Shown here: positions 1 through 64,000 of the stretch, piece by piece
Layout: each line of letters starts with the position of its first letter
Position numbering within the stretch: position 1 is the first letter of the stretch
Source of the DNA: a virus
Virus record (IMG/VR): IMGVR_UViG_3300035680_000866
Location: 34,586-98,585 of that record
DNA length: 64,000 bases
Direction: 5' to 3' (one strand)
Notes under the pieces: model-generated
What the model saw: only the letters and a program-made list of their open reading frames with translations
The model's database searches: none
Told to the model about the DNA's origin: nothing
Translations under genes and position numbers: made by a program

Positions 1-354
1 GAATACGCCTAATTGCTCAATCAAGCTCAACTCACCACGCTGTGTATCAGCAAATTGAGTGTGTGTGATCTTCTTTAAATCTGGGTGAGCCGTTTGCCAA
101 GCTGTCTTACAGAATTCGTTATCGGTTGAACCGGTCAATAGAACGGCATCACGATCAAAAAAGTCATCTGTTAGTTTGTCGTATGCCACAATTTCTGTAG
201 GGCATACAAATGTAAAGTCTTTTGGGTAGTATACGATTACTTTCCACTTGCCTGGCCAGCTCTCATCTGTAATTGTAAAGAAAGCGTCTTCTGGTTGTCC
301 TGGCTTAACACCAGTGACTGCGAATGGGGCTAATTTGTCGCCAACTGTTTTCAT
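1..354 (-). CDS. Peroxiredoxin, AhpC/Prx1 type (3' end beyond window)
   Basis: The first 118 codons are visible; the gene runs off the left edge. The peroxidatic-cysteine motif FTFVCPTEI follows a typical 2-Cys peroxiredoxin N-terminus (MKTVGDKLAPF..., then WKVIVYYPKDF). Enzymes of this family reduce hydrogen peroxide and organic peroxides in the cytoplasm using thiol donors. The ATG start is supported by the RBS AAAGGAGA 5 nt upstream. The resolving cysteine would lie outside the window, so the 2-Cys mechanism is not confirmed. As a phage gene it probably protects the infected cell from oxidative damage, matching the glutaredoxin and Fe-S genes further along. Confidence 0.9.
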   Translation of the reverse strand, partial: MKTVGDKLAPFAVTGVKPGQPEDAFFTITDESWPGKWKVIVYYPKDFTFVCPTEIVAYDKLTDDFFDRDAVLLTGSTDNEFCKTAWQTAHPDLKKITHTQFADTQRGELSLIEQLGVF

Positions 355-409
355 AATATCTCCTTTGTGTGTGAAATGAAAAATTTGCAGAATTATTCTG
401 CGTGTGTTT

Positions 410-438
410 ATTGTACAGTTATTTACAATAGCAATCAA
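410..438 (-). promoter_or_regulatory. Sigma70-type promoter for the peroxiredoxin gene
   Basis: TTGATT (433-438), a 17-bp spacer and TACAAT (410-415). The leader contains a perfect 15-nt palindrome GCAGAATAATTCTGC (387-401), a possible operator or leader hairpin, before the RBS AAAGGAGA. Confidence 0.6.
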
Positions 439-489
439 CTAAAAACTCATGGTTTTCCATTGATTTTTCCTATGTCAATAATAGGTTAT

Positions 490-708
490 TCAAAAATCAA
501 ATAATCTTCGTTTCGGTGCGACGAAGTCTTTGGCAATTCTAGCACCTTCTAATCTCACAGCAGGATCTCGACTGTTAAGCATCTCGTTAATCAGTGCTGT
601 CTTTGCCATGTCGTTCATAGTTTTATCACGACTGACACTTTTCTCTACATCTGGATTTGTTGCACATCCCGTTAAGAGCAGTGCTGTAATAATTATAATT
701 GATTTCAT
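490..708 (-). CDS. Small predicted lipoprotein (72 aa)
   Basis: The N-terminus MKSIIIITALLLTGCATNP is a lipoprotein signal peptide with lipobox LLTG|C, so the mature protein should be lipidated at Cys15 and anchored in a membrane. The remaining ~57 residues are hydrophilic and helix-prone with no recognised domain. The start lies 1 nt after the stop of the upstream gene. Small phage lipoproteins can act in superinfection exclusion or in lysis (Rz1-like), but nothing here is diagnostic. Confidence 0.7.
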   Translation of the reverse strand: MKSIIIITALLLTGCATNPDVEKSVSRDKTMNDMAKTALINEMLNSRDPAVRLEGARIAKDFVAPKRRLFDF

Positions 709-709
709 A

Positions 710-958
710 TTATGTTTCTTTTAATTTAAATTTGATGTCTTTATGTTTGACTATGATAAACAAAGTTATTTTATCATTAACTCGTATAGGCAAATCTAAG
801 TGTATAGTTACTTCCGGCCCGTCGATGTCGTTAATTTTGCGGTCATTACCTACTGTACCAACAAATGGGATTTTATTATAGTGACCAAATACACGATCAC
901 CTATGTTATAGGTATGCTTGTATCCAATCTTGTTAAAATAATCAGTTTGATTGCCCAT
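710..958 (-). CDS. Hypothetical protein (82 aa)
   Basis: I place the start at the ATG at 958 (MGNQTDYFNKIG...), preceded by GGAAAG and overlapping the upstream gene by 17 nt. A longer reading to 1030 would overlap that gene by 89 nt. The product is beta-rich with a basic C-terminus and contains a stretch like a small barrel (IGDRVFGHYNKIPFVGTVGN). Function unknown. Confidence 0.6.
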   Translation of the reverse strand: MGNQTDYFNKIGYKHTYNIGDRVFGHYNKIPFVGTVGNDRKINDIDGPEVTIHLDLPIRVNDKITLFIIVKHKDIKFKLKET

Positions 959-1235
959 ATACTTTCCAACAGTTATTTTCAACGTCCCAATGACGATTGT
1001 CATAAAGAGTTGCGTTAATGCTGTAGCCAAACAGACCCAGACCTAATGTTGCACCAGAATGGTCGCATCGTGTTCTTACTGTAAAATCAAATTCTACAAT
1101 GCAACCATTTTTAAGCAGCTCGAACTCCCAATGCTTATTTTTAAAAGGAGTAGCACCATGCCAATGTCGGATGTTCTTAAAACTCTTCCAACCTTTAAAT
1201 CGAGGATTCTGTATGGCAAAGGTAATCGCTATCAT
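942..1235 (-). CDS. Hypothetical protein (97 aa)
   Basis: An acidic/aromatic small protein (many W, H and N residues) with no recognised family. It overlaps the upstream gene by 4 nt (ATGA, 1232-1235), which indicates translational coupling. The segment EFELLKNGCIVEFDFTV looks like a beta-sheet core. Function unknown. Confidence 0.6.
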   Translation of the reverse strand: MIAITFAIQNPRFKGWKSFKNIRHWHGATPFKNKHWEFELLKNGCIVEFDFTVRTRCDHSGATLGLGLFGYSINATLYDNRHWDVENNCWKVYGQSN

Positions 1236-1552
1236 TCGTCATCCTCATCGAGATCTCCGTCATGCATATGTCCGATAATATCTTCATCGTCTAGTGTTGC
1301 ACCTAGCATCCGAATGAGCCTAAGAACATCAGGGGGTCCTAGACTTAAAGTCATACTGGTTACATCAGTATGTAGAGTTAAAGTAGTTGATCCTGTTTCA
1401 TTGTCGTAACCTACTCTATAGTGATCACGAAATTGATTTTTTGGAATATTAGGAATAGGAGGGATTGGATTAATTTTATTTTCCATATTTGTATACCCGT
1501 GATTTTGGTTCTCGTCTCTAGAGTTTTTAAAATTTTTAAACCAGTCAAACAT
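1232..1552 (-). CDS. Hypothetical protein with acidic tail (106 aa)
   Basis: It begins MFDWFKNFKN, has a proline-rich segment (INPIPPIPNIP), a central beta-rich part ending LRLIRMLGATLDD, and a strongly acidic C-terminus (HMHDGDLDEDDE). An acidic tail is a feature of some phage DNA-mimic and ssDNA-binding proteins, but there is no further support. It is coupled to the next gene by ATGA. Confidence 0.6.
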   Translation of the reverse strand: MFDWFKNFKNSRDENQNHGYTNMENKINPIPPIPNIPKNQFRDHYRVGYDNETGSTTLTLHTDVTSMTLSLGPPDVLRLIRMLGATLDDEDIIGHMHDGDLDEDDE

Positions 1553-1621
1553 ATTAACGTCCTAGATTATCTTGGTCAGCGGCAGGAATGTCAGACCCAG
1601 GCGTTGCCAAATTTATCCAAA

Positions 1622-1903
1622 TTAAGATTCTGGATTAACTACAGAAATACCCTGATTTTGGAAATACATGATTAGAAATCGTTTAGCGGCCTGTGCATCA
1701 GATTTGCTTAGATTTTGGATAACTGTTTCAACTCTTACCAATTCTCCTGCTCGAATCTTTTGGTAAGTCTTGCTCATAACATCTAGAGATGCTTGTGCCC
1801 AAGACTCGTGAATTTCTACTTTGTTTTCGCCCACGTTTTTGCGGGCGTGAATACCGATTGAGCCGTCTCGGTAGTGACGAATTAATACATTATGTTCTTT
1901 CAT
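1622..1903 (-). CDS. Hypothetical protein (93 aa)
   Basis: The start is fixed by the RBS CAAGGAGA upstream. The protein is soluble, mixed alpha/beta, with a helical middle (WAQASLDVMSKTYQKIRAGE, about 35-54). No family recognised. It sits between the tiny basic ORFs and the acidic-tail gene in the same minus-strand run. Confidence 0.6.
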   Translation of the reverse strand: MKEHNVLIRHYRDGSIGIHARKNVGENKVEIHESWAQASLDVMSKTYQKIRAGELVRVETVIQNLSKSDAQAAKRFLIMYFQNQGISVVNPES

Positions 1904-1948
1904 ACAATTTCTCCTTGTAAAATGCCGTTTCTCACAGCATAAAATTTA

Positions 1949-2050
1949 TTAACGCTTTTTTGCGGCTCGACGAGCCATTTCGTTTACAGTCTTTGGCTTT
2001 GGGGGCTTTTTGCCTTTTAAGATTTGACTGACTTTGCGTGGGCTTGGCAT
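1949..2050 (-). CDS. Tiny basic peptide 1 (33 aa)
   Basis: It reads MPSPRKVSQILKG... and ends RRAAKKR; about a third of its residues are K/R. The RBS AAGGAA precedes the ATG. It is the last of three consecutive tiny K/R-rich ORFs, each with its own RBS or coupled start. Possible roles include nucleic-acid binding or a host-targeting inhibitor; unknown. Confidence 0.5.
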   Translation of the reverse strand: MPSPRKVSQILKGKKPPKPKTVNEMARRAAKKR

Positions 2051-2053
2051 AAG

Positions 2054-2131
2054 TTATTTCCTTTTTTTGACAATTCGACGTGCAGTAGCACGTACTGATC
2101 GAGGATGATGTGCTCTAAATTTAGCCATCAT
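2054..2131 (-). CDS. Tiny basic peptide 2 (24-25 aa)
   Basis: It starts M(M)AKFRAHHPRS and ends RRIVKKRK. Two adjacent ATGs (2131, 2128) are possible, and the start overlaps the stop of the upstream tiny ORF (ATGATGG). The upstream purine run AGAAAG is a plausible RBS. Strongly cationic; function unknown. Confidence 0.45.
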   Translation of the reverse strand: MMAKFRAHHPRSVRATARRIVKKRK

Positions 2132-2202
2132 TTTTTCTTTCTAAGTTGGCGGCGAACTGCAACTTTAATTGGACTTGTTGCCCTATCTGATCTACGTGCC
2201 AT
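2128..2202 (-). CDS. Tiny basic peptide 3 (24 aa)
   Basis: It starts MARRSDRATSP and ends RRQLRKKK. A strong RBS (ACAAGGAGA, spacing 7) makes translation likely despite the size. It is the first of the three tiny ORFs and shares the pattern of a short head plus an RRxxxKK tail. Confidence 0.5.
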   Translation of the reverse strand: MARRSDRATSPIKVAVRRQLRKKK

Positions 2203-2226
2203 GATTATCTCCTTGTGTTTAGTGTA

Positions 2227-2766
2227 TTATTTATTGTTCAAGTTGTCAATGTTTAATTTACCCAAACTTTCTAGGTAGATGATTAACTTTTGTTGCTCAT
2301 CTGACGACATATCTTGATAAAGATCAATGATAGTGGCTCTGCGTTCTTTATCCGAATTAGTATTTCCTCTATTTTCATTCAGACGCCTGCATCGGATACG
2401 TAGATTTCCTGGAACATCCTTGCCGCCGAGACTTTTTGGAACAATATGGTCTAGATTAGGAACATGCAGATAATCTGAGGTAATCAAATTTTTGCCCTTG
2501 CCCCAATCGTAATAATATTCATTTACTCCGTCAGTCCATTTTATTGAATTCTCTTTATGATCTTCAATAAATTGATCTGCTTGCTCTCTAGTCCATTTAT
2601 ATTCTTTTGCGTAATAACCGTAGACTGCTAGTTTAAAAAGAATAAACGGGTCGTCATGGTTATCACATACATAGTCATAAAGCTCGCCTGTAAAATAGGT
2701 ACCTTCTTCACGCCCAGTAAAGAGGGACCTATTAGTTATAGCCTTGTTGATATCAATGTGGTTCAT
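2227..2766 (-). CDS. HNH endonuclease-like protein (179 aa)
   Basis: The HNH signature is in the C-terminal half: LDHIVPKSLGG (first His of the metal site, about residues 106-116), then NLRIRCRRLNENRGN supplying the central Asn and the final polar residue. The usual CxxC zinc knuckles are absent, so this is the zinc-less type. The N-terminal ~100 residues carry no recognised domain. It is coupled to the upstream ParB-like gene by a 4-nt ATGA overlap. It may be a homing-type nuclease or a DNA-processing enzyme. Confidence 0.75.
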   Translation of the reverse strand: MNHIDINKAITNRSLFTGREEGTYFTGELYDYVCDNHDDPFILFKLAVYGYYAKEYKWTREQADQFIEDHKENSIKWTDGVNEYYYDWGKGKNLITSDYLHVPNLDHIVPKSLGGKDVPGNLRIRCRRLNENRGNTNSDKERRATIIDLYQDMSSDEQQKLIIYLESLGKLNIDNLNNK

Positions 2767-3983
2767 GGCTTCTTAGGAATTGCTTTAAATCCTGCAAGTG
2801 CAACTTCAACATCTTGTCCATTGTAATTAATTGGTGCCCAATTAATTGTAGGATGTACAATTTTGCACAATTTACCAATACCGGCCGCAAGATATCTTGG
2901 CTCGGAGCAGTCTAGAAACTTACCGGCTTTAGCATTATTTTCCAAAAACTCACGAAATACTTTTTTAATATCTAAGTGCATGCCACTACGAACTGGATCT
3001 GTGTACTTGTAAGTAATTGCTTCCTGAATGTTCCAATCCAACTCCATTGAATCAGAGATGGGTCCGTTGTTTTCTTGTTCACGCAAGTATTCCATAATTC
3101 CCCACGCATTTGCAGTAGAGAACGGTGCTTTGGCAAATATAGAACATACTATTCCCACCGCACGTTCGTAGATGTCGGCTCCGTAAACATCGTAGTATTT
3201 TAGCATGTTACCCACGCCTGTACATTCTTTTGGTAACACATTATCCGTGCCTTTACCTTTTTCTACAAATCGACTTCCGTATCGAGCATGAATGTCAAAC
3301 ACATGTTCACATTTGATATCTTCGGCAATTAAATCAGTTCGACCTTCTGCCTTACGTACTTGATTTCGTCGAACCTTAATTCGAAACTCGTCAAAAGGGC
3401 TAGCAGACAATGTATGCAGATTGTCTGTTGCATACAGGTCAACGTCTACACTTTCAAAATCACTAACTTTCCATTCTACCGGAACTTCACGTACCCCAAT
3501 AATAATACATGCAAGTGTTCGATGTTGACCATTATTAAGATTGTAAGTACCGTCACTGAGCTGCCGAGCCAGTCCCATTAATACATGACTAGGCTCAAAT
3601 TCAAAGAGGATGTCCTGCAATAGATGGCGTAACTGAATGCCGCGCTGAACAGAATTGTTTTTATATGCCTTGGCAGTGTGAATATAATGAGAAGGGTCGC
3701 GGAAAATTCCCCCATTTGACAAGGACATACACCAGTTAAGGTCAATACCATTTAGTGCCTTGGTATTCTTTAGTATTAACAGAATCTTGTTTGCAACCTG
3801 ATAAAAGCTAGGACGTGGGCCAAGGTCGTCTGTTTCTACATATTCCGGTACTTTATCTAAAATAGCCTCTTTCTCAGCAGGAGTGAGTTTAGAAATATGT
3901 TTTCGAGCAGTGCGTGGTCCAAAAATTTGAATTAAGTCTTGCCCAAAATTATCTTTAGGGTCAGCATGTTGATTAAAAGCCAT
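2763..3983 (-). CDS. ParB/DGQHR-type domain protein (406 aa)
   Basis: The motif NNGQHRTLA at residues 150-158 matches the core of the ParB N-terminal/DGQHR fold, which in relatives binds or hydrolyses CTP or acts as a nuclease-like domain. It is preceded by a strand LMGLARQLSDGTYNL and followed by EVPVEWKV, as in that fold. The long remainder is helical. I choose the ATG at 3983 because it has an AAAGGA RBS, and because the in-frame extension to 4055 would run through a consensus promoter. Role unknown; related phage proteins may modify or restrict DNA. Confidence 0.6.
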   Translation of the reverse strand: MAFNQHADPKDNFGQDLIQIFGPRTARKHISKLTPAEKEAILDKVPEYVETDDLGPRPSFYQVANKILLILKNTKALNGIDLNWCMSLSNGGIFRDPSHYIHTAKAYKNNSVQRGIQLRHLLQDILFEFEPSHVLMGLARQLSDGTYNLNNGQHRTLACIIIGVREVPVEWKVSDFESVDVDLYATDNLHTLSASPFDEFRIKVRRNQVRKAEGRTDLIAEDIKCEHVFDIHARYGSRFVEKGKGTDNVLPKECTGVGNMLKYYDVYGADIYERAVGIVCSIFAKAPFSTANAWGIMEYLREQENNGPISDSMELDWNIQEAITYKYTDPVRSGMHLDIKKVFREFLENNAKAGKFLDCSEPRYLAAGIGKLCKIVHPTINWAPINYNGQDVEVALAGFKAIPKKP

Positions 3984-4010
3984 ATCAAATCCTTTTGTGT
4001 GTAAGTCTTT

Positions 4011-4039
4011 ATTATACAAGAAAAAACCAGTCCTGTCAA
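4011..4039 (-). promoter_or_regulatory. Perfect-consensus sigma70 promoter
   Basis: TTGACA (4034-4039), a 17-bp spacer and TATAAT (4011-4016) drive the ParB-like gene. The -35 hexamer lies inside the loop of the terminator hairpin of the upstream gene (4025-4048), so the two signals are interleaved. Confidence 0.85.
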
Positions 4040-4048
4040 GAACTGGTT
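4018..4048 (-). terminator. Rho-independent terminator after the exonuclease gene
   Basis: On the minus strand AACCAGT (4042-4048) pairs with ACTGGTT (4025-4031) and is followed by TTTTTC. It lies 9 nt past the stop of the exonuclease gene. Confidence 0.7.
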
Positions 4049-4056
4049 TATCCAAA

Positions 4057-4587
4057 TTATCTAGGACGGATCTTCATTTTACTGTAGATATTTTGGACAC
4101 CTACTGCTTGTCGGATAGCATCTTGCAGAGCATCGTGTTTCCCACCTTTGGGCATGTCCGGATCAAATCCTAGATCAAACAGAGTGCGAGTGTCGCGTAA
4201 CTGCCAATAATTCCACGGCAACGGCTTACCAAGTTGGCGATAGATGTTTTCGATAATTACTAAGTCAAAGGTAGCACCGTGTGACCAAAATGCATCACAT
4301 CCCCAAGCAAACTTGTGAAACTGGTCCATTGCATCCGCAAGTGGAATTCGATTGTCTGGACTAAAGGCTTCTTCCATAATAACCGGATCTTGTTTACTCC
4401 ACCAATCTAGTGTGTTTGGGTCAATTTCTCTACCCAATTTATCTTGGTCGTCGAGGTCAACACGGAAATAAATCTTCTCTCCATATCCGTTGCCCCAGGG
4501 ATTAAAGTGTACAGCGCCTAAACTAAGGACAACTGCGTTTGGGGAGACAGCCATAGTCTCCATATCAATCATTAAGTGTTTTGCCAT
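4057..4587 (-). CDS. DEDD-family 3'-5' exonuclease (Rv2179c-like, 176 aa)
   Basis: The N-terminus MAKHLMIDMETMAV holds the first acidic pair (D-x-E) of the DEDD fold. FWSHGATFDLVIIENIY supplies the second Asp, and KGGKHDALQDAIRQA the final H-D-A-x-x-D of the DEDDh type. The overall layout matches the Rv2179c-like exoribonuclease group seen in phages. It probably trims RNA or DNA 3' ends. The ATG at 4587 is chosen because a promoter -10 ends 6 nt upstream, so a longer reading to 4605 would start inside the promoter. The mRNA should be leaderless. Confidence 0.85.
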   Translation of the reverse strand: MAKHLMIDMETMAVSPNAVVLSLGAVHFNPWGNGYGEKIYFRVDLDDQDKLGREIDPNTLDWWSKQDPVIMEEAFSPDNRIPLADAMDQFHKFAWGCDAFWSHGATFDLVIIENIYRQLGKPLPWNYWQLRDTRTLFDLGFDPDMPKGGKHDALQDAIRQAVGVQNIYSKMKIRPR

Positions 4588-4593
4588 ACTGTA

Positions 4594-4622
4594 AGTATAA
4601 CACACTTAATGATCTTTGTCAA
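4594..4622 (-). promoter_or_regulatory. Sigma70 promoter giving a leaderless transcript
   Basis: TTGACA (4617-4622), a 17-bp spacer and TATACT (4594-4599). Only 6 nt separate the -10 from the ATG at 4587, so +1 should coincide with the A of ATG. The -35 overlaps the bS21 stop codon. Confidence 0.8.
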
Positions 4623-4852
4623 TACATTTTTTTAGGTAGTTCGTTATCGCGTAGTTTCTTTTGCCAACGAGATTTAGCTGCGCCTTTTTTTCGCTTTCTT
4701 TCGGTAGTTGGTTTTTCGTAAAACATTTTAGATCGGAGTGTTTCTAGTACTCCACTATCTTCTACCTTTTGTTTGAATTTTCTTAATGCCACATTTAATG
4801 GCAAGTCGCCAACGATAACTTTATTACCGACTGCTTTATTTTGTTTGCTCAT
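4619..4852 (-). CDS. rpsU: Ribosomal protein bS21 (77 aa)
   Basis: The sequence follows bacterial S21 throughout: VIVGDLPLNVALRKFKQ at the N-terminus, a central FYEKPTTERKRKKGAAKSRW (near-identical to the family core) and a basic tail ending LPKKMY. Family length is about 70 aa. bS21 sits on the 30S platform next to the anti-Shine-Dalgarno helix of 16S rRNA and takes part in initiation and mRNA selection. Start chosen at ATG 4852 (MSKQNK), overlapping the clpX end by 17 nt. Phage bS21 genes are known; they are thought to replace the host subunit and bias initiation. Confidence 0.95.
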   Translation of the reverse strand: MSKQNKAVGNKVIVGDLPLNVALRKFKQKVEDSGVLETLRSKMFYEKPTTERKRKKGAAKSRWQKKLRDNELPKKMY

Positions 4853-6065
4853 TTTTCTTTTTATCAAAAATCATTATGGCAGGTTTGCCATCAATCGTAT
4901 CTTTACTTATGCGAATAGCTGTTAAACCTCGAGCAACTAAGTCAACTGCATCAAATTGATATGGCAGCAATGTTTTTTCGATGATGTTTTTAAGTCCCCT
5001 AGCATTAGTTTTGAGATCTTTGGCTTTACGGGCAATTTCTTTTAGAGCTTGAATTTCAAATTCTAATTTAATACCATCTAACTCAAACATATACTGATAT
5101 TGTTTAACTGGGCTATTTTTAGTTTCAGTAAGGATATTGACTAGTTGATCCTCTGACAATTCGTCTACATTAGTAATAAGCCCAAATCGTCCTACAAACT
5201 CGGGAATAAGACCGTATTTGATAAGATCTTTTGTACTGATGTCTTGTAGAACACTTGCGTCTTCGTCGATGTTGTCTACATTTGCATGGAATCCGACTGA
5301 CTTTGCACCCTTACGCTGTTTAATGATTTTGTCCAAGCCTACAAATGCTCCACCGCATATAAACAATATACCCCTAGTGTCAATTTCCTGCATATCACTT
5401 CCGGGATGTTTTCGTTTACCAGTCGATGGCACTCGCATAATCGATCCCTCGATCATTTTCAACAAGGCCTGTTGTACACCTTCTCCACTAACATCTCGGC
5501 TAATACTAACATTTTCGCCCTTCTTGGAAATTTTATCAATTTCGTCAATGTAGACAATGCCACGAGCCGCTTTATCAAGATCACCATCTGCTTCGTTGAT
5601 TAATCTTGTTAAAATGCTCTCAACATCATCACCGACATAACCTGCTTCTGTAATACCTGTGGCATCACATATGGCAAAAGGTAATTCTAAATATTGTGCA
5701 ATTTTACGTGCCATCATGGTCTTACCGCAGCCCGTGGGTCCTAACAATAACACGTTGGTTTTCTCGAGCTCAATATCTTTACTAGGATTATTGATGCGTT
5801 TGTAATGCTGACTAACTGCAACACTAAGGCTAATTTTAGCATCATCCTGTCCTATAACGTACTCGTCAAGATAGTCTTTGATAGCAACAGGATTTAGAAG
5901 TTTAGAAGGTTCAGCAACTTTTTCTTTTTTGTCTTTTAGTATATCGACACAAAGGTCTACGCACTCGTTACAAATAGCCGCATGTTCACCTACGATCAGT
6001 TTCTCGACATCTTCTTTGCTCTTTCCGCAGAAGTCACAAGAGTGATCACTTTCTGTTTTGTTCAT
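4836..6065 (-). CDS. clpX: ClpX ATP-dependent unfoldase (409 aa)
   Basis: Near full-length ClpX. N-terminal C4 zinc domain (Cys 10, 13, 32, 35), Walker A GPTGCGKT (109-116), pore-1 loop GYVG (142-145), Walker B VYIDEID (171-177), RKH substrate-selectivity loop (about 218-220), and a VGF triplet (257-259) at the position of the IGF loop that docks on ClpP. The AAA+ C-terminal sensor region (FVGRFG, TNARGLKNIIE) is present. It should form hexamers that unfold tagged proteins and feed host ClpP; no clpP is seen in this window. It is co-transcribed with bS21 and lies 3.7 kb from a phage tmRNA whose tag ends LAA, the classical ClpX degron. Confidence 0.96.
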   Translation of the reverse strand: MNKTESDHSCDFCGKSKEDVEKLIVGEHAAICNECVDLCVDILKDKKEKVAEPSKLLNPVAIKDYLDEYVIGQDDAKISLSVAVSQHYKRINNPSKDIELEKTNVLLLGPTGCGKTMMARKIAQYLELPFAICDATGITEAGYVGDDVESILTRLINEADGDLDKAARGIVYIDEIDKISKKGENVSISRDVSGEGVQQALLKMIEGSIMRVPSTGKRKHPGSDMQEIDTRGILFICGGAFVGLDKIIKQRKGAKSVGFHANVDNIDEDASVLQDISTKDLIKYGLIPEFVGRFGLITNVDELSEDQLVNILTETKNSPVKQYQYMFELDGIKLEFEIQALKEIARKAKDLKTNARGLKNIIEKTLLPYQFDAVDLVARGLTAIRISKDTIDGKPAIMIFDKKKNEQTK

Positions 6066-6447
6066 TGAATGCCTTTTCTAAAAATGTTTCAATATTAGTT
6101 ATCCGATCTTGGTTTATGTAGTGATAAACTGCGGACAGGCTTTCATCATCAACTTTATAGAATGTATTCTTTTTCCCTACAATGTATCCACTGAGTGATC
6201 GAGTGACATCATTAACTTCGTTGAGATCGATGTATTTGTAATCGCATCTAGCCAACGCATGAAAGAGCCAAGGTAAATCTATTTCGTGATCGTAGAAGTA
6301 TACATTAATATGTTCTTCGATGTCTGATTCAGCTAACCATTTACTAACTAATTGTTGATCGGAATCGCTTAGATGCATAAACAGTACACTATACGAATCA
6401 TTTTCAAAAATGTCGGGAGGGGTGATGAGTGTAATTTTTCCGTTCAT
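6046..6447 (-). CDS. Hypothetical protein (133 aa)
   Basis: Begins MNGKITLITPPDIFEND, with an alternating alpha/beta layout (LITPPD..., SVLFMHLSDSD, HINVYFYD). It resembles small conserved T4-like phage proteins of unknown role. It overlaps clpX by 20 nt and the upstream gene by 1 nt (TAATG), so it belongs to the same operon. No catalytic motif seen. Confidence 0.65.
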   Translation of the reverse strand: MNGKITLITPPDIFENDSYSVLFMHLSDSDQQLVSKWLAESDIEEHINVYFYDHEIDLPWLFHALARCDYKYIDLNEVNDVTRSLSGYIVGKKNTFYKVDDESLSAVYHYINQDRITNIETFLEKAFNEQNRK

Positions 6448-7721
6448 TATCTTCTCGCTCTGATATCTAATAAAAGATGTTCTGGAATATCTGCCATTGT
6501 AATTTCTTTGTTTCTAAGTTTTGTCAACCACTCGTTAAGTGTTGCTTCCTGTCTGCTAATTTCTGTATATTCTTCCTGACTAATAGCTTTAGCTGTTTTA
6601 GTCCATAGGCCACTATTTGACTGTTCTTCGTTTTGAACAAATAGCGGTTCTTCTAGAACCTGTAATTCTGTTTCGGGCGCAACTGCTGAGCGATCATTCA
6701 TTCTTTCTAGTTCGGGCTTATACACCATAGGTGCTAGATCTTTGAAATGTACAAACGGCTCTAACAGATAAGGATGGTGTGCTAAAATAGATGTGACAGT
6801 GGTTGCCGTGGAGACTACGTCATCAATCGGACCTGTTGGGCTGTCACCCTCCGTAGTCTCTTGTTGTTCTGTAACAGTAGGCGGCTCTGGGTCTACGACC
6901 TCGGTGGTCCCTCCGGGGCTGTTACCCTCCACTAATTCCTTTTTACGGTCACGGAAATTCTGGAAACTGATCTGACTAGCTAACAATAAGATAACTGCCA
7001 ACGGATCAAATACCACAATAAGAACAATAATTACCCATGTAACTGCTTTTTCCAAAATTGTAGGATCTGTTTCACCGTAGACAAACTGTGCAATATATTT
7101 TATCGGACCAACTTCTGCTTCAACCTTGCGTACTTCGGCTGCAATTGGCGCACGTTCTTCGCTAATAGAGGTAATAGTTTTCTGTTCGGCTTGGATCTCA
7201 GATTGAAGGCGGGCACGCTCTTTTTGTTGTGCGCGGCGTATAGCAACTGCCTTGTCGGCACCCGTTTCCGAACTGCTTCTTGCCATGACTTGGTCCACAG
7301 CCTCATCCATCTGTTTAAGCGCCTTACGGTTTGCATCTATATTTTCCTTTGCGGTTTTTATCTTTTCATCGTAGACTGCAATCTTACTCTGCACGTCACC
7401 CGACACTAAACTTTGGTCACTGTGAGCCTGGCTGAGGAATCCAAAAATTCCCATCGAAGTAACGCCCATGAGAACAGCAATGGCAGTCAGCAGGTATGTT
7501 CTAACTAACCAGTGTGCAATTTTCCAATTTTGTTTGAGCCAAAGAGTAGCAGCAATCTTACCAATGCCCAATACAATGCCCATAATGATTACGGGAATTT
7601 GGGCGGCGGCAAAGATTGCAGTAAAGCCGATGATACTGTAGAATTCGGCGACTAGGCTGATAGCGAGACCGCTAAACAGTGCAAGATAGGCTATTAGTTT
7701 TTCATTTAATGTTACAGGCAT
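6447..7721 (-). CDS. Polytopic membrane protein with coiled coil (424 aa)
   Basis: Three hydrophobic segments lie near the N-terminus (about 9-30, 35-57, 72-95). A long charged coiled coil follows (about 110-205, rich in K/E/A/Q), then a fourth membrane helix (about 228-252, VTWVIIVLIVVFDPLAVILL) and a proline/threonine-rich, probably disordered tail. This matches a membrane protein type common in T4-like phages whose role is not known to me. The coiled coil between membrane segments might sense or scaffold the envelope. The start lies 6 nt downstream of a TAAATA late-promoter box. Confidence 0.7.
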   Translation of the reverse strand: MPVTLNEKLIAYLALFSGLAISLVAEFYSIIGFTAIFAAAQIPVIIMGIVLGIGKIAATLWLKQNWKIAHWLVRTYLLTAIAVLMGVTSMGIFGFLSQAHSDQSLVSGDVQSKIAVYDEKIKTAKENIDANRKALKQMDEAVDQVMARSSSETGADKAVAIRRAQQKERARLQSEIQAEQKTITSISEERAPIAAEVRKVEAEVGPIKYIAQFVYGETDPTILEKAVTWVIIVLIVVFDPLAVILLLASQISFQNFRDRKKELVEGNSPGGTTEVVDPEPPTVTEQQETTEGDSPTGPIDDVVSTATTVTSILAHHPYLLEPFVHFKDLAPMVYKPELERMNDRSAVAPETELQVLEEPLFVQNEEQSNSGLWTKTAKAISQEEYTEISRQEATLNEWLTKLRNKEITMADIPEHLLLDIRARR

Positions 7722-7727
7722 AGATGA

Positions 7728-7733
7728 TATTTA
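7728..7733 (-). promoter_or_regulatory. Late-type promoter box (GATAAATA)
   Basis: The minus strand reads CGATAAATATCATCTATG; 6 nt separate the box from the ATG of the membrane protein gene. Confidence 0.55.
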
Positions 7734-8123
7734 TCGACGCATGTTGGCAATGGCCACAGCTTCCTCATCGCTAAAAATAGGCACAGCATTGCTCTTATGC
7801 ATAGTACCGATACCTTTAATTTTAGTGCCTGTATAGACCTTAGCTGGTGCCAGTGCGGCAACGCCTGCTCCGGAATTTAAACTTTTGATGTGATGAGTAT
7901 TTGTCCTACCAACAGGTGTCGGTAATGAATATGACAATGTCTCTGCACTCATTGCTCGTTTACGCTTTTTGTCCTCTGCCTCTACTCCCCATTTCTTTTG
8001 GAGGGTGTTCCATTGCTCATCGAGCTCACGTGCCTTACGTGCTTCTTCAGCATTACGGAATTTGACTTTGCCCTTCTTCTTGCCGTTAAGACTAAGGCTA
8101 GGGTGATGCAGATGCATTGACAT
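7731..8123 (-). CDS. Conserved T4-like phage protein (130 aa)
   Basis: A highly basic N-terminal half with a K/R/E-rich helix (RNAEEARKARELDEQWNTLQ) and a conserved C-terminal block ending GTMHKSNAVPIFS...AVAIANMRR. That C-terminal motif is typical of a small protein found across T4-like phages of aquatic bacteria. Function unknown. Start and stop overlap with neighbours (TAATG at 8123), indicating an operon. Confidence 0.65.
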   Translation of the reverse strand: MSMHLHHPSLSLNGKKKGKVKFRNAEEARKARELDEQWNTLQKKWGVEAEDKKRKRAMSAETLSYSLPTPVGRTNTHHIKSLNSGAGVAALAPAKVYTGTKIKGIGTMHKSNAVPIFSDEEAVAIANMRR

Positions 8124-8455
8124 TATGCAAGCTCAGTTTGAGGGAAGTTGATAGGATTGGCAGTATTTGATGCATGTGACTCAAATGTCTTTTGAACCTT
8201 GCTAGGGATACCTGTAAATCGTGCTACAGTACCATTGGGATTAATTTTAAGCGAACCGGCTACTACCCAAATTTGTTTGCCAGCTGGGTCAATACCTGCT
8301 AACTTTCGTACTACACCGTTAATCAATCCAGTTGCGGTATCCTTGCCTCTGTTCCATTGATATGTAGTATCTTTATTAAACCAAATCTGTTCATCTTTAG
8401 ATTGGGCAATGCACCAAAGTTTCAATTGTGTAAGTGTATGTTCAGCATTATTCAT
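8123..8455 (-). CDS. Hypothetical protein (110 aa)
   Basis: First gene of the operon leading to clpX and bS21. The RBS AGGAGG is 5 nt upstream of ATG. The protein is soluble with a beta-rich centre (GKQIWVVAGSLKINPNGTVARF). No recognised family. Confidence 0.65.
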   Translation of the reverse strand: MNNAEHTLTQLKLWCIAQSKDEQIWFNKDTTYQWNRGKDTATGLINGVVRKLAGIDPAGKQIWVVAGSLKINPNGTVARFTGIPSKVQKTFESHASNTANPINFPQTELA

Positions 8456-8486
8456 AGAACCTCCTAATGTGTATGTCTATGCACTA

Positions 8487-8515
8487 CTATACAACAAAAC
8501 TGGTTTTATTGCAAC
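8487..8515 (-). promoter_or_regulatory. Sigma70 promoter of the clpX-bS21 operon
   Basis: TTGCAA (8510-8515), a 17-bp spacer and TATAGT (8487-8492), followed by a ~30-nt leader and a strong RBS (AGGAGG). Confidence 0.75.
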
Positions 8516-8524
8516 CGAAAATTT

Positions 8525-8551
8525 TACCAAAAGAAAAGCACCCGAAGGTGC
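8525..8551 (-). terminator. Rho-independent terminator of pstS
   Basis: Minus-strand GCACC-TTCG-GGTGC (8538-8551) followed by TTTTCTTTT. Confidence 0.8.
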
Positions 8552-8598
8552 CAGTGCTGACTACTTATCACATTATACGCCGTCAGCCGGCGAGTATC

Positions 8599-9603
8599 TT
8601 ATTTGATCTGTGTCCAAACACGTTCACGGATCTGCTTTGTCAAGCTGTCAGGCAATGCCACATAGTCTAGGTCGGCAGCATCTTTCTTACCATTCTTGAA
8701 TGCCCAATCAAAGAACTTTAATACTTCGTCACTAGTAGCTTTGTTAGCAGGAGTTTTGTACATGATGATAAAACTTGCTGAACTCACTGGCCATGCATTG
8801 GGATTCTTTTGATCCACGATGCTAAGTCCCATACCTGGAACACTGAACCAATCAGCACCATCTGCTGCGGCAGCAAATGTCAAGTCGTCCGGGCTTACAT
8901 ACTTGCCACTCTTGTTTTGTAGTTGCAGGAATGTCATGTTGTTTTTCTTAACATAAGCATACTCTACATAACCAATTGAACCTTTGATTCTGTTCACATT
9001 GGCAGCAACACCTTCATTGCCCTTGCCACCTACTGAAGTGGCTGCTGGCCACTTGACTGCGGCGCCACGACCCACACGTTGTAGCCACTCAGGGCTTACT
9101 GTGGCCAAGTAATCGGTCCAGTTGAATGTTGTACCTGAACCATCAGCACGATGAACAATGGTGATGTTCTCGTTAGGTAGGTTCTTGCCTGGATTTAATG
9201 CAGCCAGTTTAGGGTCATTCCACTTGGTGATGTTGCCCATAAACACTTCAGCCATAACTGGACCAGTGATGCGTAGTTCTCCGGGTTTGAATCCGTCTAA
9301 GTTTACCACAGGAACTGTGCCGCCAATGATAGCAGGAAATTGAACCTGTCCGTTCTTGTCCAAGTTCTCACCGCTTACCGGAGCATCTGTTGCACCAAAG
9401 TCAACGGTCTTTGCATTGATTTGACGAATGCCACCCGAACTTCCGATGCTTTGATAGTTCATGCCTGTACCTGTGGCTTTTTTGTAGCCTTCAGCCCACT
9501 TGGCATAGATTGGGAATGGGAAGGTAGCTCCGGCACCTGTAATGTCTGCGGCTTGTGCTGACACTGCTACGGCTGCAAATAGAATAGCAAATAATTTTTT
9601 CAC
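8599..9603 (-). CDS. pstS: Periplasmic phosphate-binding protein PstS (334 aa)
   Basis: A Sec signal peptide (MKKLFAILFAAVAVSAQA|A) is followed by the PstS signature ADITGAGATFPFPIYAKWAE, the phosphate-site segment SIGSSGGIRQI, and FGATDAPV. HRADGSGTTFNWTDYL is the second phosphate-binding loop. PstS captures phosphate in the periplasm for the PstCAB importer, here presumably that of the host. The start is the GTG at 9603: it has the RBS AAGGAGA, and the signal peptide begins there. A longer ATG reading to 9645 would run into the Pho-like repeats. It is a known auxiliary metabolic gene in marine T4-like phages. Confidence 0.96.
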   Translation of the reverse strand: MKKLFAILFAAVAVSAQAADITGAGATFPFPIYAKWAEGYKKATGTGMNYQSIGSSGGIRQINAKTVDFGATDAPVSGENLDKNGQVQFPAIIGGTVPVVNLDGFKPGELRITGPVMAEVFMGNITKWNDPKLAALNPGKNLPNENITIVHRADGSGTTFNWTDYLATVSPEWLQRVGRGAAVKWPAATSVGGKGNEGVAANVNRIKGSIGYVEYAYVKKNNMTFLQLQNKSGKYVSPDDLTFAAAADGADWFSVPGMGLSIVDQKNPNAWPVSSASFIIMYKTPANKATSDEVLKFFDWAFKNGKKDAADLDYVALPDSLTKQIRERVWTQIK

Positions 9604-9638
9604 TGTAAGTCTCCTTGTGTTTGTGATATTAATATTTA

Positions 9639-9667
9639 AACACAAAACGATTACAATATGATTACAA
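9639..9667 (-). promoter_or_regulatory. Pho-box-like direct repeat array upstream of pstS
   Basis: Three 7-bp units at exact 11-bp spacing on the minus strand: TTGTAAT (9661-9667), TTGTAAT (9650-9656), TTGTGTT (9639-9645). PhoB sites are 11-bp direct repeats beginning CTGT(C/A)A, so this is a good candidate for host PhoB control of the phage gene. A TAATAT -10-like hexamer lies just downstream. Confidence 0.7.
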
Positions 9668-9680
9668 TTTTAAGAAATTT

Positions 9681-9710
9681 TTGCCAAAAAGAAACCCGCC
9701 GAAGCGGGTT
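9681..9710 (-). terminator. Rho-independent terminator of the tmRNA gene
   Basis: AACCCGC-TTCG-GCGGGTT (9693-9710) followed by TCTTTTT on the minus strand. Confidence 0.85.
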
Positions 9711-10130
9711 CTGCTATTTTGGGTGACAAGGTATAACTACCTCGTGGAGATCACGCTGCTAGGCGGTCTTCTCCAAAGTATGCATCGTTTGCATTTAGGT
9801 TTTTTGCTTCTGCGACCGGGTCACCCCAATCCTAACGGCTTCTACATTGCCGGACTGTCCATTTCAATACTCTTGACCCAATCGATCCTGTGTCAGGCCC
9901 ATTATAAAACATACTCACCCGAATGGACATTGTCACCTCCGCCTACTGTCGGAAATATGTTTTATGGTGGACCTGGCGGGCACTGCCCCCGCGTCTTGAA
10001 TCCTTTTCTGTCTACTTCATACAGTCTTAACTTTTAACAGACTTCCCAGGGTGTGTTTGGCCTCTGCTAAGCCTGCAGGAATCTCACCTACTGCATATCT
10101 GCTACGCAAACTTGCCCCTGCGAAAGTCTA
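9711..10130 (-). ncRNA. ssrA: Circularly permuted, two-piece tmRNA
   Basis: Acceptor piece first (about 10130-9965): it ends in a T-arm GCGGG-GGCAGTG-CCCGC, acceptor strand CAGGTCC, discriminator A and encoded CCA (9965-9967). A 64-nt spacer (9964-9901), bounded by the 9-bp inverted repeat TAAAACATA/TATGTTTTA, is presumably excised. The coding piece starts GGGCCTG (9900-9894), which pairs fully with CAGGTCC, followed by a tmRNA-like D region (ACAGGATCGATTGGGTC). The tag frame (9813-9754, stop 9751-9753) begins after GGTC with resume codon GCA and encodes AEAKNLNANDAYFGEDRLAA. tmRNA rescues stalled ribosomes and tags products for ClpXP. Permuted order occurs in alpha-, some beta-proteobacteria and cyanobacteria. 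The T-loop lacks TTCGANT. Confidence 0.93.
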
Positions 10131-10136
10131 TTATTT

Positions 10137-10166
10137 ATTATACAACAGGATTGCCTTGACTGTCAA
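10137..10166 (-). promoter_or_regulatory. Sigma70 promoter of the tmRNA, with late-box overlap
   Basis: TTGACA (10161-10166), an 18-bp spacer and TATAAT (10137-10142), located in the 3' end of the upstream gene. The -10 reads on as TATAATAAATA, which also contains the late-type TAAATA. Confidence 0.8.
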
Positions 10167-10629
10167 GTTCCATCCAAGTATGATCACCCATATATTTTAC
10201 GTGAGCAATATATTCATAATCTTCAGGAGCACTACTTGACCATCCATCCGGTCCCTGAAACACTAACAATGTTTTTGATTTCCTCTTGTCCCAAGTTAAC
10301 CAGTATGATTGTCCTAGCACAGGGCTGAATTGATATTCAGCGGCATGTACTGCGTCAGTTATTTCTAACCGTCGTTTGATCTGCTGGGCTTGTGTTTCAA
10401 GTACAGATACTAACTGCATAATCCGATCATATTCTTGCTGGGCATATATCCTAGCATGGTTGATCATGATATCTTTTTGCTTAGTTACGGGAACTAGGTC
10501 AAATTTGATACCGCCTGCTTCTGTGGGATATTCACTGACGTTTCTATTGAAGAACGGAATTAACGAACCAGTAGATGTAGAATCATAACTGGTTCTTCCT
10601 TTGGCAAGATTTGAACGTTCATCAGCCAA
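10138..10629 (-). CDS. DUF2452-like phage protein (163 aa)
   Basis: A helical middle (about 50-92) is flanked by a beta-rich C-terminal half (GQSYWLTWDKRKSKTLLVF, EYIAHVKYMGDHTWMEL). The layout resembles DUF2452, a conserved family of unknown function seen in some T4-like phages; this is from memory. The stop codon overlaps the -10 region of the tmRNA promoter. It overlaps the upstream small gene by 8 nt. Confidence 0.55.
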   Translation of the reverse strand: MADERSNLAKGRTSYDSTSTGSLIPFFNRNVSEYPTEAGGIKFDLVPVTKQKDIMINHARIYAQQEYDRIMQLVSVLETQAQQIKRRLEITDAVHAAEYQFSPVLGQSYWLTWDKRKSKTLLVFQGPDGWSSSAPEDYEYIAHVKYMGDHTWMELDSQGNPVV

Positions 10630-10768
10630 TTCGGGTCCAGTTTAACACGTTACCTGAACCGTACTGTGCTTCTGCAAGCATCTTGGCCTGCAGGTCATCG
10701 TTAGCATTTACGCGAACGTGTGCGGTTTGATATGCGTTAAGTCGGATCCAAACTTCGTATGTGTACAT
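10622..10768 (-). CDS. Small hypothetical protein (48 aa)
   Basis: The ATG at 10768 (MYTYEVWIRLN) lies 1 nt after the csp stop, so I prefer it over a longer reading overlapping csp. Beta-alpha-beta pattern: YEVWIRLNAYQTAHVRVNA, then a helix, then a GNVLNWTRIG end. Similar short proteins accompany T4-like phage gene clusters; function unknown. Confidence 0.55.
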   Translation of the reverse strand: MYTYEVWIRLNAYQTAHVRVNANDDLQAKMLAEAQYGSGNVLNWTRIG

Positions 10769-10769
10769 T

Positions 10770-10979
10770 TTAAACTTTCTTAGTTGATCGAATATTTTGA
10801 GCTTGCTTACCTTTGTCACCTTCAGTTAGATCAAATTCTACTTCTTGTCCAACTGCCAGTGTCTTATATCCTTCCATTTGGATTTGACTAAAGTGTGCAA
10901 ACACATCATCAGTTGTACCATCTGGAACGATAAATCCAAAACCTTTTGAATTATTAAACCATTTAACTTTTCCCTGCAT
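10770..10979 (-). CDS. Cold-shock (CspA-family) RNA-binding protein (69 aa)
   Basis: Complete cold-shock domain: [20 protein letters not shown] contains RNP1 (KGFGFI), followed by RNP2 (DVFAHF). The length equals that of E. coli CspA. These OB-fold proteins bind single-stranded RNA/DNA and melt mRNA structure. Driven by a perfect sigma70 promoter, so probably expressed early. With bS21, IF-1 and tmRNA it forms part of a translation-directed gene set. Confidence 0.95.
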
Positions 10980-10999
10980 ACTGCTTCCTACTTGTTTAT

Positions 11000-11028
11000 A
11001 TTATACTGTGATTTTACCAGTTTGTCAA
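11000..11028 (-). promoter_or_regulatory. Perfect-consensus sigma70 promoter of the csp gene
   Basis: TTGACA (11023-11028), a 17-bp spacer and TATAAT (11000-11005), with a ~14-nt leader. Confidence 0.88.
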
Positions 11029-11032
11029 CCGA

Positions 11033-11860
11033 TTATTTGGTAATTCTCCAGCAACTTACCCAACTTGGATTACTTGCCGCTGTACCACCCGGGTATGAAA
11101 TTGTAACATCGCCATCATTTGGATTATTACTTGCTTTTGGACTTTGATTCCCGCCAACAAAAGTAAACTTTCCATTGTTAGCCGTGTAGACAAAGTTTAC
11201 GTGCCTATAACTCCAAAATGCAATATCACCTGGCTGTGCTTGATCTTTAGGTACCTGCACTGCACCCCAACGTTCGGGTGTGGTTGTTATTGCGGCTGCA
11301 CTTGCAGTCTGGACATATTTGTATCCTGAACACTTTAATCCAAAGTTTATGAAACCCATGCACCATGCAGTTTGATCACTGACCCACGGTCCTGAATTAG
11401 GGTATCCTAGATTGGACCATATACCTGTAATATTTTTATTACTAACGCCTCCGGCCTGACCAGTTTCTCTCCACATACCTCGACCTGCTTCTTCCATAGT
11501 GCGTTGCAAGAACGGAACGATATCGGATGCTGAAGTCGATGTGCTAACTGTACCTGTATTGAATGTTTGGTCTTCAATAGGTGCGTAATTTCCTTTTACT
11601 CCGTCAACTGCTGCCTCTGGAGTATAATATTGATTTTGTCCGGAAGGGTTTGCTATCTGCGCCGCAACAAGATCGTTTGTCTGAGTTGCAATAGCAACTT
11701 CTACATCAGGCGGAATTGTTATTGCACTAGATGCACTTACACCTGCAAAGGCAGAACTGCCCCCGGGTGCAAGCCACAAGGCGACAGGAACATTGTTTAC
11801 ATACACATTTCCGCTGCGATATACATCGCTAATTCTACCACCACCAGGAATATAAGGCAT
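11033..11860 (-). CDS. PAAR-like / CHAP- or NlpC-like peptidase virion protein (275 aa)
   Basis: The N-terminus (MPYIPGGGRISDVYRSGNVYVNNVPVALW) resembles a PAAR-type spike repeat, with VYVNNVPVA as its core. The C-terminal half looks like a cysteine peptidase of the CHAP/NlpC kind: catalytic Cys in TAWCMGFIN (about 170) and catalytic His in RHVNFVY (about 222), with the QPGDIAFWS motif between them. This fits a baseplate-spike or tail-lysin role that opens peptidoglycan during injection. Domain assignments rest on motifs only. Confidence 0.6.
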   Translation of the reverse strand: MPYIPGGGRISDVYRSGNVYVNNVPVALWLAPGGSSAFAGVSASSAITIPPDVEVAIATQTNDLVAAQIANPSGQNQYYTPEAAVDGVKGNYAPIEDQTFNTGTVSTSTSASDIVPFLQRTMEEAGRGMWRETGQAGGVSNKNITGIWSNLGYPNSGPWVSDQTAWCMGFINFGLKCSGYKYVQTASAAAITTTPERWGAVQVPKDQAQPGDIAFWSYRHVNFVYTANNGKFTFVGGNQSPKASNNPNDGDVTISYPGGTAASNPSWVSCWRITK

Positions 11861-11869
11861 AAGTTTAGT

Positions 11870-12337
11870 TTACAATGGAATAGCGGTACCGGTTATCTTA
11901 TACCAGTTACCGTTAAAATAAAATGCAGGCTTACTATTATCATTGGATACAGCACCTATCATACCGTTATCTGGATCAATGCTAATAGGGGTATCTACAA
12001 TGACAATGTTTTGAGTTACGGCTAATACTGCGCCCGAAGTGTTATTTTCTCTTAATTGGACGATGAAAAATTCTGGACCTTCAGGTGGTGTAGTAGTGTT
12101 TGTCGACATTGTTTTGGTAAAGGTAACTACACCGGATAATAAACTATCCGGTAATGTAATGTCTCCCCAAAGCCCAAAAACATCAGAAAAGTCTGTTGCA
12201 TTAGCAAATGTACTGGTTCCTGATTTAATAGTAACACCGTATGTACTAGTAGAACCGTCAGTTACATCAACCGTAAAAACAACACTGCCGCCTTCATCGA
12301 CTTCTATAATGTCCGGGGTAATAGAATATATCGCCAT
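11870..12337 (-). CDS. Calx-beta/Ig-like virion protein (155 aa)
   Basis: It opens with a Calx-beta-like pattern (VDEGGSVVFTVDVTDG, then VVTFTKTM and GPEFFIVQLREN), i.e. an all-beta adhesion-type domain. The C-terminal end carries the fibre-type phrase PAFYFNGNWYKITGT. Likely a small structural or fibre-associated protein, adjacent to the PAAR/peptidase gene. Confidence 0.55.
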   Translation of the reverse strand: MAIYSITPDIIEVDEGGSVVFTVDVTDGSTSTYGVTIKSGTSTFANATDFSDVFGLWGDITLPDSLLSGVVTFTKTMSTNTTTPPEGPEFFIVQLRENNTSGAVLAVTQNIVIVDTPISIDPDNGMIGAVSNDNSKPAFYFNGNWYKITGTAIPL

Positions 12338-12358
12338 ATTGATCTCTTAAACTAGTAT

Positions 12359-12646
12359 TTAAGCCATTGCTATACCAGTAGTACCTTGCATATATTGATC
12401 TGCGGCTTCCTTTTGACTAGGTACCATACAAAATACGTGTGCTTTTTGTAATGTGATTATATTTTTTGCACCCAAGAACAACCAAGGAATCATTCCTAAT
12501 CCTTGTGCATTCATAGTCAATGCTTTTGGTCTGTCTAATTTAATCTCAGTGGCTGTTTCGCCTTCAAAACGTGCGATAATTTCGTCACCGTTTAATAATT
12601 TAAGACTTACTACATCTCCTGTAGCGATTTGTTTTTCTAATAACAT
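12359..12646 (-). CDS. Sm/Hfq-fold-like small phage protein (95 aa)
   Basis: Residues about 9-45 (GDVVSLKLLNGDEIIARFEGE...EIKLDRPKALTM) resemble the Sm1 strand pattern of Lsm/Hfq-type barrels; a comparable short protein is widespread in T4-like phages of aquatic bacteria. An RNA-binding role would be speculative. Starts 4 nt after the upstream coiled-coil ORF. Confidence 0.5.
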   Translation of the reverse strand: MLLEKQIATGDVVSLKLLNGDEIIARFEGETATEIKLDRPKALTMNAQGLGMIPWLFLGAKNIITLQKAHVFCMVPSQKEAADQYMQGTTGIAMA

Positions 12647-12649
12647 GTT

Positions 12650-12808
12650 TTATCCTTTTCGTTGTGCTAAAATGTTTATGTCTTGTTTACGTCGGGCGTT
12701 TTCTCTTTCTATAAAAGAGACACGCTGATTTAATTCTTTAACCTGCTGAGTTAGCCTAGCAAGTTGCTGCTCAAGTGCAGCTATCTTTTGATCTTTAGGA
12801 TCCGTCAT
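12650..12808 (-). CDS. Small coiled-coil protein (52 aa)
   Basis: MTDPKDQKIAALEQQLARLT... with heptad spacing of L/V/I through residues 9-47, a single parallel coiled coil. It overlaps the upstream gene by 14 nt, with the purine-rich GAGAAGAAAG as RBS. Probably an oligomerisation or chaperone-like accessory protein of the neighbouring structural gene. Confidence 0.6.
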   Translation of the reverse strand: MTDPKDQKIAALEQQLARLTQQVKELNQRVSFIERENARRKQDINILAQRKG

Positions 12809-13241
12809 CTTTCTTCTCAGGTATCTCGCACAGTGCTTCTAGAGTTTTATAATGCTGGTATGCTTTCTGGAGTGCCTCAAAGTGCTCTAACTTGGCCGGA
12901 TCCGGAGTTAGGATAGCCAGTCTCTTTTCAATAGTAGTTAACAGTTCTCCAAGGCTTCGGCCCTTCCATTTAATGTCGCCATCAAACTTAGCATCGCTAG
13001 TAACGTGTAGCCCTGCGTGTGACATGCTTGCTACGCTGGAATTAGCAGTTGTAAAAACATAAGGGTTAGTTGCCCATGTTCCGTTACCCCCTGCTCCAGT
13101 AGATACATAATAAGATCCCGAAGCTCCTGTTGCACCAGTTGATGAAAAAGAGTAGTTCATCGTATTGCTAATGTCTATTGACATGGTATTGTCGAGTGGA
13201 TCATCTAAAGAGATGGATAGTTCATCATCACTATTAGCCAT
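12795..13241 (-). CDS. Conserved T4-like structural-type protein (148 aa)
   Basis: The low-complexity N-terminus includes GATGASGSYYVSTGAGGNGTW, a collagen-like and fibre-type segment. The C-terminal helical half (KWKGRSLGELLTTIEKRLA, TPDPAKLEHFEALQKAY) is typical of a conserved protein near T4-like structural genes. I infer a virion role. Overlaps the glutaredoxin gene by 8 nt. Confidence 0.55.
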   Translation of the reverse strand: MANSDDELSISLDDPLDNTMSIDISNTMNYSFSSTGATGASGSYYVSTGAGGNGTWATNPYVFTTANSSVASMSHAGLHVTSDAKFDGDIKWKGRSLGELLTTIEKRLAILTPDPAKLEHFEALQKAYQHYKTLEALCEIPEKKDDGS

Positions 13242-13458
13242 TTAGTTTTGCCTTTAGTTCGGTGAAGCCGCCAACTAGCTCCCCATCTAAAAAGATTTGG
13301 GGAACTGCTCTAGCTGTTGGTACAGCTTCTAATAATTCTTCTTTGGTATAACCATCACCTATTTTCTTTTCTTCAAAGGCAATGCCTTTCTGTTTTAGTA
13401 ATGCCTTTGCTTGATCGCAGTAGGGGCAATGGTACTTAGACCACACAATCGCTTTCAT
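13234..13458 (-). CDS. Glutaredoxin (74 aa)
   Basis: Dithiol active site CPYC at residues 11-14, cis-Pro motif VPQIF and a GG motif (LVGGFTELK) for glutathione binding. The full family length is present. It likely supplies electrons to the adjacent phage ribonucleotide reductase, as T4 NrdC does. Located at the 3' end of the nrdA-nrdB-iscU-iscA-grx run. Confidence 0.95.
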   Translation of the reverse strand: MKAIVWSKYHCPYCDQAKALLKQKGIAFEEKKIGDGYTKEELLEAVPTARAVPQIFLDGELVGGFTELKAKLNG

Positions 13459-13483
13459 TTTATATTTCCTTTAAACTGATAAT

Positions 13484-13810
13484 TCATACTCTAAAACTTT
13501 CACCGCATCCACATCGGTCACGTTCGTTAGGATTCTTAAATTCAAATCCTTCATTAAGTCCGTTGCGTACCCAGTGTACTTCCAATCCATTAACATACGG
13601 ATAAGATTTTCCATCTACCCAAACTTTAACACCGTTGCTTTCGTAGACAAATTGATCGCGAGTTACTGGAACATGATCTACAAATTCTAACGTATAAGCC
13701 AAGCCAGAACACCCTGTGGTTTTTACACCGATACGTATCCCTAGCCCTTTGCCTCTTCGTTCTAGATGTTTCTTAACTTTAGCGGCAGCTTGTTCCATTA
13801 ATGTTATCAT
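13484..13810 (-). CDS. iscA: A-type Fe-S carrier IscA (108 aa)
   Basis: The conserved cysteines are all present: Cys34 in [14 protein letters not shown] and the C-terminal pair in DRCGCGESF. Length and layout match IscA. These proteins accept Fe or Fe-S clusters from IscU and pass them to apo-enzymes. It starts directly at the iscU stop. Confidence 0.94.
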
Positions 13811-14185
13811 TTAATGTTTTTTACGATAATCTTCAACAGCAGCTTTAATAGCATCTTCAGCCAATATACTGCAATGTATCTTAACGGGCGGTAGTGCTAA
13901 TTCTTCAGCAATCTGGCTATTACGAATGTTACTAGCATCATCCACATGCATTCCTTTAACCATCTCAGTGACAAGACTGGAGCTGGCGATTGCTGAACCA
14001 CATCCATATGTCTTGAAACGAGCATCTCTAATAATACCATTTTCATCTACCTTTATCTGTAATTTCATTACGTCACCGCAAGCAGGTGCACCGACCATGC
14101 CTGTACCTACAGTGTCGTCTATTTCAAACTTACCTACATTACGAGGGTTTTCGTAATGGTCAATTACTTTATTTGAGTATGCCAT
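13811..14185 (-). CDS. iscU: Fe-S cluster scaffold IscU (124 aa)
   Basis: The three cluster-binding cysteines are in canonical places (Cys36 in GAPACGDVM, Cys62 in YGCGSAIASSS, Cys105 in KIHCSILAEDA), with the Asp of ACGD. The LPPVK motif (98-102) recognised by the HscA chaperone is intact, so the protein can probably use host IscS and HscA/HscB. Start taken at ATG 14185 (MAYSNKVIDHYENPRNVG), the usual IscU N-terminus. No iscS in the window. Confidence 0.96.
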   Translation of the reverse strand: MAYSNKVIDHYENPRNVGKFEIDDTVGTGMVGAPACGDVMKLQIKVDENGIIRDARFKTYGCGSAIASSSLVTEMVKGMHVDDASNIRNSQIAEELALPPVKIHCSILAEDAIKAAVEDYRKKH

Positions 14186-14189
14186 AGTT

Positions 14190-15290
14190 TTATAAATCCG
14201 GTAATTCGTCGTAACTAACTGCATCACTCATAACACCGATGACATAGTTAGTACTTTCGTTTTCTTGCAAGGCGGTCTGTTTCTTATTGATATTAACGTG
14301 TTTGTTGAACCAAGGGATAGGACTAAACTTAGGATGCTCTCCTTGATACTTAATACCAATTTCCTTTAAACGCACAAACGCAGTGTAGTCAACAAAGTCA
14401 GACAGGATAGTAGCATTAAGGCCAATAACTGGTCCTAGCTTGAACAAATAATCTGCCCACTCTTTTTCTTCTCGGATGACATCCATATAGAGGGTATAGA
14501 CTTCTTCTGCACATTCTTCTTCAAGTTTTACAAAGTCTGTATCATCTTTAGTCACGTTGTTGATCAGCCAGGCAGTCCATTCTGTATGTAACAACTCATC
14601 TTGTAGAATCAAACTGATGATGTTACCGTTGCCAATATAGATCTTATTCTCTACCATTGCTAGACTTGTGGCAAAACTTACCATGAAGCGTAGAGCCTCC
14701 AATGCATATGATGCGTGTAAGGCCAACCATATGGCTCGCTTATGAGTATGGAGTTCAATTTCCTCGCCCAACTCTTTACGACAGTTGAGCTGATGAAGAT
14801 CCTCATAGTAGCGACCAATGTTAGCAGCCATGCCAACAATTTCAGCCGTGTCGTGAATCTTGTTAAATTCTTCTTTAGGTACGCCATAGACATTACGAAT
14901 AATGTGACTGTAAGATTTTGAGTGAATATTTGTTTCAAAGAAACTCCAATTGCTTACTAATGCTTCTAGTTCAGGAATACTGATAACAGGTTGAAATACT
15001 TGATTAGGTGCGCGACCTTGAATACTATCTAATGCTGTCTGACGCAGTAAGTTACTAGTAAAAATATGCTTAACTGCATCACTTGCATCCTTGTGATCCA
15101 TCTTGTCTTTAGTAAGACTGATCTCTTCTGGGACCCAAAAGAATCCACGAGCAAGTTCTTCGTACTTGGTAATCTTAGGGTACTTGACTTCTTCAAAGCG
15201 TTGCACAGTAACTGGACCAGCTGGATCCAGAAACATTGTACGTTTTAGATAGTTTGTTTGTTTTGATAGATTGTATTGTTCTTTGCTCAT
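14190..15290 (-). CDS. nrdB: Ribonucleotide reductase class Ia, beta subunit NrdB (366 aa)
   Basis: R2 fold with diiron/tyrosyl-radical residues: Asp in LDSIQGRAP, Glu and His in FFETNIHSKSYSHI together with the radical Tyr, Glu in LEALRFMVSF, and Glu/His in LQDELLH. Compared with E. coli NrdB (SETIHSRSY) there is one extra residue between the second iron ligand Glu and its His partner (E-x3-H instead of E-x2-H). The C-terminal tail (SDAVSYDELPDL) should dock on NrdA. Makes deoxynucleotides for phage replication. Confidence 0.95.
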   Translation of the reverse strand: MSKEQYNLSKQTNYLKRTMFLDPAGPVTVQRFEEVKYPKITKYEELARGFFWVPEEISLTKDKMDHKDASDAVKHIFTSNLLRQTALDSIQGRAPNQVFQPVISIPELEALVSNWSFFETNIHSKSYSHIIRNVYGVPKEEFNKIHDTAEIVGMAANIGRYYEDLHQLNCRKELGEEIELHTHKRAIWLALHASYALEALRFMVSFATSLAMVENKIYIGNGNIISLILQDELLHTEWTAWLINNVTKDDTDFVKLEEECAEEVYTLYMDVIREEKEWADYLFKLGPVIGLNATILSDFVDYTAFVRLKEIGIKYQGEHPKFSPIPWFNKHVNINKKQTALQENESTNYVIGVMSDAVSYDELPDL

Positions 15291-15302
15291 GTGTGGTTCT
15301 CT

Positions 15303-17633
15303 TTATAATTTACAGGCTTCGCAATCATCATCGTACAATACTACATTATCTGCGGCATTGATTGCAATGGGGATAGATATGTTAGTGTTTGTTACATCTG
15401 CCTTTGCACCCATTTTATTAATTAAACTGTAATAGATTGTCTTAATGCCCCATTTGTAGGCTAACATTAAATTTTTAGCAATTAATGTACCCGGCACTTT
15501 TCCTCCAGCAAAATGTGCCGGGTTGTAGAATGTATTAGTGCTCAGGCTTTGATCAATGTAGGCAGCAAGCACAGCACTGGTCTTCAAATAGTCAACACAG
15601 TCCTTCTGATCCCACATCAACTGATAACGATTCTTTAGACGTTTGTACTCTGGCACGACTTGTACAAACGATCCAGCTTTCGATTCCTTTACAGAAATCA
15701 ATTCCATCGGCATTTCAATTCCGTTGGTAGAGTTTAACACAACTGAACTGGACTCTACTGGTGCCACGGCCATTAAGGTAGCATTACGAATACCGTACTT
15801 GATCATTCTTTCACGTAATGGTTCCCAATCCATACTAGGAGTAAAGTCAGTTAATTCGTTAACTCCAGGTTTACGACGCTCCCAGGGAAACACTCCCTTA
15901 CCATAGTAAGTGTACTGACTACGTCCGCATGGGCCACGTTCTTGGGCAAGCTCGACACTCATTTCGGTTAGGTAGTATGCTTGGTGTTCCGTCCAACGCT
16001 TAACTTCAGCTAATGCTTCATCGGTCCCGTATTTGAAACTTTTACGTGCATGCCAGTAAGCAAGATTAGTAATGCCAACTCCAAGTGGTTCGAAGTCTTG
16101 ATTAGCGAGTTTACTTTGTACACTTAAAAAATCTTGATATTGTAGTAAATTACTTAAACTTCGGACCAGCACACGACAGGCTTTTCTCATCTCTTGTGGG
16201 TTACGGAACGCTCCCCAGTTGATGCTGCCAAGAGTGCAAAGAGCAATTCGTCCCTCTGGATCTTCAATTCTCTGGAAAGGGCGGGTGGGTAAAAGTATCT
16301 CCTGGCATAAGTTTGATTGATATATTGGATCCAAGGTTGTATCAAATGGACCCTGGTTAATAACGTTGTCGATATTGACAAGATATATACGCCCCGTATC
16401 AGTTCGCTCTTTAAGGATTCCATTTTTGAATATCTCATCCGCTGATACAACTTTCTTTTTCTTTGTCTTATCTTGTTCATATTGTAGATACAACTTTTCA
16501 AATTCTGCTGAGTCTCTGTAGTAGGCTTCGTATAGATCCGGAACTTCTGCTGGATCAAACAAACTCATTGTTTCGCCACGCTTATACCGATTCCAGAACA
16601 TAGCATTAACAACAACACTATAGTCCATTTGGCGTACCCGCACTTCCTCGGTACCTTGGTTGTTCTTTAGAACAATAAGGTCCTCAAACTGATAATGCCA
16701 GATGGGAAAAGTTACTGTACAGCTAGCATTACGAATACCGCCTTGACTGCAACTGCGAAGGTCTGCAAACCATTTCTTTAAGAATGGTATCATACCCGTA
16801 TGCTTGATCTCACCGTTGCGAATAGGGGCCCCTAAGGGGCGGATTCTGCCAATTTCGAGACCAATTCCGGCTCGTTTTGAAGCATATTTGGCCATCATTT
16901 CGCCTGCGGCAAAGATCGAATCAAGAGTATCATCACTACTAATAAGTACGCAACTACTGAATTGTTTAGTTGTGGTGCCAAGGCCAGCAAGGACAGGGGT
17001 AGCTAAAGTAAAGTGGCCATCACTTGCACACTCATAATATTCCTTTACTAATTTTAGTCTTTTATCCTTAGATTCATTGTGAAAAGCTGTTGCGGCGGCA
17101 ATAGCATAACGAACCTGAGGAGTTTCATAGATTATACCTGTAGCACGATTTTGTACTAGATACTTTTCAGCCAATTGTGCCACGGCTGCATAGGTATAGT
17201 TTTCATCTTTGCTATGATCAATGAATAGGTCAATAATATCCCATTCTTCTTGTGTATACCATTCTAGCAGATCACTAGTATACATACCTAGCTCTACATT
17301 CTTTTTAACAATGCTGTATAGTTTAGGAGGATCATACTCTCCGTATACTTCTTTACGTAACATACTGACTTTTTGCCTGCCAGCTACCTGTTGATAGTTT
17401 ACATTATTAATTTCTGGATTTTCTGTTTCGTCGATCAAGTCGACCATTGCTTTTAACAGTAGTTCGTCGATGGTTTTAGTGGTCATTCCGTCGTGTAGTT
17501 CAATCTGTGCCTTGATCTCAATCATGGATGGACTTACTCCATCTATACCTCTACACGAATATGCTACCTGTCTTTGTATCTTTGCTATGTCTAAGGGGAC
17601 ACGATTCCCATTACGTTTAACCACTGTAATCAT
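15303..17633 (-). CDS. nrdA: Ribonucleotide reductase class Ia, alpha subunit NrdA (776 aa)
   Basis: An N-terminal ATP-cone (MITVVKRNGNRVPLDIAKI..., about 1-90) suggests allosteric activity control. Active-site elements: KQFSSCVLI (first redox Cys, about 230), SNLCQEI (Asn, thiyl-radical Cys and Glu) and ALCTLGSINWG (second redox Cys). The C-terminal CEACKL is the shuttle CxxC. Full length. It has an RBS (AAAGGAAG) and a TAAATA box in the upstream 50 nt. Encoded directly ahead of nrdB, iscU, iscA and glutaredoxin. Confidence 0.96.
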   Translation of the reverse strand: MITVVKRNGNRVPLDIAKIQRQVAYSCRGIDGVSPSMIEIKAQIELHDGMTTKTIDELLLKAMVDLIDETENPEINNVNYQQVAGRQKVSMLRKEVYGEYDPPKLYSIVKKNVELGMYTSDLLEWYTQEEWDIIDLFIDHSKDENYTYAAVAQLAEKYLVQNRATGIIYETPQVRYAIAAATAFHNESKDKRLKLVKEYYECASDGHFTLATPVLAGLGTTTKQFSSCVLISSDDTLDSIFAAGEMMAKYASKRAGIGLEIGRIRPLGAPIRNGEIKHTGMIPFLKKWFADLRSCSQGGIRNASCTVTFPIWHYQFEDLIVLKNNQGTEEVRVRQMDYSVVVNAMFWNRYKRGETMSLFDPAEVPDLYEAYYRDSAEFEKLYLQYEQDKTKKKKVVSADEIFKNGILKERTDTGRIYLVNIDNVINQGPFDTTLDPIYQSNLCQEILLPTRPFQRIEDPEGRIALCTLGSINWGAFRNPQEMRKACRVLVRSLSNLLQYQDFLSVQSKLANQDFEPLGVGITNLAYWHARKSFKYGTDEALAEVKRWTEHQAYYLTEMSVELAQERGPCGRSQYTYYGKGVFPWERRKPGVNELTDFTPSMDWEPLRERMIKYGIRNATLMAVAPVESSSVVLNSTNGIEMPMELISVKESKAGSFVQVVPEYKRLKNRYQLMWDQKDCVDYLKTSAVLAAYIDQSLSTNTFYNPAHFAGGKVPGTLIAKNLMLAYKWGIKTIYYSLINKMGAKADVTNTNISIPIAINAADNVVLYDDDCEACKL

Positions 17634-17668
17634 GAGGTACTTCCTTTATTTTTCTTCTAAGCTGGTAT

Positions 17669-18103
17669 TTACCTGGGGGCAGTAACTTCAACTAGATTTT
17701 CTATCTTAAATGACCCGTTGACTTTATCAACTGGTACAGGTCCGTTGTCGTCATAATTGACAACCCACTTATCATCAATATAAACTAAATTATACTCTCT
17801 CGTTTGGTTGTTGTCTACTAAAGTGCGGACTTCAATGTTACTATCCTTAAATTTTTTTGTCAATTTAAGCGTCCAGCTAATCATTAGTGCTTTGGTAAAA
17901 TCGTCGTAGACGTTTTCTACAATAATTTCCCAAGGACTGGGCCAGCTTTGTTGATAGTAAGGATCAATTGATCTATTATATGGTATGAAGGGGGCATGGT
18001 GCCAAAAATCCCAAACTACCTGTAAGGGATTCTCAACCTCGTCTAATTTCCTTCTATGATTTGTCCACTCTGTTAATCTGTCATCTACAGGTTGGTTAAA
18101 CAT
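17669..18103 (-). CDS. Conserved phage protein of unknown function (144 aa)
   Basis: Rich in aromatic residues: VWDFWHHAPFIPYNRSIDPY and YQQSWPSPWEIIVENVYDDF, then a beta-rich end (NLVYIDDKWVVNYDD). Similar proteins occur in T4-like phages near fibre genes. Function unknown. 7 nt from the fibre gene upstream. Confidence 0.55.
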   Translation of the reverse strand: MFNQPVDDRLTEWTNHRRKLDEVENPLQVVWDFWHHAPFIPYNRSIDPYYQQSWPSPWEIIVENVYDDFTKALMISWTLKLTKKFKDSNIEVRTLVDNNQTREYNLVYIDDKWVVNYDDNGPVPVDKVNGSFKIENLVEVTAPR

Positions 18104-18110
18104 ATTTTCC

Positions 18111-20042
18111 TTACAGCATTAATTTATTTTGGAATTCAAGAACTACGGGAACTGTTATAACAGGACCAAAATTTGTGTCTGTATTTAAACTTGCACTAAT
18201 TTCGTAATAGCTTCCTGTATTATTTACGCTGACAAAGAACGCTAGGCCACCGTCTGAATTAATAAAGTTGTAATCGTCAGTGACCAATACATTAGGGTTT
18301 GCACTATCTTGTAGGTAAACACCTAGGTTACCCATTCTATCTAACTGTGAAGCAAAAGCTAAAATGTCAGTTGCCGCCAATGTAACAGTATTTGAAAATG
18401 TGATCGTATTTGTATCATAATCAACCGCATCAATTACTGTATTAGGTGGAATAACTGAAGTTACTGTAGAAGCTACAAGAATTTCAACGGTAGAAAACTC
18501 TAACACTGAAGTAGTATCATTTATAGTAGCAGTGGTTCCGTTTATTGTGCCAATAATAACAGTAGCAGTACTTGCTCCTGCATTTTGTCTAAATGCACTG
18601 TACTTAATACCTAAATGTTGACTGTTGCCTGTAATAGGTAATCTTAAGAAGGTAGTTGCAGTGTTGCCAGGATAGATAGTTGCAGTGGTAACAAATACTT
18701 CGTCTAGTGTAGTTCTTCCGTCAACTAGAGGTCTATAATATGTAGTTAAAGGAGTGTTGATATATTGCTTATGAACAAGTGCTCGTCTAAAATGATCATT
18801 GATGCTGGAGTTTTGATCAGATAAGAAACTAATAACCGCGCTGGCGGTTGATCCTATGTCACCGTATTCGTCATCGTGTCGTATGCCAACTCTTTCAAAA
18901 AAGTTGTTCTGACTTATTACATAACTACCTGTGTTAGAACCATTACTACCTACGTAAATAGCTTCTCGTTCTATAACATCAAATCTGTTGTTGGCAATTT
19001 TTACAAAGGTAGGTCCAACTAAGGCTGTTCCGTCTTTAGGATCATTAAATGTTACGCCTCTTACCAATGTATTAAATTCTGAGTTTTGAATCGTAATTGT
19101 TTTAATATCATGATTAGATATAACTCCAGAATAAAGACCATCAAAGGAACAATTGTCAATAATAGAATTAGCATGTGTTCCGTTTTCTGTCTTACCTCGT
19201 AGGTTTAATCCTACGTAACCTGATGTAGTTAATACTCCAGTTCCCGTTGTGTGATTGCCTTTAAACTCTACATTCCTAATTAACGAGTTGTCGGCACAGT
19301 CAAGACTTAACAAACTCATTGCTGATGTAACAGTTGTAGCTGTATTATACTGTAATGTAAGATCACTCATTTGAATGAATCTTGCAGTACCTGTAGTTAC
19401 AAAACCACCTGAGTCGAATGTAAGTGGGTTAAGGCCACTGACGGACCGACTATCCATTGTTTTAATCATAGCAGATGTATTCGTTGTCAAAACAAATACA
19501 GTCTTTCCAATACCATCACCTATAATATTAGTATAAGCAGGAATATAAACAGTTCCTGTTATGTAATATGTACCGGCTGGAAAATACAACTTTTTAGCCG
19601 GATCAATATTGTACTTTGCATTATTTAAAAACAGCCTATCAATAGTAAATTGTAACCTATCTAGATCCCAATCATTACCATTGCCGTAAACTCCAAAATC
19701 TCTTACACTAACAATATCATCTAATTTATCTTGTATAGTTCGATCCCATTCGGCACCACCATACTCAGTAATACCGTCAATTCCTGCCACAGCAGAAGCC
19801 GAACCTTCTCTATAGATATAAGTTGATGTTGTGAAACTAACTTGGAAGAAGTTCTTCAGATGATTTTCTGTTAGAATTTCTACATTTGCGTCACGTGACC
19901 CACCGTCATCTCTTCTTAAGCCGACGAACAGACGTTCTGTATCAGCAGCCCAAGCAAATTCGCCACCTGCAAGTGCAGGTATTCCTGTTTGATTTTCTTG
20001 TCCTCTTCGGACCTGGATTTTTGCAATCTCGATGACAGCCAT
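18111..20042 (-). CDS. Tail fibre/spike with beta-helix domain (643 aa)
   Basis: N-terminal fibre-attachment domain of the Mtd-N type (IAKIQVRRGQENQTGIPALAGGE...ERLFVGLR, about 1-45). It is followed by a pectate-lyase-3-like entry (VSVRDFGVYGNGNDWDLDRLQFTIDRL; LYFPAGTYYITGTVYIP) and a long right-handed beta-helix to about 440, then a beta-rich tip. Such spikes bind or depolymerise surface polysaccharide. No catalytic residues can be assigned by eye. An AGATAAATA late box lies 24 nt upstream. Confidence 0.8.
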   Translation of the reverse strand: MAVIEIAKIQVRRGQENQTGIPALAGGEFAWAADTERLFVGLRRDDGGSRDANVEILTENHLKNFFQVSFTTSTYIYREGSASAVAGIDGITEYGGAEWDRTIQDKLDDIVSVRDFGVYGNGNDWDLDRLQFTIDRLFLNNAKYNIDPAKKLYFPAGTYYITGTVYIPAYTNIIGDGIGKTVFVLTTNTSAMIKTMDSRSVSGLNPLTFDSGGFVTTGTARFIQMSDLTLQYNTATTVTSAMSLLSLDCADNSLIRNVEFKGNHTTGTGVLTTSGYVGLNLRGKTENGTHANSIIDNCSFDGLYSGVISNHDIKTITIQNSEFNTLVRGVTFNDPKDGTALVGPTFVKIANNRFDVIEREAIYVGSNGSNTGSYVISQNNFFERVGIRHDDEYGDIGSTASAVISFLSDQNSSINDHFRRALVHKQYINTPLTTYYRPLVDGRTTLDEVFVTTATIYPGNTATTFLRLPITGNSQHLGIKYSAFRQNAGASTATVIIGTINGTTATINDTTSVLEFSTVEILVASTVTSVIPPNTVIDAVDYDTNTITFSNTVTLAATDILAFASQLDRMGNLGVYLQDSANPNVLVTDDYNFINSDGGLAFFVSVNNTGSYYEISASLNTDTNFGPVITVPVVLEFQNKLML

Positions 20043-20072
20043 AAAAAATATCCCCGTTATGGGATATTTATC

Positions 20073-20798
20073 TTACTGAGTGAGCATTTGCTTTAAGCCC
20101 TGCATGCCTTTAGTGTAGTATTCTTCTACTTTTCCTAACCACATGTCTTCGTACTTGTTAAAGTTGTCTTTGTTTAGATCAAACTGCTGATACTGTAAAT
20201 CGCGGCTGCACATAAAAATAACACCCCTACGAATGTTAGTTCCGTAGACTTCATTATGTGCTAATATATAGGCAACTAACTGTACATAATAGTCCTCGAC
20301 CCACTCTGCTTTTTTAGGCTTGTTAGTCTGCTTATGATCGCATACTGCTGGCTCATCCTCGAATACTCCAACTAGGTCAGTAGTACCACTGTATAGTCCC
20401 GGGAAATACAGGCTCTGTTCCATGGCCCATACTTCGTTCATTTTACTCAGTCCGTTTTCAATGATGATATCAGCCATTTTATTAGCCTGCACATGCACTG
20501 GGTTATTACCGGGCTGTCGCTGTTCACCAATTAGGAATCGTTCTAAATTGGCGTGCATGGCTGTACCTACGCCTGCTGCCTCTGTGGTGATCTGTTGCGC
20601 TTTCTCAGCACCTACTCGTTTACGCCATTCAATCAAGTGCGTCTGATCTTTGGTGGCACTGAGGATAGTAGTTACGCTGGGTAGCTTTTCACCGTCAGGT
20701 GTTTGATAAACTCGTTTCCGTGTTACGGGATCATTTATCTGCTGACAATTTTTGTATTGGAATCGTTCAATGAACGGGGGAGGAGTATAAACTTGCAT
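20073..20798 (-). CDS. PD-(D/E)XK nuclease, RecB/Cas4-like (241 aa)
   Basis: The core motifs are GVGTAMHANLERFL (helix with His), YSGTTDLVGVFEDEPAVCDHKQT (catalytic Asp, then D-x-K) and a downstream YYVQLVAYILAH (the Q-x3-Y motif of RecB-type nucleases). It probably degrades or processes DNA ends. The start is the ATG at 20798, 7 nt after a -10 hexamer, so the transcript should be (nearly) leaderless. Confidence 0.85.
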   Translation of the reverse strand: MQVYTPPPFIERFQYKNCQQINDPVTRKRVYQTPDGEKLPSVTTILSATKDQTHLIEWRKRVGAEKAQQITTEAAGVGTAMHANLERFLIGEQRQPGNNPVHVQANKMADIIIENGLSKMNEVWAMEQSLYFPGLYSGTTDLVGVFEDEPAVCDHKQTNKPKKAEWVEDYYVQLVAYILAHNEVYGTNIRRGVIFMCSRDLQYQQFDLNKDNFNKYEDMWLGKVEEYYTKGMQGLKQMLTQ

Positions 20799-20805
20799 TA
20801 CTATA

Positions 20806-20834
20806 ATTATAGCATCGCAAGTTTATAAGGTCAA
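20806..20834 (-). promoter_or_regulatory. Sigma70 promoter giving a leaderless transcript
   Basis: TTGACC (20829-20834), a 17-bp spacer and TATAAT (20806-20811); 7 nt (TATAGTA) to the ATG at 20798. +1 is expected at or 1 nt before the A of ATG. Confidence 0.8.
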
Positions 20835-21169
20835 ATATTTGGCGATAATTGTTTGGCGTTGCTAGATGCCATTGCATCTACTGCCGGGGAACCTGTGGGT
20901 TCTTGTGGTTGATTTGGATTTGCTTCGCCTGTATTAAGGATAACATTTCCTTGATCATCAATGTCTTGAATAACATCTCCTGCTGGATCTACTTCATTTT
21001 TAAGAGCAATTAACCCGTCTGGAGTACTAATTCCCAAACCAAATGGTCTAATTAGTTTTATGACAACAGCAAAAGGCAAAGTTGAACTTTGCCCTGCTCT
21101 ATTTGCCTGTCCTTGAAGAACTGCTAAGACATCCCTAGCACTTCCTAAGTCTACTTCAAATAATCTCAT
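20831..21169 (-). CDS. Small hypothetical protein, possible head-targeted (112 aa)
   Basis: Begins MRLFEVDLG, one of several proteins here with an MRxxE-type N-terminus reminiscent of T4 capsid-targeting sequences. The middle is hydrophobic (LPFAVVIKLIRPFGLG) and the C-terminal third is proline/asparagine-rich and probably disordered. Coupled to the next gene upstream by ATGA. Confidence 0.55.
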   Translation of the reverse strand: MRLFEVDLGSARDVLAVLQGQANRAGQSSTLPFAVVIKLIRPFGLGISTPDGLIALKNEVDPAGDVIQDIDDQGNVILNTGEANPNQPQEPTGSPAVDAMASSNAKQLSPNI

Positions 21170-22479
21170 TTTGCCAATTTAGACATAATGCTGTGAGACT
21201 CGGCCAACTTGCGGGCAAAACGGCTTTCACGCATTTCTCGACCTGTTGTGCCCATGCCTGCTGCTGCATCACTAGCACCAAACTCGTCACCGGCCGGTGC
21301 AGGTGCATTCATATCGTCTGGTGCCGCAATATCCATGCTTGGATCATCTGTTGGCATACCTGCGTCCATGCCTGGCTCCATTCCCATATTGCCCATGTCT
21401 GGAGTAGCTTCGCCTGCCAACACTGCAACTGCGCCGCTTACTGCTTCACGCTGTTGTGTCAATACTTCTAGTGTTGCGCTCAGTGCCGGGCCTACGGATG
21501 CCTTGAATGCTTCTGCTTCTTGTGCTCCAAAGTCTGCCTTGATAGCATCAGCCAATTCAATCATTGTCTTTGTCTGATATTGACCAACACGTTGCATCCA
21601 ACTTGTAAAGTCATTGACCATGTCGCCTGCGGCTGTGATAGCCTTGGCCTTGCCTTCTTCGTCTTCTTGCAATAAGAACTGTAGGCTCTCATTTACAAAG
21701 TGAACGTTGTGGTTAAATTGGCTTTCTTTCATAGCCTTCTTAGCTTTCTTATCGCTGTCTGGTGCTTTAGGAGCATCCTTACCACCGTAGTTCTTGCCTG
21801 CTGTGTGCTTTAGACCTGTAGCAGTTTTAGTAATCTCGCCACCTGTGCTTGACTTCTTCTTCTCGCCTGCTTTCATACTGGCTGTACCAGCGGCTGCTTT
21901 CTTAGCATCGTCAACAGTTGGGAAACCTTCTTTGACTTTTTTGTCTTTAACGGCTTTCTTCATCGGTTCTTTTTTATTACCGTCTTTGTCCATGTCGAGG
22001 AAGTCTGGCTTAGATCCTTTACCTTCTTCAAATGGCTTGCCTGACTTGGCAGCAGCTTTAGCACGACTACCCCAGACTTCGTCCTTAGGGCTTTCTTTCT
22101 TGCCATCGCCGTCGTAGTCTTTAGCAGAGGTACCCTGTGAGTGAATCTTGTACTTAGGTGCTTTGACGCCCTTTTTAGCTTCACTTAGCTCTGTCATTTT
22201 GTCACGTAGTTTTTTGATGTCTTCACCTAGCATTTCTTTAATCCTTGTGTTGAGCAAGTCCAACATGGCCTTGTCTTTTTGGTATGTTTCGTTAGTTAGC
22301 AGATCGTTAATACCTGCACGTCCTTCTTGTTGGAACACCCTTGTGCGTAGTTTGTTACGCATATCTTCTAGCTGCTCTCTGTCATATTTGTCAAGATGAA
22401 CGTTAAGGCCAAACATTTTATTCATGTTTTCCTTTAGTTTAAAACTAGTAATTGTAGCTGAAAAATCTGTTGTCTTCAT
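21166..22479 (-). CDS. Large Lys/Ala-rich protein with Ca-binding-like loops (437 aa)
   Basis: N-terminal helical region (about 1-95, LDKYDREQLEDMRNKLRTR), then a disordered K/G/A-rich middle holding two loops of EF-hand/dockerin style: DYDGDGKKESPKDE (about 119-132) and DFLDMDKDGNKKEP (about 159-172). A second helical domain follows (about 265-350) and a Met/Asp/Ala/Pro-rich tail. The composition is like prohead scaffolds, but no family is assigned. Confidence 0.5.
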   Translation of the reverse strand: MKTTDFSATITSFKLKENMNKMFGLNVHLDKYDREQLEDMRNKLRTRVFQQEGRAGINDLLTNETYQKDKAMLDLLNTRIKEMLGEDIKKLRDKMTELSEAKKGVKAPKYKIHSQGTSAKDYDGDGKKESPKDEVWGSRAKAAAKSGKPFEEGKGSKPDFLDMDKDGNKKEPMKKAVKDKKVKEGFPTVDDAKKAAAGTASMKAGEKKKSSTGGEITKTATGLKHTAGKNYGGKDAPKAPDSDKKAKKAMKESQFNHNVHFVNESLQFLLQEDEEGKAKAITAAGDMVNDFTSWMQRVGQYQTKTMIELADAIKADFGAQEAEAFKASVGPALSATLEVLTQQREAVSGAVAVLAGEATPDMGNMGMEPGMDAGMPTDDPSMDIAAPDDMNAPAPAGDEFGASDAAAGMGTTGREMRESRFARKLAESHSIMSKLAK

Positions 22480-22509
22480 AGTGGTTCCGAAAGAATTGGT
22501 TAAATTTAT

Positions 22510-22980
22510 TTATCTAAACCGCATTAGTTTCTCGAAGACTTTCTTAACTTCAAACATGTGCTGATTCTTTTTGTGTCTTGCAATAATTGACTTTGTGTAC
22601 ATCATTTCGGCTTTGTCTAGGTCTTTTTTACCTAGGCTGCGCTCAGCTAAATGAGTATGCAATTCTTCATCGAAATGTGCATGGCCATATTTTGTATCTG
22701 CCTGCATTATATTGTCATCTATATACTTGCCCAGTGCTAACCTGTTGGCCTGTATTGCTGCGGTTTGCGGTAAGTTTATACGATTAAGTATAACTTCATT
22801 TTTAAAATCCAGTATGGAGTAAAATCCAGACCCTTCTTTTTTGATGCTGTACGAACCTATTTGAATAGATCCATCACGTTTCTTTACAGGAACAACAATG
22901 CCCTGACGTTTAAGTGTTTCCTTAACATCAGTGCTGATTTGTTGAATCTTTAAATAAATTTCATCTGAAGTTATTTTCAT
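22510..22980 (-). CDS. Hypothetical protein (156 aa)
   Basis: Basic, mostly helical with a short beta segment (VPVKKRDGSIQIGSYSIKKEGSGFYSIL). The helical second half ends KKVFEKLMRF and carries HAHFDEELHTHLAE, which has several His/Glu residues but not a recognisable HExxH. Overlaps the next gene upstream by 20 nt. Function unknown. Confidence 0.55.
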   Translation of the reverse strand: MKITSDEIYLKIQQISTDVKETLKRQGIVVPVKKRDGSIQIGSYSIKKEGSGFYSILDFKNEVILNRINLPQTAAIQANRLALGKYIDDNIMQADTKYGHAHFDEELHTHLAERSLGKKDLDKAEMMYTKSIIARHKKNQHMFEVKKVFEKLMRFR

Positions 22981-23170
22981 CTAATTTCTTTATAATTGAT
23001 CGGCTGTCATTACTTAGTTCATAGATGCCCTTGCGTACAAGGTTCTGAGCAATCCATTTATCTCGCTCGTCTAGTGCGTTGATAGTGGCTTCAGGGAAAC
23101 GCTTTACAAATTTTTGTTCTTCATTTGTAAGTGCAATTGAAACACCGTCTAAAAGTTGTGCAATTTTCAT
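22961..23170 (-). CDS. Small hypothetical protein (69 aa)
   Basis: MKIAQLLDGVSIALTNEEQK..., a helical winged-helix-like pattern (EEQKFVKRFPEATINALDERDKWIAQNLVRKGIYEL). It might bind DNA, but this is only a pattern impression. One nucleotide separates it from the upstream gene. Confidence 0.5.
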   Translation of the reverse strand: MKIAQLLDGVSIALTNEEQKFVKRFPEATINALDERDKWIAQNLVRKGIYELSNDSRSIIKKLDENNFR

Positions 23171-23171
23171 A

Positions 23172-23588
23172 TTACATTGTTCCCTGTGCAGGAGTTGTTT
23201 GGCCTGGCAGGGTAGCAGGCTTTTGTCCCATTGGCTGACCTGGCTTTTGTGCAGATAATTGTTTTAGAGCAGTTGCAAATCCTTGATTCTTCATCATAGG
23301 ATTAACTAGTTTACCTAACAGCTCTTGCTGATCAGGCCTTAATTGTTTAGGATTCTGCATGGCAACTTGCAGAGCGGATGTGGCATTGTTTAGATCTTCC
23401 GGGTTTGTAATACCCTGTGGCATCAACAACTTGGCCATCTTTTCTTGATCGGGATTTGTGGTTGCCTTATTATCAGTATTGGTCGGTGCAGATGATTGAC
23501 TAACTTGAGGAACCTGACCAGGAGTGCCTGCAGTTGAGCCCACACTGCCAATTGGTTGAATCTGCTCTAGAAGTTCGAATATACGCAT
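23172..23588 (-). CDS. Gln/Pro-rich small protein, possible head-targeted (138 aa)
   Basis: N-terminus MRIFELLEQIQPIG fits the capsid-targeting-like pattern, followed by a disordered Q/P/S/T/N-rich stretch (about 15-48), a helical centre (about 50-110) and a P/G/Q-rich tail. Likely a minor virion or scaffold-related protein by composition and context. Confidence 0.5.
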   Translation of the reverse strand: MRIFELLEQIQPIGSVGSTAGTPGQVPQVSQSSAPTNTDNKATTNPDQEKMAKLLMPQGITNPEDLNNATSALQVAMQNPKQLRPDQQELLGKLVNPMMKNQGFATALKQLSAQKPGQPMGQKPATLPGQTTPAQGTM

Positions 23589-23589
23589 G

Positions 23590-23895
23590 TTATTTTATAA
23601 ATTTTAAGATAGTGTCAGCATGTGCTGTTGCCCAACCTAATACTATCATTCCGCCGGCAAACGTATACATCCACCTGTCTTTTAATCTTTCCATGGCAGA
23701 TATTTTTTTAGCCAGTTCCTCGTGCTGCTGGCAACTGGCCTGATACATAGTATCAAGTTTAACTCCTAGTTCATCACGAGTTTTATCTAGACAATCGTGC
23801 ATTTCTTTTACATCGACTTTAAGATTGTCTAATTTTTCATCTAAGTTAGTGACCTTGGTCTCTACTATACCAAGTCGCTCTACTGTTGTTGCCAT
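23590..23895 (-). CDS. Coiled coil with C-terminal membrane segment (101 aa)
   Basis: Heptad-rich residues 5-65 (IVETKVTNLDEKLDNLKVDVKEM...) precede one hydrophobic helix (about 74-91, YTFAGGMIVLGWATAHA) and a charged end FIK. This tail-anchored layout suits a membrane-tethered trimer or dimer. An accessory lysis (spanin- or holin-like) or inner-membrane role is possible; not decided by sequence. Confidence 0.55.
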   Translation of the reverse strand: MATTVERLGIVETKVTNLDEKLDNLKVDVKEMHDCLDKTRDELGVKLDTMYQASCQQHEELAKKISAMERLKDRWMYTFAGGMIVLGWATAHADTILKFIK

Positions 23896-23933
23896 TGAGG
23901 CTCTCCTTAATTTTTAAAACTGAAACTTACTAC

Positions 23934-24359
23934 TTAGTTATTGCCTTGGATTGCCTTGATGATGGTATTTTTAGTGGCGGCGTTTTTTAACTCAAACATG
24001 GCCGTATCCATATTTATAGTTTCTGTCAATTTTTGGATAACGGGGACTCCGTTGACATCGTCGAGTAGTGCGCCAACTTCGTTGTTTCCTTCTATGTAAG
24101 CCCCACTACGATCTGGATAGAATCGGAATGTCCATACCCTGTGTTTGCCCTTGTATTGTGATCCAAATCCTAGATCCTTGATGTCGACTGTTTCCACAGT
24201 TGGACTAGCGTCATAGCTGATAATAGATCTAATCTCAACACATTGTCTCAGTGTTGTAAAGTTTCGATATTGATCGTGTGCTAGAACAGATCCTTGATTG
24301 GGTCTAGCGACTTTAGTGTCTGTAATGTCTACAAGTGTTTGAATTTCGATGGTTTGCAT
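23934..24359 (-). CDS. Conserved T4-like phage protein (141 aa)
   Basis: It begins MQTIEIQTLVDITDTKVARP and has the phrases NFTTLRQCVEIRSII and GKHRVWTFRFYPDRSGAY, characteristic of a short protein often found in T4-like phages of aquatic bacteria. Function unknown. Preceded by two TAAATA-type boxes (CATAAATA, TTAAATA). Confidence 0.6.
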   Translation of the reverse strand: MQTIEIQTLVDITDTKVARPNQGSVLAHDQYRNFTTLRQCVEIRSIISYDASPTVETVDIKDLGFGSQYKGKHRVWTFRFYPDRSGAYIEGNNEVGALLDDVNGVPVIQKLTETINMDTAMFELKNAATKNTIIKAIQGNN

Positions 24360-24392
24360 AAAGTACCTATTTAATTACAGATATTTATGTCA

Positions 24393-24420
24393 AAGAAAAA
24401 GGACGCTAAAAAACGTCCTT
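24393..24420 (-). terminator. Rho-independent terminator
   Basis: AAGGACG-TTTTTTA-CGTCCTT hairpin (24399-24420, allowing a GC extension) followed by a T run on the minus strand; it closes the 24441-24845 gene. Confidence 0.75.
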
Positions 24421-24440
24421 CTCTTATCTAAGTAATTAGA

Positions 24441-24845
24441 TTATAGTGCGTAAGCAACTACGGTAGCATTTGCAAGGTTAACACCCTGGTGTGTACCAGC
24501 GGCAATAACTAGGTCTTCTAGGTGAACAGCGAAAGCTTCGCTGTTTGTACCGTCATATGTGTCAGCACCGTATGCACCGCCGATTGCTGCAACAGCAATA
24601 CGTAGGCCATTACCAGCACCGCCAGTTGCATCACCTGCACCGATAATTTCGATGCTAGCAACTTGTGCAATTGCTTCTAGAGCAACAGCAACTGGGCTGC
24701 GTGGAGCATTTGGGAATCCAACTGGGTCAGAATCGAACATTGCAGATACGTCTGCGCCGAAGTCAATTTGGAAGAACTGTAGTGTTACGCCGTTCTTGTA
24801 AAAAGGTGCTACTACCTTTTCGTTTTTGTTTGTTAATGTTGCCAT
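24441..24845 (-). CDS. Ala/Gly-rich hypothetical virion-like protein (134 aa)
   Basis: MATLTNKNEKVVAPFYKNGVTLQF... Small residues dominate (A, G, V ~45%) with a beta-type pattern and no signal peptide. The RBS AAGGAGA lies 9 nt upstream and there is a dedicated terminator, which suggest high expression, as for a structural or head-decoration protein. No family recognised. Confidence 0.55.
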   Translation of the reverse strand: MATLTNKNEKVVAPFYKNGVTLQFFQIDFGADVSAMFDSDPVGFPNAPRSPVAVALEAIAQVASIEIIGAGDATGGAGNGLRIAVAAIGGAYGADTYDGTNSEAFAVHLEDLVIAAGTHQGVNLANATVVAYAL

Positions 24846-24938
24846 TTTAATGGTCTCCTTAATCGTTTTTGAACTCCCCTATGGAGCTCGTTATGTTTTT
24901 ATTTAGTCTCTTTGAAAAAAATTTACTCAAATGACTGA

Positions 24939-25238
24939 TTAATCGTCATCTTTTAGGTCACCCTCGATAACTTTTAACCCTTTAGCAGTTTCTTTACTAT
25001 CACGTAACTTACGTATACCCCTAGTAAATTTAGTAGGATCACCTGCTTTGATGCTGTTTAAGAGGCGCCGCTCTAACTCATACGCCTGCTCAGGTGGGAA
25101 ATTTTCCTTAATGATTGCTAAAAGATTAATTGCGCTATTAATGACATGAGCAGCTCTACTTTCTACAATAGCTTCGCCGTCTTTCTTAAGCGTAATTGAA
25201 TTTAGTTCTTCTAATAGGCTTTTTGTGGCTCTTTTCAA
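24939..25238 (-). CDS. Hypothetical helical protein, TTG start (99 aa)
   Basis: No ATG fits. The TTG at 25238 is preceded by AAAGGA at 7-nt spacing, giving MKRATKSLLEELNS...; an alternative TTG at 25268 adds 10 residues but lacks an RBS. The product is alpha-helical, with charged ends (FTRGIRKLRDSKETAKG; EGDLKDDD). Unknown function. A TATACT -10-like element lies around 25275. Confidence 0.5.
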   Translation of the reverse strand: MKRATKSLLEELNSITLKKDGEAIVESRAAHVINSAINLLAIIKENFPPEQAYELERRLLNSIKAGDPTKFTRGIRKLRDSKETAKGLKVIEGDLKDDD

Positions 25239-25331
25239 GTTAGTATCCTTTGCAATATTTAGTTTCAAATAAAGTATAATAGATATTTTGGTAAAATACT
25301 ATCTTGTTTTAACTCAGTAGAAACACTAATA

Positions 25332-25339
25332 TATAAATA
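25332..25339 (+). promoter_or_regulatory. T4-type late promoter box TATAAATA (plus strand)
   Basis: Exact match to the T4 late consensus TATAAATA, 18 nt before the leader peptide ATG and ~50 nt before the DUF3563-like gene. The first plus-strand signal of the small plus-strand island. Confidence 0.65.
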
Positions 25340-25356
25340 CAGAGTCAGTAGAAACC

Positions 25357-25392
25357 ATGAGTCTACCCACACTTACAGAGGAAAAAATATGA
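25357..25392 (+). CDS. Possible leader peptide (11 aa)
   Basis: MSLPTLTEEKI, with its stop overlapping the next start as ATGA (25389-25392). No clear RBS. It may couple translation of the following gene, or be chance. Confidence 0.25.
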   Translation: MSLPTLTEEKI

Positions 25393-25565
25393 AAATTATA
25401 TCAGAATTTATGCTAGGACTAATGGAACGTTTAAGTGAGATGTTTCCGGGATCTAGTTATCAAAGCCGCTTAGACGCATATCTAAGCACCAAAGGCATTA
25501 CCGATGCCGCACAGTTGGAAACTTACGTCCGACAATTTAATTCTCAAAAGGAAAACTATCTATGA
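25389..25565 (+). CDS. DUF3563-like small protein (58 aa)
   Basis: MKIISEFMLGLMERLSEMFP..., then SRLDAYLSTKGITDAAQLET, which resembles the DUF3563 core (helix, DAYL, short loop, D-x-x-x-LE-x-x helix), a family best known from Burkholderiales. RBS GAGGAAAA. Function unknown. Translationally coupled to the next ORF by ATGA (25562-25565). Confidence 0.55.
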   Translation: MKIISEFMLGLMERLSEMFPGSSYQSRLDAYLSTKGITDAAQLETYVRQFNSQKENYL

Positions 25566-25684
25566 AAAAATTACTAAACATTCTATACGAAATTGGCCTA
25601 AGCATTGGTCAAGCTCGTGCTGCTTCTGCTATGGTTCGTGCAGGCATGCACAAAGAAGCACAGACATTACTGGCTGGCAAGTAA
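25562..25684 (+). CDS. Small hypothetical protein (40 aa)
   Basis: MKKLLNILYEIGLSIGQARAASAMVRAGMHKEAQTLLAGK: an amphipathic N-terminal helix and a TPR-like second helix. Overlaps the DUF3563-like gene by 4 nt. Function unknown; small host-derived proteins of this type sit beside DUF3563 in some bacteria (impression only). Confidence 0.5.
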   Translation: MKKLLNILYEIGLSIGQARAASAMVRAGMHKEAQTLLAGK

Positions 25685-25705
25685 TATCGTATTTTGTCAG
25701 ATCGC

Positions 25706-25734
25706 TTTACACAGCGTAACAAGATCTATATAAT
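25706..25734 (+). promoter_or_regulatory. Sigma70 promoter with late-box overlap (plus strand)
   Basis: TTTACA (25706-25711), a 17-bp spacer and TATAAT (25729-25734), continuing TATAATAAATAC. A GCAGTA/TACTGC hairpin (25744-25759) follows in the leader. Confidence 0.75.
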
Positions 25735-25790
25735 AAATACTTAGGCAGTAATGATACTGCTTATACAAACATACACACAAGGAGAAAAAT

Positions 25791-26045
25791 ATGTTTTCAG
25801 CATTTGCACCATACTTTACGCTCGAGGCACAGATCGATGCGTTTCAAACTACCAAGCGTGGTTTAACAGATAAGATCATCACTGATCCTACATTGAACAA
25901 AGCGGCACACCAATACATCGATGCTCAGACTACATTTGCCAAGATGTTGTCTAAGAACTTCGCTGATCTTGCCAAGTATTCCGTGGATTCTTTTGCCAAC
26001 AAGGCATTTCCACAGACTAAAGAAAAAGCCACTACTAAGGCTTAA
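25791..26045 (+). CDS. Phasin-like protein (84 aa)
   Basis: MFSAFAPYFTLEAQIDAFQ...AHQYIDAQTTFAKMLSKNFADLAKYSVDSF: an amphipathic all-helical protein resembling the phasin family that coats polyhydroxyalkanoate granules in betaproteobacteria. Short compared with typical phasins (~180 aa). RBS AAGGAGA. If correct it could interact with host storage granules; this is inference from pattern and composition. Confidence 0.45.
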   Translation: MFSAFAPYFTLEAQIDAFQTTKRGLTDKIITDPTLNKAAHQYIDAQTTFAKMLSKNFADLAKYSVDSFANKAFPQTKEKATTKA

Positions 26046-26067
26046 TACACACATACAGGAAAAAAAT

Positions 26068-26337
26068 ATGACAGACTTTAATACACCAAAGCTACCAGAA
26101 GTTAAATTTAATAAGAACGGCTACGAAATCCGTACAGACATTCTAGGCATGGCAAAAAGCCTAGTACAAGAAGATTTCCATGCTAAATTTCAAGGCTGGG
26201 AAATGACTGCTACTCGTGACGAGAAGACTGGTCAGATCGTCAGTACTGTTGCAATGCCGACTTTTCCAGGACTAGACAAAGTTCTTGAAACAGCAGAAAA
26301 AATGTACGCATTTGTCAACGCTGGCGCCAAGAAATAA
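26068..26337 (+). CDS. Small phage protein, parental copy of a duplicated gene (89 aa)
   Basis: [20 protein letters not shown]...; start set by RBS AGGAAAA before ATG 26068. Helix-strand-helix layout (IRTDILGMAKSLVQEDF; GWEMTATRDEKTGQIVSTV; LDKVLETAEKMYAFVNAG). A second copy lies at 30452-30697 with 70 of 81 residues identical and the same downstream terminator region. Function unknown; it shares an operon with the phasin-like gene. Confidence 0.65.
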   Translation: MTDFNTPKLPEVKFNKNGYEIRTDILGMAKSLVQEDFHAKFQGWEMTATRDEKTGQIVSTVAMPTFPGLDKVLETAEKMYAFVNAGAKK

Positions 26338-26385
26338 TTTATAATAATATTAGGGCATAGCCCATAAAATAATATACTAGAAAAT

Positions 26386-26413
26386 AAAAAAGGACCTTCG
26401 GGTCCTTTTTTTA
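26386..26413. terminator. Bidirectional terminator
   Basis: AAGGACC-TTCG-GGTCCTT (26390-26407) with A and T runs on either side. It serves both the plus-strand island and the convergent metallopeptidase gene. Confidence 0.8.
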
Positions 26414-26815
26414 TAGTGGCTTGCTTCTTAGATAGTTAGGATATCGTTTATTGAAGTTACGCATAATAACTCCTGCTATCTCATGTGCTTGATTTTCATG
26501 CGGACTACCTGTTTCACCACTAGTATCCGTTAGCTCACCTTGCTGATCTTGTTTGTAATGAACCAGCTCGTGTGCCACTGTTCTCAGTATGTCAACAGGG
26601 TGACGGTTCTTTAAGGCAACTAACAGCATATTCTCACTCGGCACGTATGCACCAAAGCTGGGCTGCTCGCCTGTATTTAGATCCGGGGCAAACTGCATCT
26701 TAGGCAACTGATCTATTTCAAGGATCTCCATAGCTAGAGGTAGAAACTTTTGAAACATTTCCACAACGTTGGCATTTTCCTCTGCGCCTTCAACAATAAA
26801 CTGACGTGCTCTCAT
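26411..26815 (-). CDS. HExxH metallopeptidase-like protein, possible head-packaged (134 aa)
   Basis: Zinc motif HELVHY at about residues 87-92, with a likely third ligand Glu in ENQAHEIAG about 25 residues later, the gluzincin spacing. N-terminus MRARQFIVE|G has the T4 prohead-protease cleavage pattern (I-x-E|G) and resembles T4 capsid-targeting sequences, suggesting an internal virion protease delivered with DNA. Substrate unknown. The ATG is 5 nt from a TAAATA box. Confidence 0.65.
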   Translation of the reverse strand: MRARQFIVEGAEENANVVEMFQKFLPLAMEILEIDQLPKMQFAPDLNTGEQPSFGAYVPSENMLLVALKNRHPVDILRTVAHELVHYKQDQQGELTDTSGETGSPHENQAHEIAGVIMRNFNKRYPNYLRSKPL

Positions 26816-26820
26816 AGCAG

Positions 26821-26826
26821 TATTTA
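26821..26826 (-). promoter_or_regulatory. Late-type box CTAAATA, leaderless spacing
   Basis: Minus strand CTAAATA, then CTGCT, then ATG (26815). In T4 geometry +1 would be the A of the ATG. Confidence 0.55.
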
Positions 26827-29800
26827 GCGCCGAACAAAATGATAATCACCGTCGGGTCCGTTGTTGCTAAAGATACCCAAACAGTCGAACCCTTGTGTGT
26901 CCATATATGCTATTACATCATCTTTTAACGGGGCACCTTTATTGTATTCTACAACCTGTAGTTCTAGAATAACATGTTTCACTGTGGATAATGTTTCTAC
27001 AGCACCCTTTAGCACATCTAACTCTGCACCTTGTACATCCATTTTAATCATATCTGGGGGAGGAAAGTTTTTAAGGCGGCGTACAGCATCTAGGGTCACT
27101 GTCTTTAGCCTACGACGATGTGTTTCGTTAAAGTAGTTGACTGTTTCGGGATTTACTTCTTCGTTTTCTTTGTAATAACTGTTGCCACCCGGATGTACAT
27201 CATTTTGATAGAAGTCAACTTCTTTGCCACTCTGGTCACTTAGCACACCCATATGATATTGCAAATTACGTTCTTTATATAGGAACTCGCTACTGTCCAT
27301 TGCTTCAAATACAACATACTTTGCTCGATCCCAAATACGTTGTGCTTCGTTAGTCCAGTGCAGAACACATGCACCGATATCGTATATAACCTTTGGTTCA
27401 AACCCTTCATTCTTGAGTTTGGCAAGATAATCTACATGGTTACGAGGAATCAGTCGTTGACTTCCTAACTCCCGTAAACGATCCTGTATGTTAAACGGTG
27501 TTACATCTGGGGCAGCAGTAATGGCATTATCTACATTAAAAGTAAAGCTGCCAGTATGGCTGCATAACACACTGGGATCTGCCCAAATTTTAAATCCTTT
27601 GTCCCGGGCCTTGCGACAGAAATCTACATCTTCTGAAACAGTGTTCCTATGATCGATAGCACTATAATACTTAAATTGTGGATAACCTATTTCACACATA
27701 ACTTCTGCTTTGACTAGAGCACAACCAAATCCACAGCCGGCAATTTCAACTAAAGGTCTACCCTTTAGCTTTTCATACGGCATATTGCTTACTCCGCCAT
27801 TCTGATTGTGTTCATATATTTCTAAAATATGTAATCCAGGTTTACGTTGTATGTATAAACCGCTGACAACATCCTTATCGTGCGATAGCAACTTTGACAG
27901 TGTGTTAGGAGGGAAGCTAATATCACTATCTACACTGAATAGATAATCAAATCCTTTTACTACCCAGTCGGCAATCAAGTTGCGTACCTGATCAATATTG
28001 TATCCGTAAAAATATTGGAACGTTGCTTCGTAGCCCTCGGGGATGATTAAGTCATAGATACTTTTAAAAGTTTCCGGTTCAATATTACGAGCTGTTGGAA
28101 TTGCTATGAGAATCTTTTTTTTAGATGGATTCATTTTTTTAATAATAGATTTAGCTGCTACGTTTTGTTCAATAGCATTTACTTTGTAATCGTTGAGTGG
28201 ATTAACATCATTGTAATTATATACAATATCTTGTAGACATTTAACTTTACTAGGATCAGCATTTTCGATTAGTGCATAGAAAATACTGCCGTCACCGCCT
28301 GCCTTATACCATGCACCTGTGTCATCTTGGAATAGGCTATCGTCTAGACCGTCAATTAACTGTTGTTTAAATGTGCGTAGGTGTGTGTAAGGTAAGATCC
28401 AATTAAAGTGATGATTCCTGTATTCTTTGCTGTTCTTTACGTGCTCGGGATAAGGCTGACTAATCAATGGAATATTATCAACCATTGACCAGCAACTACC
28501 GTAGGTAAATTCTGTTGTGCCGTCATACACATTGTTATAGTAGCTGAACACAGTGTTGTCATTAACTAGACTGTCGTCACCGTCGAGTATCATTACAATA
28601 GCATTGGGATCTTGTAGACTTCTAAATGTATCTATTTGATTTTTTACTGCGCCTACGTTATTTTGATTTTCAATAACTTCAAACTTGGCTCGAATGTGTG
28701 CAGGATAGGCTGACAGTGCAGTGTACAATGCTTCCAGTGTATTATCAGTACTTGCATCGTCTACCAAAATACATCGATAGTTGTCGTAGTCTTGTGTAGC
28801 AATACTGTTGATGCAACGTGCAATATAATTTTTGCAATTGTAGAATGTGCTAACAACCACAATAGGTTGCTCTGTTCCCGGCTTGTAATCTTCTAATTCA
28901 ACTGTATTATGAAACTTGCGATTGTAAATCTTGTGCAGTCTGTGGTTGATTTTGCTAACAGCACGATAGTCACTGCTGCTTAGATAATGTCCTGTCTTTT
29001 TATAAAAATGCTGCTTCCATTGCAGTGCTACACTGTCCCAACCCGCAATGTCTTTAACAATGTTGCAATAGTATTGTTTCTGTTGATGTAGATACGGATT
29101 ACGATATGCTTCTACCGTGGTCTTGACAAACTGTTCAACCTGTGTTGGTACACTGATATCCGGAAACAGTCCATTGGGTTCAATAGCATAGTCAATTAAG
29201 TAACAAGCACCTGCCACTGCAATTTCTTCTAATGCACCAAAGCGGCAAGTTATGATAGGAGTGTTGTAGCATAAACTCTCCATTGATGAAATGCCGTAGG
29301 TTTCCGGAAACGCTGCCGGATACAGCATGAAGTTAGCAGTAGTTAGTATATCGGCAATTTCTTTCTGCGGTATAACACCTGTAAATTCTATACCTTGTGC
29401 TGCTAGCTGCGGATCAGCAGCCATCTCGCGCCAATCTTTTTCTTGTTGATCAGGTTCTGCATTTGTGCTAAATCTATAGTAGCCGCCTATGACTTTTAGT
29501 TTAGCTTCAGGTATATGTCGCTTGACATGTGGCCAGATCATTTTAACCAGCGGAATCATTCCTTTGGTCACTGATGCATTATAAACAAACAAATTCTTAT
29601 CTTTGGCTTTGATATCCACTTCGCGATTATAGATGCGTACACCGTTACGTGTGATGAACATCTTACGCTTTAGTACTTCGAAGTTTCGTCTGCGGCCATG
29701 ATGACAGTTAGTAACATAGGTTAGGTGGAAATCGCTTAGTGTAAAGATGTCTGTAATTCTATCTGCAACAGCAAGCTCTTCGATCAAGTTATCGCCTAGA

Positions 29801-30192
29801 CAGAATGTGTCGTGCATCCACAATACTCGCATTTTAGCTTTACTGATAATCCTGTCGTATAGATTCATAGACATGAATGGTACACTGCGATTATCGTTTA
29901 ATCTCGGATAATCTTTCGGATCAGTGAATGGAATAATTGTGCGACTGCTTATAACAATATCAAACTCGTGATTGTTAGCTAGATCTGTAAGTGGCCTATA
30001 AGTTACTGTGTCGTACTTGCCAGGTACTGCATGATCAATGTTACAGTTATTGAACACTGTAACATCAAATCCAATTTGTGCGAGTTCCCTACTCATTAGG
30101 ATAACAGCACTTTCGCTGCCTCCTAGTCCTTGTTTGAATACCGTAGTTCCGTCGTATGGGATGCCGATAATATCTATAATAGCTAGCTTCAT
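26824..30192 (-). CDS. Four-domain GT4-GT2-GT2-FkbM glycosyl/methyltransferase (1122 aa)
   Basis: Residues ~1-410 form a GT-B glycosyltransferase (GLGGSESAVILMSRELA at the N-terminus, FPETYGISSMESLCYNTPII as the nucleotide-sugar-binding E-x7-E region). Residues ~440-640 form a GT-A GT2 domain (VVVSTFYNCKNYI, LVDDASTDNT, MILDGDDS). Residues ~690-900 form a second GT-A-like domain (ILIAIPTARN, FSVDSDISFPP, EDVDFCRKARDKG). Residues ~930-1122 form an FkbM methyltransferase (VIYDIGACVLHW, MIKMDVQGAELDVLKG). It may build and O-methylate a short glycan on virion fibres or the host surface. Leaderless promoter. Confidence 0.85.
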   Translation of the reverse strand: MKLAIIDIIGIPYDGTTVFKQGLGGSESAVILMSRELAQIGFDVTVFNNCNIDHAVPGKYDTVTYRPLTDLANNHEFDIVISSRTIIPFTDPKDYPRLNDNRSVPFMSMNLYDRIISKAKMRVLWMHDTFCLGDNLIEELAVADRITDIFTLSDFHLTYVTNCHHGRRRNFEVLKRKMFITRNGVRIYNREVDIKAKDKNLFVYNASVTKGMIPLVKMIWPHVKRHIPEAKLKVIGGYYRFSTNAEPDQQEKDWREMAADPQLAAQGIEFTGVIPQKEIADILTTANFMLYPAAFPETYGISSMESLCYNTPIITCRFGALEEIAVAGACYLIDYAIEPNGLFPDISVPTQVEQFVKTTVEAYRNPYLHQQKQYYCNIVKDIAGWDSVALQWKQHFYKKTGHYLSSSDYRAVSKINHRLHKIYNRKFHNTVELEDYKPGTEQPIVVVSTFYNCKNYIARCINSIATQDYDNYRCILVDDASTDNTLEALYTALSAYPAHIRAKFEVIENQNNVGAVKNQIDTFRSLQDPNAIVMILDGDDSLVNDNTVFSYYNNVYDGTTEFTYGSCWSMVDNIPLISQPYPEHVKNSKEYRNHHFNWILPYTHLRTFKQQLIDGLDDSLFQDDTGAWYKAGGDGSIFYALIENADPSKVKCLQDIVYNYNDVNPLNDYKVNAIEQNVAAKSIIKKMNPSKKKILIAIPTARNIEPETFKSIYDLIIPEGYEATFQYFYGYNIDQVRNLIADWVVKGFDYLFSVDSDISFPPNTLSKLLSHDKDVVSGLYIQRKPGLHILEIYEHNQNGGVSNMPYEKLKGRPLVEIAGCGFGCALVKAEVMCEIGYPQFKYYSAIDHRNTVSEDVDFCRKARDKGFKIWADPSVLCSHTGSFTFNVDNAITAAPDVTPFNIQDRLRELGSQRLIPRNHVDYLAKLKNEGFEPKVIYDIGACVLHWTNEAQRIWDRAKYVVFEAMDSSEFLYKERNLQYHMGVLSDQSGKEVDFYQNDVHPGGNSYYKENEEVNPETVNYFNETHRRRLKTVTLDAVRRLKNFPPPDMIKMDVQGAELDVLKGAVETLSTVKHVILELQVVEYNKGAPLKDDVIAYMDTQGFDCLGIFSNNGPDGDYHFVRR

Positions 30193-30199
30193 GCTATTA

Positions 30200-30227
30200 A
30201 TTATACAGTATATCTTAGTAGGGTCAA
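30200..30227 (-). promoter_or_regulatory. Sigma70 promoter giving a leaderless transcript
   Basis: TTGACC (30222-30227), a 16-bp spacer and TATAAT (30200-30205); 7 nt (TAATAGC) to the ATG at 30192. Confidence 0.75.
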
Positions 30228-30314
30228 TGATATTGATTTTTACTCATTGATCGGATAATGCTCGTGAAATTAATCTTTTAATAATCTAGGTAAGACTCTG
30301 TCAGTGCTGTAAAG

Positions 30315-30441
30315 TTAAGAAGTTTGGAAAGGACCTGCAGGTGCCGTGAAGTTAGCAGTGTAACGTGCTACACCATTGGTAATTCTGAAGTCACTAATGT
30401 ATCCGTTCAAATAATCACCAGCCTGGCCTCCAAAGTTTTGA
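30315..30441 (-). pseudogene. Remnant of a LamG fibre gene 3' end
   Basis: About 41 codons read [20 protein letters not shown]...[12 protein letters not shown]..., stop at 30315. This matches the C-terminus of the 1526-aa LamG protein next door ([20 protein letters not shown]). No start or upstream domain; it abuts the opposite-strand gene copy at about 30442. Confidence 0.75.
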
Positions 30442-30451
30442 AACCCCAAAA

Positions 30452-30697
30452 TTGCCAGAAGTTAAATTCAACAAAAACGGATACGAAATCCGTACAGATA
30501 TCCTAGATATGGCAAAGGGACTAGTAAGCGAAGAATTTCATTCCAAATTTCAAGGTTGGGAAATGACTGCTACTCGTGACGAGAAGACTGGTCAGATCGT
30601 TACCAAAGTTGGTATGCCAGAGTTTCCAGGACTTGAAAAAGTTCTTGAGACAGCGGAAAAAATGTATAGTTTTGTCAATGCTGGTGCTAAGAAATAA
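30452..30697 (+). pseudogene. 5'-truncated second copy of the 26068-26337 gene
   Basis: The homology begins exactly at codon LPEV and continues through the stop and the downstream region (AGGGCATAGCCC and terminator). The first 8 codons, RBS and promoter are missing, replaced by the LamG remnant. The frame is still open, with 11 conservative or mild changes in 81, so the copy is recent or was under selection until recently. A TTG at 30452 could serve as start, but there is no RBS. Confidence 0.75.
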
Positions 30698-30748
30698 TTT
30701 TATAATAATAATATTAGGGCATAGCCCAAACATAATATAGTAAGTAAT

Positions 30749-30775
30749 GAAAAAGGACCCGAAGGTCCTTTTTCT
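30749..30775. terminator. Bidirectional terminator (duplicated copy)
   Basis: AAGGACC-CGAA-GGTCCTT (30753-30770) with flanking A and T runs; homologous to the one at 26390-26407. Confidence 0.8.
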
Positions 30776-30789
30776 ATAGTATTTCGCTG

Positions 30790-33700
30790 TTACTGAGTCA
30801 GGGAAACACCTGTAGGTGGTGTAAAGTTAGCAGTGTAACGGGCAATACCTAGGGTGATTCTAAAGTCACTAATATAACCATTGACACTATGAGCAGCACT
30901 AAAGCTACTGCCACCTATATATATAAGACCGGTAGCAGATGCAAAATTAGTTGAATTAGAAGTAGTGGAGCCAACTTGTGTTCCGTTAACAAATAATCTC
31001 AGTGATGTGCCTGATCTGGTAGCTGCTATATGAGTCCAAGTATTTGCTACTACTGCTGTGGTCGTCACATTTAATATAACCGCGTTTCTTGCGTCAAGCT
31101 TCAGTTGGGTGGTGCTCCAATCGTAACCAAATGACACTACCGATCCTCCATCGTCAGGTCGTAAAAACGAAGAAAATGTACTAGTGTTTGCCATGTTTAC
31201 CCAAAGTTCTATAGTAAAGTCGCCTGTACCAAAATTTATAGAGGCACCGCCTATATAAGTCAAACTATCCCCATTACCGTCAAACTTCACGCTTTCTGTG
31301 CCGGTGAATTTAACTACTGTGGTGTCAATTTTAGCATCACCCACAGTTTCATAATTGTTCATTCCCGAACTGTCATAGACACCAGCACCGGTTCCGTTGA
31401 TCAATAATACAGTGTTTCTAACTGCTGTTAATGGTGTGTTTTGTGGTACGAAATTTGAGGTGTAGAGTGCGGTACCTTTGACATATCTAAAATCGCTGAT
31501 GTAACCAGTAACACCTACTGGGTTAAAAGCAGTCCAATTGGTTGAATTAACGCCTAACCATAATCCGTTAGGTCCAGCTAAATCATATCGACTACTCAAT
31601 GGTTGTGCTGCACCAGGTGCGCTGACCGCTGTTCCTCCTACTCCATTTACATACACTTTAATAAAATTACTCGAACGAACTAGCGCAATGTGGTTCCAGC
31701 TATTAGTTGATAAAGTAGCCGACGACGGAAATAGCGCGGTATATTGTACAGAGCTCGTATTACTGCCGCCGCTGATAAAGATACTTGCGCTTTTGTTAGT
31801 AATCCAAATAACCCGCTCACTGTTATATGCTTCTTTGTAAGTGCCGTAGTTTGCTATTGTGTAATCTGCCAAACCGCTAGTTGAGTAAACCCATAACTCC
31901 ATAGTGAAGTCTTGACCGGAAGCAAAATTCATTACGGATGTGGTATTGGTCTGAGCAGAACCAATCCAATCATTGGTACCATCAAAGCGTGAACTACCGC
32001 CAAACACTTGTGGTGTATAACGTTGTCTAGTAGTGTAAGCGACGTTGAATGGTGCGAATTGGGATGGTATCGTGTTACCAACCGCAGTTATTGCAAAATT
32101 GTTTGTACTGTTATCTATGAAAGTATTAGATTGGCAAGTCAATAAACTTGTACCTGCGATAGCAGTTAGTGGTTCAGTAGGTACTGTTATCGTAGTAGAT
32201 GTAGCAGCGTAGGGAGCAGAACCAGTAGCACCATTATAAATCCTAACGTTACTAATATACCCCACATGGCCTCCGCCCCCAGCAATGATGCCAAAACCAA
32301 TATATAAAGCACTGGCACTGGTTTTTGCAGCAGTGTTCAATCCGTTGAAAGATGTTGCCCTAGTGCCATTGATGAACAAAGCCCAGTCTGCATTTGTTTT
32401 GACCAATGCCAAGTGATACCACTGACCTGCAACAGGAACGGTACTAGAAGGAAGAACGCCGATCCCCGAGCTGCCAGGTGCACCAGAAGCTCCCCAATTT
32501 ATAGCAATTTGACTAGATGCATTTAAATATATTGCCCAGTTTGAAAAAGAGACAGTATCTAATCCGCCGTTGTCAATGATAGTTCGGTTGGCACTAACAG
32601 TAGCAAAGTTTACCCAAAGCTCGCAACTAAAAGAATCTGTGCTACCCGAAGTGATATTAAATGCAGCATTTGATGGTACAGTTAAATAATCCCCAGTACC
32701 ATCAAAGTAGTTGCTATAATAAGGTGTAGGTAATGAGGTTTCTGTAAAAGGACTGAACTTTTGCACACTGACATCACCCGCCTTGGTGACGGCAAAGTTG
32801 TTGGGGCTGGCATCGACGAGTCGATTGCGAGCACAGGTCAACAAACTTGTTCCAGCTATGGGTTGCAGTGGGGCGGTGCTTGGTGTAAAGTTAGCGGTAT
32901 AAAGTGCGGTGCCTTTGACTAACCTTAAATTACTAATATAACCGGTAACATATTCAGATGTTCCGTCTGAATATGCTCCAACAGTCACTTGGCTTGCACC
33001 GTCGGTTAGTGCTCCTATTGTGCCGGTAGTTGCATCTAATACTCCGTTCACAAACAATCTAACAGTACTGCTGGATCGTGTAATTGCAACGTGATTCCAT
33101 TGGTTGATGACTACCGCAGTGGTAGTTCCTGTTACATTGGTAGCAGCCCCTGAAAATTGTAGTCGACCAGCAGCAACATATCTAAAGATCCATGCATTAC
33201 CGGTACCCCATTGTGCCAATATATTATTATTTCCTGAAGTAATAGAAGTTGGATACACCCAGCATTCAAAAGTAAAGTCATTAGTGCCCAATGTGAACGC
33301 AGCGTTGTCCGGAATACTTAAATAATCGCCAGTACCATCAAAGTAGTTGCTCCATCCACCACCGTAGGGACTGAATGTTCCTTGTGTAGTATTACCATTT
33401 CTTGTTATCAAGAAATTGTTAGTGCTGTTGTCAATGAACACATTGTTGTTGACTGGTTGATTGGTTTGGCAAGTCAATAAACTTGTACCTGCGATAGCAG
33501 TTAGTGGTTCAGTAGGTACAGTTAATGTAGTTTGTGTCGGATCGTAAACTGCTGTACCTATAACAACTCTAAAATTACTAATATAACCAAAAAACATCTG
33601 TGAAGCTGCACCGCCTATAGTTGCTGGTCCTGCTACATAATTTGTGCTGACTGTACCATTGACATTACGAACACCGTTAAAAAATATACTTGTTTGGTTT

Positions 33701-35370
33701 GCACCTGTTCCACTTCTTACAGCCACAATATGTAACCATCTATTTGTAACAAACGGACTTCCCGATGTTGCTATAGTATTGCCTACGCCGTATGTACCAA
33801 TATTTAAATTTCCACCGCTATCTGTTTGTAATTGTATACCTCCGTTTGTAGTGGTACCAAATATAATAGCGTTTGTTGGTATTGATGTAGGATAAGCCCA
33901 AAACTCTATAGTAAAGGCACTAGTTCCGAGCGTCATTGATTGTGCCGTTAAAAAGTCCCCAGTACCATCAAAGTAAGTACTGCCGTATCCACTATAACTA
34001 GTATTGGGTACAAACGGATCAAACCCTGATATAGCCAAATTTCCATTTACTGTTAGTGCAAAATTGTTTGTACTGTTATCAATAAATCTATTGCTCTGAC
34101 AAGTTAATAAAGTAGTACCTGCAATAGCAGTTAGTGGTACCGTAGGCGGTGTAAAGTTAGCTGTATAAACAGCAGAACCTTTGACTATTCTTACATTAGA
34201 AATATATCCGTTGAAGTCCCATCCACTGCCTGCATCTGGATTTCTACCAATGTAAAATGTACTTGCATTATCGGAGCCCGGGACAAGTGCGCCAGTAGCT
34301 GTTTGCGCTACACCGTTTAAGTACAGTATATTTGTTGTTCCGTCGTAACACATGGCAACATGATTCCACTGGTTCAAAGGAGCAGTATTGTTTGATAGTT
34401 GACTACTGCCAGTATTAAATAACCAAGTCACTTGTTGAGATGTGTTTACATCAAGTCGCCATCTTGCGGCGCCTGATGAAATTAATTGAACTTGTTTTGA
34501 GCTTGTTTGATAAAACCAACATTCAACAGTCCACGACCCGGAGCTTAGGTTAAATGCTACATTTCCCGGATTAGATATAAAATCACCAGTACCATCAAAG
34601 AAATTACTGTAATATCCAGGTGTATATGGACCGAAGTTATTTGGTCTAGTATCGCCAAATATAGATACTGGGAAGTTGTTTGTACTTGCATCGTCGACAA
34701 ATACACTAGTTGCAGGGGAATTTGCACTAATCAATGTAGTGACATTTTTAAAGAAAGGGTCAGCGATCGTTATAGTAACAGTAAAGGCTCTGGGGCTTTC
34801 TTGTAATTCCACATCAATTGCTTCTATAGTAAAATTATAAAGTGTTTCAACACCCACTGCAACTAATCCAGTAATTAATCCACTGCTGGACAATGAAACA
34901 CCGCTCGGTAAACTACTACCGGCTTGAACCGCATATGTTAGTGGTGAATCTCCGGTTGTTTCTAGTTGTATAGAGATGGCAGTATTTGCCGGTTGATCGG
35001 GCAATGTACTACCTGTTACCCAAGTAGGGTTTCCACTATAGGTTAACCCATTAACTCGTATTGCGACTCCACCATCGGGATTGACTACATACACTACATA
35101 TGTACCCGCAACCTGTGCAGGAACCTGTACATTTAGGGTAGTACTATTTACAAATGTAACTGATGTTGCGTTTGCACTGCCTAAAATAACTTGACATCCT
35201 GAAACAAACTTAGTTCCTGTGAGTTTTATGTAACCACCGGATAGTAATACAGCGGTATCATCAATAATAGCATAACTGGCATCTGTTATTTGTACGTTGG
35301 TTAACGTAGGGCCGCCCAACGCGGCTAATGTTGCAGGTTGTATGTTGTCTTGACTAATTTGAGTAGGCAT
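30790..35370 (-). CDS. Giant tail fibre with IPT/TIG, Ig-like and six LamG domains (1526 aa)
   Basis: N-terminal IPT/TIG domain (~1-112), a putative Ig/cadherin-like He_PIG domain (~115-205), then six tandem concanavalin/LamG-type jelly rolls. Each is marked by YFDGTGDFL...FTIEFWAYP..., W-x-H-(I/V)-A, and YISNVRIVKGTALYT...PLTAIAGTSLLTC, with linker FIDNSTNNF. LamG folds bind carbohydrates, so this is probably a host-receptor adhesin with many sugar-binding units. No signal peptide. Its N-terminal domain is duplicated as the next gene upstream, and its C-terminal end as the remnant at 30315. Confidence 0.85.
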   Translation of the reverse strand: MPTQISQDNIQPATLAALGGPTLTNVQITDASYAIIDDTAVLLSGGYIKLTGTKFVSGCQVILGSANATSVTFVNSTTLNVQVPAQVAGTYVVYVVNPDGGVAIRVNGLTYSGNPTWVTGSTLPDQPANTAISIQLETTGDSPLTYAVQAGSSLPSGVSLSSSGLITGLVAVGVETLYNFTIEAIDVELQESPRAFTVTITIADPFFKNVTTLISANSPATSVFVDDASTNNFPVSIFGDTRPNNFGPYTPGYYSNFFDGTGDFISNPGNVAFNLSSGSWTVECWFYQTSSKQVQLISSGAARWRLDVNTSQQVTWLFNTGSSQLSNNTAPLNQWNHVAMCYDGTTNILYLNGVAQTATGALVPGSDNASTFYIGRNPDAGSGWDFNGYISNVRIVKGSAVYTANFTPPTVPLTAIAGTTLLTCQSNRFIDNSTNNFALTVNGNLAISGFDPFVPNTSYSGYGSTYFDGTGDFLTAQSMTLGTSAFTIEFWAYPTSIPTNAIIFGTTTNGGIQLQTDSGGNLNIGTYGVGNTIATSGSPFVTNRWLHIVAVRSGTGANQTSIFFNGVRNVNGTVSTNYVAGPATIGGAASQMFFGYISNFRVVIGTAVYDPTQTTLTVPTEPLTAIAGTSLLTCQTNQPVNNNVFIDNSTNNFLITRNGNTTQGTFSPYGGGWSNYFDGTGDYLSIPDNAAFTLGTNDFTFECWVYPTSITSGNNNILAQWGTGNAWIFRYVAAGRLQFSGAATNVTGTTTAVVINQWNHVAITRSSSTVRLFVNGVLDATTGTIGALTDGASQVTVGAYSDGTSEYVTGYISNLRLVKGTALYTANFTPSTAPLQPIAGTSLLTCARNRLVDASPNNFAVTKAGDVSVQKFSPFTETSLPTPYYSNYFDGTGDYLTVPSNAAFNITSGSTDSFSCELWVNFATVSANRTIIDNGGLDTVSFSNWAIYLNASSQIAINWGASGAPGSSGIGVLPSSTVPVAGQWYHLALVKTNADWALFINGTRATSFNGLNTAAKTSASALYIGFGIIAGGGGHVGYISNVRIYNGATGSAPYAATSTTITVPTEPLTAIAGTSLLTCQSNTFIDNSTNNFAITAVGNTIPSQFAPFNVAYTTRQRYTPQVFGGSSRFDGTNDWIGSAQTNTTSVMNFASGQDFTMELWVYSTSGLADYTIANYGTYKEAYNSERVIWITNKSASIFISGGSNTSSVQYTALFPSSATLSTNSWNHIALVRSSNFIKVYVNGVGGTAVSAPGAAQPLSSRYDLAGPNGLWLGVNSTNWTAFNPVGVTGYISDFRYVKGTALYTSNFVPQNTPLTAVRNTVLLINGTGAGVYDSSGMNNYETVGDAKIDTTVVKFTGTESVKFDGNGDSLTYIGGASINFGTGDFTIELWVNMANTSTFSSFLRPDDGGSVVSFGYDWSTTQLKLDARNAVILNVTTTAVVANTWTHIAATRSGTSLRLFVNGTQVGSTTSNSTNFASATGLIYIGGSSFSAAHSVNGYISDFRITLGIARYTANFTPPTGVSLTQ

Positions 35371-35372
35371 AG

Positions 35373-35720
35373 TTATACTATTGTTATTCCATTCGGTTTT
35401 ACTGCAACTTTTCCATTGTCAGTGGTTGTGACATAAACAATGTAATTTCCCACAGCTAGTGCAGGTACTTGAATATTTATTCTAACAGAGCTTACAAATG
35501 TAACTGTGCTGGCCAGTGCTGTACCTATCACAACATTGATGTTACTTGAAAAATTAGATCCGTTGATGATTGCAAACCCACCTGTTGTGCCTATTGTGGT
35601 TCCGCCTGTTGCAATATAAGAACCATTAGCAACCTGCACGCTGGTAATTTTAGGGCCAGATATATATATAATATCCAATGTACTGGGCTGAATATTGTTC
35701 GATGATATTTGAGTAGTCAT
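35373..35720 (-). CDS. Stand-alone IPT/TIG-domain protein (115 aa)
   Basis: MTTQISSNNIQPSTLDIIYI... parallels the first ~112 residues of the 1526-aa fibre (MPTQISQDNIQPATLAALGG...), including the GGFAIINGSNFSSNINVVIG and VSSVRINIQVPALAVGNYIVYV segments. It is a paralogous free copy of the fibre N-terminus, two nt upstream of it. Perhaps an attachment-ring partner, or what is left of a second fibre. Confidence 0.75.
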   Translation of the reverse strand: MTTQISSNNIQPSTLDIIYISGPKITSVQVANGSYIATGGTTIGTTGGFAIINGSNFSSNINVVIGTALASTVTFVSSVRINIQVPALAVGNYIVYVTTTDNGKVAVKPNGITIV

Positions 35721-35747
35721 TTATTTAAATTTTGATCAAATAACGTT

Positions 35748-36113
35748 TCAAGACAGCGTGAGTAGAATCCAAGATTGTGTATCTTCGTCCCATGTATATG
35801 TTTCACCGTCAGTTGGATACGGTACTGGAGCAGTCCATTGGCTGGTATCTGTGTCAAGAACCCAACTTGGATAGGGACTGGGAGGTATAAATGCGTCTAA
35901 TTCTAGATCATATGTATGGCCCGTGCCCGCATAATTTTTTCTAAAATTAGCATTGTAACTGGTTTGAACCCAATTTCCACCCAATAACTGTGTACAAAAT
36001 TCTTGACCCAATTGTTCACTTTCATTACCGTTAGCATCCAATAAAACATCGTTGTTTACTACGATTACTTGAATTACTGAATTATTTTCATCTAGTTGGG
36101 CAAAATGTGCCAT
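35748..36113 (-). CDS. Conserved T4-like fibre-associated protein (121 aa)
   Basis: MAHFAQLDENNSVIQVIVVNND..., CTQLLGGNWVQTSYNANFRKNYAG and PSPYPSWVLD...WTAPVPYPTDG are hallmark phrases of a small protein found beside tail-fibre genes in many aquatic T4-like phages. Probably structural; function not established. Confidence 0.75.
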   Translation of the reverse strand: MAHFAQLDENNSVIQVIVVNNDVLLDANGNESEQLGQEFCTQLLGGNWVQTSYNANFRKNYAGTGHTYDLELDAFIPPSPYPSWVLDTDTSQWTAPVPYPTDGETYTWDEDTQSWILLTLS

Positions 36114-36130
36114 ATCTTTTCCTTTAATAT

Positions 36131-37069
36131 TTAAAATGTAATAGAGCCTGAGCCAATGAAGGAGTAGATTCTAAAACCGTTCAATAATGTAATAGTTGGA
36201 CCACCAGTAGTAGATGTGGCCGCCGGGTACGCACTTGAGTATCTAAGTACCACAACTCCGGACGAACCGGCGGTACCTGTCGAACCTGTGCCACCACCAC
36301 CACCGCCACCACCCGTGTTTGCATCGCCAGCAACTGGTCTATTACCTGCGGCGGTTGGAGCGCCTTGGCCACCTGGTGAATAAGTTACAGCAGAGCCCCT
36401 AATACCATTAGATAACCCTGCACCTCCGGCGGCCAGCACTATACCAGCACCGTTTGCGCCCACGCCGCCAGCTCCACCACCACCTGCGCCGCCGCCGCCG
36501 CTGGTGCCAGTTTCTGCTGTAGATCCACCGTTTCTACCGTAAACTCCGCCTGCACCAGCAGCGCCACTGGAGTTGGCGCCACCGCCTCCAGACCCATTTC
36601 CGGAACTATTTCCGGCACGAGTTGCAGCATAACTAGAGCCAGTACCACCGGCAGTTCCACCAAAACCTCCTCCATTGGCTGTGACAGAATACGCAACTGC
36701 TCCTGCTGTTGTAATACTGCTATTACCTCCGTTGGTTTGAGTTCTACTGGCCACGCCTCCAATTGTGCCGCCGCCGCCTACTGTGATGATATAGGTTTGG
36801 CCAATCTCAAAATTCTGAGAAGACAATGTTAAGTATGCGCCGCCGCCGCCACCTCCGCCGCCACGTGCATTATTTGCTCCGGCACCGCCCGCTCCACCCC
36901 CTCCGACTATAAGTATATCATCAACAGGTATACGAAACAGCGGCGGCCAGGTATTAGTTTGTCTAGCCTGCATTTGCTGAGTAACATTAAAAACTCCATT
37001 TATCGCCGCTACTGCGCTAATAGTTGGGGGTGTAGCCGATATTATTCCGCCAAGGTACCGTTTTACCAT
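36131..37069 (-). CDS. Glycine-rich adhesin A (312 aa)
   Basis: After a ~50-aa head the chain is dominated by poly-Gly runs (GGGGAGGAGANNARGGGGGGGG and similar), ending with a conserved cap ASTTGGPTIT...GFRIYSFIGSGSITF. Such glycine-rich domains are found at fibre tips (compare T4-type gp38 adhesins) and can vary rapidly. Paralog of the 37950-38864 gene. Part of a duplicated three-gene cassette. Confidence 0.75.
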   Translation of the reverse strand: MVKRYLGGIISATPPTISAVAAINGVFNVTQQMQARQTNTWPPLFRIPVDDILIVGGGGAGGAGANNARGGGGGGGGAYLTLSSQNFEIGQTYIITVGGGGTIGGVASRTQTNGGNSSITTAGAVAYSVTANGGGFGGTAGGTGSSYAATRAGNSSGNGSGGGGANSSGAAGAGGVYGRNGGSTAETGTSGGGGAGGGGAGGVGANGAGIVLAAGGAGLSNGIRGSAVTYSPGGQGAPTAAGNRPVAGDANTGGGGGGGGTGSTGTAGSSGVVVLRYSSAYPAATSTTGGPTITLLNGFRIYSFIGSGSITF

Positions 37070-37070
37070 G

Positions 37071-37442
37071 TTAACTTATATCCTCATAACTACAAGTAAC
37101 TATCAATGAATTTCCTGTCGCCGCCGCAGCGCCTAGACTATTGTTTTCTTCTAAATAGTACTGACTAGTTTTGTCAATAACGTTCAATGTTGCTCCCGCC
37201 GGCACCGCTGCATTACTTATAATTGCAAACGCAGCACCTCCTATGCTTGCAGTATTATACCAACTTACAGTTACATTGGTTGCTGTGGCTCCATAATTTG
37301 CCACGTTCAATGTGTTGACTTTCAAACATTTTCCACTATCTGATGGATTATTCAACACTGTAGTAGTTGATGTTGTGGTAAGACTAGTTCCGGTGGTCTT
37401 ACCTGTAATTGTTGTTGCGCCGATTAAGTTTGGTGCTGTCAT
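37071..37442 (-). CDS. Small fibre-cassette protein A (123 aa)
   Basis: MTAPNLIGATTITGKTTG...; start chosen at 37442, with GGAGGATAATATG upstream. Beta-rich (NTLNVANYGATATNVTVSWYN; VPAGATLNVIDKTSQYYLEE). Clear paralog of the 38864-39217 gene: same N-terminal pattern and the (D)VINKS-x-YLEEG/N motif. Looks like a small jelly-roll or adaptor virion protein. Confidence 0.7.
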   Translation of the reverse strand: MTAPNLIGATTITGKTTGTSLTTTSTTTVLNNPSDSGKCLKVNTLNVANYGATATNVTVSWYNTASIGGAAFAIISNAAVPAGATLNVIDKTSQYYLEENNSLGAAAATGNSLIVTCSYEDIS

Positions 37443-37443
37443 A

Positions 37444-37905
37444 TTATCCTCCAAAGACTAAATTGTATCCTGCTATTGCTGCGTTGCTAGTTCCGCCGGA
37501 TCCACCAGAGCCACCAGAGCCACTAATGATTATTTCTCTTATCTGTATGGCCATATTTGTTGTAGGTGCTGTGACAAATATTAAGTTTGTGCCACTAACA
37601 GTATAATCAGTTGTGGGAAACTGCATAATACCGTTTTCAAATACAAACACACTGTTTACAGTCAATCCGTTCGTAATGGTAAAGGTTGTATTACTACCAT
37701 TACCTGTGTAATTTCTAGTTACAAAATTTATTGATGCGCTGCTGCCTTGACTACCTGTATATCCAATATCACCCTTTGAACCAGTATATCCCAATTCTCC
37801 CTGGGGTGGAACAACTTCCCAGCCCTCGCCATTAAACTTCCATGTTCTAGTTCCTAGAGTATAGAGAGCGTCGAGGGCCGGTGATGATGGAAAATTTAAT
37901 GACAT
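37444..37905 (-). CDS. Short fibre protein with GYTGSxG repeats (153 aa)
   Basis: N-terminal head (MSLNFPSSPALDALYTLGTRTWKFNGEGWEVV), three GYTGS-type triplet units (~37-52), then a beta-rich C-terminal domain (TRNYTGNGSNTTFTITNGLTVNSVFVFENG). A shortened paralog of the 659-aa fibre downstream in the cassette order. The RBS lies in the 40-nt gap upstream. Confidence 0.7.
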   Translation of the reverse strand: MSLNFPSSPALDALYTLGTRTWKFNGEGWEVVPPQGELGYTGSKGDIGYTGSQGSSASINFVTRNYTGNGSNTTFTITNGLTVNSVFVFENGIMQFPTTDYTVSGTNLIFVTAPTTNMAIQIREIIISGSGGSGGSGGTSNAAIAGYNLVFGG

Positions 37906-37949
37906 AATATTGTATACTTATCTGTTGTTTGATAACTGATTGTTACTTT

Positions 37950-38864
37950 TTAGAATGTTATGCTACCGGACCCGGTGAAGGTATAGATTCTAAATCCACC
38001 AACTGTGGTAATTGTAGGGCTTCCTGTTGTGGCTGATGCTGCATTGAATCTGTCTGGATAGCGAATGATGACAATGCCAGATCCACCACCACCGCCAGCA
38101 CTGGTAGTGTTGCCGGCGCCACCGCCGCCACCACCTGTATTAGAAGTTCCCGGGGCAAACCCGCCGCTAGCTCTACCACCTTGGCCACCACCGCCAGCGC
38201 CTCCTGCAGGAAAAAAGCCAGCCGTTCCAGCAAAATGTCCGCCGCCTCCGCCGCCTGCATAGGTTACGGCATTTCCTGAAATAGCCGATGATGTTCCTGC
38301 GCCGCCAGCGCCGCCGCCAGTAGTATTGCCGGCAAATCCAGTACCACCTGCTCCACCACCACCACCAGCTGAAAACTGTGGGCTACCGGGACCTCCTTGT
38401 CCACCATTACTACCTTGAGACGGAGTTGTAGACGGGGTATTACCGTCGCCGGCAGCTCCACTAGTATAGGAGCCACCTCCTCCTGAACCACCCGCAGCAC
38501 CTGCTCCGGCATTGCTAACACCACCTCTACCTCCACCGGTAGAAGTTATAGAAGAAAACACAGAGTTCACTCCGCTTGCAGCAGTAGTGCCGCCACTACC
38601 TCCTGCACCTACTGTTATTGTATAACTTACTTGACTTGCAATACTTAAAGTTCCGGTTCTAAATCCTCCTGCGCCACCACCACCATAATTGCTGCCGCCG
38701 CCGCCGCCAGCAACAACTAGATATTCAACTTCAGATACGATAAACCCCGGTGGCCATCTATTAAAGTTTTGCTGTTGTTCACTAATAGACCATATACCTG
38801 AAGATCCTAGCAGAGGATCTGGTGTATTCAACGAACCTATAAGGCCGCCATTATTCCTGCCCAT
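37950..38864 (-). CDS. Glycine-rich adhesin B (304 aa)
   Basis: Similar to the 36131-37069 product: head with NRWPPGFIVSEVEYLVVAGGGGG, long Gly/Ser/Ala runs, and the same cap (ASATTGSPTITTVGGFRIYTFTGSGSITF). The glycine-rich middle is strongly diverged in length and order between the two copies, while the cap is nearly the same; this is the pattern expected for a variable receptor-binding tip. Confidence 0.75.
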   Translation of the reverse strand: MGRNNGGLIGSLNTPDPLLGSSGIWSISEQQQNFNRWPPGFIVSEVEYLVVAGGGGGSNYGGGGAGGFRTGTLSIASQVSYTITVGAGGSGGTTAASGVNSVFSSITSTGGGRGGVSNAGAGAAGGSGGGGSYTSGAAGDGNTPSTTPSQGSNGGQGGPGSPQFSAGGGGGAGGTGFAGNTTGGGAGGAGTSSAISGNAVTYAGGGGGGHFAGTAGFFPAGGAGGGGQGGRASGGFAPGTSNTGGGGGGAGNTTSAGGGGGSGIVIIRYPDRFNAASATTGSPTITTVGGFRIYTFTGSGSITF

Positions 38865-39217
38865 TACTGAATTTCCTCATATGAGCACACTGCCTGTAGA
38901 CGAGAATTGACCCCAGCAGTCAATCTCAATGTATCACCTTCTTCTAGATAAATTGATTTATTAATTACATCTAGTGTTGCATCAGCAGGTACAACTACAG
39001 TTTTGGCAATGTGATATGCAACACTGCTTCTAAACACATCTACAGTGACGGATTCATTATTTGTACCATCCACATTACTAATGTATAATGCGCTGATTTT
39101 CAACACAGTGTTGCTGGCAGTGCTGTTGGTAACAATAGCAGTTGCGGCAGTTGTTATTGATTGAACTGCGGTTTTTGGTGTAATTGTTGTTAAACTTAAT
39201 AAATTTGGTGTTGCCAT
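38864..39217 (-). CDS. Small fibre-cassette protein B (117 aa)
   Basis: MATPNLLSLTTITPKTAVQSI..., paralog of the 37071-37442 product (shared VVPADATLDVINKSIYLEEGD and a C-terminal VCSYEE). Starts 1 nt after the fibre gene stop and overlaps the Gly-rich gene by 1 nt. Confidence 0.7.
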   Translation of the reverse strand: MATPNLLSLTTITPKTAVQSITTAATAIVTNSTASNTVLKISALYISNVDGTNNESVTVDVFRSSVAYHIAKTVVVPADATLDVINKSIYLEEGDTLRLTAGVNSRLQAVCSYEEIQ

Positions 39218-39218
39218 G

Positions 39219-41198
39219 TTATCCTCCAAAACTAAACACTGTGCCTAGTCCATAAACTTGTGAAGCGGTTAAGCCGCCCCCGCTGCCTGTCCCTACACTT
39301 CCAGTAAATCCAAGAGTACCTGGATTACTGAACTCTACCCACTGAGTAGAATTGCCGTCATCTATATAAAAATATTGTATGCCCGTGTCAGTATCAATCC
39401 AAACATCACCTAATGATGGTGTGACTGGTGGCGTCGCAGATATTGTTGCTACTACTGCTCCTCGACTACCAGTGAATCCGACTCCTTGACTACCAGTGAA
39501 TCCAACTCCCTGACTACCAGTGAATCCTTGACTACCCACAAATCCATTAATACCTTGACTACCAGTGAATCCAACTCCCTGACTACCAGTGAATCCTTGA
39601 CTTCCGTCATATCCATTAATACCTTGACTACCAGTGAATCCAACTCCCTGACTACCAGTGAATCCTTGACTTCCCACAAATCCAACACTGCCAGTAAATC
39701 CCTGACTACCGGTATAGCCAATATCCCCCTGCGGCCCAACAATGCTGCCAACTGCATTCCATGTTGAACCAGTCCAAACATTAAGATATCCATTGTCTGT
39801 TGTAATGTATCCGTCGCCTATATTGCCTGAATAAGGATCAGGTAACGCAGTGTAAGTAGAAGTAGACCCAACGATAGCCACAGAAGTTCCGTCATTTCCT
39901 TGACTACCAGTATATCCTTGACTACCAGTATATCCAATAACAGTGCTTGCCGAACCAGTGAATCCGACTCCTTGTGATCCAGTATAGCCAATATCTCCTT
40001 GACTACCTGTATAACCTTGACTGCCAGTAAATCCTTGACTTCCGGTATAGCCAATATCTCCTTGACTACCCACAAATCCAACACTGCCAGTAAATCCTTG
40101 ACTCCCGGTATAGCCAATATCTCCTTGACTACCCACAAATCCAACACTGCCAGTAAATCCTTGACTTCCGGTATAGCCAATATCTCCTTGACTACCTGTA
40201 TAACCTTGACTACCAGTAAATCCTTGACTTCCGGTATAGCCAATATCTCCTTGACTACCTGTATAACCTTGACTACCAGTGAACCCCTGACTACCAGTAA
40301 ATCCCTGACTACCAGTAAATCCCTGACTACCAGTATAGCCAATATCTCCCTGACTGCCAGTATAACCATCAGCGCCATCTGAGCCATTAGTACCGTCTGT
40401 ACCCGGGTCTCCTTGGCTACCTGTATATCCCGTATCGCCTTGACTACCAGTATACCCTTGTGATCCGTCATAGCCTCTAGATCCAGTATATCCGTAGCCT
40501 ACACTGATTCCATTTCTGAATATCTCTCCGGCAATTTGTAGATCCTTACCAATGCCCGCGCCACCGGCAACTACTAACGCACCAGTTTCTGTTGATACGG
40601 AGTTAGTATCATTGTCCACTGTGAATACATCATCAGTGACAATAGATGTTGTAGTAATTGTAGTCAGCTGTATTGTTAACTTTTCAGCAACAATCTCACC
40701 ACCTACATATAGGTTTCCGCCGATGCCCACTCCGCCTGCTACTACTAATGAGCCCGTAACAGTTGATGTTGACTGTGTTGCAGTTGTCAACACTATGCTG
40801 GCAGCAGTTATAGTAGAATTGGCATTTATTCCACTAGTGAATAACGTTCCATTCTGATATAGGTCACCGCCAAAGTATATATTGCCACCGACTCCTAGGC
40901 CGCCAGAAATAACCAATGCACCCGTTGTAGTGCTAGTAGATTCTGTGTCATTGACTATTGATAGGATACCGCTTACAGTTCCTGTAGTTATTGTAACAAA
41001 ATCTAAAGTTAGATTAGTTAATGTTTGTGACCAATATCTTAAACCATCGATACTACCTAATAATACAGAATTGTCATCGTTGGGTAGACCCAAGTCAGGT
41101 TCCGCTTGACTTACATCTAAATATTCGTAGCGATCAACGGAGAGTTGCCCTCCGCTTAACTTTTTTATCTTACCGCTGAAGAGTCTGCTCTTACTCAT
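39219..41198 (-). CDS. Tail fibre with collagen-like GYTGSQG stalk (659 aa)
   Basis: Head region (~1-230) contains three ~55-aa repeats of the form GGLGVGGNIYFGGDLYQNG / TTATQSTSTVTGSLVVAGG. Then comes a long triplet-repeat stalk (~235-430) built of [20 protein letters not shown] units, a globular insert (SVAIVGSTSTYTALPDPYSGNIGDG), more triplets (~490-610) and a short C-terminal domain ending VYGLGTVFSFGG. The G-x-S/T-G pattern resembles collagen-like phage fibres of T4-like phages. The coding DNA has 63-bp tandem repeats. Confidence 0.85.
   Translation of the reverse strand: MSKSRLFSGKIKKLSGGQLSVDRYEYLDVSQAEPDLGLPNDDNSVLLGSIDGLRYWSQTLTNLTLDFVTITTGTVSGILSIVNDTESTSTTTGALVISGGLGVGGNIYFGGDLYQNGTLFTSGINANSTITAASIVLTTATQSTSTVTGSLVVAGGVGIGGNLYVGGEIVAEKLTIQLTTITTTSIVTDDVFTVDNDTNSVSTETGALVVAGGAGIGKDLQIAGEIFRNGISVGYGYTGSRGYDGSQGYTGSQGDTGYTGSQGDPGTDGTNGSDGADGYTGSQGDIGYTGSQGFTGSQGFTGSQGFTGSQGYTGSQGDIGYTGSQGFTGSQGYTGSQGDIGYTGSQGFTGSVGFVGSQGDIGYTGSQGFTGSVGFVGSQGDIGYTGSQGFTGSQGYTGSQGDIGYTGSQGVGFTGSASTVIGYTGSQGYTGSQGNDGTSVAIVGSTSTYTALPDPYSGNIGDGYITTDNGYLNVWTGSTWNAVGSIVGPQGDIGYTGSQGFTGSVGFVGSQGFTGSQGVGFTGSQGINGYDGSQGFTGSQGVGFTGSQGINGFVGSQGFTGSQGVGFTGSQGVGFTGSRGAVVATISATPPVTPSLGDVWIDTDTGIQYFYIDDGNSTQWVEFSNPGTLGFTGSVGTGSGGGLTASQVYGLGTVFSFGG
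40040..40292 (-). repeat. 63-bp tandem repeat in fibre stalk
   Basis: The marker ggtatagccaatatctcc recurs at 40044, 40107, 40170 and 40233, a period of 63 bp (21 codons). Confidence 0.85.
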
Positions 41199-41526
41199 TG
41201 CTTGTTTCTAGAATACTTAGAATTAAATTTACACTGTTATTGGCACCGGCGCTGGCAGTAACAGATGAACCTGTTTCGATTACCAATTTACCTGTAGTTA
41301 CTTCAGCCGCATCATTAACAGGGATTTCAAAATCTTTTAACATGACAAAATTTGTATCATTTTTAATCAAGGTAAATCTAACAGTAACTGGGTCATTACC
41401 TATGTTGTTTGCCTGAGCGCCTAGTACGATGGTAGTAATATCAGCCGGCGTTTCATATATTGTCTGCGTCGATGTTGTTAACTCGAATGCCATAGTTTTA
41501 AACGAATTTAAGGGTAGCGTTGCCAT
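41191..41526 (-). CDS. Small beta-rich virion-type protein (111 aa)
   Basis: MATLPLNSFKTMAFELTTSTQTIYET... with a beta-sandwich pattern and the phrase NDPVTVRFTLIKNDTNFVMLKDFEIPVNDAAE, similar in style to the small fibre-cassette proteins A and B but more diverged. Overlaps the 659-aa fibre by 8 nt. Structural role inferred. Confidence 0.6.
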   Translation of the reverse strand: MATLPLNSFKTMAFELTTSTQTIYETPADITTIVLGAQANNIGNDPVTVRFTLIKNDTNFVMLKDFEIPVNDAAEVTTGKLVIETGSSVTASAGANNSVNLILSILETSNE

Positions 41527-41529
41527 TTT

Positions 41530-43773
41530 TTAGGATCCTATTGCCAGTATATATGGCGTCATTACTGCGAACAGACTCTTGGTAAATGTTCTACCAGATA
41601 TTGTTCCTATGCTGTTATTTATAACCAGGTCATTACCAATACGGAAATCTCCCTGCTGGTCTGTACCGGTATAGTAGACTTTCCCCCCATCTAATGCCAC
41701 TGCTTGATTATCACTGTTGGGTTCACCGCCTAGATAGGGCAAGGCCGAATTGATGTTTATACCTGCACCAATCCATTCAAAGTTGTGTGCCGAACTCTGT
41801 ATTTGACTGTATTGATGGAATGATACCACAGTGTTGTCCGCAACAGCCGGACTAACTGACGACTGTAAGGTAACTGTGCTCGAGTAAGCGTTTTCTAATA
41901 TGTTAGATACGATTGCTACTAATGCCTGTGCTCTTGCTGATTCAGTAGATGTTCCTGCTGTGGTACTAGTATTCTGCACTACACTAGACTGCAATGGAGT
42001 AACGGCTGTTGCTAATATACAATCATCTACAATTGTACTGATAAAATCATATGCTGCAATAGTAGCAGGTTTTTCTTCTAATGGTATTCTAAACACTGCT
42101 CCGTCGTAGTAGGAATCGGCAGCATCGGCAGTCTGACTATTGCCCCCGTATAATACATCGTAACTTACTGCATCTATAATATATCCTACATCTCTCTTGC
42201 AGGTGCCTGTATTGTAGACAAGAGAAGGATATTCATCAGCAATATAGGCTATAGTTTCTTCTGCAATGAATGCTCTATTAGACTGAAGTAAAGTAACTGC
42301 ATTAACAGTAGAAGTACTTGCACCTGTTGGTGTATTATAAGCCAGTGCAGGCGCTGCCGATTCGCCATTCTCTAATATGTTTAATAATATATCAAACAGA
42401 TTAGATGTGCGTGTATAGGCAGTAGTTGCCGGAGTTAATAAAGCCAGTGTCTTGGTTTTTAAGAAACTGATAGCACTTAATGTTTCAGTTAATTGATCTT
42501 CTACGACTACTAAACTTGCTGCTCTATAATAACTCGTGCCTGCTTTCACAGTTTGATAGTTAGTGTTTAACACCATGTCGTATGCCACAGCATTTAAAAT
42601 GTCACCTACGTCTCTACTGCACTTGAATTGATTAAAATCAAATCCTGGAAATGTTTCAAGAACATGATTAATAGTCATCACCTGTAATTTTGGCTTTTCG
42701 TTGAGTATAACTTGTCTAGAATTTCTTAAACCTGCATCTTCTGCTGTTAATATAGGATAGACAATGTCTGTGTTGCCCGTTTTAAATGCAGTTGCACTGA
42801 CAATGGTATAGTATGTACTAGTACCGAAACTGATAGCATCTCCCACGGATGGTTTAATACTTAAATTATCAATAGTAATTGTTCTACCACTAGATGTGCT
42901 GACTACCTTGCCTGTGTATTTTGCGGGACTTACTCCTACTGCTTTTAATGCATAGTTACCGAAACTGCTGTTACTGTTGGTAATAGAACAGAATCCGCCT
43001 GTTTCACACAAAAATCCCACATCGCAGCAAATGGTAAACACTGACACTAAAGATGCATATCCACTGTTTAACATATGTATGCCGATGCCGCCCTGGTTAT
43101 ACTGCGTGAACGCATCAACCATCATACTCTTTGTACCCAGTGCATGATCCCCGTCAACACGCATACCAGTACCGCTGCTGGTCATACTGGTGCAGTTTTG
43201 CACATATGGACTAGTAGATATAACACCTGCACTACCGTCCGGATCAAATGCCACTGCTGCGGAGGGGCTTACATGATCCTTAAATGTCATGTGTGCTAGG
43301 TAAGATCCATTGTTTACGTAGAATAAGTCGTTAGTGGGAGTTTGTGGACGAACTGTAACAGATCTTAAATTATCACCAATTACAGATACAAAATCTGGTA
43401 CTGTGATAGGATTTGCTTCAGTGTAGTCCCCGCTCTTGACAAAAACTGTAGTACCGCGAGTAGCAATAGCTAACGCTGCTTTGATAGTTCTTTTGCTTAA
43501 ATTTAGTGCAGTTCCAGAATTTGCATCGTTGCCGCTTTCACTAACATACAGAACATTATCGACTGCAATGTTGCCCACGCTACCTGCATAACCTACACTA
43601 CCTGTATAGCCGCGAATCCCGCCGTAGTCTAAATCTAGCCAGTTGTCCTGGCCGTTACCTATTTTAAACAGATCAGTATCTGTTTCTATACCCATTTCGG
43701 CTACAGCTAGGGCAGGGTTAACGCTAGCCCATTCCGCTGCTGTCCCCCTTTTAAATTGAATCTGTATTGCCAT
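41530..43773 (-). CDS. Tail fibre/spike with beta-helix-like domain (747 aa)
   Basis: Mtd-N-type head (IQIQFKRGTAAEWASVNPALAVAEMGIETDTDLFKIGNG, ~3-45), a short triplet linker (RGYTGSVGYAGSVGN), then a DUF1565/parallel-beta-helix entry (VLYVSESGNDANSGTALNLSKRTIKAALA; TVFVKSGDYTEANPITVPDFVSVIGD). The central part holds helical repeats with (R)DVGYIIDAVSYD phrases. Typical of T4-like aquatic phage fibres. A GAATAAATA late box lies ~30 nt upstream. Confidence 0.8.
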   Translation of the reverse strand: MAIQIQFKRGTAAEWASVNPALAVAEMGIETDTDLFKIGNGQDNWLDLDYGGIRGYTGSVGYAGSVGNIAVDNVLYVSESGNDANSGTALNLSKRTIKAALAIATRGTTVFVKSGDYTEANPITVPDFVSVIGDNLRSVTVRPQTPTNDLFYVNNGSYLAHMTFKDHVSPSAAVAFDPDGSAGVISTSPYVQNCTSMTSSGTGMRVDGDHALGTKSMMVDAFTQYNQGGIGIHMLNSGYASLVSVFTICCDVGFLCETGGFCSITNSNSSFGNYALKAVGVSPAKYTGKVVSTSSGRTITIDNLSIKPSVGDAISFGTSTYYTIVSATAFKTGNTDIVYPILTAEDAGLRNSRQVILNEKPKLQVMTINHVLETFPGFDFNQFKCSRDVGDILNAVAYDMVLNTNYQTVKAGTSYYRAASLVVVEDQLTETLSAISFLKTKTLALLTPATTAYTRTSNLFDILLNILENGESAAPALAYNTPTGASTSTVNAVTLLQSNRAFIAEETIAYIADEYPSLVYNTGTCKRDVGYIIDAVSYDVLYGGNSQTADAADSYYDGAVFRIPLEEKPATIAAYDFISTIVDDCILATAVTPLQSSVVQNTSTTAGTSTESARAQALVAIVSNILENAYSSTVTLQSSVSPAVADNTVVSFHQYSQIQSSAHNFEWIGAGININSALPYLGGEPNSDNQAVALDGGKVYYTGTDQQGDFRIGNDLVINNSIGTISGRTFTKSLFAVMTPYILAIGS

Positions 43774-43805
43774 TTTTATATATTCCAGTTGACAGGATAT
43801 TTATT

Positions 43806-46800
43806 CTAAACAATGTAGCCTGCATCTAAGGCAGTAATGCCCACATGATTTGAGTCCGGAGTCCCGCCATCGTAATTACCGGATGCGCCGCTGCCACCCG
43901 ATATAGTAACTACGACGGCTCCTGTGCCACTTGACACAGCAGACACTCCGTCCCCTAAGAATGTGATACTTGTAACGGTGTTAGTTATAGTAGTTGTTTG
44001 ATCGACAATTTTAATAGAAGATCCTGATCCGGCGCTACCAGTGTAACCAACAGCAGCATATTCACCCGGGATACCTTGGCTACCAGTGTATCCTAGATCG
44101 CCCTTACTTCCGGTAAATCCAGTTTCACCTTGACTACCGGTAAATCCAGATCCTTGACTGCCGGTGTATCCAATACTGCCAATAAATCCAACTGATCCCA
44201 CAAATCCAGTTTCACCTTGACTACCTGTGAATCCGGTTCCTTGACTGCCGGTGTATCCAACTGATCCCACAAATCCAGTTTCACCTTGACTACCTGTAAA
44301 TCCAGCTCCTTGGCTACCAGTAAATCCAATACTGCCAGTGTATCCAACTGATCCCACAAATCCAGATTCGCCTCGACTACCTGTAAATCCAACTCCTTGA
44401 CTACCTGTGTAACCTAAATCGCCGGCAATACCCTGACTACCAGTGAAACCTGTAATGCCTTGACTACCTGTAAATCCAATACTGCCTGTATAACCTTTAC
44501 TACCCGTAAAGCCCTTGCCGCCGGCAACAGGTGTAAACACAACAATTAAATTAAACGTTGCTGATGCTGTTTGTGGAACTGTGTCTTGCACTGTCACAGT
44601 AAAAGCAGCAGAATTCGTCAGTACAGTAGGAATACCAGTGATAAATCCTGTAGCAGTGTTGAAACTTAGACCTGCAGGAAGATTAGGACTGATAGAATAA
44701 GTAACTGCACCAAAGCCCCCGGACACGATCACTGGCTGAAATTCTGTTTCAGCGTTTAATTCTAAAGCAACATCGCTGTTTTGCGGTGCAGCAACTAACG
44801 ACGGAGGAACAGCATCATTTACTACTAAGTTAAAGTTAGCCGACGCAGTTATGCCCACACTGTCCAATGCAGTTACTGTATAAGTTGCTGAGGATTCAGT
44901 AGTAGGGGTTCCTGTAATTTGTCCGCTGGCGGTGTTAAATGTCAATCCGATAGGAAGCGAAGGACTAATGCTATATGTTTTAGATCCAGTGCCGCCTGTA
45001 GCAGTGACAGGGCTGACTGCTGTAATTTGAACATACTCTGTCAATACAATAGTTGGATTATTAACTACGGCAACTAACGGTTGTGCGATTACAGATAGAC
45101 TAAAAGTGTTACTGCTGGTTTGCGATAAACTATCAGTTACTGTAACAGTAAAATTAGTAGAAGTTAATAGTGCAACAGGTGTTCCTGTTATTCTTCCTGT
45201 GCTGCTGGCAAATTGTAAACCAGTTGGCAAACTCGGGCTGATAGAAAATACTAGTGTACCATCGCCGCCTGTGGCAGTAACTGGAATAACGGGTGTGATC
45301 GTTTGACTTATAACTAGCTCAACTGACGCAGTACTCAACACAGTGTTAACTGGCGGAGGATCTATTACAGTTAACAAGAATGTGGAAGAATTTGAAGACC
45401 CTACACTGTCAGACACAATAACAGTAAAAGATGTAGCTGTCAACAAAGAATTAGGTTTACCGCCAACGAGTCCAGTGTTGACATTTAATGTCATTGTTGC
45501 AGGTAATGAAGGGCTTATGCTGTAAACCAAAGGAGCAATACCTCCAGCGCCGTTCACTGGTTTAAATGCTGTTGTTTCTTTTGTTCTTGTTGCAGTAGTT
45601 GAAGCAATCACCGTTGTTGCAGTAACAGGTGGATTGTTCAACGTTAAATTAAATTGTTTACTACTGACTTGTGCAATAGAATCATTTGCCGTAATAGTAT
45701 AAGTTTGGTTAACTAATACTGTGGCAACACCGCTGATTCTACCGTTGCCACTGTTAAAACTTAATCCTGCGGGCAAACTTGGGCTAATAGCAAAACTTAT
45801 TGAACCAAAGCCGCCGGATGCGCTTACCGGGACTATGCTGATTGTGTCGGTTACTCTGTTAAATGTAGCAGACGATATAACCAAAGTGGTAGTTAATGGT
45901 GGCGGCTCATTTACTGTTATTTTAAATGTGTTGCTGGCTGTTTGACTTAAACTGTCTGTAACAGTAACTGTATAAGTTGTTTCTGTTGATACAACTGTAG
46001 GGGTTCCAGTGATCTGTCCAGTTGAAGTGCTAAATGCTAGCCCTGCAGACAAATTTGGTGCTACGCCGTAAGAATAAATTAAAGACCCGCCTGTAGCAGT
46101 CACTGGTGTAAATGCTGAAATTGGTACAGTTCTAATCAGTGTCGAACCTGCAACAGATTGTTGTGCTTGTAATGGAGGCGTTTCAACTGTTAAACTAAAA
46201 CTCTCGCTAGCAGACTGTGTAGCCTGATCTGAGACTGTTACAGTATGATTGGTAGCAGTACGGAAAATAGTAGCGGTGCCTGATACCTGTCCAGTTGCTG
46301 CGTTAAAATTTAAACCTGTAGGGAGTGCTGGATTAATTGCAAATGTCAGTGTACCAAATCCGCCAGTTGCAGTTATTGGAATAAAAGGAGTGTCTGCTAG
46401 ATTTTGAACCAGTGTCTTAGTACCAATACTGGAAATTATCAATATAGGTGCAGGGTCTACTTTAAGACTAAATGTTTTGCTGCTAGTCTGTGGGGTACTA
46501 TTACTGTCAGTTACTGTAACAGTGTTGTTGGTGTTAGCACTTACAACTGTAGAAGATCCTGTTATTTGTCCAGTCGCAGTATTAAATGACAATCCTGAGG
46601 GCAAGCTAGGACTAATTGCAAATGTCAGTGTACCTTCGCCACCACTTGCAGTTACCGGTGTAAAGGGAGCACTAACTTGCGAATTCTGAATCAATGTTCT
46701 AGAAGAAATCGCCAGTGTCGTTGATAATACAGGTGGGCCAACTAGAATAGTAAACTGTTTTGATGTAGTTTGTGTTGCTTGATCCGTTATGGTAACTGTA

Positions 46801-48428
46801 TACTGCGTCTGAGTAGAAGTAACAGTAGGACGACCAGATATTTGACCAGTTGTAGTACTGAATGTTAATCCAGCAGGTAGTGCCGGACTAATTGCATAAG
46901 ATAAAGTTAAATACCCACCGCTAGCAGATACTGGAGTAAATGCCGTAATGGTAGTATTTTTAATGAATGTACTAGTTGCAACTAGTAGTGTTGAATTAAG
47001 AGCAGGTAATGCTTCAACTGTTAAACTAAAAGTTTTGCTGCTAACTTGTGAAGGACTACTAGAGTCAGTAACTGATACAGTGTAAGTCGAAGCTGCAATG
47101 GCTTCAGTGGCCGTGCCCGATACTACCCCAGTTGATGTGTTAAAACTTAACCCAGCAGGCAATGCTGGACTAATTGAAAATGCTAAAGGCGTTATACCAC
47201 CGCTAGCAGTTACTGGAGTAAATGCTGTGAACGCAATAGTTCTAATTAGAGTTCTACTAGAAACATTTTGTACAGTAATTAGCGCCGGAGGAAGTATTTC
47301 TAAACTAAAAGTCTTACTGCTAGTAGCACCAGAACTGTCGCTAACAGTAATAACAAAATTATTCTGTGCAAAAGATACAGATGGTGTTCCTGAAATAAAT
47401 CCTGTTGCAGTATTAAATGTTAGTCCTGCAGGTAATGCAGGATTGATAGAATATGTTAAAGTTCCAATTCCGCCTGTACCATTAACTGGTTTAAATGCGG
47501 TAATAGATAAATTTTGTGTAAGTGTTCTACTTGCCGTGTCTAGTGTAGAACCCAATTGGGTTGCTCCTGCGGCAACAGCTAATGTAAATGTTGCACTGCC
47601 TGTTTGACCGCTAGCATCTGTAAAAGTCATTACATATGAAGTAGATGGCGATGCTACTGTAGGAGTTCCGGCGATAACAATATCAAGATAGTTGTACCAG
47701 TAATTAACTGTGTCCGCTGCTGTTATCGATTTAACAGTAGCATCAGTGATACTAACAGTTGCACCTGTATTCCACGCAACCTGTCCTATCGGTGATGTTC
47801 CTCCGCTTAGACTAGGATTAGCATTATATCTAAGCGTGATTGTGGATACTGTAACAGCAGTACATTCCCATATTCCGTTGTAGCTGGTTTTAGTTTGTCC
47901 TCTTACTGCGTAAAAACTTCCAGCAACAGGAGTTTGTCCGTTAGAAGTATATTGATATGTTACAGACCACGAAGTTCCAGATCCTGATATAGTAGGAGCA
48001 GTGCCAGAGACATTTAGATCAACTCTAGTTTTTTTAATAGCAAGTCCAGCAGGCAGTGCAGGATTGATACTAACATTTAAAATTTCAGTTGGTATCGCAC
48101 TTCCGCCGTACACACTTACCGGATTAAAGGTGGCCAGTGTGCCTTGTGTAAAATTCAATGTAGGAACTAAGGTCGTTGCTACAATATTAGGCGGAGTAGG
48201 AGGTGAAGCTAGACCGGGAAATCTAGAACCTGTTACGCCCAGGTAAGGTTTTGTTAAATCGTAGTTGCCCAGTGTAATCTTACCAGCAGACAACCCAGTA
48301 CCTAATACGCCCGTTCTGGCAGCGCCGTTTTGGTTGATATAAGCGTCTTGAGCACCGAAGTAATTGTCACCTGCTACAGTAGCGGGTGCAGGTTGAGCTG
48401 TTGGATAGGGAAAGTAATAAATGGTCAC
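43806..48428 (-). CDS. Giant Ig-like repeat fibre with collagen-like stalk (1540 aa)
   Basis: Head (~1-75), then about 12 tandem ~90-aa putative-Ig (He_PIG/cadherin-like) domains, each with FTPVTASGG-x-GTLTFAISPSLPAGLSFNTATGQITGTP, VTVTDS, TSSKTFSLTV. A GFTGSQG/GYTGSQG triplet stalk follows (~1320-1460) and a C-terminal knob (VTSITFLGDGVSAVSSGTGAVVV). It resembles large bacterial surface adhesins as much as phage fibres. Probably a long flexible fibre for host recognition. Confidence 0.8.
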   Translation of the reverse strand: MTIYYFPYPTAQPAPATVAGDNYFGAQDAYINQNGAARTGVLGTGLSAGKITLGNYDLTKPYLGVTGSRFPGLASPPTPPNIVATTLVPTLNFTQGTLATFNPVSVYGGSAIPTEILNVSINPALPAGLAIKKTRVDLNVSGTAPTISGSGTSWSVTYQYTSNGQTPVAGSFYAVRGQTKTSYNGIWECTAVTVSTITLRYNANPSLSGGTSPIGQVAWNTGATVSITDATVKSITAADTVNYWYNYLDIVIAGTPTVASPSTSYVMTFTDASGQTGSATFTLAVAAGATQLGSTLDTASRTLTQNLSITAFKPVNGTGGIGTLTYSINPALPAGLTFNTATGFISGTPSVSFAQNNFVITVSDSSGATSSKTFSLEILPPALITVQNVSSRTLIRTIAFTAFTPVTASGGITPLAFSISPALPAGLSFNTSTGVVSGTATEAIAASTYTVSVTDSSSPSQVSSKTFSLTVEALPALNSTLLVATSTFIKNTTITAFTPVSASGGYLTLSYAISPALPAGLTFSTTTGQISGRPTVTSTQTQYTVTITDQATQTTSKQFTILVGPPVLSTTLAISSRTLIQNSQVSAPFTPVTASGGEGTLTFAISPSLPSGLSFNTATGQITGSSTVVSANTNNTVTVTDSNSTPQTSSKTFSLKVDPAPILIISSIGTKTLVQNLADTPFIPITATGGFGTLTFAINPALPTGLNFNAATGQVSGTATIFRTATNHTVTVSDQATQSASESFSLTVETPPLQAQQSVAGSTLIRTVPISAFTPVTATGGSLIYSYGVAPNLSAGLAFSTSTGQITGTPTVVSTETTYTVTVTDSLSQTASNTFKITVNEPPPLTTTLVISSATFNRVTDTISIVPVSASGGFGSISFAISPSLPAGLSFNSGNGRISGVATVLVNQTYTITANDSIAQVSSKQFNLTLNNPPVTATTVIASTTATRTKETTAFKPVNGAGGIAPLVYSISPSLPATMTLNVNTGLVGGKPNSLLTATSFTVIVSDSVGSSNSSTFLLTVIDPPPVNTVLSTASVELVISQTITPVIPVTATGGDGTLVFSISPSLPTGLQFASSTGRITGTPVALLTSTNFTVTVTDSLSQTSSNTFSLSVIAQPLVAVVNNPTIVLTEYVQITAVSPVTATGGTGSKTYSISPSLPIGLTFNTASGQITGTPTTESSATYTVTALDSVGITASANFNLVVNDAVPPSLVAAPQNSDVALELNAETEFQPVIVSGGFGAVTYSISPNLPAGLSFNTATGFITGIPTVLTNSAAFTVTVQDTVPQTASATFNLIVVFTPVAGGKGFTGSKGYTGSIGFTGSQGITGFTGSQGIAGDLGYTGSQGVGFTGSRGESGFVGSVGYTGSIGFTGSQGAGFTGSQGETGFVGSVGYTGSQGTGFTGSQGETGFVGSVGFIGSIGYTGSQGSGFTGSQGETGFTGSKGDLGYTGSQGIPGEYAAVGYTGSAGSGSSIKIVDQTTTITNTVTSITFLGDGVSAVSSGTGAVVVTISGGSGASGNYDGGTPDSNHVGITALDAGYIV

Positions 48429-48451
48429 AGTATTATATTTACCCTATTTTA

Positions 48452-50143
48452 TTATGCTCTCACTGTCAAGTCTAATATGTCAAAATATCCTAATCCAGTA
48501 TCGTAACAAATGAATATAGCAGCATTGACATCATCATAGTAATAGTCACCGGGTTTAAGATCGCTTAGGCTTAATCCGTTTGCAGCATCTGCATTGGTAT
48601 ACATTCTAGGTGCAGCTGACAGTTGTCCCGAGCCATCTGGAAATACTAGGGTGTAACCCGATTGTATAGTAATAGAACCGATACCGTCTGAAACAAGACC
48701 TTCTACGGCACTACCTGTATAGCCAATGTCCCCTTGACTACCTGTATAACCATCACGTCCTATTACACCGTCAACACCTGCACTACCTGTGAATCCAATA
48801 CTACCTGTATAACCTAGATCACCGGCGCTGCCTACATCACCTTTTTCTCCTTGCGAACCTACATAACCTACGTTGCCTCTCGAACCTACATAGCCCACAT
48901 CGCCTTGTGAACCTACATAGCCCACATCGCCTTTTTCTCCCTGCGAACCTACATAACCTACGTTGCCTCTCGAACCTACATAGCCCACATCGCCTTGTGA
49001 ACCAGTATATCCATCTATGCCTTGGCTACCAGTAAAACCAATACTTCCAGTATACCCTAACTCTCCCTGCGGTCCTACAATATTTCCAACATCTAACCAA
49101 TCATCACCGACCCAAATGTTTAAGTGGCCATTATCAGATGTAATGTATCCATCACCGATATTTCCTAGATAGGACCCGGGGAGAGTTGCGTAGGTAGAAG
49201 TACTACCTAAAATCTGTACACTAGTACCGTCAGTACCTCGACTACCCACATAGCCCACATTTCCCTGACTACCTGTAAATCCTAATTCTCCTTGTGAACC
49301 CGAGTATCCAATGCTTCCAGTAAAACCTAGATCACCTTGACTACCTGTAAATCCTAATTCACCTTGTGATCCGGTAAAACCTTGTGATCCAGTATATCCA
49401 CGACTTCCAGTAAATCCTATATCGCCTTGACTACCAGTAAATCCAGTATCACCAACTGATCCATCAACACCGGCACTTCCAGTAAATCCTATATCGCCTT
49501 GACTACCAGTAAATCCAGTATCACCAACTGATCCATCAACACCGGCACTTCCAGTAAATCCAGTATTGCCTTGACTACCAGTAAATCCAGTATCACCAAC
49601 TGATCCATCAACACCGGCACTTCCAGTAAATCCAGTATTGCCTTGACTACCAGTAAATCCAGTATCACCAACTGATCCAGTATAACCTACATTCCCTTGA
49701 CTACCTGTAAAACCTTGACTGCCTGTGTAGCCCGTATATCCGAGATTTCCCTGAGATCCAGTGTACCCGGTATCTCCACGCGAGCCTGTATAGCCAATAT
49801 TACCCTGCGAACCTGTATAGCCTGTAGGGCCTTGTATTTTTCCTACATCAACCCAAACTGTCCCGTCCCATACCCATAAATTTCCAGTGGCTTCTTCAAT
49901 AAATCCATCACCGGAATCGCCTGCGTAACTAGTTTCCAATTGAGTACTATTAGATACGCTGCCTGTAATAGTAACGCCACTACCCGAACCATTAAATTGC
50001 AGTAATCTGCCGCCAGGGGTAACGCCGTCACCTATGCGTAGGTCCCCTAATGTCTCATCATACCAAATTGTGCCCTTGTCCCCTACCCAGTCGTAAGAAT
50101 TGACAGTTATTATTCTACCGGCTTGTATTTTATAGATTGGCAT
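48452..50143 (-). CDS. Tail fibre with GFTGSQG stalk (563 aa)
   Basis: The N-terminal domain ([44 protein letters not shown]) is followed by a [16 protein letters not shown] segment and two long triplet-repeat stalks (~108-310, ~365-490) separated by the insert [20 protein letters not shown], which is clearly related to that in the 659-aa fibre. The C-terminal domain ends [21 protein letters not shown] leaderless-spaced late box is directly upstream. Confidence 0.82.
49431..49690 (-). repeat. 72-bp tandem repeat in fibre stalk
   Basis: The marker ctaccagtaaatccagtatc recurs at 49431, 49503, 49575 and 49647, exactly 72 bp (24 codons) apart; the copies are nearly identical. Confidence 0.9.
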
Positions 50144-50148
50144 AACGA

Positions 50149-50154
50149 TATTTA
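50149..50154 (-). promoter_or_regulatory. Late-type box GATAAATA, leaderless spacing
   Basis: Minus strand CGATAAATA, then TCGTT, then ATG (50143): 5-nt spacing. Confidence 0.6.
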
Positions 50155-50164
50155 TCGTATGCTG

Positions 50165-50455
50165 TTATCTTGACATTAATGCTTTTAGTTGTTGAATAAT
50201 GTCGTTCTGCTCAGGGGGCTCTTCGCCCACTGTTTCCTGACCTGTTAGTTTGTCTATAACAGGGCTGTCTTTGCCTGCTGCGGCTTTAGCAAGTTCTAGT
50301 TCTTGCTGCTGTGGGCTGATCATCACAGGATTTTGCTGCAATTCTGTATCGGCTTCCTCGGGTGGGTTTTGACCAGCAGCATTAACCACAGGATCTTCAT
50401 CACCATTAATTGTAATGGTAATAGGTACATTAATGGTGAATTCTTTTGCTCTCAT
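50165..50455 (-). CDS. Small acidic protein, possible head-targeted (96 aa)
   Basis: MRAKEFTINVPITITINGDEDPV..., an MRAxEF-type N-terminus like the metallopeptidase gene, then an acidic, Q/P/E-rich disordered chain ending IIQQLKALMSR. Candidate internal head protein or scaffold fragment. A CTAAATA box lies 4 nt before the ATG. Confidence 0.55.
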   Translation of the reverse strand: MRAKEFTINVPITITINGDEDPVVNAAGQNPPEEADTELQQNPVMISPQQQELELAKAAAGKDSPVIDKLTGQETVGEEPPEQNDIIQQLKALMSR

Positions 50456-50459
50456 GATG

Positions 50460-50465
50460 TATTTA
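50460..50465 (-). promoter_or_regulatory. Late-type box CTAAATA
   Basis: Minus strand CTAAATA, then CATC, then ATG (50455). Confidence 0.5.
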
Positions 50466-50593
50466 GTTGCCGGTTACTTAATCCGGCGCCGAATTTTTTA
50501 TGGCTCAGCAGTGTAATTACGCCGGCAATTTACGTTTGCTAGACGGACGCCTGCCCGGTGGGCTAACCGTTACGACAACGGACCTAAGGTGGT
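50466..50593. other. GC-rich structured intergenic region
   Basis: The stretch is locally GC-rich and full of short inverted repeats (GCCGG...CCGGC at 50470-50488, CCGTTACGACAACGG at 50568-50582, GCCGGC). No tRNA could be folded by eye. It may hold terminator or RNA structure after the thermonuclease gene. Confidence 0.35.
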
Positions 50594-51034
50594 TTAGTTA
50601 CACCAACTTTGTTTAGCATCGCCGTAATATTCGCGTGCTAGACCGTTGGCAATTAATCCTTGACGAATGCTCTGTCCATTGACTAAGATGTCTCCTAGAA
50701 TGCGACCGCCAAACTTGTCCCAACCGTAGATGATAACTTGATGTTTAGGGTGGGATTGAATCGCATGTGTGGTAAATTTGCTGGCCACTAATGCTCTCTC
50801 GTTTTCTTGCGGGCACTGTGCTCTGTGTCCTTTTTCCGGAGTATCAACACCAAATATACGAACTGCTAGTTCTGGCTTTAGTGGAGCAGGAAGGAATGGT
50901 GCTGCAATCACAATAGTGTCACCGTCGCTTACACGTATAATCTGTGCGTCATAAGTTGCACCTTTAGGTGTCTTTTGTGCTAGAGCAGGAACTGCCGCCA
51001 CTGCTAATAATAGGGTTAATAATAGTTTTTTCAT
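50594..51034 (-). CDS. Secreted thermonuclease (SNase-family, 146 aa)
   Basis: A signal peptide MKKLLLTLLLAVAAVPALAQ (cleavage after ALA or AQ) is followed by an SNase fold: VSDGDTIVI, VRIFGVDTPEKG (metal/catalytic Arg-Asp region), QENERALVASKFT (catalytic Glu) and FGGRILGDILVNGQSI (second Arg). It hydrolyses DNA and RNA in the periplasm or outside. Start set at ATG 51034, where the signal peptide begins and a TAAATA box lies 4 nt upstream. It might degrade competing DNA or scavenge nucleotides/phosphate. Confidence 0.9.
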   Translation of the reverse strand: MKKLLLTLLLAVAAVPALAQKTPKGATYDAQIIRVSDGDTIVIAAPFLPAPLKPELAVRIFGVDTPEKGHRAQCPQENERALVASKFTTHAIQSHPKHQVIIYGWDKFGGRILGDILVNGQSIRQGLIANGLAREYYGDAKQSWCN

Positions 51035-51038
51035 AATG

Positions 51039-51044
51039 TATTTA
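51039..51044 (-). promoter_or_regulatory. Late-type box TTAAATA
   Basis: Minus strand TTAAATA, then CATT, then ATG (51034). It overlaps the stop codon of the upstream structural gene. Confidence 0.5.
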
Positions 51045-52754
51045 AGTAATTTCTTGCCAGCCAATTTGTGCCAGCACGTCTGCGTTGTTTGATGTTGCTG
51101 CCATAGTTAGTGTCACAATATCGCTGACTCCTGCCAATGTTCTGCCTAACTGAAACGCAAACGCATCTGCTCCTAGTTCCGATAGTTCTCTACTGCTGAC
51201 ATAACCAGTTTGTAGTTCTATACCGCCCGAAACTCCTGTGGCGGCCGTGTCATATTCAACAGTTCCTGAAGTACTGGTTCCTGCCCAAGTAGCACCAGTT
51301 AGGGTAGGGTTTAGCACCAATCTCCAACGATAGTAATTCACTGTGGGACTCAGCACATCCACTTGTCTGGGCAACACAATAGCATCTAATCTTGTGCTGG
51401 CCAATCTAATGCTGACCAACGGATAGTATGTTCCGGCATTGACCAATCTCAACACACTGGTGCCACGTCCTGCTGATTCGCTGTAGGTAAATGCGTTGTA
51501 GCCACCTTCGCTGATTACAGTGGAGCATATCTGTCTCATCATACTGGATGAAGCAGTGGCTCCAGTATTGGTTATTTCATAACGCACTGGCAGTACAGCC
51601 GTGGTCATATAAGTGGTGGTATTATTCACAACATTGGCATGATGGAATGTGTGGCAAAGCACATAAGCACCGTTGACAACAAATCCACAGCGAACACTTC
51701 CCACGCCCAACCACTCAATGTCTGTCCAAAATATCTGTGTCCTGTCTACATTTAATGCGGCGAATGGATTGTCCCAAGCGTCTTGTCTTATCCTATCTTC
51801 AACCAACGCACCTGTACTATAACTTCTTATTACCAAATAGTTATATGCGCCATCATTTTCAAAATAGACTCCGTTGTTGGTGGTAAAATATCCCACACGC
51901 TGACGCAGGTTGGCCTTGGGAGTGTTCATGGCAAAAGTGGCCAACACCAGCAGACTCTTGCCTGGCTGATAAGGAAAAACTCTTTTGGTTTCTCGTATGA
52001 CACTGGATCCATTACTTGTGCTCACTGCCAGTCTAAATGTAGAACTGTCTGTTTCGTAGACCACTGTGCCGCCAGTGCTGGTGCTACTGCTAAAATCATT
52101 GTGGTCGTAATATCTTGCTCTACTGTCAAACAGTGTATAAGGCTCACTGACTCGCAGTCTACCAAACGCATCAGTAGATCCTGTGCCCAATGTAAATGTG
52201 TTAGTGCCAGTTAGTGTGGCAGTTACCGTACCACTGACGGGTATAGGATTACCTGAATCGTTTTTAATCTCTACTTCCGGAAGGCTTGAGATAGCAACTG
52301 TGCCAGTTATAGTCCACGGTATTGTACCTTGGTATACTGTGGAGGTGGTTGGAAAGTTAGTTACAGCAAAACTGGTGTTGCTGATTGTCAGTGTATTGCT
52401 TACAAATACAGTTGAAGTAAAATTACTTACTGTGACTGTTCCTGTGATAGCAGGTAGAGAAGAAATATTTACAGTTGATGTAAAATTGCTGACTACAACT
52501 TGTCCGTTGGTTCCTATGCTAACTGTCCAGGTGCCTTCTTGACGAACACTAATGCTTTCTAATGCAGCCAGTGTTGATGTACTTAAACTTACAGTGTCAA
52601 CAATAACATCACCTTCAAGATTGATACCATCAACATGTACACGAGCCACGGGTTGCCCCTGGCTGTTGTACTGCATAGTCTTATGAATATTTAGAAGATT
52701 GCTCTCCTGTGGATGTTCATAGGCTGTGCTGTTCTGATAGCGATCAACCGCCAT
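51042..52754 (-). CDS. Virion structural protein (570 aa)
   Basis: MAVDRYQNSTAYEHPQESNLLNI..., a beta-prism-like repeat region (TVTVSNFTSTVFVSN, ISSLPAITGTVTVSNFTST, ~85-185), then a beta-sandwich C-terminal part (RYYDHNDFSSSTSTGGTVVYE, RVGYFTTNNGVYFENDG). The style matches large conserved structural or baseplate-associated proteins of aquatic T4-like phages. No catalytic motif. Confidence 0.65.
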   Translation of the reverse strand: MAVDRYQNSTAYEHPQESNLLNIHKTMQYNSQGQPVARVHVDGINLEGDVIVDTVSLSTSTLAALESISVRQEGTWTVSIGTNGQVVVSNFTSTVNISSLPAITGTVTVSNFTSTVFVSNTLTISNTSFAVTNFPTTSTVYQGTIPWTITGTVAISSLPEVEIKNDSGNPIPVSGTVTATLTGTNTFTLGTGSTDAFGRLRVSEPYTLFDSRARYYDHNDFSSSTSTGGTVVYETDSSTFRLAVSTSNGSSVIRETKRVFPYQPGKSLLVLATFAMNTPKANLRQRVGYFTTNNGVYFENDGAYNYLVIRSYSTGALVEDRIRQDAWDNPFAALNVDRTQIFWTDIEWLGVGSVRCGFVVNGAYVLCHTFHHANVVNNTTTYMTTAVLPVRYEITNTGATASSSMMRQICSTVISEGGYNAFTYSESAGRGTSVLRLVNAGTYYPLVSIRLASTRLDAIVLPRQVDVLSPTVNYYRWRLVLNPTLTGATWAGTSTSGTVEYDTAATGVSGGIELQTGYVSSRELSELGADAFAFQLGRTLAGVSDIVTLTMAATSNNADVLAQIGWQEIT

Positions 52755-52756
52755 AA

Positions 52757-53047
52757 TTAATCAGCGTCGATAAGTGTAACGTAACCTAAACCCGTTGGAC
52801 TGATAAACGCAACGTGCGTTCCTGTAGTAACATTAAAATCCATCATAGAGTTTGCAGGAACTACACAGCTGGCAGTCGTTGCAGCAACAGTTCCTGTACC
52901 GAATGACATGAACTGGCTAGTACCGTTGGTTACTACAGTAATACGTCTTGCGGTAATTGCTGTATTAACACTGGCTGCACCTGTTTGCAGTGTGGTGAAT
53001 TTTGGAGTGGCGCTATTGCTAGCATAAAGGGTGTGATATCTACTCAT
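52757..53047 (-). CDS. Small beta-rich virion-type protein (96 aa)
   Basis: MSRYHTLYASNSATPKFTTLQTG..., with a small jelly-roll-like pattern (RRITVVTNGTSQFMSFGTG, VPANSMMDFNVTTGTHVAFI). Sits 2 nt from the 570-aa gene; likely its partner in the virion. Confidence 0.6.
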   Translation of the reverse strand: MSRYHTLYASNSATPKFTTLQTGAASVNTAITARRITVVTNGTSQFMSFGTGTVAATTASCVVPANSMMDFNVTTGTHVAFISPTGLGYVTLIDAD

Positions 53048-53049
53048 TG

Positions 53050-53352
53050 TTATTCCTTGGTTTGAAAGTTTGGATACATGCTTACGCTGTCTGATCTAAT
53101 GTCACTAGGGTTTTTAGGACCGTTTAGTCCGCCTAGCCCTGCGGCTGTGGTCACGCTGTCAATGCCTTGTACATGCACGTCTGGACTGTTGTCATACATG
53201 CCAGCAGATTTAACTTCTACAGGTTCTGCTGATAATTGTGCAAACAGTTGTGCAAAGGCACCACCGATCGGATCTTGCTGTGTAGATTGTTGGGCGCACT
53301 CAACTTGATCAATAAGATCCAGTACGCCACGAATAATTTCAGTTGCTCTCAT
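53050..53352 (-). CDS. Small protein, possible head-targeted (100 aa)
   Basis: MRATEIIRGVLDLIDQVEC..., another MRAxE-type start, then a Q/A-rich helical segment and a disordered tail (NGPKNPSDIRSDSVSMYP). A GTAAATA box lies 6 nt before the ATG. Function unknown. Confidence 0.55.
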   Translation of the reverse strand: MRATEIIRGVLDLIDQVECAQQSTQQDPIGGAFAQLFAQLSAEPVEVKSAGMYDNSPDVHVQGIDSVTTAAGLGGLNGPKNPSDIRSDSVSMYPNFQTKE

Positions 53353-53358
53353 AATGTG

Positions 53359-53364
53359 TATTTA
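53359..53364 (-). promoter_or_regulatory. Late-type box GTAAATA
   Basis: Minus strand GTAAATA, then CACATT, then ATG (53352). Confidence 0.5.
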
Positions 53365-53382
53365 CTCGTAAGTTAACACTGA

Positions 53383-56082
53383 TTAGACTATGTTGATAAC
53401 ATTACCCATTACGCCATGGATAGTGCATTGATAATACAGTGTAGATGGTGCATTCATTGGCACAGTAAATGTCTGTGTGCCTGCTTGACTGCCTGAAACG
53501 CCGTCAGTATAAGCTGCGCCGCCGTCACTTACTCTAATAGCAAAGGGATGACTGCCACCCGTAGTGTTGATAAAAGTATAGGTAAATCCTCTGTATAGAT
53601 ATAGCACAGGATCATTAGTGTTGCCTGCAACTACACCGGGTCCGCTGAATACGTAATCACTAGTTCCAGTAGATGATACTGACCACGTAATAGAAGCACT
53701 AGGGCCAGTTGGCCCTGTATCGCCTTGTGGTCCTTGTGGTCCAGTTACTCCTTGTGGACCAGTTGGACCTACGTTTCCTTGAACGCCTTGTGAACCACTT
53801 GGCCCAGTTGGCCCTGATGGTCCAATAAATCCTATGCCGTTTGCTCCACTAGGTCCTGATGGCCCGGTTGGCCCGGTGGGTCCTGTGGCCCCGTCGACTC
53901 CTGTGGGTCCCGATGGCCCAGTAGGACCCGAAGGTCCTGCTACTGCGCTTGCCGGTCCTGCTGGTCCAGTGGCGCCTGATGGGCCAGTAGGTCCTGTATC
54001 ACCAGATGGTCCTTGTGGACCAGTTGGGCCTGCACCTGTAGGTCCTGTATCGCCTGGAATTCCTTGAGCACCTGATGGTCCAGTTGGACCAGTTGGACCT
54101 ACAGCTCCTTGAACACCCTGTGGGCCAGTTGGACCCACGTCTCCTTGAACGCCTTGTGGACCTTGCGGGCCACCGGATGGGCCAGTTGGACCCACGTCTC
54201 CTTGAACGCCTTGTGGACCAGCAGGGCCAGTTGCACCAGTAGGCCCCTGTGGACCTACGTCTCCTTGAACGCCTTGTGGACCTTGCGGGCCACCGGATGG
54301 GCCAGTTGGACCCACGTCTCCTTGAACGCCTTGTGGACCAGCAGGGCCAGTTGCACCTACCGATCCTTGACCACCGGCAGGGCCAGTTGGACCCACGTCT
54401 CCTTGAACGCCTTGTGGACCAGCAGGACCAGTTGGACCTACAGCTCCTTGACCACCAGCAGGTCCTTGTGGGCCAGTTAGTCCTTGTGATCCGGTACTTG
54501 CAACTACAATACCATTTACACTTATATCACCTTCGAGTGTAACTTGCAAAGGAATACCGCCAAAATATACGGTGCTAGTCCCAACATACAAACTACGCCA
54601 TTGTTTATCAGCACTACCTAAATCAAATCTTATATCATCTGTTGGAATTAAACTGTTTTGCACTTGTAAGTCTGTACCTGTTGCCAGTGACCCTATCTTT
54701 GTAAACTTAAATGTTCCTGTTGATGAAAGCTCCGATGAAACTATGCTAGTAGTAGTAGTTCCGGAGTTAGTAAAAAACATAAACTTGGCAGTGGGGAAAG
54801 TCCCTGTGTTTTCAACTCGAACGTGTATTCTTGCGGGAGCCATGAATTGTGTTGGAGTTCGAGTTGAAAACACAAGCTCTGCAATATTATCATTTTCTAA
54901 CAAAGGTGTTGGTGCAGTTGCTGTTCCTCTAGTTCTAACCCATCTAAAATCTAATGCATCTGGTTGATCAAAGTGTTGTGAAAATGACCAACCTGCGGCA
55001 CCTGGTATAAAAAGTTCTCTAGACCAAGCAACACTTGTACCAGTATTAGAGGTAGCACCACCAATAAAAATTACCTGACTATCGAAATTGTAAGACATTG
55101 CTAAACTAGGAGAAATTTCTGTATTATTAGTTGTTCCGTAGAGTGCAAATCTTCCAAATTGACCAGGATTTACTCTTCCTTGTCTAATACCATCTATACT
55201 AATTCCGGTTGTTGGATCTACAGATACTTGGTAATTGTCAAAGTACATGGATGTAGATGCTACATGTATCGTTCCACTGTTTAGGTATAGATTGCCTTGT
55301 CCAGTTAGTTCTAACTTTTTAACCCAGGTAGTTTCCTGTCCGGTGGTAGGGACTGTATAGGTTTCAAATGAATTGTCAGCAACACCGATACCGAATAATG
55401 TCTGTGAATCACCCGGTCCCGTATCCCCTAGAAATAAAACTTGATTTATGTTTGCATCTTCATTTACTAAAACTGTTGATTGCTCGTATGCCGAGGCGAA
55501 TCCGTATGCTCGATATTCACCTCCGGTAAATGGAGTTGATTCTAAGTGACGTATTCTACTATAATTGTCACTATCATAACCTCCAACAACAATAGCTTGA
55601 CGAATGGTAAGTGTGTTAACATAGACGGTATTCCATCTACGTAGGTCAGATCCTAAGTTAAATTGGTTACTAGCATTGGGTAATACATTACCGGAAGTTA
55701 CTAAGTTTCCAAAGCTATTTAGACTAGTAACAAAAGATCCGTTAACCAGAGACGACGTGGTTGAAAATCCGCCCCCGGTACCGGCAGGGCCAGTTGGGCC
55801 AGTCTCACCTTGTGGCCCAGCAGGGCCGGTAGGACCGGCAGCTACAGTAAATTGAACAATATTTAATGCATCATTATATACAGCAGTCATGCCACTATGA
55901 CTACTATGAACTAATAGCGTAGCACCAGCGTCTGCTACTGCTTCTGTAAAATCAGTACCAGTTGTTCCTAGCAGTGTGGCAATTTCTGTAAAATTTTGAT
56001 TTACTTTGATAAATGCAGATCGTATGCTGTCACCGTCGCCTGAGTTTGCATTAGAACCTGTATTGATAACTTGAATGGTCAT
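53383..56082 (-). CDS. Collagen-like fibre with cupredoxin-type tip (899 aa)
   Basis: Head (~1-80, [20 protein letters not shown]), a short collagen segment (~84-105), a beta-rich body (~110-515), then a long true collagen-type stalk of GPTGPxGPQG triplets (~517-790). The final ~100 residues resemble a blue-copper/cupredoxin domain: [10 protein letters not shown] supplies the first His, and [11 protein letters not shown] the C-x2-H-x2-M ligand set. All four type-1 copper ligands are therefore in place by pattern. Probably a tail fibre; whether it binds copper or uses the fold as an adhesin is unknown. Confidence 0.82.
53700..54500 (-). repeat. Collagen-coding repetitive DNA
   Basis: Repeated ~40-70-bp blocks such as ccacgtctccttgaacgcct recur at least five times between 54110 and 54420. 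Codes the [12 protein letters not shown] triplets. Confidence 0.8.
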
Positions 56083-56084
56083 TT

Positions 56085-56372
56085 TTATAATCCTGCTAGT
56101 TTTCTAATTGACTCTAACTGATCCGGTTTCTCTAGAATCTTGTCATAATCTTGCATAGTGAGTACACCCTTGTTCTTAATAGCCAAAATGTTAGTGATAA
56201 CAAAGTGCAGGTCTGCATCCGATTTTACGTCCTCGCGGGCTAGTTCTAAAATTCGAGTAAGTAATGGAATATCCAATGTTACTGTATCAACAGCATCTGC
56301 GGACTCCTTTACTGTAATATTTGGTTTGGCAGGGTTTACAATGCCGGAATGTATAAAAGTTGAGTGACTCAT
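56085..56372 (-). CDS. Hypothetical protein (95 aa)
   Basis: [21 protein letters not shown]..., mostly helical from ~35 ([40 protein letters not shown]). A type of small protein seen near T4-like structural genes. Leaderless-spaced late box upstream. Confidence 0.55.
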
Positions 56373-56377
56373 ATGAC

Positions 56378-56383
56378 TATTTA
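56378..56383 (-). promoter_or_regulatory. Late-type box CTAAATA, leaderless spacing
   Basis: Minus strand CTAAATA, then GTCAT, then ATG (56372): 5 nt. Confidence 0.55.
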
Positions 56384-56384
56384 G

Positions 56385-56413
56385 TTGCTCTTTATGGTAA
56401 ATGACTGTATAAT
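56385..56413 (+). promoter_or_regulatory. Sigma70 promoter with late-box overlap (plus strand)
   Basis: TTGCTC (56385-56390), a 17-bp spacer and TATAAT (56408-56413), continuing TATAATAAATAC. Divergent from the late box at 56378-56383. Confidence 0.65.
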
Positions 56414-56448
56414 AAATACTGGGTCACAACAACCTTTGAAAGTAGTAA

Positions 56449-56961
56449 ATGAGTTCGACATTATTGTTAAATGCAGACGGAGCCCCGATTTCTTGGCTAC
56501 CGTTGAGCACAATTTCCTGGGAAGAATCTATTAAGTTCATAGTGCTTGAAAAAGCCACTGTGTTAGATGTCTACGATAATTGGGTCGTGCATAGTGCAAA
56601 CTGGGAAACACAGGTTCCTGCCGTTATGATTCTTCGCGAGTACGAAAAGCGCAAGACTGCAATTCGTTATTCCAAACATAATGTGTTCCTTCGTGATGGC
56701 TATACATGCCAGTACTGTGGGGATGATGTAAGCCGTAAAACAGCCACGTTAGACCACGTGCTGCCAGTTAGTCACGGTGGTAAGACTACCTTTGAAAACA
56801 CTGTCTGCGCCTGCGCGAGCTGTAATGCAAACAAGGGTAACGACAAGAAGATTGTGCCAAAGCACAAGCCAGTTAAGCCCACCTACTATCAATTAGTAGA
56901 CAAGCGTAGACAGCAAAAGTGGGATATACCACACCCATCGTGGGCCAACTACTTAGGATAA
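56449..56961 (+). CDS. HNH endonuclease (170 aa)
   Basis: The HNH core with a zinc knuckle is complete: CQYCGDD, LDHVLPVSHGG, FENTVCACASCNANKGN. The N-terminal half (LLLNADGAPISWLPLSTISWEESI) is the standard head of the free-standing bacterial/phage HNH family. It may be a homing-type or DNA-processing nuclease. One of few plus-strand genes, with its own promoter and terminator, i.e. a self-contained transcription unit. Confidence 0.92.
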   Translation: MSSTLLLNADGAPISWLPLSTISWEESIKFIVLEKATVLDVYDNWVVHSANWETQVPAVMILREYEKRKTAIRYSKHNVFLRDGYTCQYCGDDVSRKTATLDHVLPVSHGGKTTFENTVCACASCNANKGNDKKIVPKHKPVKPTYYQLVDKRRQQKWDIPHPSWANYLG

Positions 56962-56990
56962 AAGAAAAGCACCGTAAGGTGCTTTTTTTA
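56962..56990 (+). terminator. Rho-independent terminator of HNH gene
   Basis: AGCACC-GTAA-GGTGCT (56968-56983) followed by TTTTTT; A-rich on the other side, so possibly bidirectional with the infA gene. Confidence 0.8.
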
Positions 56991-57001
56991 TGACCCAAAT
57001 T

Positions 57002-57220
57002 TTATTTTGAACGATATACTATACGACATTTAGTTAAGTCGTATGGGCTCATTTCTACCCTAACTCTATCCCCTAACAGTATTTGAATTCTGTTCTGTCG
57101 CATCTTGCCCGAGATGAATCCCAGAACTGCGGAACCTTGTTCCAACCTTACCCGAAACATTGCGTTGGGTAGTACTTCTTCGATCCTGCCCTCAAGGCTG
57201 ATCATATCTTCTTTAGCCAC
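57002..57220 (-). CDS. infA: Translation initiation factor IF-1 (72 aa)
   Basis: Full-length match to bacterial IF-1 from end to end: [51 protein letters not shown], ending RIVYRSK. IF-1 is an OB-fold protein that occupies the ribosomal A site on the 30S subunit during initiation and modulates IF-2 and IF-3. Key basic and aromatic positions of the OB fold appear kept. It is the last gene of the ligase operon. A phage-encoded IF-1 is rare; with phage bS21 and tmRNA it suggests altered initiation. Confidence 0.96.
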
Positions 57221-57222
57221 GA

Positions 57223-57465
57223 TTAAACACTTTCTCCTTTAAGTCCTTTAATGACCATTTCTTTAGCTCTCCTATCTAAATCAGCTACTTCAGCTTTGTG
57301 TATATTTACTGCCATTTGAATCATAAAGTCCGTTATGGCAATCTTGCCCCGATCAGTAAAATAACAGTATTCTGGACCTACGGCACTGCGGTGGTAGAAT
57401 CGATCGTCCCTGGCCAACTCGCAGAAGCCTCCGAACATTAAATTTTTAACAGCTTCTTTATCCAT
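57223..57465 (-). CDS. Hypothetical protein (80 aa)
   Basis: The start at 57465 ([21 protein letters not shown]) lies 1 nt after the ligase stop. A longer reading to 57738 would overlap the ligase by 270 nt, so it is rejected. Helical with [20 protein letters not shown] in the middle, a winged-helix-like pattern. Unknown function; 2 nt from infA. Confidence 0.6.
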
Positions 57466-57466
57466 A

Positions 57467-58759
57467 TTATAGTTTCTCACCTGCTTTAAAACCTCGGAAT
57501 CGAAGAGCCCGTGGAAATCGGAGGCTGTATACGTCTTCACTATCTTGGCTCCGAGTAATTGCATCTGCTCGCACTTCCAAGACTTGACCAATAACCTCAT
57601 CGTCAACTTCGGCTCTCTGATCATCTGTCCAGCCAGAGCCAACATTAACACGGATGAACTTGCCATCCTCTTCGCCTTCGCAGATAACTGCGCCCATTTT
57701 GCCTTCATTTTTACCTGTTCCTGGCTCGATGCCCACAATGGTTAAACTTACTTCGATAAATGGCTTTTGTTTGAGCCACGCCACATGACGCTTACAGACA
57801 TAAGGTGCATCAATGTCTTTGATCATAATGCCTTCAAACCCTGCATCAATGGCATCTTTGTTATATTGTTTAAATTGCATTTCACCAACTGCTGTGTCTA
57901 GATCCACTTCAAGTTGAGGAATAATATCAATGTTCCCAATCTTATCCAGTACAGACTGCATACTGCGTAGGAGATTACTACGACGGCGTTGTCCCAGAAT
58001 GCTTTTACCTTTTCGGAATTCACTAAGTGGAAGAACATCAAAGGCCATCAGTCGTGCATCGCTGGCATCTGCATCGCTTTTACGATGTACCTGTTTCATT
58101 AGTGCTTGGAAGCTAGAGCTAACCACTTCACCGTCAATGACAATACTGCGATCAAACAGTTCGATGTTATCTTCAATGCCTTTGGTAATGTGTCCAAAGT
58201 TTTCTAAAATTTTGCCATTGCGGCTGTAGACAGTTGCAGTCTTAGCATCGGCATCAACAATCAACACAGCACGAACACCGTCCAGTTTAGGCTCAAGCAG
58301 TTTCTTACCTGCGACTTTGCTTTCGTGGTTGGCGCCGTCGTGAGCCAACATGCACTCGAACAATGGTACAGCGTCTTTCTTAATCTTATTGATAGTCTTT
58401 TCACTAACACCGCAACGGAGATCCTTGATTAGGATACGACGATACCAATCATTCCATTGCTTCTGTGTGCTTGCACTCAATGCCAATTCGATTGCATCAC
58501 GTGCGGCATCGCCTGTTAGTTGTCGAGTGCGTAGAAGTTCGCACAGTTCTTTAAATGCAACCCAAGGCAGACCCTGTCCGCTACCACCTGTGCTGGTAGG
58601 TACTTTCTTTACACCAAATGTAATAAATGGACTTAGAGCCAGTTGAAAGCCTTCAAACAACTCTACGTTGTCGATTTCTGCTTCTAGGATTGCTTCTTTG
58701 TTTAGTCGGCTGGAGTGTTCTTCCAGACTGCGGATTACTGCATCGCAAGGAGTTGTCAT
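57467..58759 (-). CDS. ATP-dependent DNA ligase (430 aa)
   Basis: Nucleotidyltransferase motif I is EPKLDGVRA with the adenylated Lys at about 158, followed by motif III-like VIDGEVV, motif IV EGIMIKD, motif V WLKQKP and a C-terminal OB domain (SLTIVGIEPGTGKNEGKMGA). The N-terminal ~145 residues are the DNA-binding domain, as in T4 gp30. Seals nicks in replication and repair. Driven by a perfect sigma70 promoter; leads the ligase-80aa-infA operon. Confidence 0.95.
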   Translation of the reverse strand: MTTPCDAVIRSLEEHSSRLNKEAILEAEIDNVELFEGFQLALSPFITFGVKKVPTSTGGSGQGLPWVAFKELCELLRTRQLTGDAARDAIELALSASTQKQWNDWYRRILIKDLRCGVSEKTINKIKKDAVPLFECMLAHDGANHESKVAGKKLLEPKLDGVRAVLIVDADAKTATVYSRNGKILENFGHITKGIEDNIELFDRSIVIDGEVVSSSFQALMKQVHRKSDADASDARLMAFDVLPLSEFRKGKSILGQRRRSNLLRSMQSVLDKIGNIDIIPQLEVDLDTAVGEMQFKQYNKDAIDAGFEGIMIKDIDAPYVCKRHVAWLKQKPFIEVSLTIVGIEPGTGKNEGKMGAVICEGEEDGKFIRVNVGSGWTDDQRAEVDDEVIGQVLEVRADAITRSQDSEDVYSLRFPRALRFRGFKAGEKL

Positions 58760-58790
58760 GTGTGTTTCATTAGTGTGTTACGATAAGACA

Positions 58791-58819
58791 ATTATACAAC
58801 ATTTTTGGAACAGTGTCAA
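58791..58819 (-). promoter_or_regulatory. Perfect-consensus sigma70 promoter of the ligase-infA operon
   Basis: TTGACA (58814-58819), a 17-bp spacer and TATAAT (58791-58796). The ~25-nt leader lacks a clear Shine-Dalgarno sequence before ATG 58759. Confidence 0.85.
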
Positions 58820-58837
58820 TGGACATTTTACCAAAAT

Positions 58838-59161
58838 TTAAATGGAGAAGCTACTGCCGCAGCCGCAAGTGGATTGAGCGTTTGGATTTTTTATTGAAAA
58901 GCTAGATCCGGAAAGATCTTCTTTGTAATCAATTTCGGCACCTTGTAGATACTGCATACTCATAGCATCTACTACGACTTTAAATTCACCAATTGGAAAT
59001 TGGAAATCATCTTCGTTAAATTCTTCATCAAAGGTAAATCCGTAACTAAATCCAGAACAGCCGCCACCTTGTACAAAGGTTCTTAAGGCAAGTTTTGGAT
59101 TATTTTCCTCCATTAGGAGGTCTGTAATCTTTGTCTTAGCATTTGATGTTATGTTGATCAT
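58838..59161 (-). CDS. erpA: A-type Fe-S carrier, ErpA-like (107 aa)
   Basis: [16 protein letters not shown]..., [19 protein letters not shown] (Cys35) and the C-terminal [11 protein letters not shown] (Cys99, Cys101). [11 protein letters not shown] is closer to ErpA than to IscA. It is a second Fe-S carrier in addition to IscA at 13484. Start taken at ATG 59161, because a longer reading to 59215 would overlap the divergent gene and has no family match. Confidence 0.88.
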
Positions 59162-59175
59162 ACTACTATTTACAC

Positions 59176-59183
59176 TATAAATA
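59176..59183 (+). promoter_or_regulatory. T4-type late promoter box TATAAATA (plus strand)
   Basis: Exact T4 late consensus TATAAATA, 18 nt before the ATG of the Cys-rich gene; AGGAG lies between as RBS. Confidence 0.65.
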
Positions 59184-59201
59184 TCCAAGCAGGAGAAAAA
59201 C

Positions 59202-59366
59202 ATGGAACAATACATGGATGACTTTCAAAACTACAAACGATTTACAGCTAAATGCAAATGCGGATGTCCTGCACACTGCAATCATAGTTGTACTGAATGC
59301 GAATACTGCCCGGACTGCGAATGTCCAGAGTGCATAGAATTAGATAATAGCAGAGGGTACAATTAA
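59202..59366 (+). CDS. Cysteine-rich metal-binding-type miniprotein (54 aa)
   Basis: The ORF begins [21 protein letters not shown] and holds 10 cysteines (residues 18, 20, 22, 26, 30, 33, 36, 39, 41, 44) plus His 25 and 28, in a CxCxC-x3-C-x3-C-x2-C-x2-C-x2-CxC-x2-C array, with acidic flanks. RBS AGGAGA, spacing 6. Reminiscent of metallothionein or a double zinc-ribbon. It overlaps the next gene by 1 nt (TAATG). No family recognised. Confidence 0.7.
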
Positions 59367-59719
59367 TGGCATACTGGTCTAGAGATGATACTAAAGAATG
59401 GATCATACAGTTAGAGCATCGTATTGACGACATCGACTACTATTTGAATAAAACTTTAGAATGGTGCGAAGAATACGGTATAGAAAATCAACGTGTGATT
59501 TTTATGTGCAGTTTCTTAACCTGTATTTGGGTTAGCCAGGTTCGGGGAGAGACTATAACGTTTACAGAACTAATGGAAATGTTAGGCGTTTCGGAATGGG
59601 AAACTAATTTTAATAACGAAGAAAAAATATATGAACTCGACAAGTGTTTCGCCGAGTTAGATCATCACGAGTTGTTAGAAACGGCCGTGCTGAAACTCAA
59701 TCAGAATGACGAGTGGTAA
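59366..59719 (+). CDS. Hypothetical protein (117 aa)
   Basis: [23 protein letters not shown]..., helical and acidic throughout (EYGIENQRVIFMCSFLTC; WETNFNNEEKIYELDKCFAELD). No recognised domain. Translationally coupled to the Cys-rich miniprotein, which suggests a joint function. Confidence 0.6.
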   Translation: MAYWSRDDTKEWIIQLEHRIDDIDYYLNKTLEWCEEYGIENQRVIFMCSFLTCIWVSQVRGETITFTELMEMLGVSEWETNFNNEEKIYELDKCFAELDHHELLETAVLKLNQNDEW

Positions 59720-59971
59720 TCATTTACTGTCGTAGTCTTTAACAGGGCCGCCGTGTAATTCACTCTTAGACTTTTTGCCTTTGAGTCTTACACCGCTGCC
59801 TGCCTTGCCCTGTGTACCCGTACCGTCAGTATGATTGCTATCATGTTTAAGCATGCCGCGGCTCACGCATTGTGAATAGCGCACATTACTCAATCTAGAA
59901 CGCCCAATAGAGCATTGGCTAGCAGTAGGTGCGGCTATTTTCTTTTCGGCAAGTAGTTCTGTGATTCGCAT
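59720..59971 (-). CDS. Small basic protein, possible head-targeted (83 aa)
   Basis: MRITELLAE|K matches the capsid-targeting-like pattern (L-x-E before a cleavable bond). The rest is Gly/Ser/Lys-rich (GTGTQGKAGSGVRLKGKKSKSE) with two Cys and looks disordered and DNA-binding. Late box 5 nt upstream of ATG. Convergent with the 117-aa gene; stops abut. Confidence 0.55.
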   Translation of the reverse strand: MRITELLAEKKIAAPTASQCSIGRSRLSNVRYSQCVSRGMLKHDSNHTDGTGTQGKAGSGVRLKGKKSKSELHGGPVKDYDSK

Positions 59972-59976
59972 AGATT

Positions 59977-59982
59977 TATTTA
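59977..59982 (-). promoter_or_regulatory. Late-type box ATAAATA, leaderless spacing
   Basis: Minus strand AAATAAATA, then AATCT, then ATG (59971); overlaps the stop of the upstream membrane gene. Confidence 0.4.
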
Positions 59983-60300
59983 TTTGAATAGGATCAAACT
60001 CATAATTACTGTCTGTGCCGCAAAGCCCAAACAGATAGTAGCAATGTACAAGAAGTTACGTTCAATAAGAGCTTTAAAAAACAGCGTGATCAATGCACTC
60101 CAAACAAATACCATTAAATCTACAGGAGGCAGCTTATCGCTCTGCGCCATCAATACTGCTACAAGAGTAGGAATACTAGACAGATGCAGTAGGATAATTG
60201 TAACCCAACCTAATGTATGGGCACTTACATGCCCAAGGTGATCTTTAGCAAATTTAACAAGAAATAATACTGCGTCTTTAATTTGATCAATGATAAACAT
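59980..60300 (-). CDS. Holin-like small membrane protein (106 aa)
   Basis: Three hydrophobic segments (about 30-52, 62-80, 85-105) with a short charged N-terminus (MFIIDQIKDAVLFLVKFAKDH). It lies 8 nt downstream of the SleB-type hydrolase gene. Size, topology and neighbour fit a class I holin, but there is no family-specific signature, so this is context-based. Confidence 0.5.
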   Translation of the reverse strand: MFIIDQIKDAVLFLVKFAKDHLGHVSAHTLGWVTIILLHLSSIPTLVAVLMAQSDKLPPVDLMVFVWSALITLFFKALIERNFLYIATICLGFAAQTVIMSLILFK

Positions 60301-60308
60301 ACTTGTCC

Positions 60309-60890
60309 TTACTTGTAAAAAATGTGATTGCCGATTTTAGTGATACGTTCTCTCTTCCAGCCTGGATTGATATAATCACCGTGGAAGTACATGGCCTCTT
60401 TTAGGCTAGGAAGGCGAAATCCTTCTAGTAGAACTTTCTTAGCGACTTCTTCGCTTTCTTTAAAAGAAGCCTTGTTCACTGCCCTAGTTGGAACAGTCCT
60501 GTCACAGACCCAACTAAATTGGCATAGGACCTTTTCATAGACAATGTTCTTTTGATAGATTGTCTTGCAGATATCGCTTGGATACTGCCCGCTTTCAGTT
60601 CTGTTTATTGTAACTTGTGCAACTGCAACCTTGCCCTCAAACGGCTGATTGCCTGCTTCATAATAGATGTTCTTGGCGAGACAAGCTAATTGTCTTTCGC
60701 GAACTTCTGTTGTAATTTGGGAACTATCTGTTACTTGATAATTAGATTGCTTGTTAGCAATGGCCCATTGTAATAGAGATACAGATCCATAAGCAGCTAC
60801 AATCATCAACAATAATGTGATGATCTTCAACAAAGTCGAAGAAACTTGCACCTGTGTATCTTGATCCCTATCTAGCGTTAACTCAGTCAT
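60309..60890 (-). CDS. SleB-type cell-wall hydrolase / endolysin (193 aa)
   Basis: N-terminal cytoplasmic tail and one membrane segment (~20-45, IITLLLMIVAAYGSVSLLQW), then a Hydrolase_2/SleB domain: LACLAKNIYYEAGNQPFEGKVAVAQV (catalytic Glu in YYEA), SDICKTIYQ, QFSWVCD, EAMYFHGDYINPGW. The uncleaved anchor resembles a signal-arrest-release or anchored lysin. Cuts glycan strands of peptidoglycan. RBS GGAGG; tandem promoters upstream. Confidence 0.9.
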   Translation of the reverse strand: MTELTLDRDQDTQVQVSSTLLKIITLLLMIVAAYGSVSLLQWAIANKQSNYQVTDSSQITTEVRERQLACLAKNIYYEAGNQPFEGKVAVAQVTINRTESGQYPSDICKTIYQKNIVYEKVLCQFSWVCDRTVPTRAVNKASFKESEEVAKKVLLEGFRLPSLKEAMYFHGDYINPGWKRERITKIGNHIFYK

Positions 60891-60921
60891 ATAGACCTCC
60901 TTTTTCGTTAGTGGTAAAATA

Positions 60922-60967
60922 ATTATACAACAATGACTATTATACAGTCAAAGTTGGTAAAAAGCAA
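60922..60967 (-). promoter_or_regulatory. Two overlapping sigma70-type promoters of the lysis genes
   Basis: Downstream: TTGACT (60946-60951), 18-bp spacer, TATAAT (60922-60927). Upstream: TTGCTT (60962-60967), 17-bp spacer, TATAAT (60939-60944). The second -10 overlaps the first spacer. Confidence 0.65.
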
Positions 60968-60989
60968 CCGGTTTTGGTAAAATCTAGGA

Positions 60990-61541
60990 TTACTTAATGC
61001 CAATAAGCATAAATCTTGAGAACTTCCAAGTGGGGTACTCAAAGTCTTTTTGGCCGCGGTACAGTAGGTTACTAACTGGATAAGTCCCGATGAACTCGTC
61101 TAAACTACTGCTGTGTATGTGGTGGTCTTCGTGCGGCATATTGTTGCCTTGAAGTACTACAGTGGTTCCTTTTGGGATACTGTTCCACCAATCCAAACTT
61201 TCGAAGTGTTCGGTGCTTGTATTTATAACCAAATCTGGGCCGTGCCAGTCCAGATCAAGTAGATTACAGTCCTGGGTTTTAGCTTTAAACTTCCAGTTAT
61301 CTATAACCCAATTCTCGTTGATCATGTCCGCCACAGCTTCGCATTTTGGATCAACGTCGTAACTGCGTATCTTTCCAATCTGTATATTGCCTCGACTGTT
61401 TAATAGGAACGCTGTTACTCCATACCATCCGCCGTAGATCCAAATACTATCGACAGAATCAAAAAGTTTTTCTAATTCTTCGCAGAGCCAAATCTTACTT
61501 CCTATTTGACCGCTACTAAATGCATCCTTATTCACTATCAT
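60990..61541 (-). CDS. Class I SAM methyltransferase-like protein (183 aa)
   Basis: Motif I is SIWIYGGWYGVTAFLL (I-Y-G-G-x-Y-G replaces the usual E-x-G-x-G-x-G), the acidic end of strand 2 is IRSYDVDPKCEAVAD, and the strand-4 segment is DLVINTSTEHF. Proteins of this kind occur in T4-like phages of marine and freshwater bacteria; their substrate is unknown. Monocistronic, divergent from the radical SAM operon. Confidence 0.75.
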   Translation of the reverse strand: MIVNKDAFSSGQIGSKIWLCEELEKLFDSVDSIWIYGGWYGVTAFLLNSRGNIQIGKIRSYDVDPKCEAVADMINENWVIDNWKFKAKTQDCNLLDLDWHGPDLVINTSTEHFESLDWWNSIPKGTTVVLQGNNMPHEDHHIHSSSLDEFIGTYPVSNLLYRGQKDFEYPTWKFSRFMLIGIK

Positions 61542-61639
61542 ACTTTAATTTCAATATTTTTTTCAAGACTAGGAACCCTAAATATAGCATCTATTTACTG
61601 AGAGATCAAATGTTGTTAATATAACAGTATTTTATTTAA

Positions 61640-61645
61640 TAAATA
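61640..61645 (+). promoter_or_regulatory. Late-type box AATAAATA, leaderless spacing (plus strand)
   Basis: TTAATAAATA, then CCGCT, then ATG (61651): 5 nt, no Shine-Dalgarno. Confidence 0.6.
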
Positions 61646-61650
61646 CCGCT

Positions 61651-63615
61651 ATGCCTGATAGATCTATACAATTACTAACTGATGTTTTTCCAAATTCAAC
61701 TACAAATCATGGTAATTTGAACAATCCCGATATAATACTAGTCCAGGCACCTGGATGGGGAGTGCAAACAGCTCCGCTTTCTTTAGCATCACTTTCAGCC
61801 TATGTTCGGCAGAAAGGATACAAGATTTTACCATTAGATTTAAATGTTGAATTTTTTGCTATTAGACCTGAGAAATTTTCCATAATGTGGGACATAGATC
61901 AATCTCAGTGGTTTTGGGAATCTAAAGACTGCGTTAATGACCTGTTAACCGAATACAAAAAAGAAATTGATGACTTTGTCGAGTTAGTGGTGTCGACTAA
62001 TACACCATTAGTTGGATTTAGTTTATACAACACTTCAATGCATACTTCGATGCATCTTATCAAACTGCTCAAAGCACGTAAGCCTGAGCTAAAGATTATT
62101 GTCGGTGGTCCTCATGCCCACCGATATCTAGCTGGTAATGTTTTGGCAAAAAATCCGTTAATAGATGCAGTCGCCCAGGCTGAGGGAGAAGAAACATTAG
62201 TAGACATAATTGAGCGTGTTCGAAAAAATCAATCATTGCTCGATTGCCCTGGATTGTTAGTGTTTAAAGACGGAGCAGTACATGCTACTCCAACAAGGCC
62301 AATGATTCCAAAAATCGACACTCTTCCGATACCCCACTACAGTGATTTTTCATTAGCTCCTTACCTATCCCCAACACGATTACCAATGGCGTCTAGTCGA
62401 GGGTGTCCTAATAAATGTATATTCTGTAATGAGCAACCTTATTGGGAATCATATCGATTTCGGTCTGCAGAAAGCATGATTGAAGAAGTTAAGTACCAAT
62501 TAAAATTATATCCTGAAATTGACTTTATTGACTTTCAAGATAGTTTATGTAACGGGAAGATAAGCGCAATTGAAAAGTTTGCCGAATACCTCATTGAAAA
62601 TAAAATTAAAATACAATGGGCCGGACAGGCAGTTATTAGAAAAGAAATGACCGAAGAACTGATGATAAAATTAAAACAGTCCGGATGTGTGGTCATGGCC
62701 TACGGATTAGAAACTCCAAACCCTACACTTATGAGGAGTGTAGGAAAGTTATTATCAAAAGGTGCCGATATTGATAAAATTGCTGAATCTCATGCAAGGA
62801 CCGGACTTAATGCAGTTTACAATGTCATGTTTGGGTTACCGGGAGAAACTGAAGAAGATTCATTAATGGTCTTAGAGTTTTTAAGACGTAATTCAAAAAA
62901 TAAATTATATGTAAATCCCAGTGCAGCATTTTGCGGATTTGCTAACGGAACTCCTGGATGGGAGAACGCAGAAAAATTCGGTATTGACAAAACACTCGGC
63001 GGAACTTTTTGGAAAAGTGTAGATGGTAATAACACATTCCTAGTTCGATTAAAAAGATTTGAAGATTTTTGTCGATTAGTTTCCGACTTAGGTATAAAAA
63101 CCACTTATCCGTCGACATATCTTCTCAATAGAAATCAAGTCATTGCCCAATATTATATTGCAATAGGTCAACCAGAAAAAGCAATATACTATTACACAGA
63201 ATGGGTTAAAGATCATCCCGAAGATCAAATAGCTAAAAAGTTTTTATTCGAATATTCAGGTTTCTTAAAAAGTACCCCAAGTTCAAATGTTTATGCAATT
63301 AGCCGGCATTCGGATGAGAATTGGTTAAATGGTGTTGCTAGAAATTGGGGGCCTGCAATATTATTTTCACATGTTCCTTACATTTTAGAAGAATTAACAG
63401 TTGGTAAAATTGTACAGTTTTCAGATCTTCAAACAAGAAAAATAATTAGAGTTGAAGATAATTTTGAAAATGATTGTATTGTAATACACCTCGACGGCAC
63501 TCATTTAGATGGAGATCAAGTTGGTTGGCCAAAACTAATAACTGTTTTAGAGGAGCCTAGCAAAGTTATCCCTATTAAGATAGTTAATTACACAGAAATA
63601 GATTTTAAAAAATGA
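61651..63615 (+). CDS. B12-binding-type radical SAM protein (654 aa)
   Basis: N-terminal cobalamin-binding-like Rossmann region (~25-210; PDIILVQAPGWGVQTAPLSLASLSAY, LKIIVGGPHAHRY, AQAEGEETLVDII). Radical SAM domain (~245-460) with the CxxxCxxC cluster motif in SRGCPNKCIFCNEQPYW and VFGLPGETEEDS-type strand (MFGLPGETEEDSLMV). The C-terminal ~190 residues include a TPR-like helical pair and an unassigned domain. Such enzymes do radical methylations and other C-C chemistry. Substrate unknown; coupled by ATGA to a methyltransferase-type gene. Confidence 0.9.
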   Translation: MPDRSIQLLTDVFPNSTTNHGNLNNPDIILVQAPGWGVQTAPLSLASLSAYVRQKGYKILPLDLNVEFFAIRPEKFSIMWDIDQSQWFWESKDCVNDLLTEYKKEIDDFVELVVSTNTPLVGFSLYNTSMHTSMHLIKLLKARKPELKIIVGGPHAHRYLAGNVLAKNPLIDAVAQAEGEETLVDIIERVRKNQSLLDCPGLLVFKDGAVHATPTRPMIPKIDTLPIPHYSDFSLAPYLSPTRLPMASSRGCPNKCIFCNEQPYWESYRFRSAESMIEEVKYQLKLYPEIDFIDFQDSLCNGKISAIEKFAEYLIENKIKIQWAGQAVIRKEMTEELMIKLKQSGCVVMAYGLETPNPTLMRSVGKLLSKGADIDKIAESHARTGLNAVYNVMFGLPGETEEDSLMVLEFLRRNSKNKLYVNPSAAFCGFANGTPGWENAEKFGIDKTLGGTFWKSVDGNNTFLVRLKRFEDFCRLVSDLGIKTTYPSTYLLNRNQVIAQYYIAIGQPEKAIYYYTEWVKDHPEDQIAKKFLFEYSGFLKSTPSSNVYAISRHSDENWLNGVARNWGPAILFSHVPYILEELTVGKIVQFSDLQTRKIIRVEDNFENDCIVIHLDGTHLDGDQVGWPKLITVLEEPSKVIPIKIVNYTEIDFKK

Positions 63616-64000
63616 AAAGTTTTTTAAATCAATATAATGTTATATCTGAAGATATACCAGGGTCCTTACAATTTCCCAGTGCATTAGTATGGGACTCGTT
63701 ATTAGGTTATCAAACCGAAAATAAAGTTGTGCGTAATTTTTTAGAAATAGGTGTATTACATGGAAAGTCTGCAATGCTAAGTGGGCTATATGCACAGGCC
63801 AACAACACACAGCAGGTGATTGTAGATCCCGGTGAATGGATGGACACAACTTATTCAAATTTACTATCAAAGATTGAGGGATTAAATCTAAGATTAATAA
63901 ATGATTATTCTAACAGTTTGGTGCATTTTCATTATTCTATTTTTCAAGAACATTCTCGCGATTATTCATGGTTTCATATTGATGGCGATCATAGTTATGC
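63612..64000 (+). CDS. Class I SAM methyltransferase (Methyltransf_24-like; truncated by window)
   Basis: The first 129 codons are visible: NFLEIGVLHGKSAMLSGLY is SAM motif I (E-I-G-x-x-x-G), VIVDPGEW the strand-2 acidic end, and WFHIDGDHSY the strand-4 motif typical of the Methyltransf_24 group. Starts inside the radical SAM stop (ATGA, 63612-63615). Continues past the right edge. Confidence 0.82.
   Translation, partial: MKSFLNQYNVISEDIPGSLQFPSALVWDSLLGYQTENKVVRNFLEIGVLHGKSAMLSGLYAQANNTQQVIVDPGEWMDTTYSNLLSKIEGLNLRLINDYSNSLVHFHYSIFQEHSRDYSWFHIDGDHSY

Follow-up and report, generated by a model that had tools for sequence, protein, structure and literature searches.

Phage-encoded tmRNAs, permuted ones included, are already in print. 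A survey of 18,146 phages found tmRNA in 402 of them, with 133 unique structures of which 53 are two-piece (PMC9004378), so that the view taken in the initial annotation of the DNA studied here, that permuted ssrA genes are a bacterial feature and phage tmRNAs are rare, needs qualifying. A further study, with 79 unique bacteriophage tmRNA sequences, deals with the Rfam family RF04321, which models the tRNA domain only (PMC11915505). Huge phages with both tmRNA and SmpB have been reported (PMC7162821), and the tmRNAs of phage G and of mycobacteriophages are treated in PMC4131195. Phage Melnitz and related marine myophages are close counterparts of the system described below, since there too a two-piece tmRNA is encoded by a phage, one that has been called T4-like; in Melnitz the tmRNA is, moreover, associated with a structured RNA, there predicted to be a glutamine riboswitch (PMC9004378). 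Parts of the proteolytic route that disposes of ssrA-tagged proteins are also phage-borne: Pseudomonas phage pf16 encodes SspB (PMC5587285), and Clp proteins have been described in jumbo phages in two papers whose main texts do not mention tmRNA (PMC7824862; PMC6102473). Conversely, ClpX and ClpP do not occur in the main text of the Melnitz paper (PMC9004378). Sinorhizobium phage AP-J-162 has a tmRNA and Clp genes including clpX, the two not being connected in the passages that mention them (PMC11242549), and our literature searches brought up no passage that joins phage tmRNA with phage ClpX.

Here we describe a permuted tmRNA gene and its surroundings in a 64,000 nt stretch of viral DNA (hereafter "the window"; positions 34,586 to 98,585 of IMG/VR record IMGVR_UViG_3300035680_000866, which has 98,585 bases). 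One gene on the record has a segment to which cyanophage baseplate wedge proteins are ~60% identical; the record also carries tail-fibre and virion genes, ribonucleotide reductase and DNA ligase, and its first 4.4 kb hold 24 tRNA matches, 23 of them over the cut-off. From this gene content we infer that the source is a T4-like phage. Other genes in the window include a PstS-like phosphate-binding protein (8599-9645) directly 3' of the tmRNA terminator, a NifU-like Fe-S assembly protein (13811-14227) and a protein of 643 residues whose Pfam match is pectate-lyase-like (18111-20042). A nicotinamide phosphoribosyltransferase (L011:9331-10725) and a radical SAM protein (L010:6991-8073) lie on the same phage record.

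The complete permuted tmRNA gene spans positions 9692-10166 of the window on the minus strand (Table 1). The initial annotation had read here a phage-encoded permuted tmRNA with its own promoter, terminator and tag, and had proposed a covariance-model search as a check. With cmscan against Rfam, tmRNA_permuted (RF04321) matched at 101.9 bits (gathering cut-off 47; E 1e-18), and the promoter, which agrees with the consensus at all 12 positions, the terminator and the tag frame bear out the rest of that reading. Transcription would run through the promoter, a leader, the T arm, the 3' acceptor strand with CCA, a spacer, the 5' acceptor strand, the tag frame and the terminator; the coordinates agree with the earlier placement of the 3' acceptor strand and T arm ahead of the 5' acceptor strand and tag. 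Two details needed adjustment: the 5' strand of the acceptor pairing, GGGCCTG, was placed correctly at 9894-9900, with its partner CAGGTCC one base away from the 9968-9974 first given, and the inverted repeat bounding the spacer is present with 10 bp rather than nine, its arms being ATAAAACATA (9956-9965) and TATGTTTTAT (9904-9913). The spacer between these acceptor strands would be excised from the tmRNA. The 7 bp acceptor stem has both CCA and a G3.U70 pair, the latter of which we take to be the alanine identity pair.

Table 1. Features of the tmRNA gene and the clpX region, in window coordinates.
Feature	Position	Strand	Basis or detail
Sigma-70 promoter	10137..10166	(-)	TTGACA 10161-10166, 18 nt, TATAAT 10137-10142; 12/12 consensus
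Structured leader RNA	10033..10132	(-)	Fold z -3.75; 82.8 bits with covariance model R1, which has the window copy among its 32 training rows
Permuted tmRNA, tRNA-like domain to tag stop	9751..10026	(-)	RF04321 101.9 bits
T arm GCGGG-GGCAGTG-CCCGC	9976..9992	(-)	Read from sequence
3' acceptor CAGGTCC 9969-9975 with encoded ACCA 9965-9968	9965..9975	(-)	Pairing also in relatives
Intervening spacer, 64 nt	9901..9964	(-)	Closed by 10-bp helix
5' acceptor GGGCCTG	9894..9900	(-)	Read from sequence
Tag frame ANDAYFGEDRLAA and stop	9751..9792	(-)	Aligned to the model's resume region
Post-tag hairpin GAGGTAGTTATACCTTGTCACC	9722..9743	(-)	beta_tmRNA model alignment
Intrinsic terminator	9692..9711	(-)	Read from sequence
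133-aa protein	6046..6447	(-)	Overlaps clpX start; relatives in 80/80 clpX loci
Phage clpX, 409 aa	4836..6065	(-)	Zinc finger and AAA+ domains; Pfam zf-C4_ClpX, AAA_2, ClpB_D2-small
Rv2179c-like 3'-5' exoribonuclease	4057..4605	(-)	Pfam; 3' of clpX; relatives in 71/80 clpX loci

The gene shares its tRNA domain, permuted order and resume site with the Rfam families RF04321, RF01850 and RF01849. Of the two clade models, alpha_tmRNA (RF01849) gave 55.5 bits, meeting its cut-off of 50, for model positions 40-240 of 355 only, and beta_tmRNA (RF01850), run with permissive filters, aligned over its full length at 59 bits, under its cut-off of 84. The pseudoknots of tmRNA are not part of RF04321, and the full-length beta alignment, which makes them a possibility, is sub-threshold. 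ARAGORN did not call the gene, and no named phage showed DNA similarity to it. We conclude that this is a real and complete gene for a phage two-piece tmRNA, which is probably functional.

The encoded tag is ANDAYFGEDRLAA, 13 codons from position 9792 with the stop ending at 9751; the resume codon is predicted, having been set by alignment to the model's resume region UAAaUGCaAACGA. The LAA end first proposed for the tag stands, whereas the first seven residues of the 20-residue tag as originally read (AEAKNLN) are encoded ahead of the resume site, and the longer tag was rejected. Among 55 extracted relatives, whose tags were parsed with a rule that seeks an AND-like start, 52 tags begin with AND and the other three are ANASNDEVWALAA; 54 end in [LMVIF]AA, the lone exception ending in ...LAANA. 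We scanned one genome from each of 84,980 prokaryote species with the pattern AND[ADE][YF]FGExx[LMVIF]AA-stop and found no match to this 13-residue form, so that the scan, used as a host search, likewise named no host among those species. By contrast, the pattern matched 59 viral contigs, all 59 in the form AND[ADE][YF]FGExRLAA. Both acceptor strands were found in permuted order by a simple rule in 46 of the 59, and several of the remaining 13 are truncated where a contig stops. As a positive control, a 10-residue tag pattern matched at least 120 bacterial stretches, with many betaproteobacterial names among the 80 matches listed. The window thus differs from the Rfam tmRNA families in having a 13-residue tag form with viral matches only in these scans. 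Tags also vary on nearly constant bodies: ANDAYFGEDRLAA and ANDSQFALAA, for example, occur on tmRNA bodies that are 99% identical.

We collected 61 tmRNA records, of which 55 have enough flanking sequence for counts of tags, promoters and terminators and 54 of these gave a body; the 55 extracted units include only 45 distinct ones. In each of 32 units (30 relatives, the window and Sinorhizobium phage Phosso), a single 7-mer that starts with GGG and stands ahead of TCGA can pair along its whole length with the 3' acceptor. All 32 have U at position 70, which the rule, asking for GGG and full pairing only, did not demand. Together, the single fully pairing 7-mer and the invariant U70 indicate that the acceptor pairing is more than chance. 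A GGG...TCC rule with seven pairs, which itself includes pairing and G3.U70, fits 54 of the 55 relatives in 10 versions that vary at positions 4 to 6. A T arm lies at the same place with at least four pairs in 52 of the 55 (all five in 49), and its commonest loops are GGCAGTG, as in the window (19 relatives), and TTCGACT, TTCGATT or TTCGAAT (19 together). An extension helix at the spacer, with 8-15 pairs when G-U is allowed, is found in 26/32 units. Promoters with at least 10/12 consensus positions precede 25 of the 55 relatives (four with the window's own site) versus 11% of single-base shuffles, and a terminator-like hairpin lies within 150 nt past the tag stop in 50 versus 0.8% of such shuffles. 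In record G058, the intact tmRNA is followed downstream by another copy that looks degraded (L154, minus strand, at about 700-1000); it scores 38 bits, below the cut-off, and its tag would end in MVA.

The initial annotation had also proposed acquisition from a betaproteobacterial host. In its favour, among 20 loci chosen from 30 phage tmRNA loci, the clade model over its cut-off was beta_tmRNA in 15, alpha_tmRNA in four and neither in one. Permissive scans ranked beta above alpha even for the window copy (59 versus 55.5 bits), and beta_tmRNA was the clan's best model for two further loci, L118 (72.1) and L105 (70.0), both under the cut-off of 84. Against it, the window falls short of the beta cut-off, a locus whose type is identical to the window's (L121) is one of the four alpha_tmRNA loci, and the window's T-loop, GGCAGTG, resembles the alpha form when set against the model consensus, though most tested relatives score as beta. 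We lean towards a betaproteobacterial origin, as suggested by the model scores. RF04321 also matches 5 of 14 control genomes, mostly below its cut-off. The 80 bacterial loci around 10-residue tags yielded four permuted bodies (17 under loose rules, with visibly false pairings), and four bacterial upstream stretches look one-piece by eye.

The tmRNA is preceded by a structured RNA that makes up approximately the first 100 bases of the transcript and ends six bases before the tmRNA model. It folds into a closing stem, three hairpins and a 6 bp pseudoknot between the loop of the third hairpin and the 3' tail. The structured element of Melnitz differs from it, being reported as similar to the glnA motif and as situated in the 3' domain of ssrA rather than ahead of the gene (PMC9004378). 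A search with nhmmer and one iteration gave 80 leader matches at E 0.001 in the gathered viral loci, overlapping loci included, and 32 distinct sequences were aligned. RNAalifold predicted 23 pairs from this alignment, 16 of them with compensatory changes. With 22 nested pairs plus the pseudoknot, 93.0% of alignment cells are paired, as compared with 78.1% in letter shuffles and 39-47% when partners are slid, the structure being favoured over the slid versions because it was derived from the same alignment; 19 pairs change on both sides, versus 14.1 in shuffles. Of the seven pseudoknot pairs entered for this count, 70-107 is not a pair, and the other six all form in 30/32 sequences. The leader therefore shows a conserved structure with covariation.

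A covariance model of the leader, R1, found it at E 0.001 in 48 of the 80 clpX loci described below, 26 of which, with the window, had supplied training rows; 42 of the 48 are in tmRNA-bearing records, and all 48 copies are located 5' of clpX, in its orientation. R1 also found the leader in 8/71 mixed loci and in 68/68 new loci from a pattern scan (80 of 82 stretches) that preselects the leader and draws some loci from the same records. None of the 80 bacterial loci around 10-residue tag matches contained it, none was found in plasmids, and named phages gave only a 26 nt chance match in a Lactococcus phage. Rfam searches at E 0.5, 1 and 2 returned no leader family for the window copy, seven further loci or the best-scoring copy; near the window's leader and gene, the only Rfam matches at E 1 were tmRNA and two weak sRNA matches. 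Support for the leader as an RNA family is good, and our Rfam searches yielded no counterpart to it.

What follows the leader is varied. Among 65 copies, 60 of them distinct, 35 have a frame with a Shine-Dalgarno-like site no more than 90 nt away, 13 come just ahead of a tmRNA acceptor, and 19 have neither; two copies belong to both of the first groups, their frames with such a site being inside the tmRNA. By a simple threshold, His- or Gly-rich proteins follow 22 of the 35, starting 2 to 53 nt on. Those at L373:901-1218 and its relatives have about 105 residues, a signal-like start and often a WVAPAIIGGAVVYG-like segment, and three such proteins that were tested gave no Pfam match over the cut-off. 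NifU-like and metallophosphatase genes also follow leader copies. We suggest that the leader probably regulates in cis, determining the timing of tmRNA production, and it may be a riboswitch; the downstream genes are diverse and do not belong to one pathway, and because they are so varied a single metabolic ligand is disfavoured. There is a real possibility that the leader instead serves in processing, acts as a ribozyme or stabilises 5' ends in general, since such a mixture of genes (tmRNA, His/Gly-rich proteins, NifU-like, metallophosphatase) would be unusual for one ligand pathway and, in the window type, only six bases separate leader and tmRNA model. In pseudoknotted translational riboswitches, the 3' strand of the pseudoknot lies just before the Shine-Dalgarno site; indeed, in some leader copies this strand ends a few bases before such a site, which speaks for a ligand-sensing element.

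The window also encodes a full-length ClpX, 3.7 kb downstream of the tmRNA on the same strand. ClpX structure 8e91 aligns with its residues 10-407 (414 bits), and it has the C4 zinc finger, Walker A and B motifs, GYVG pore loop and ClpP-docking loop (tripeptide VGF). Regular expressions applied to 54 phage ClpX proteins matched the zinc C4, Walker B, G[YF]VG and [IVLMP]GF motifs in all 54, Walker A and IPEFxGR in 53 each and RKH in 51; the expression for sensor 2 matched none, since it excluded the NARGL form present in the window copy. ClpP was over the cut-off in 3 of 51 records, which are the three longer than 200 kb, and below it in three more. One of the three, of 207.8 kb, has a clpX 100% identical to that of the window, and the alignment of its ClpP to the E. 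coli enzyme covers the length of the protein; on visual inspection the Ser, His and Asp regions are retained. Searches for SmpB were negative in all 51 phage records (positive in 10/14 control genomes) and those for SspB in all 40 searched (positive in 2/14), many of the records being fragments, which makes these absences weak evidence. Since no smpB was found in the 51 records, SmpB would have to come from the host. The window group differs in these respects from pf16, which has SspB without a tmRNA (PMC5587285), in that it combines tmRNA and ClpX, with ClpP in the long records, and showed no SspB in the records searched. We also considered the 133-aa protein encoded beside clpX as a tag adaptor; its structure model (pLDDT 90.5) appears nearest to a nucleoside deoxyribosyltransferase, the best PDB match being the putative enzyme 4mcj at E 6e-4, and the candidate was set aside, although with matches this weak it may still be an adaptor. 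Pfam gave nothing over the cut-off for a protein of 424 residues that is hydrophobic towards its N terminus (6447-7721).

To ask how regularly the two genes occur together, we searched whole records of the best 80 of 185 viral clpX relatives (63-100% identity). RF04321 was over its cut-off in 61 of the 80 (42/50 and 19/30), the window's own record being additional, and in all 61 the tmRNA precedes clpX on the same strand, at a distance of 2.6-17.5 kb. Two of the 19 records without such a match begin within 150 bases of clpX. In ten others, clpX is preceded by 11 kb of sequence or more, so some of the absences are probably real; two of the ten carry RF04321 matches of 23-24 bits. Conversely, 47 further records have the 13-residue tag, and 43 of them, including one of 184 kb, show no clpX, which rules out an obligate coupling of tmRNA and clpX; the gene is present in the other four, in one only as a 56-residue end piece.

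Relatives of the neighbours of clpX are as widespread across the 80 loci, which were cut at 10 kb or at a contig end: the 133-aa gene in 80, a 130-aa gene in 76, the 424-aa gene in 74 and the exoribonuclease gene in 71. Because these neighbours are equally conserved, the linkage may be inherited synteny. On that basis the tmRNA could be a neutral or decaying passenger that synteny has kept in this phage group, and the degraded-looking second copy in one record would fit such a fate. We consider this very unlikely. The acceptor pairing, tag ends and terminators are kept, while pstS and a DUF2452 gene, which flank the tmRNA, have relatives in only 19/80 clpX loci each. Distances between tmRNAs and between ClpX proteins are only weakly correlated (Mantel r 0.30 for 54 records including duplicates; 0 of 2000 permutations as high), and alleles therefore appear to have been exchanged at a kept place. 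Two records in which the tmRNA bodies are 99% identical and the ClpX proteins 66% identical likewise suggest exchange between phages at that place, a further point against a passenger.

More distant phages give the association some weight beyond synteny. The tmRNA was over the cut-off in 4 of 7 distant clpX-bearing phages versus 0 of 11 large control phages, for which neither the permuted nor the standard model gave more (one-sided Fisher 0.011), the controls being hand-picked with clpX absence not confirmed phage by phage, and three of them having RF00023 matches below the cut-off. The seven are eight records with clpX hits minus an Acinetobacter contig whose clpP-clpX-trigger-factor setting looks bacterial; other listed distant clpX records, many of them short and unannotated, were left out. 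Like the window, Bacillus phage G, Sinorhizobium phage Phosso, Prevotella phage Lak-A2 and uncultured phage LR756511 have both clpX and tmRNA, but at least 30 kb apart, and the tmRNAs of G, Lak-A2 and LR756511 match the standard model rather than the permuted one. Atu_ph07, Pseudomonas phage 30-3 and SCTP-2 carry clpX and have no tmRNA over the cut-off. The tmRNA-clpX link thus partly exceeds synteny. In Phosso (L135, 349596-350198), which also carries clpX, a spacer of roughly 410 nt interrupts the permuted tmRNA, whose tag is ANDNVSTKVALAA.

We propose that the phage two-piece tmRNA works during infection, supplying ribosome rescue and disposal through ClpXP with SmpB from the host, and we regard this as the likely reading. 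RNase P and 3' nucleases would remove the spacer, AlaRS would charge the molecule, and host SmpB would bring it to stalled ribosomes. Stalled chains would then receive (A)ANDAYFGEDRLAA, the expected tag on a nonstop product being AANDAYFGEDRLAA, and tagged chains would be degraded by ClpXP, made up of phage ClpX and host or phage ClpP, such that the phage would provide both rescue and disposal. Against this reading stand the separate occurrence of tmRNA and clpX in part of the records, a linkage that synteny may explain and the weak correlation of tmRNA and ClpX distances. These features are also consistent with the function suggested in the initial annotation, that is, rescue or redirected tagging.

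It is possible, if improbable, that the phage tmRNA acts against the host, either by tagging host proteins early for recycling, as has been proposed for the tmRNA of Melnitz (PMC9004378), or by competing with host tmRNA, a phage tmRNA with only the tRNA-like domain being similar to a tmRNA inhibitor (PMC4131195). The full-consensus promoter would suit such a role, as would a tag form that matched viral contigs but none of the prokaryote genomes scanned and a phage supply of ClpX, with ClpP in long records. Unlike the reduced phage form, however, the window gene has a complete tag frame. In addition, tmRNA acts on stalled ribosomes whatever their origin, which gives no reason to expect that host proteins would be singled out. 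We give similarly little credence to an elaboration of the rescue-and-disposal reading, in which a virus-evolved tag, a tmRNA controlled by a novel pseudoknotted riboswitch class in its leader and a phage ClpX (with ClpP) tuned to that tag would form a private tag-and-destroy route; if true, rescue during infection would be uncoupled from the host system.

The phage two-piece tmRNA is of a known kind; here it comes with a tag form seen only in viral contigs in our scans, a linked clpX and an apparently undescribed leader. Phage tmRNAs of this kind are probably undercounted, because ARAGORN, the detection tool of two of the surveys cited above (PMC9004378; PMC7162821), finds only 27 of the 55 relatives' tmRNA genes and misses 28. 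That phages have tmRNAs has been known, and their use has so far been a guess. The combination of a distinctive tag form, a candidate unfoldase and a regulatory-looking leader makes the question of whether they serve rescue, recycling or the blocking of the host a testable one.
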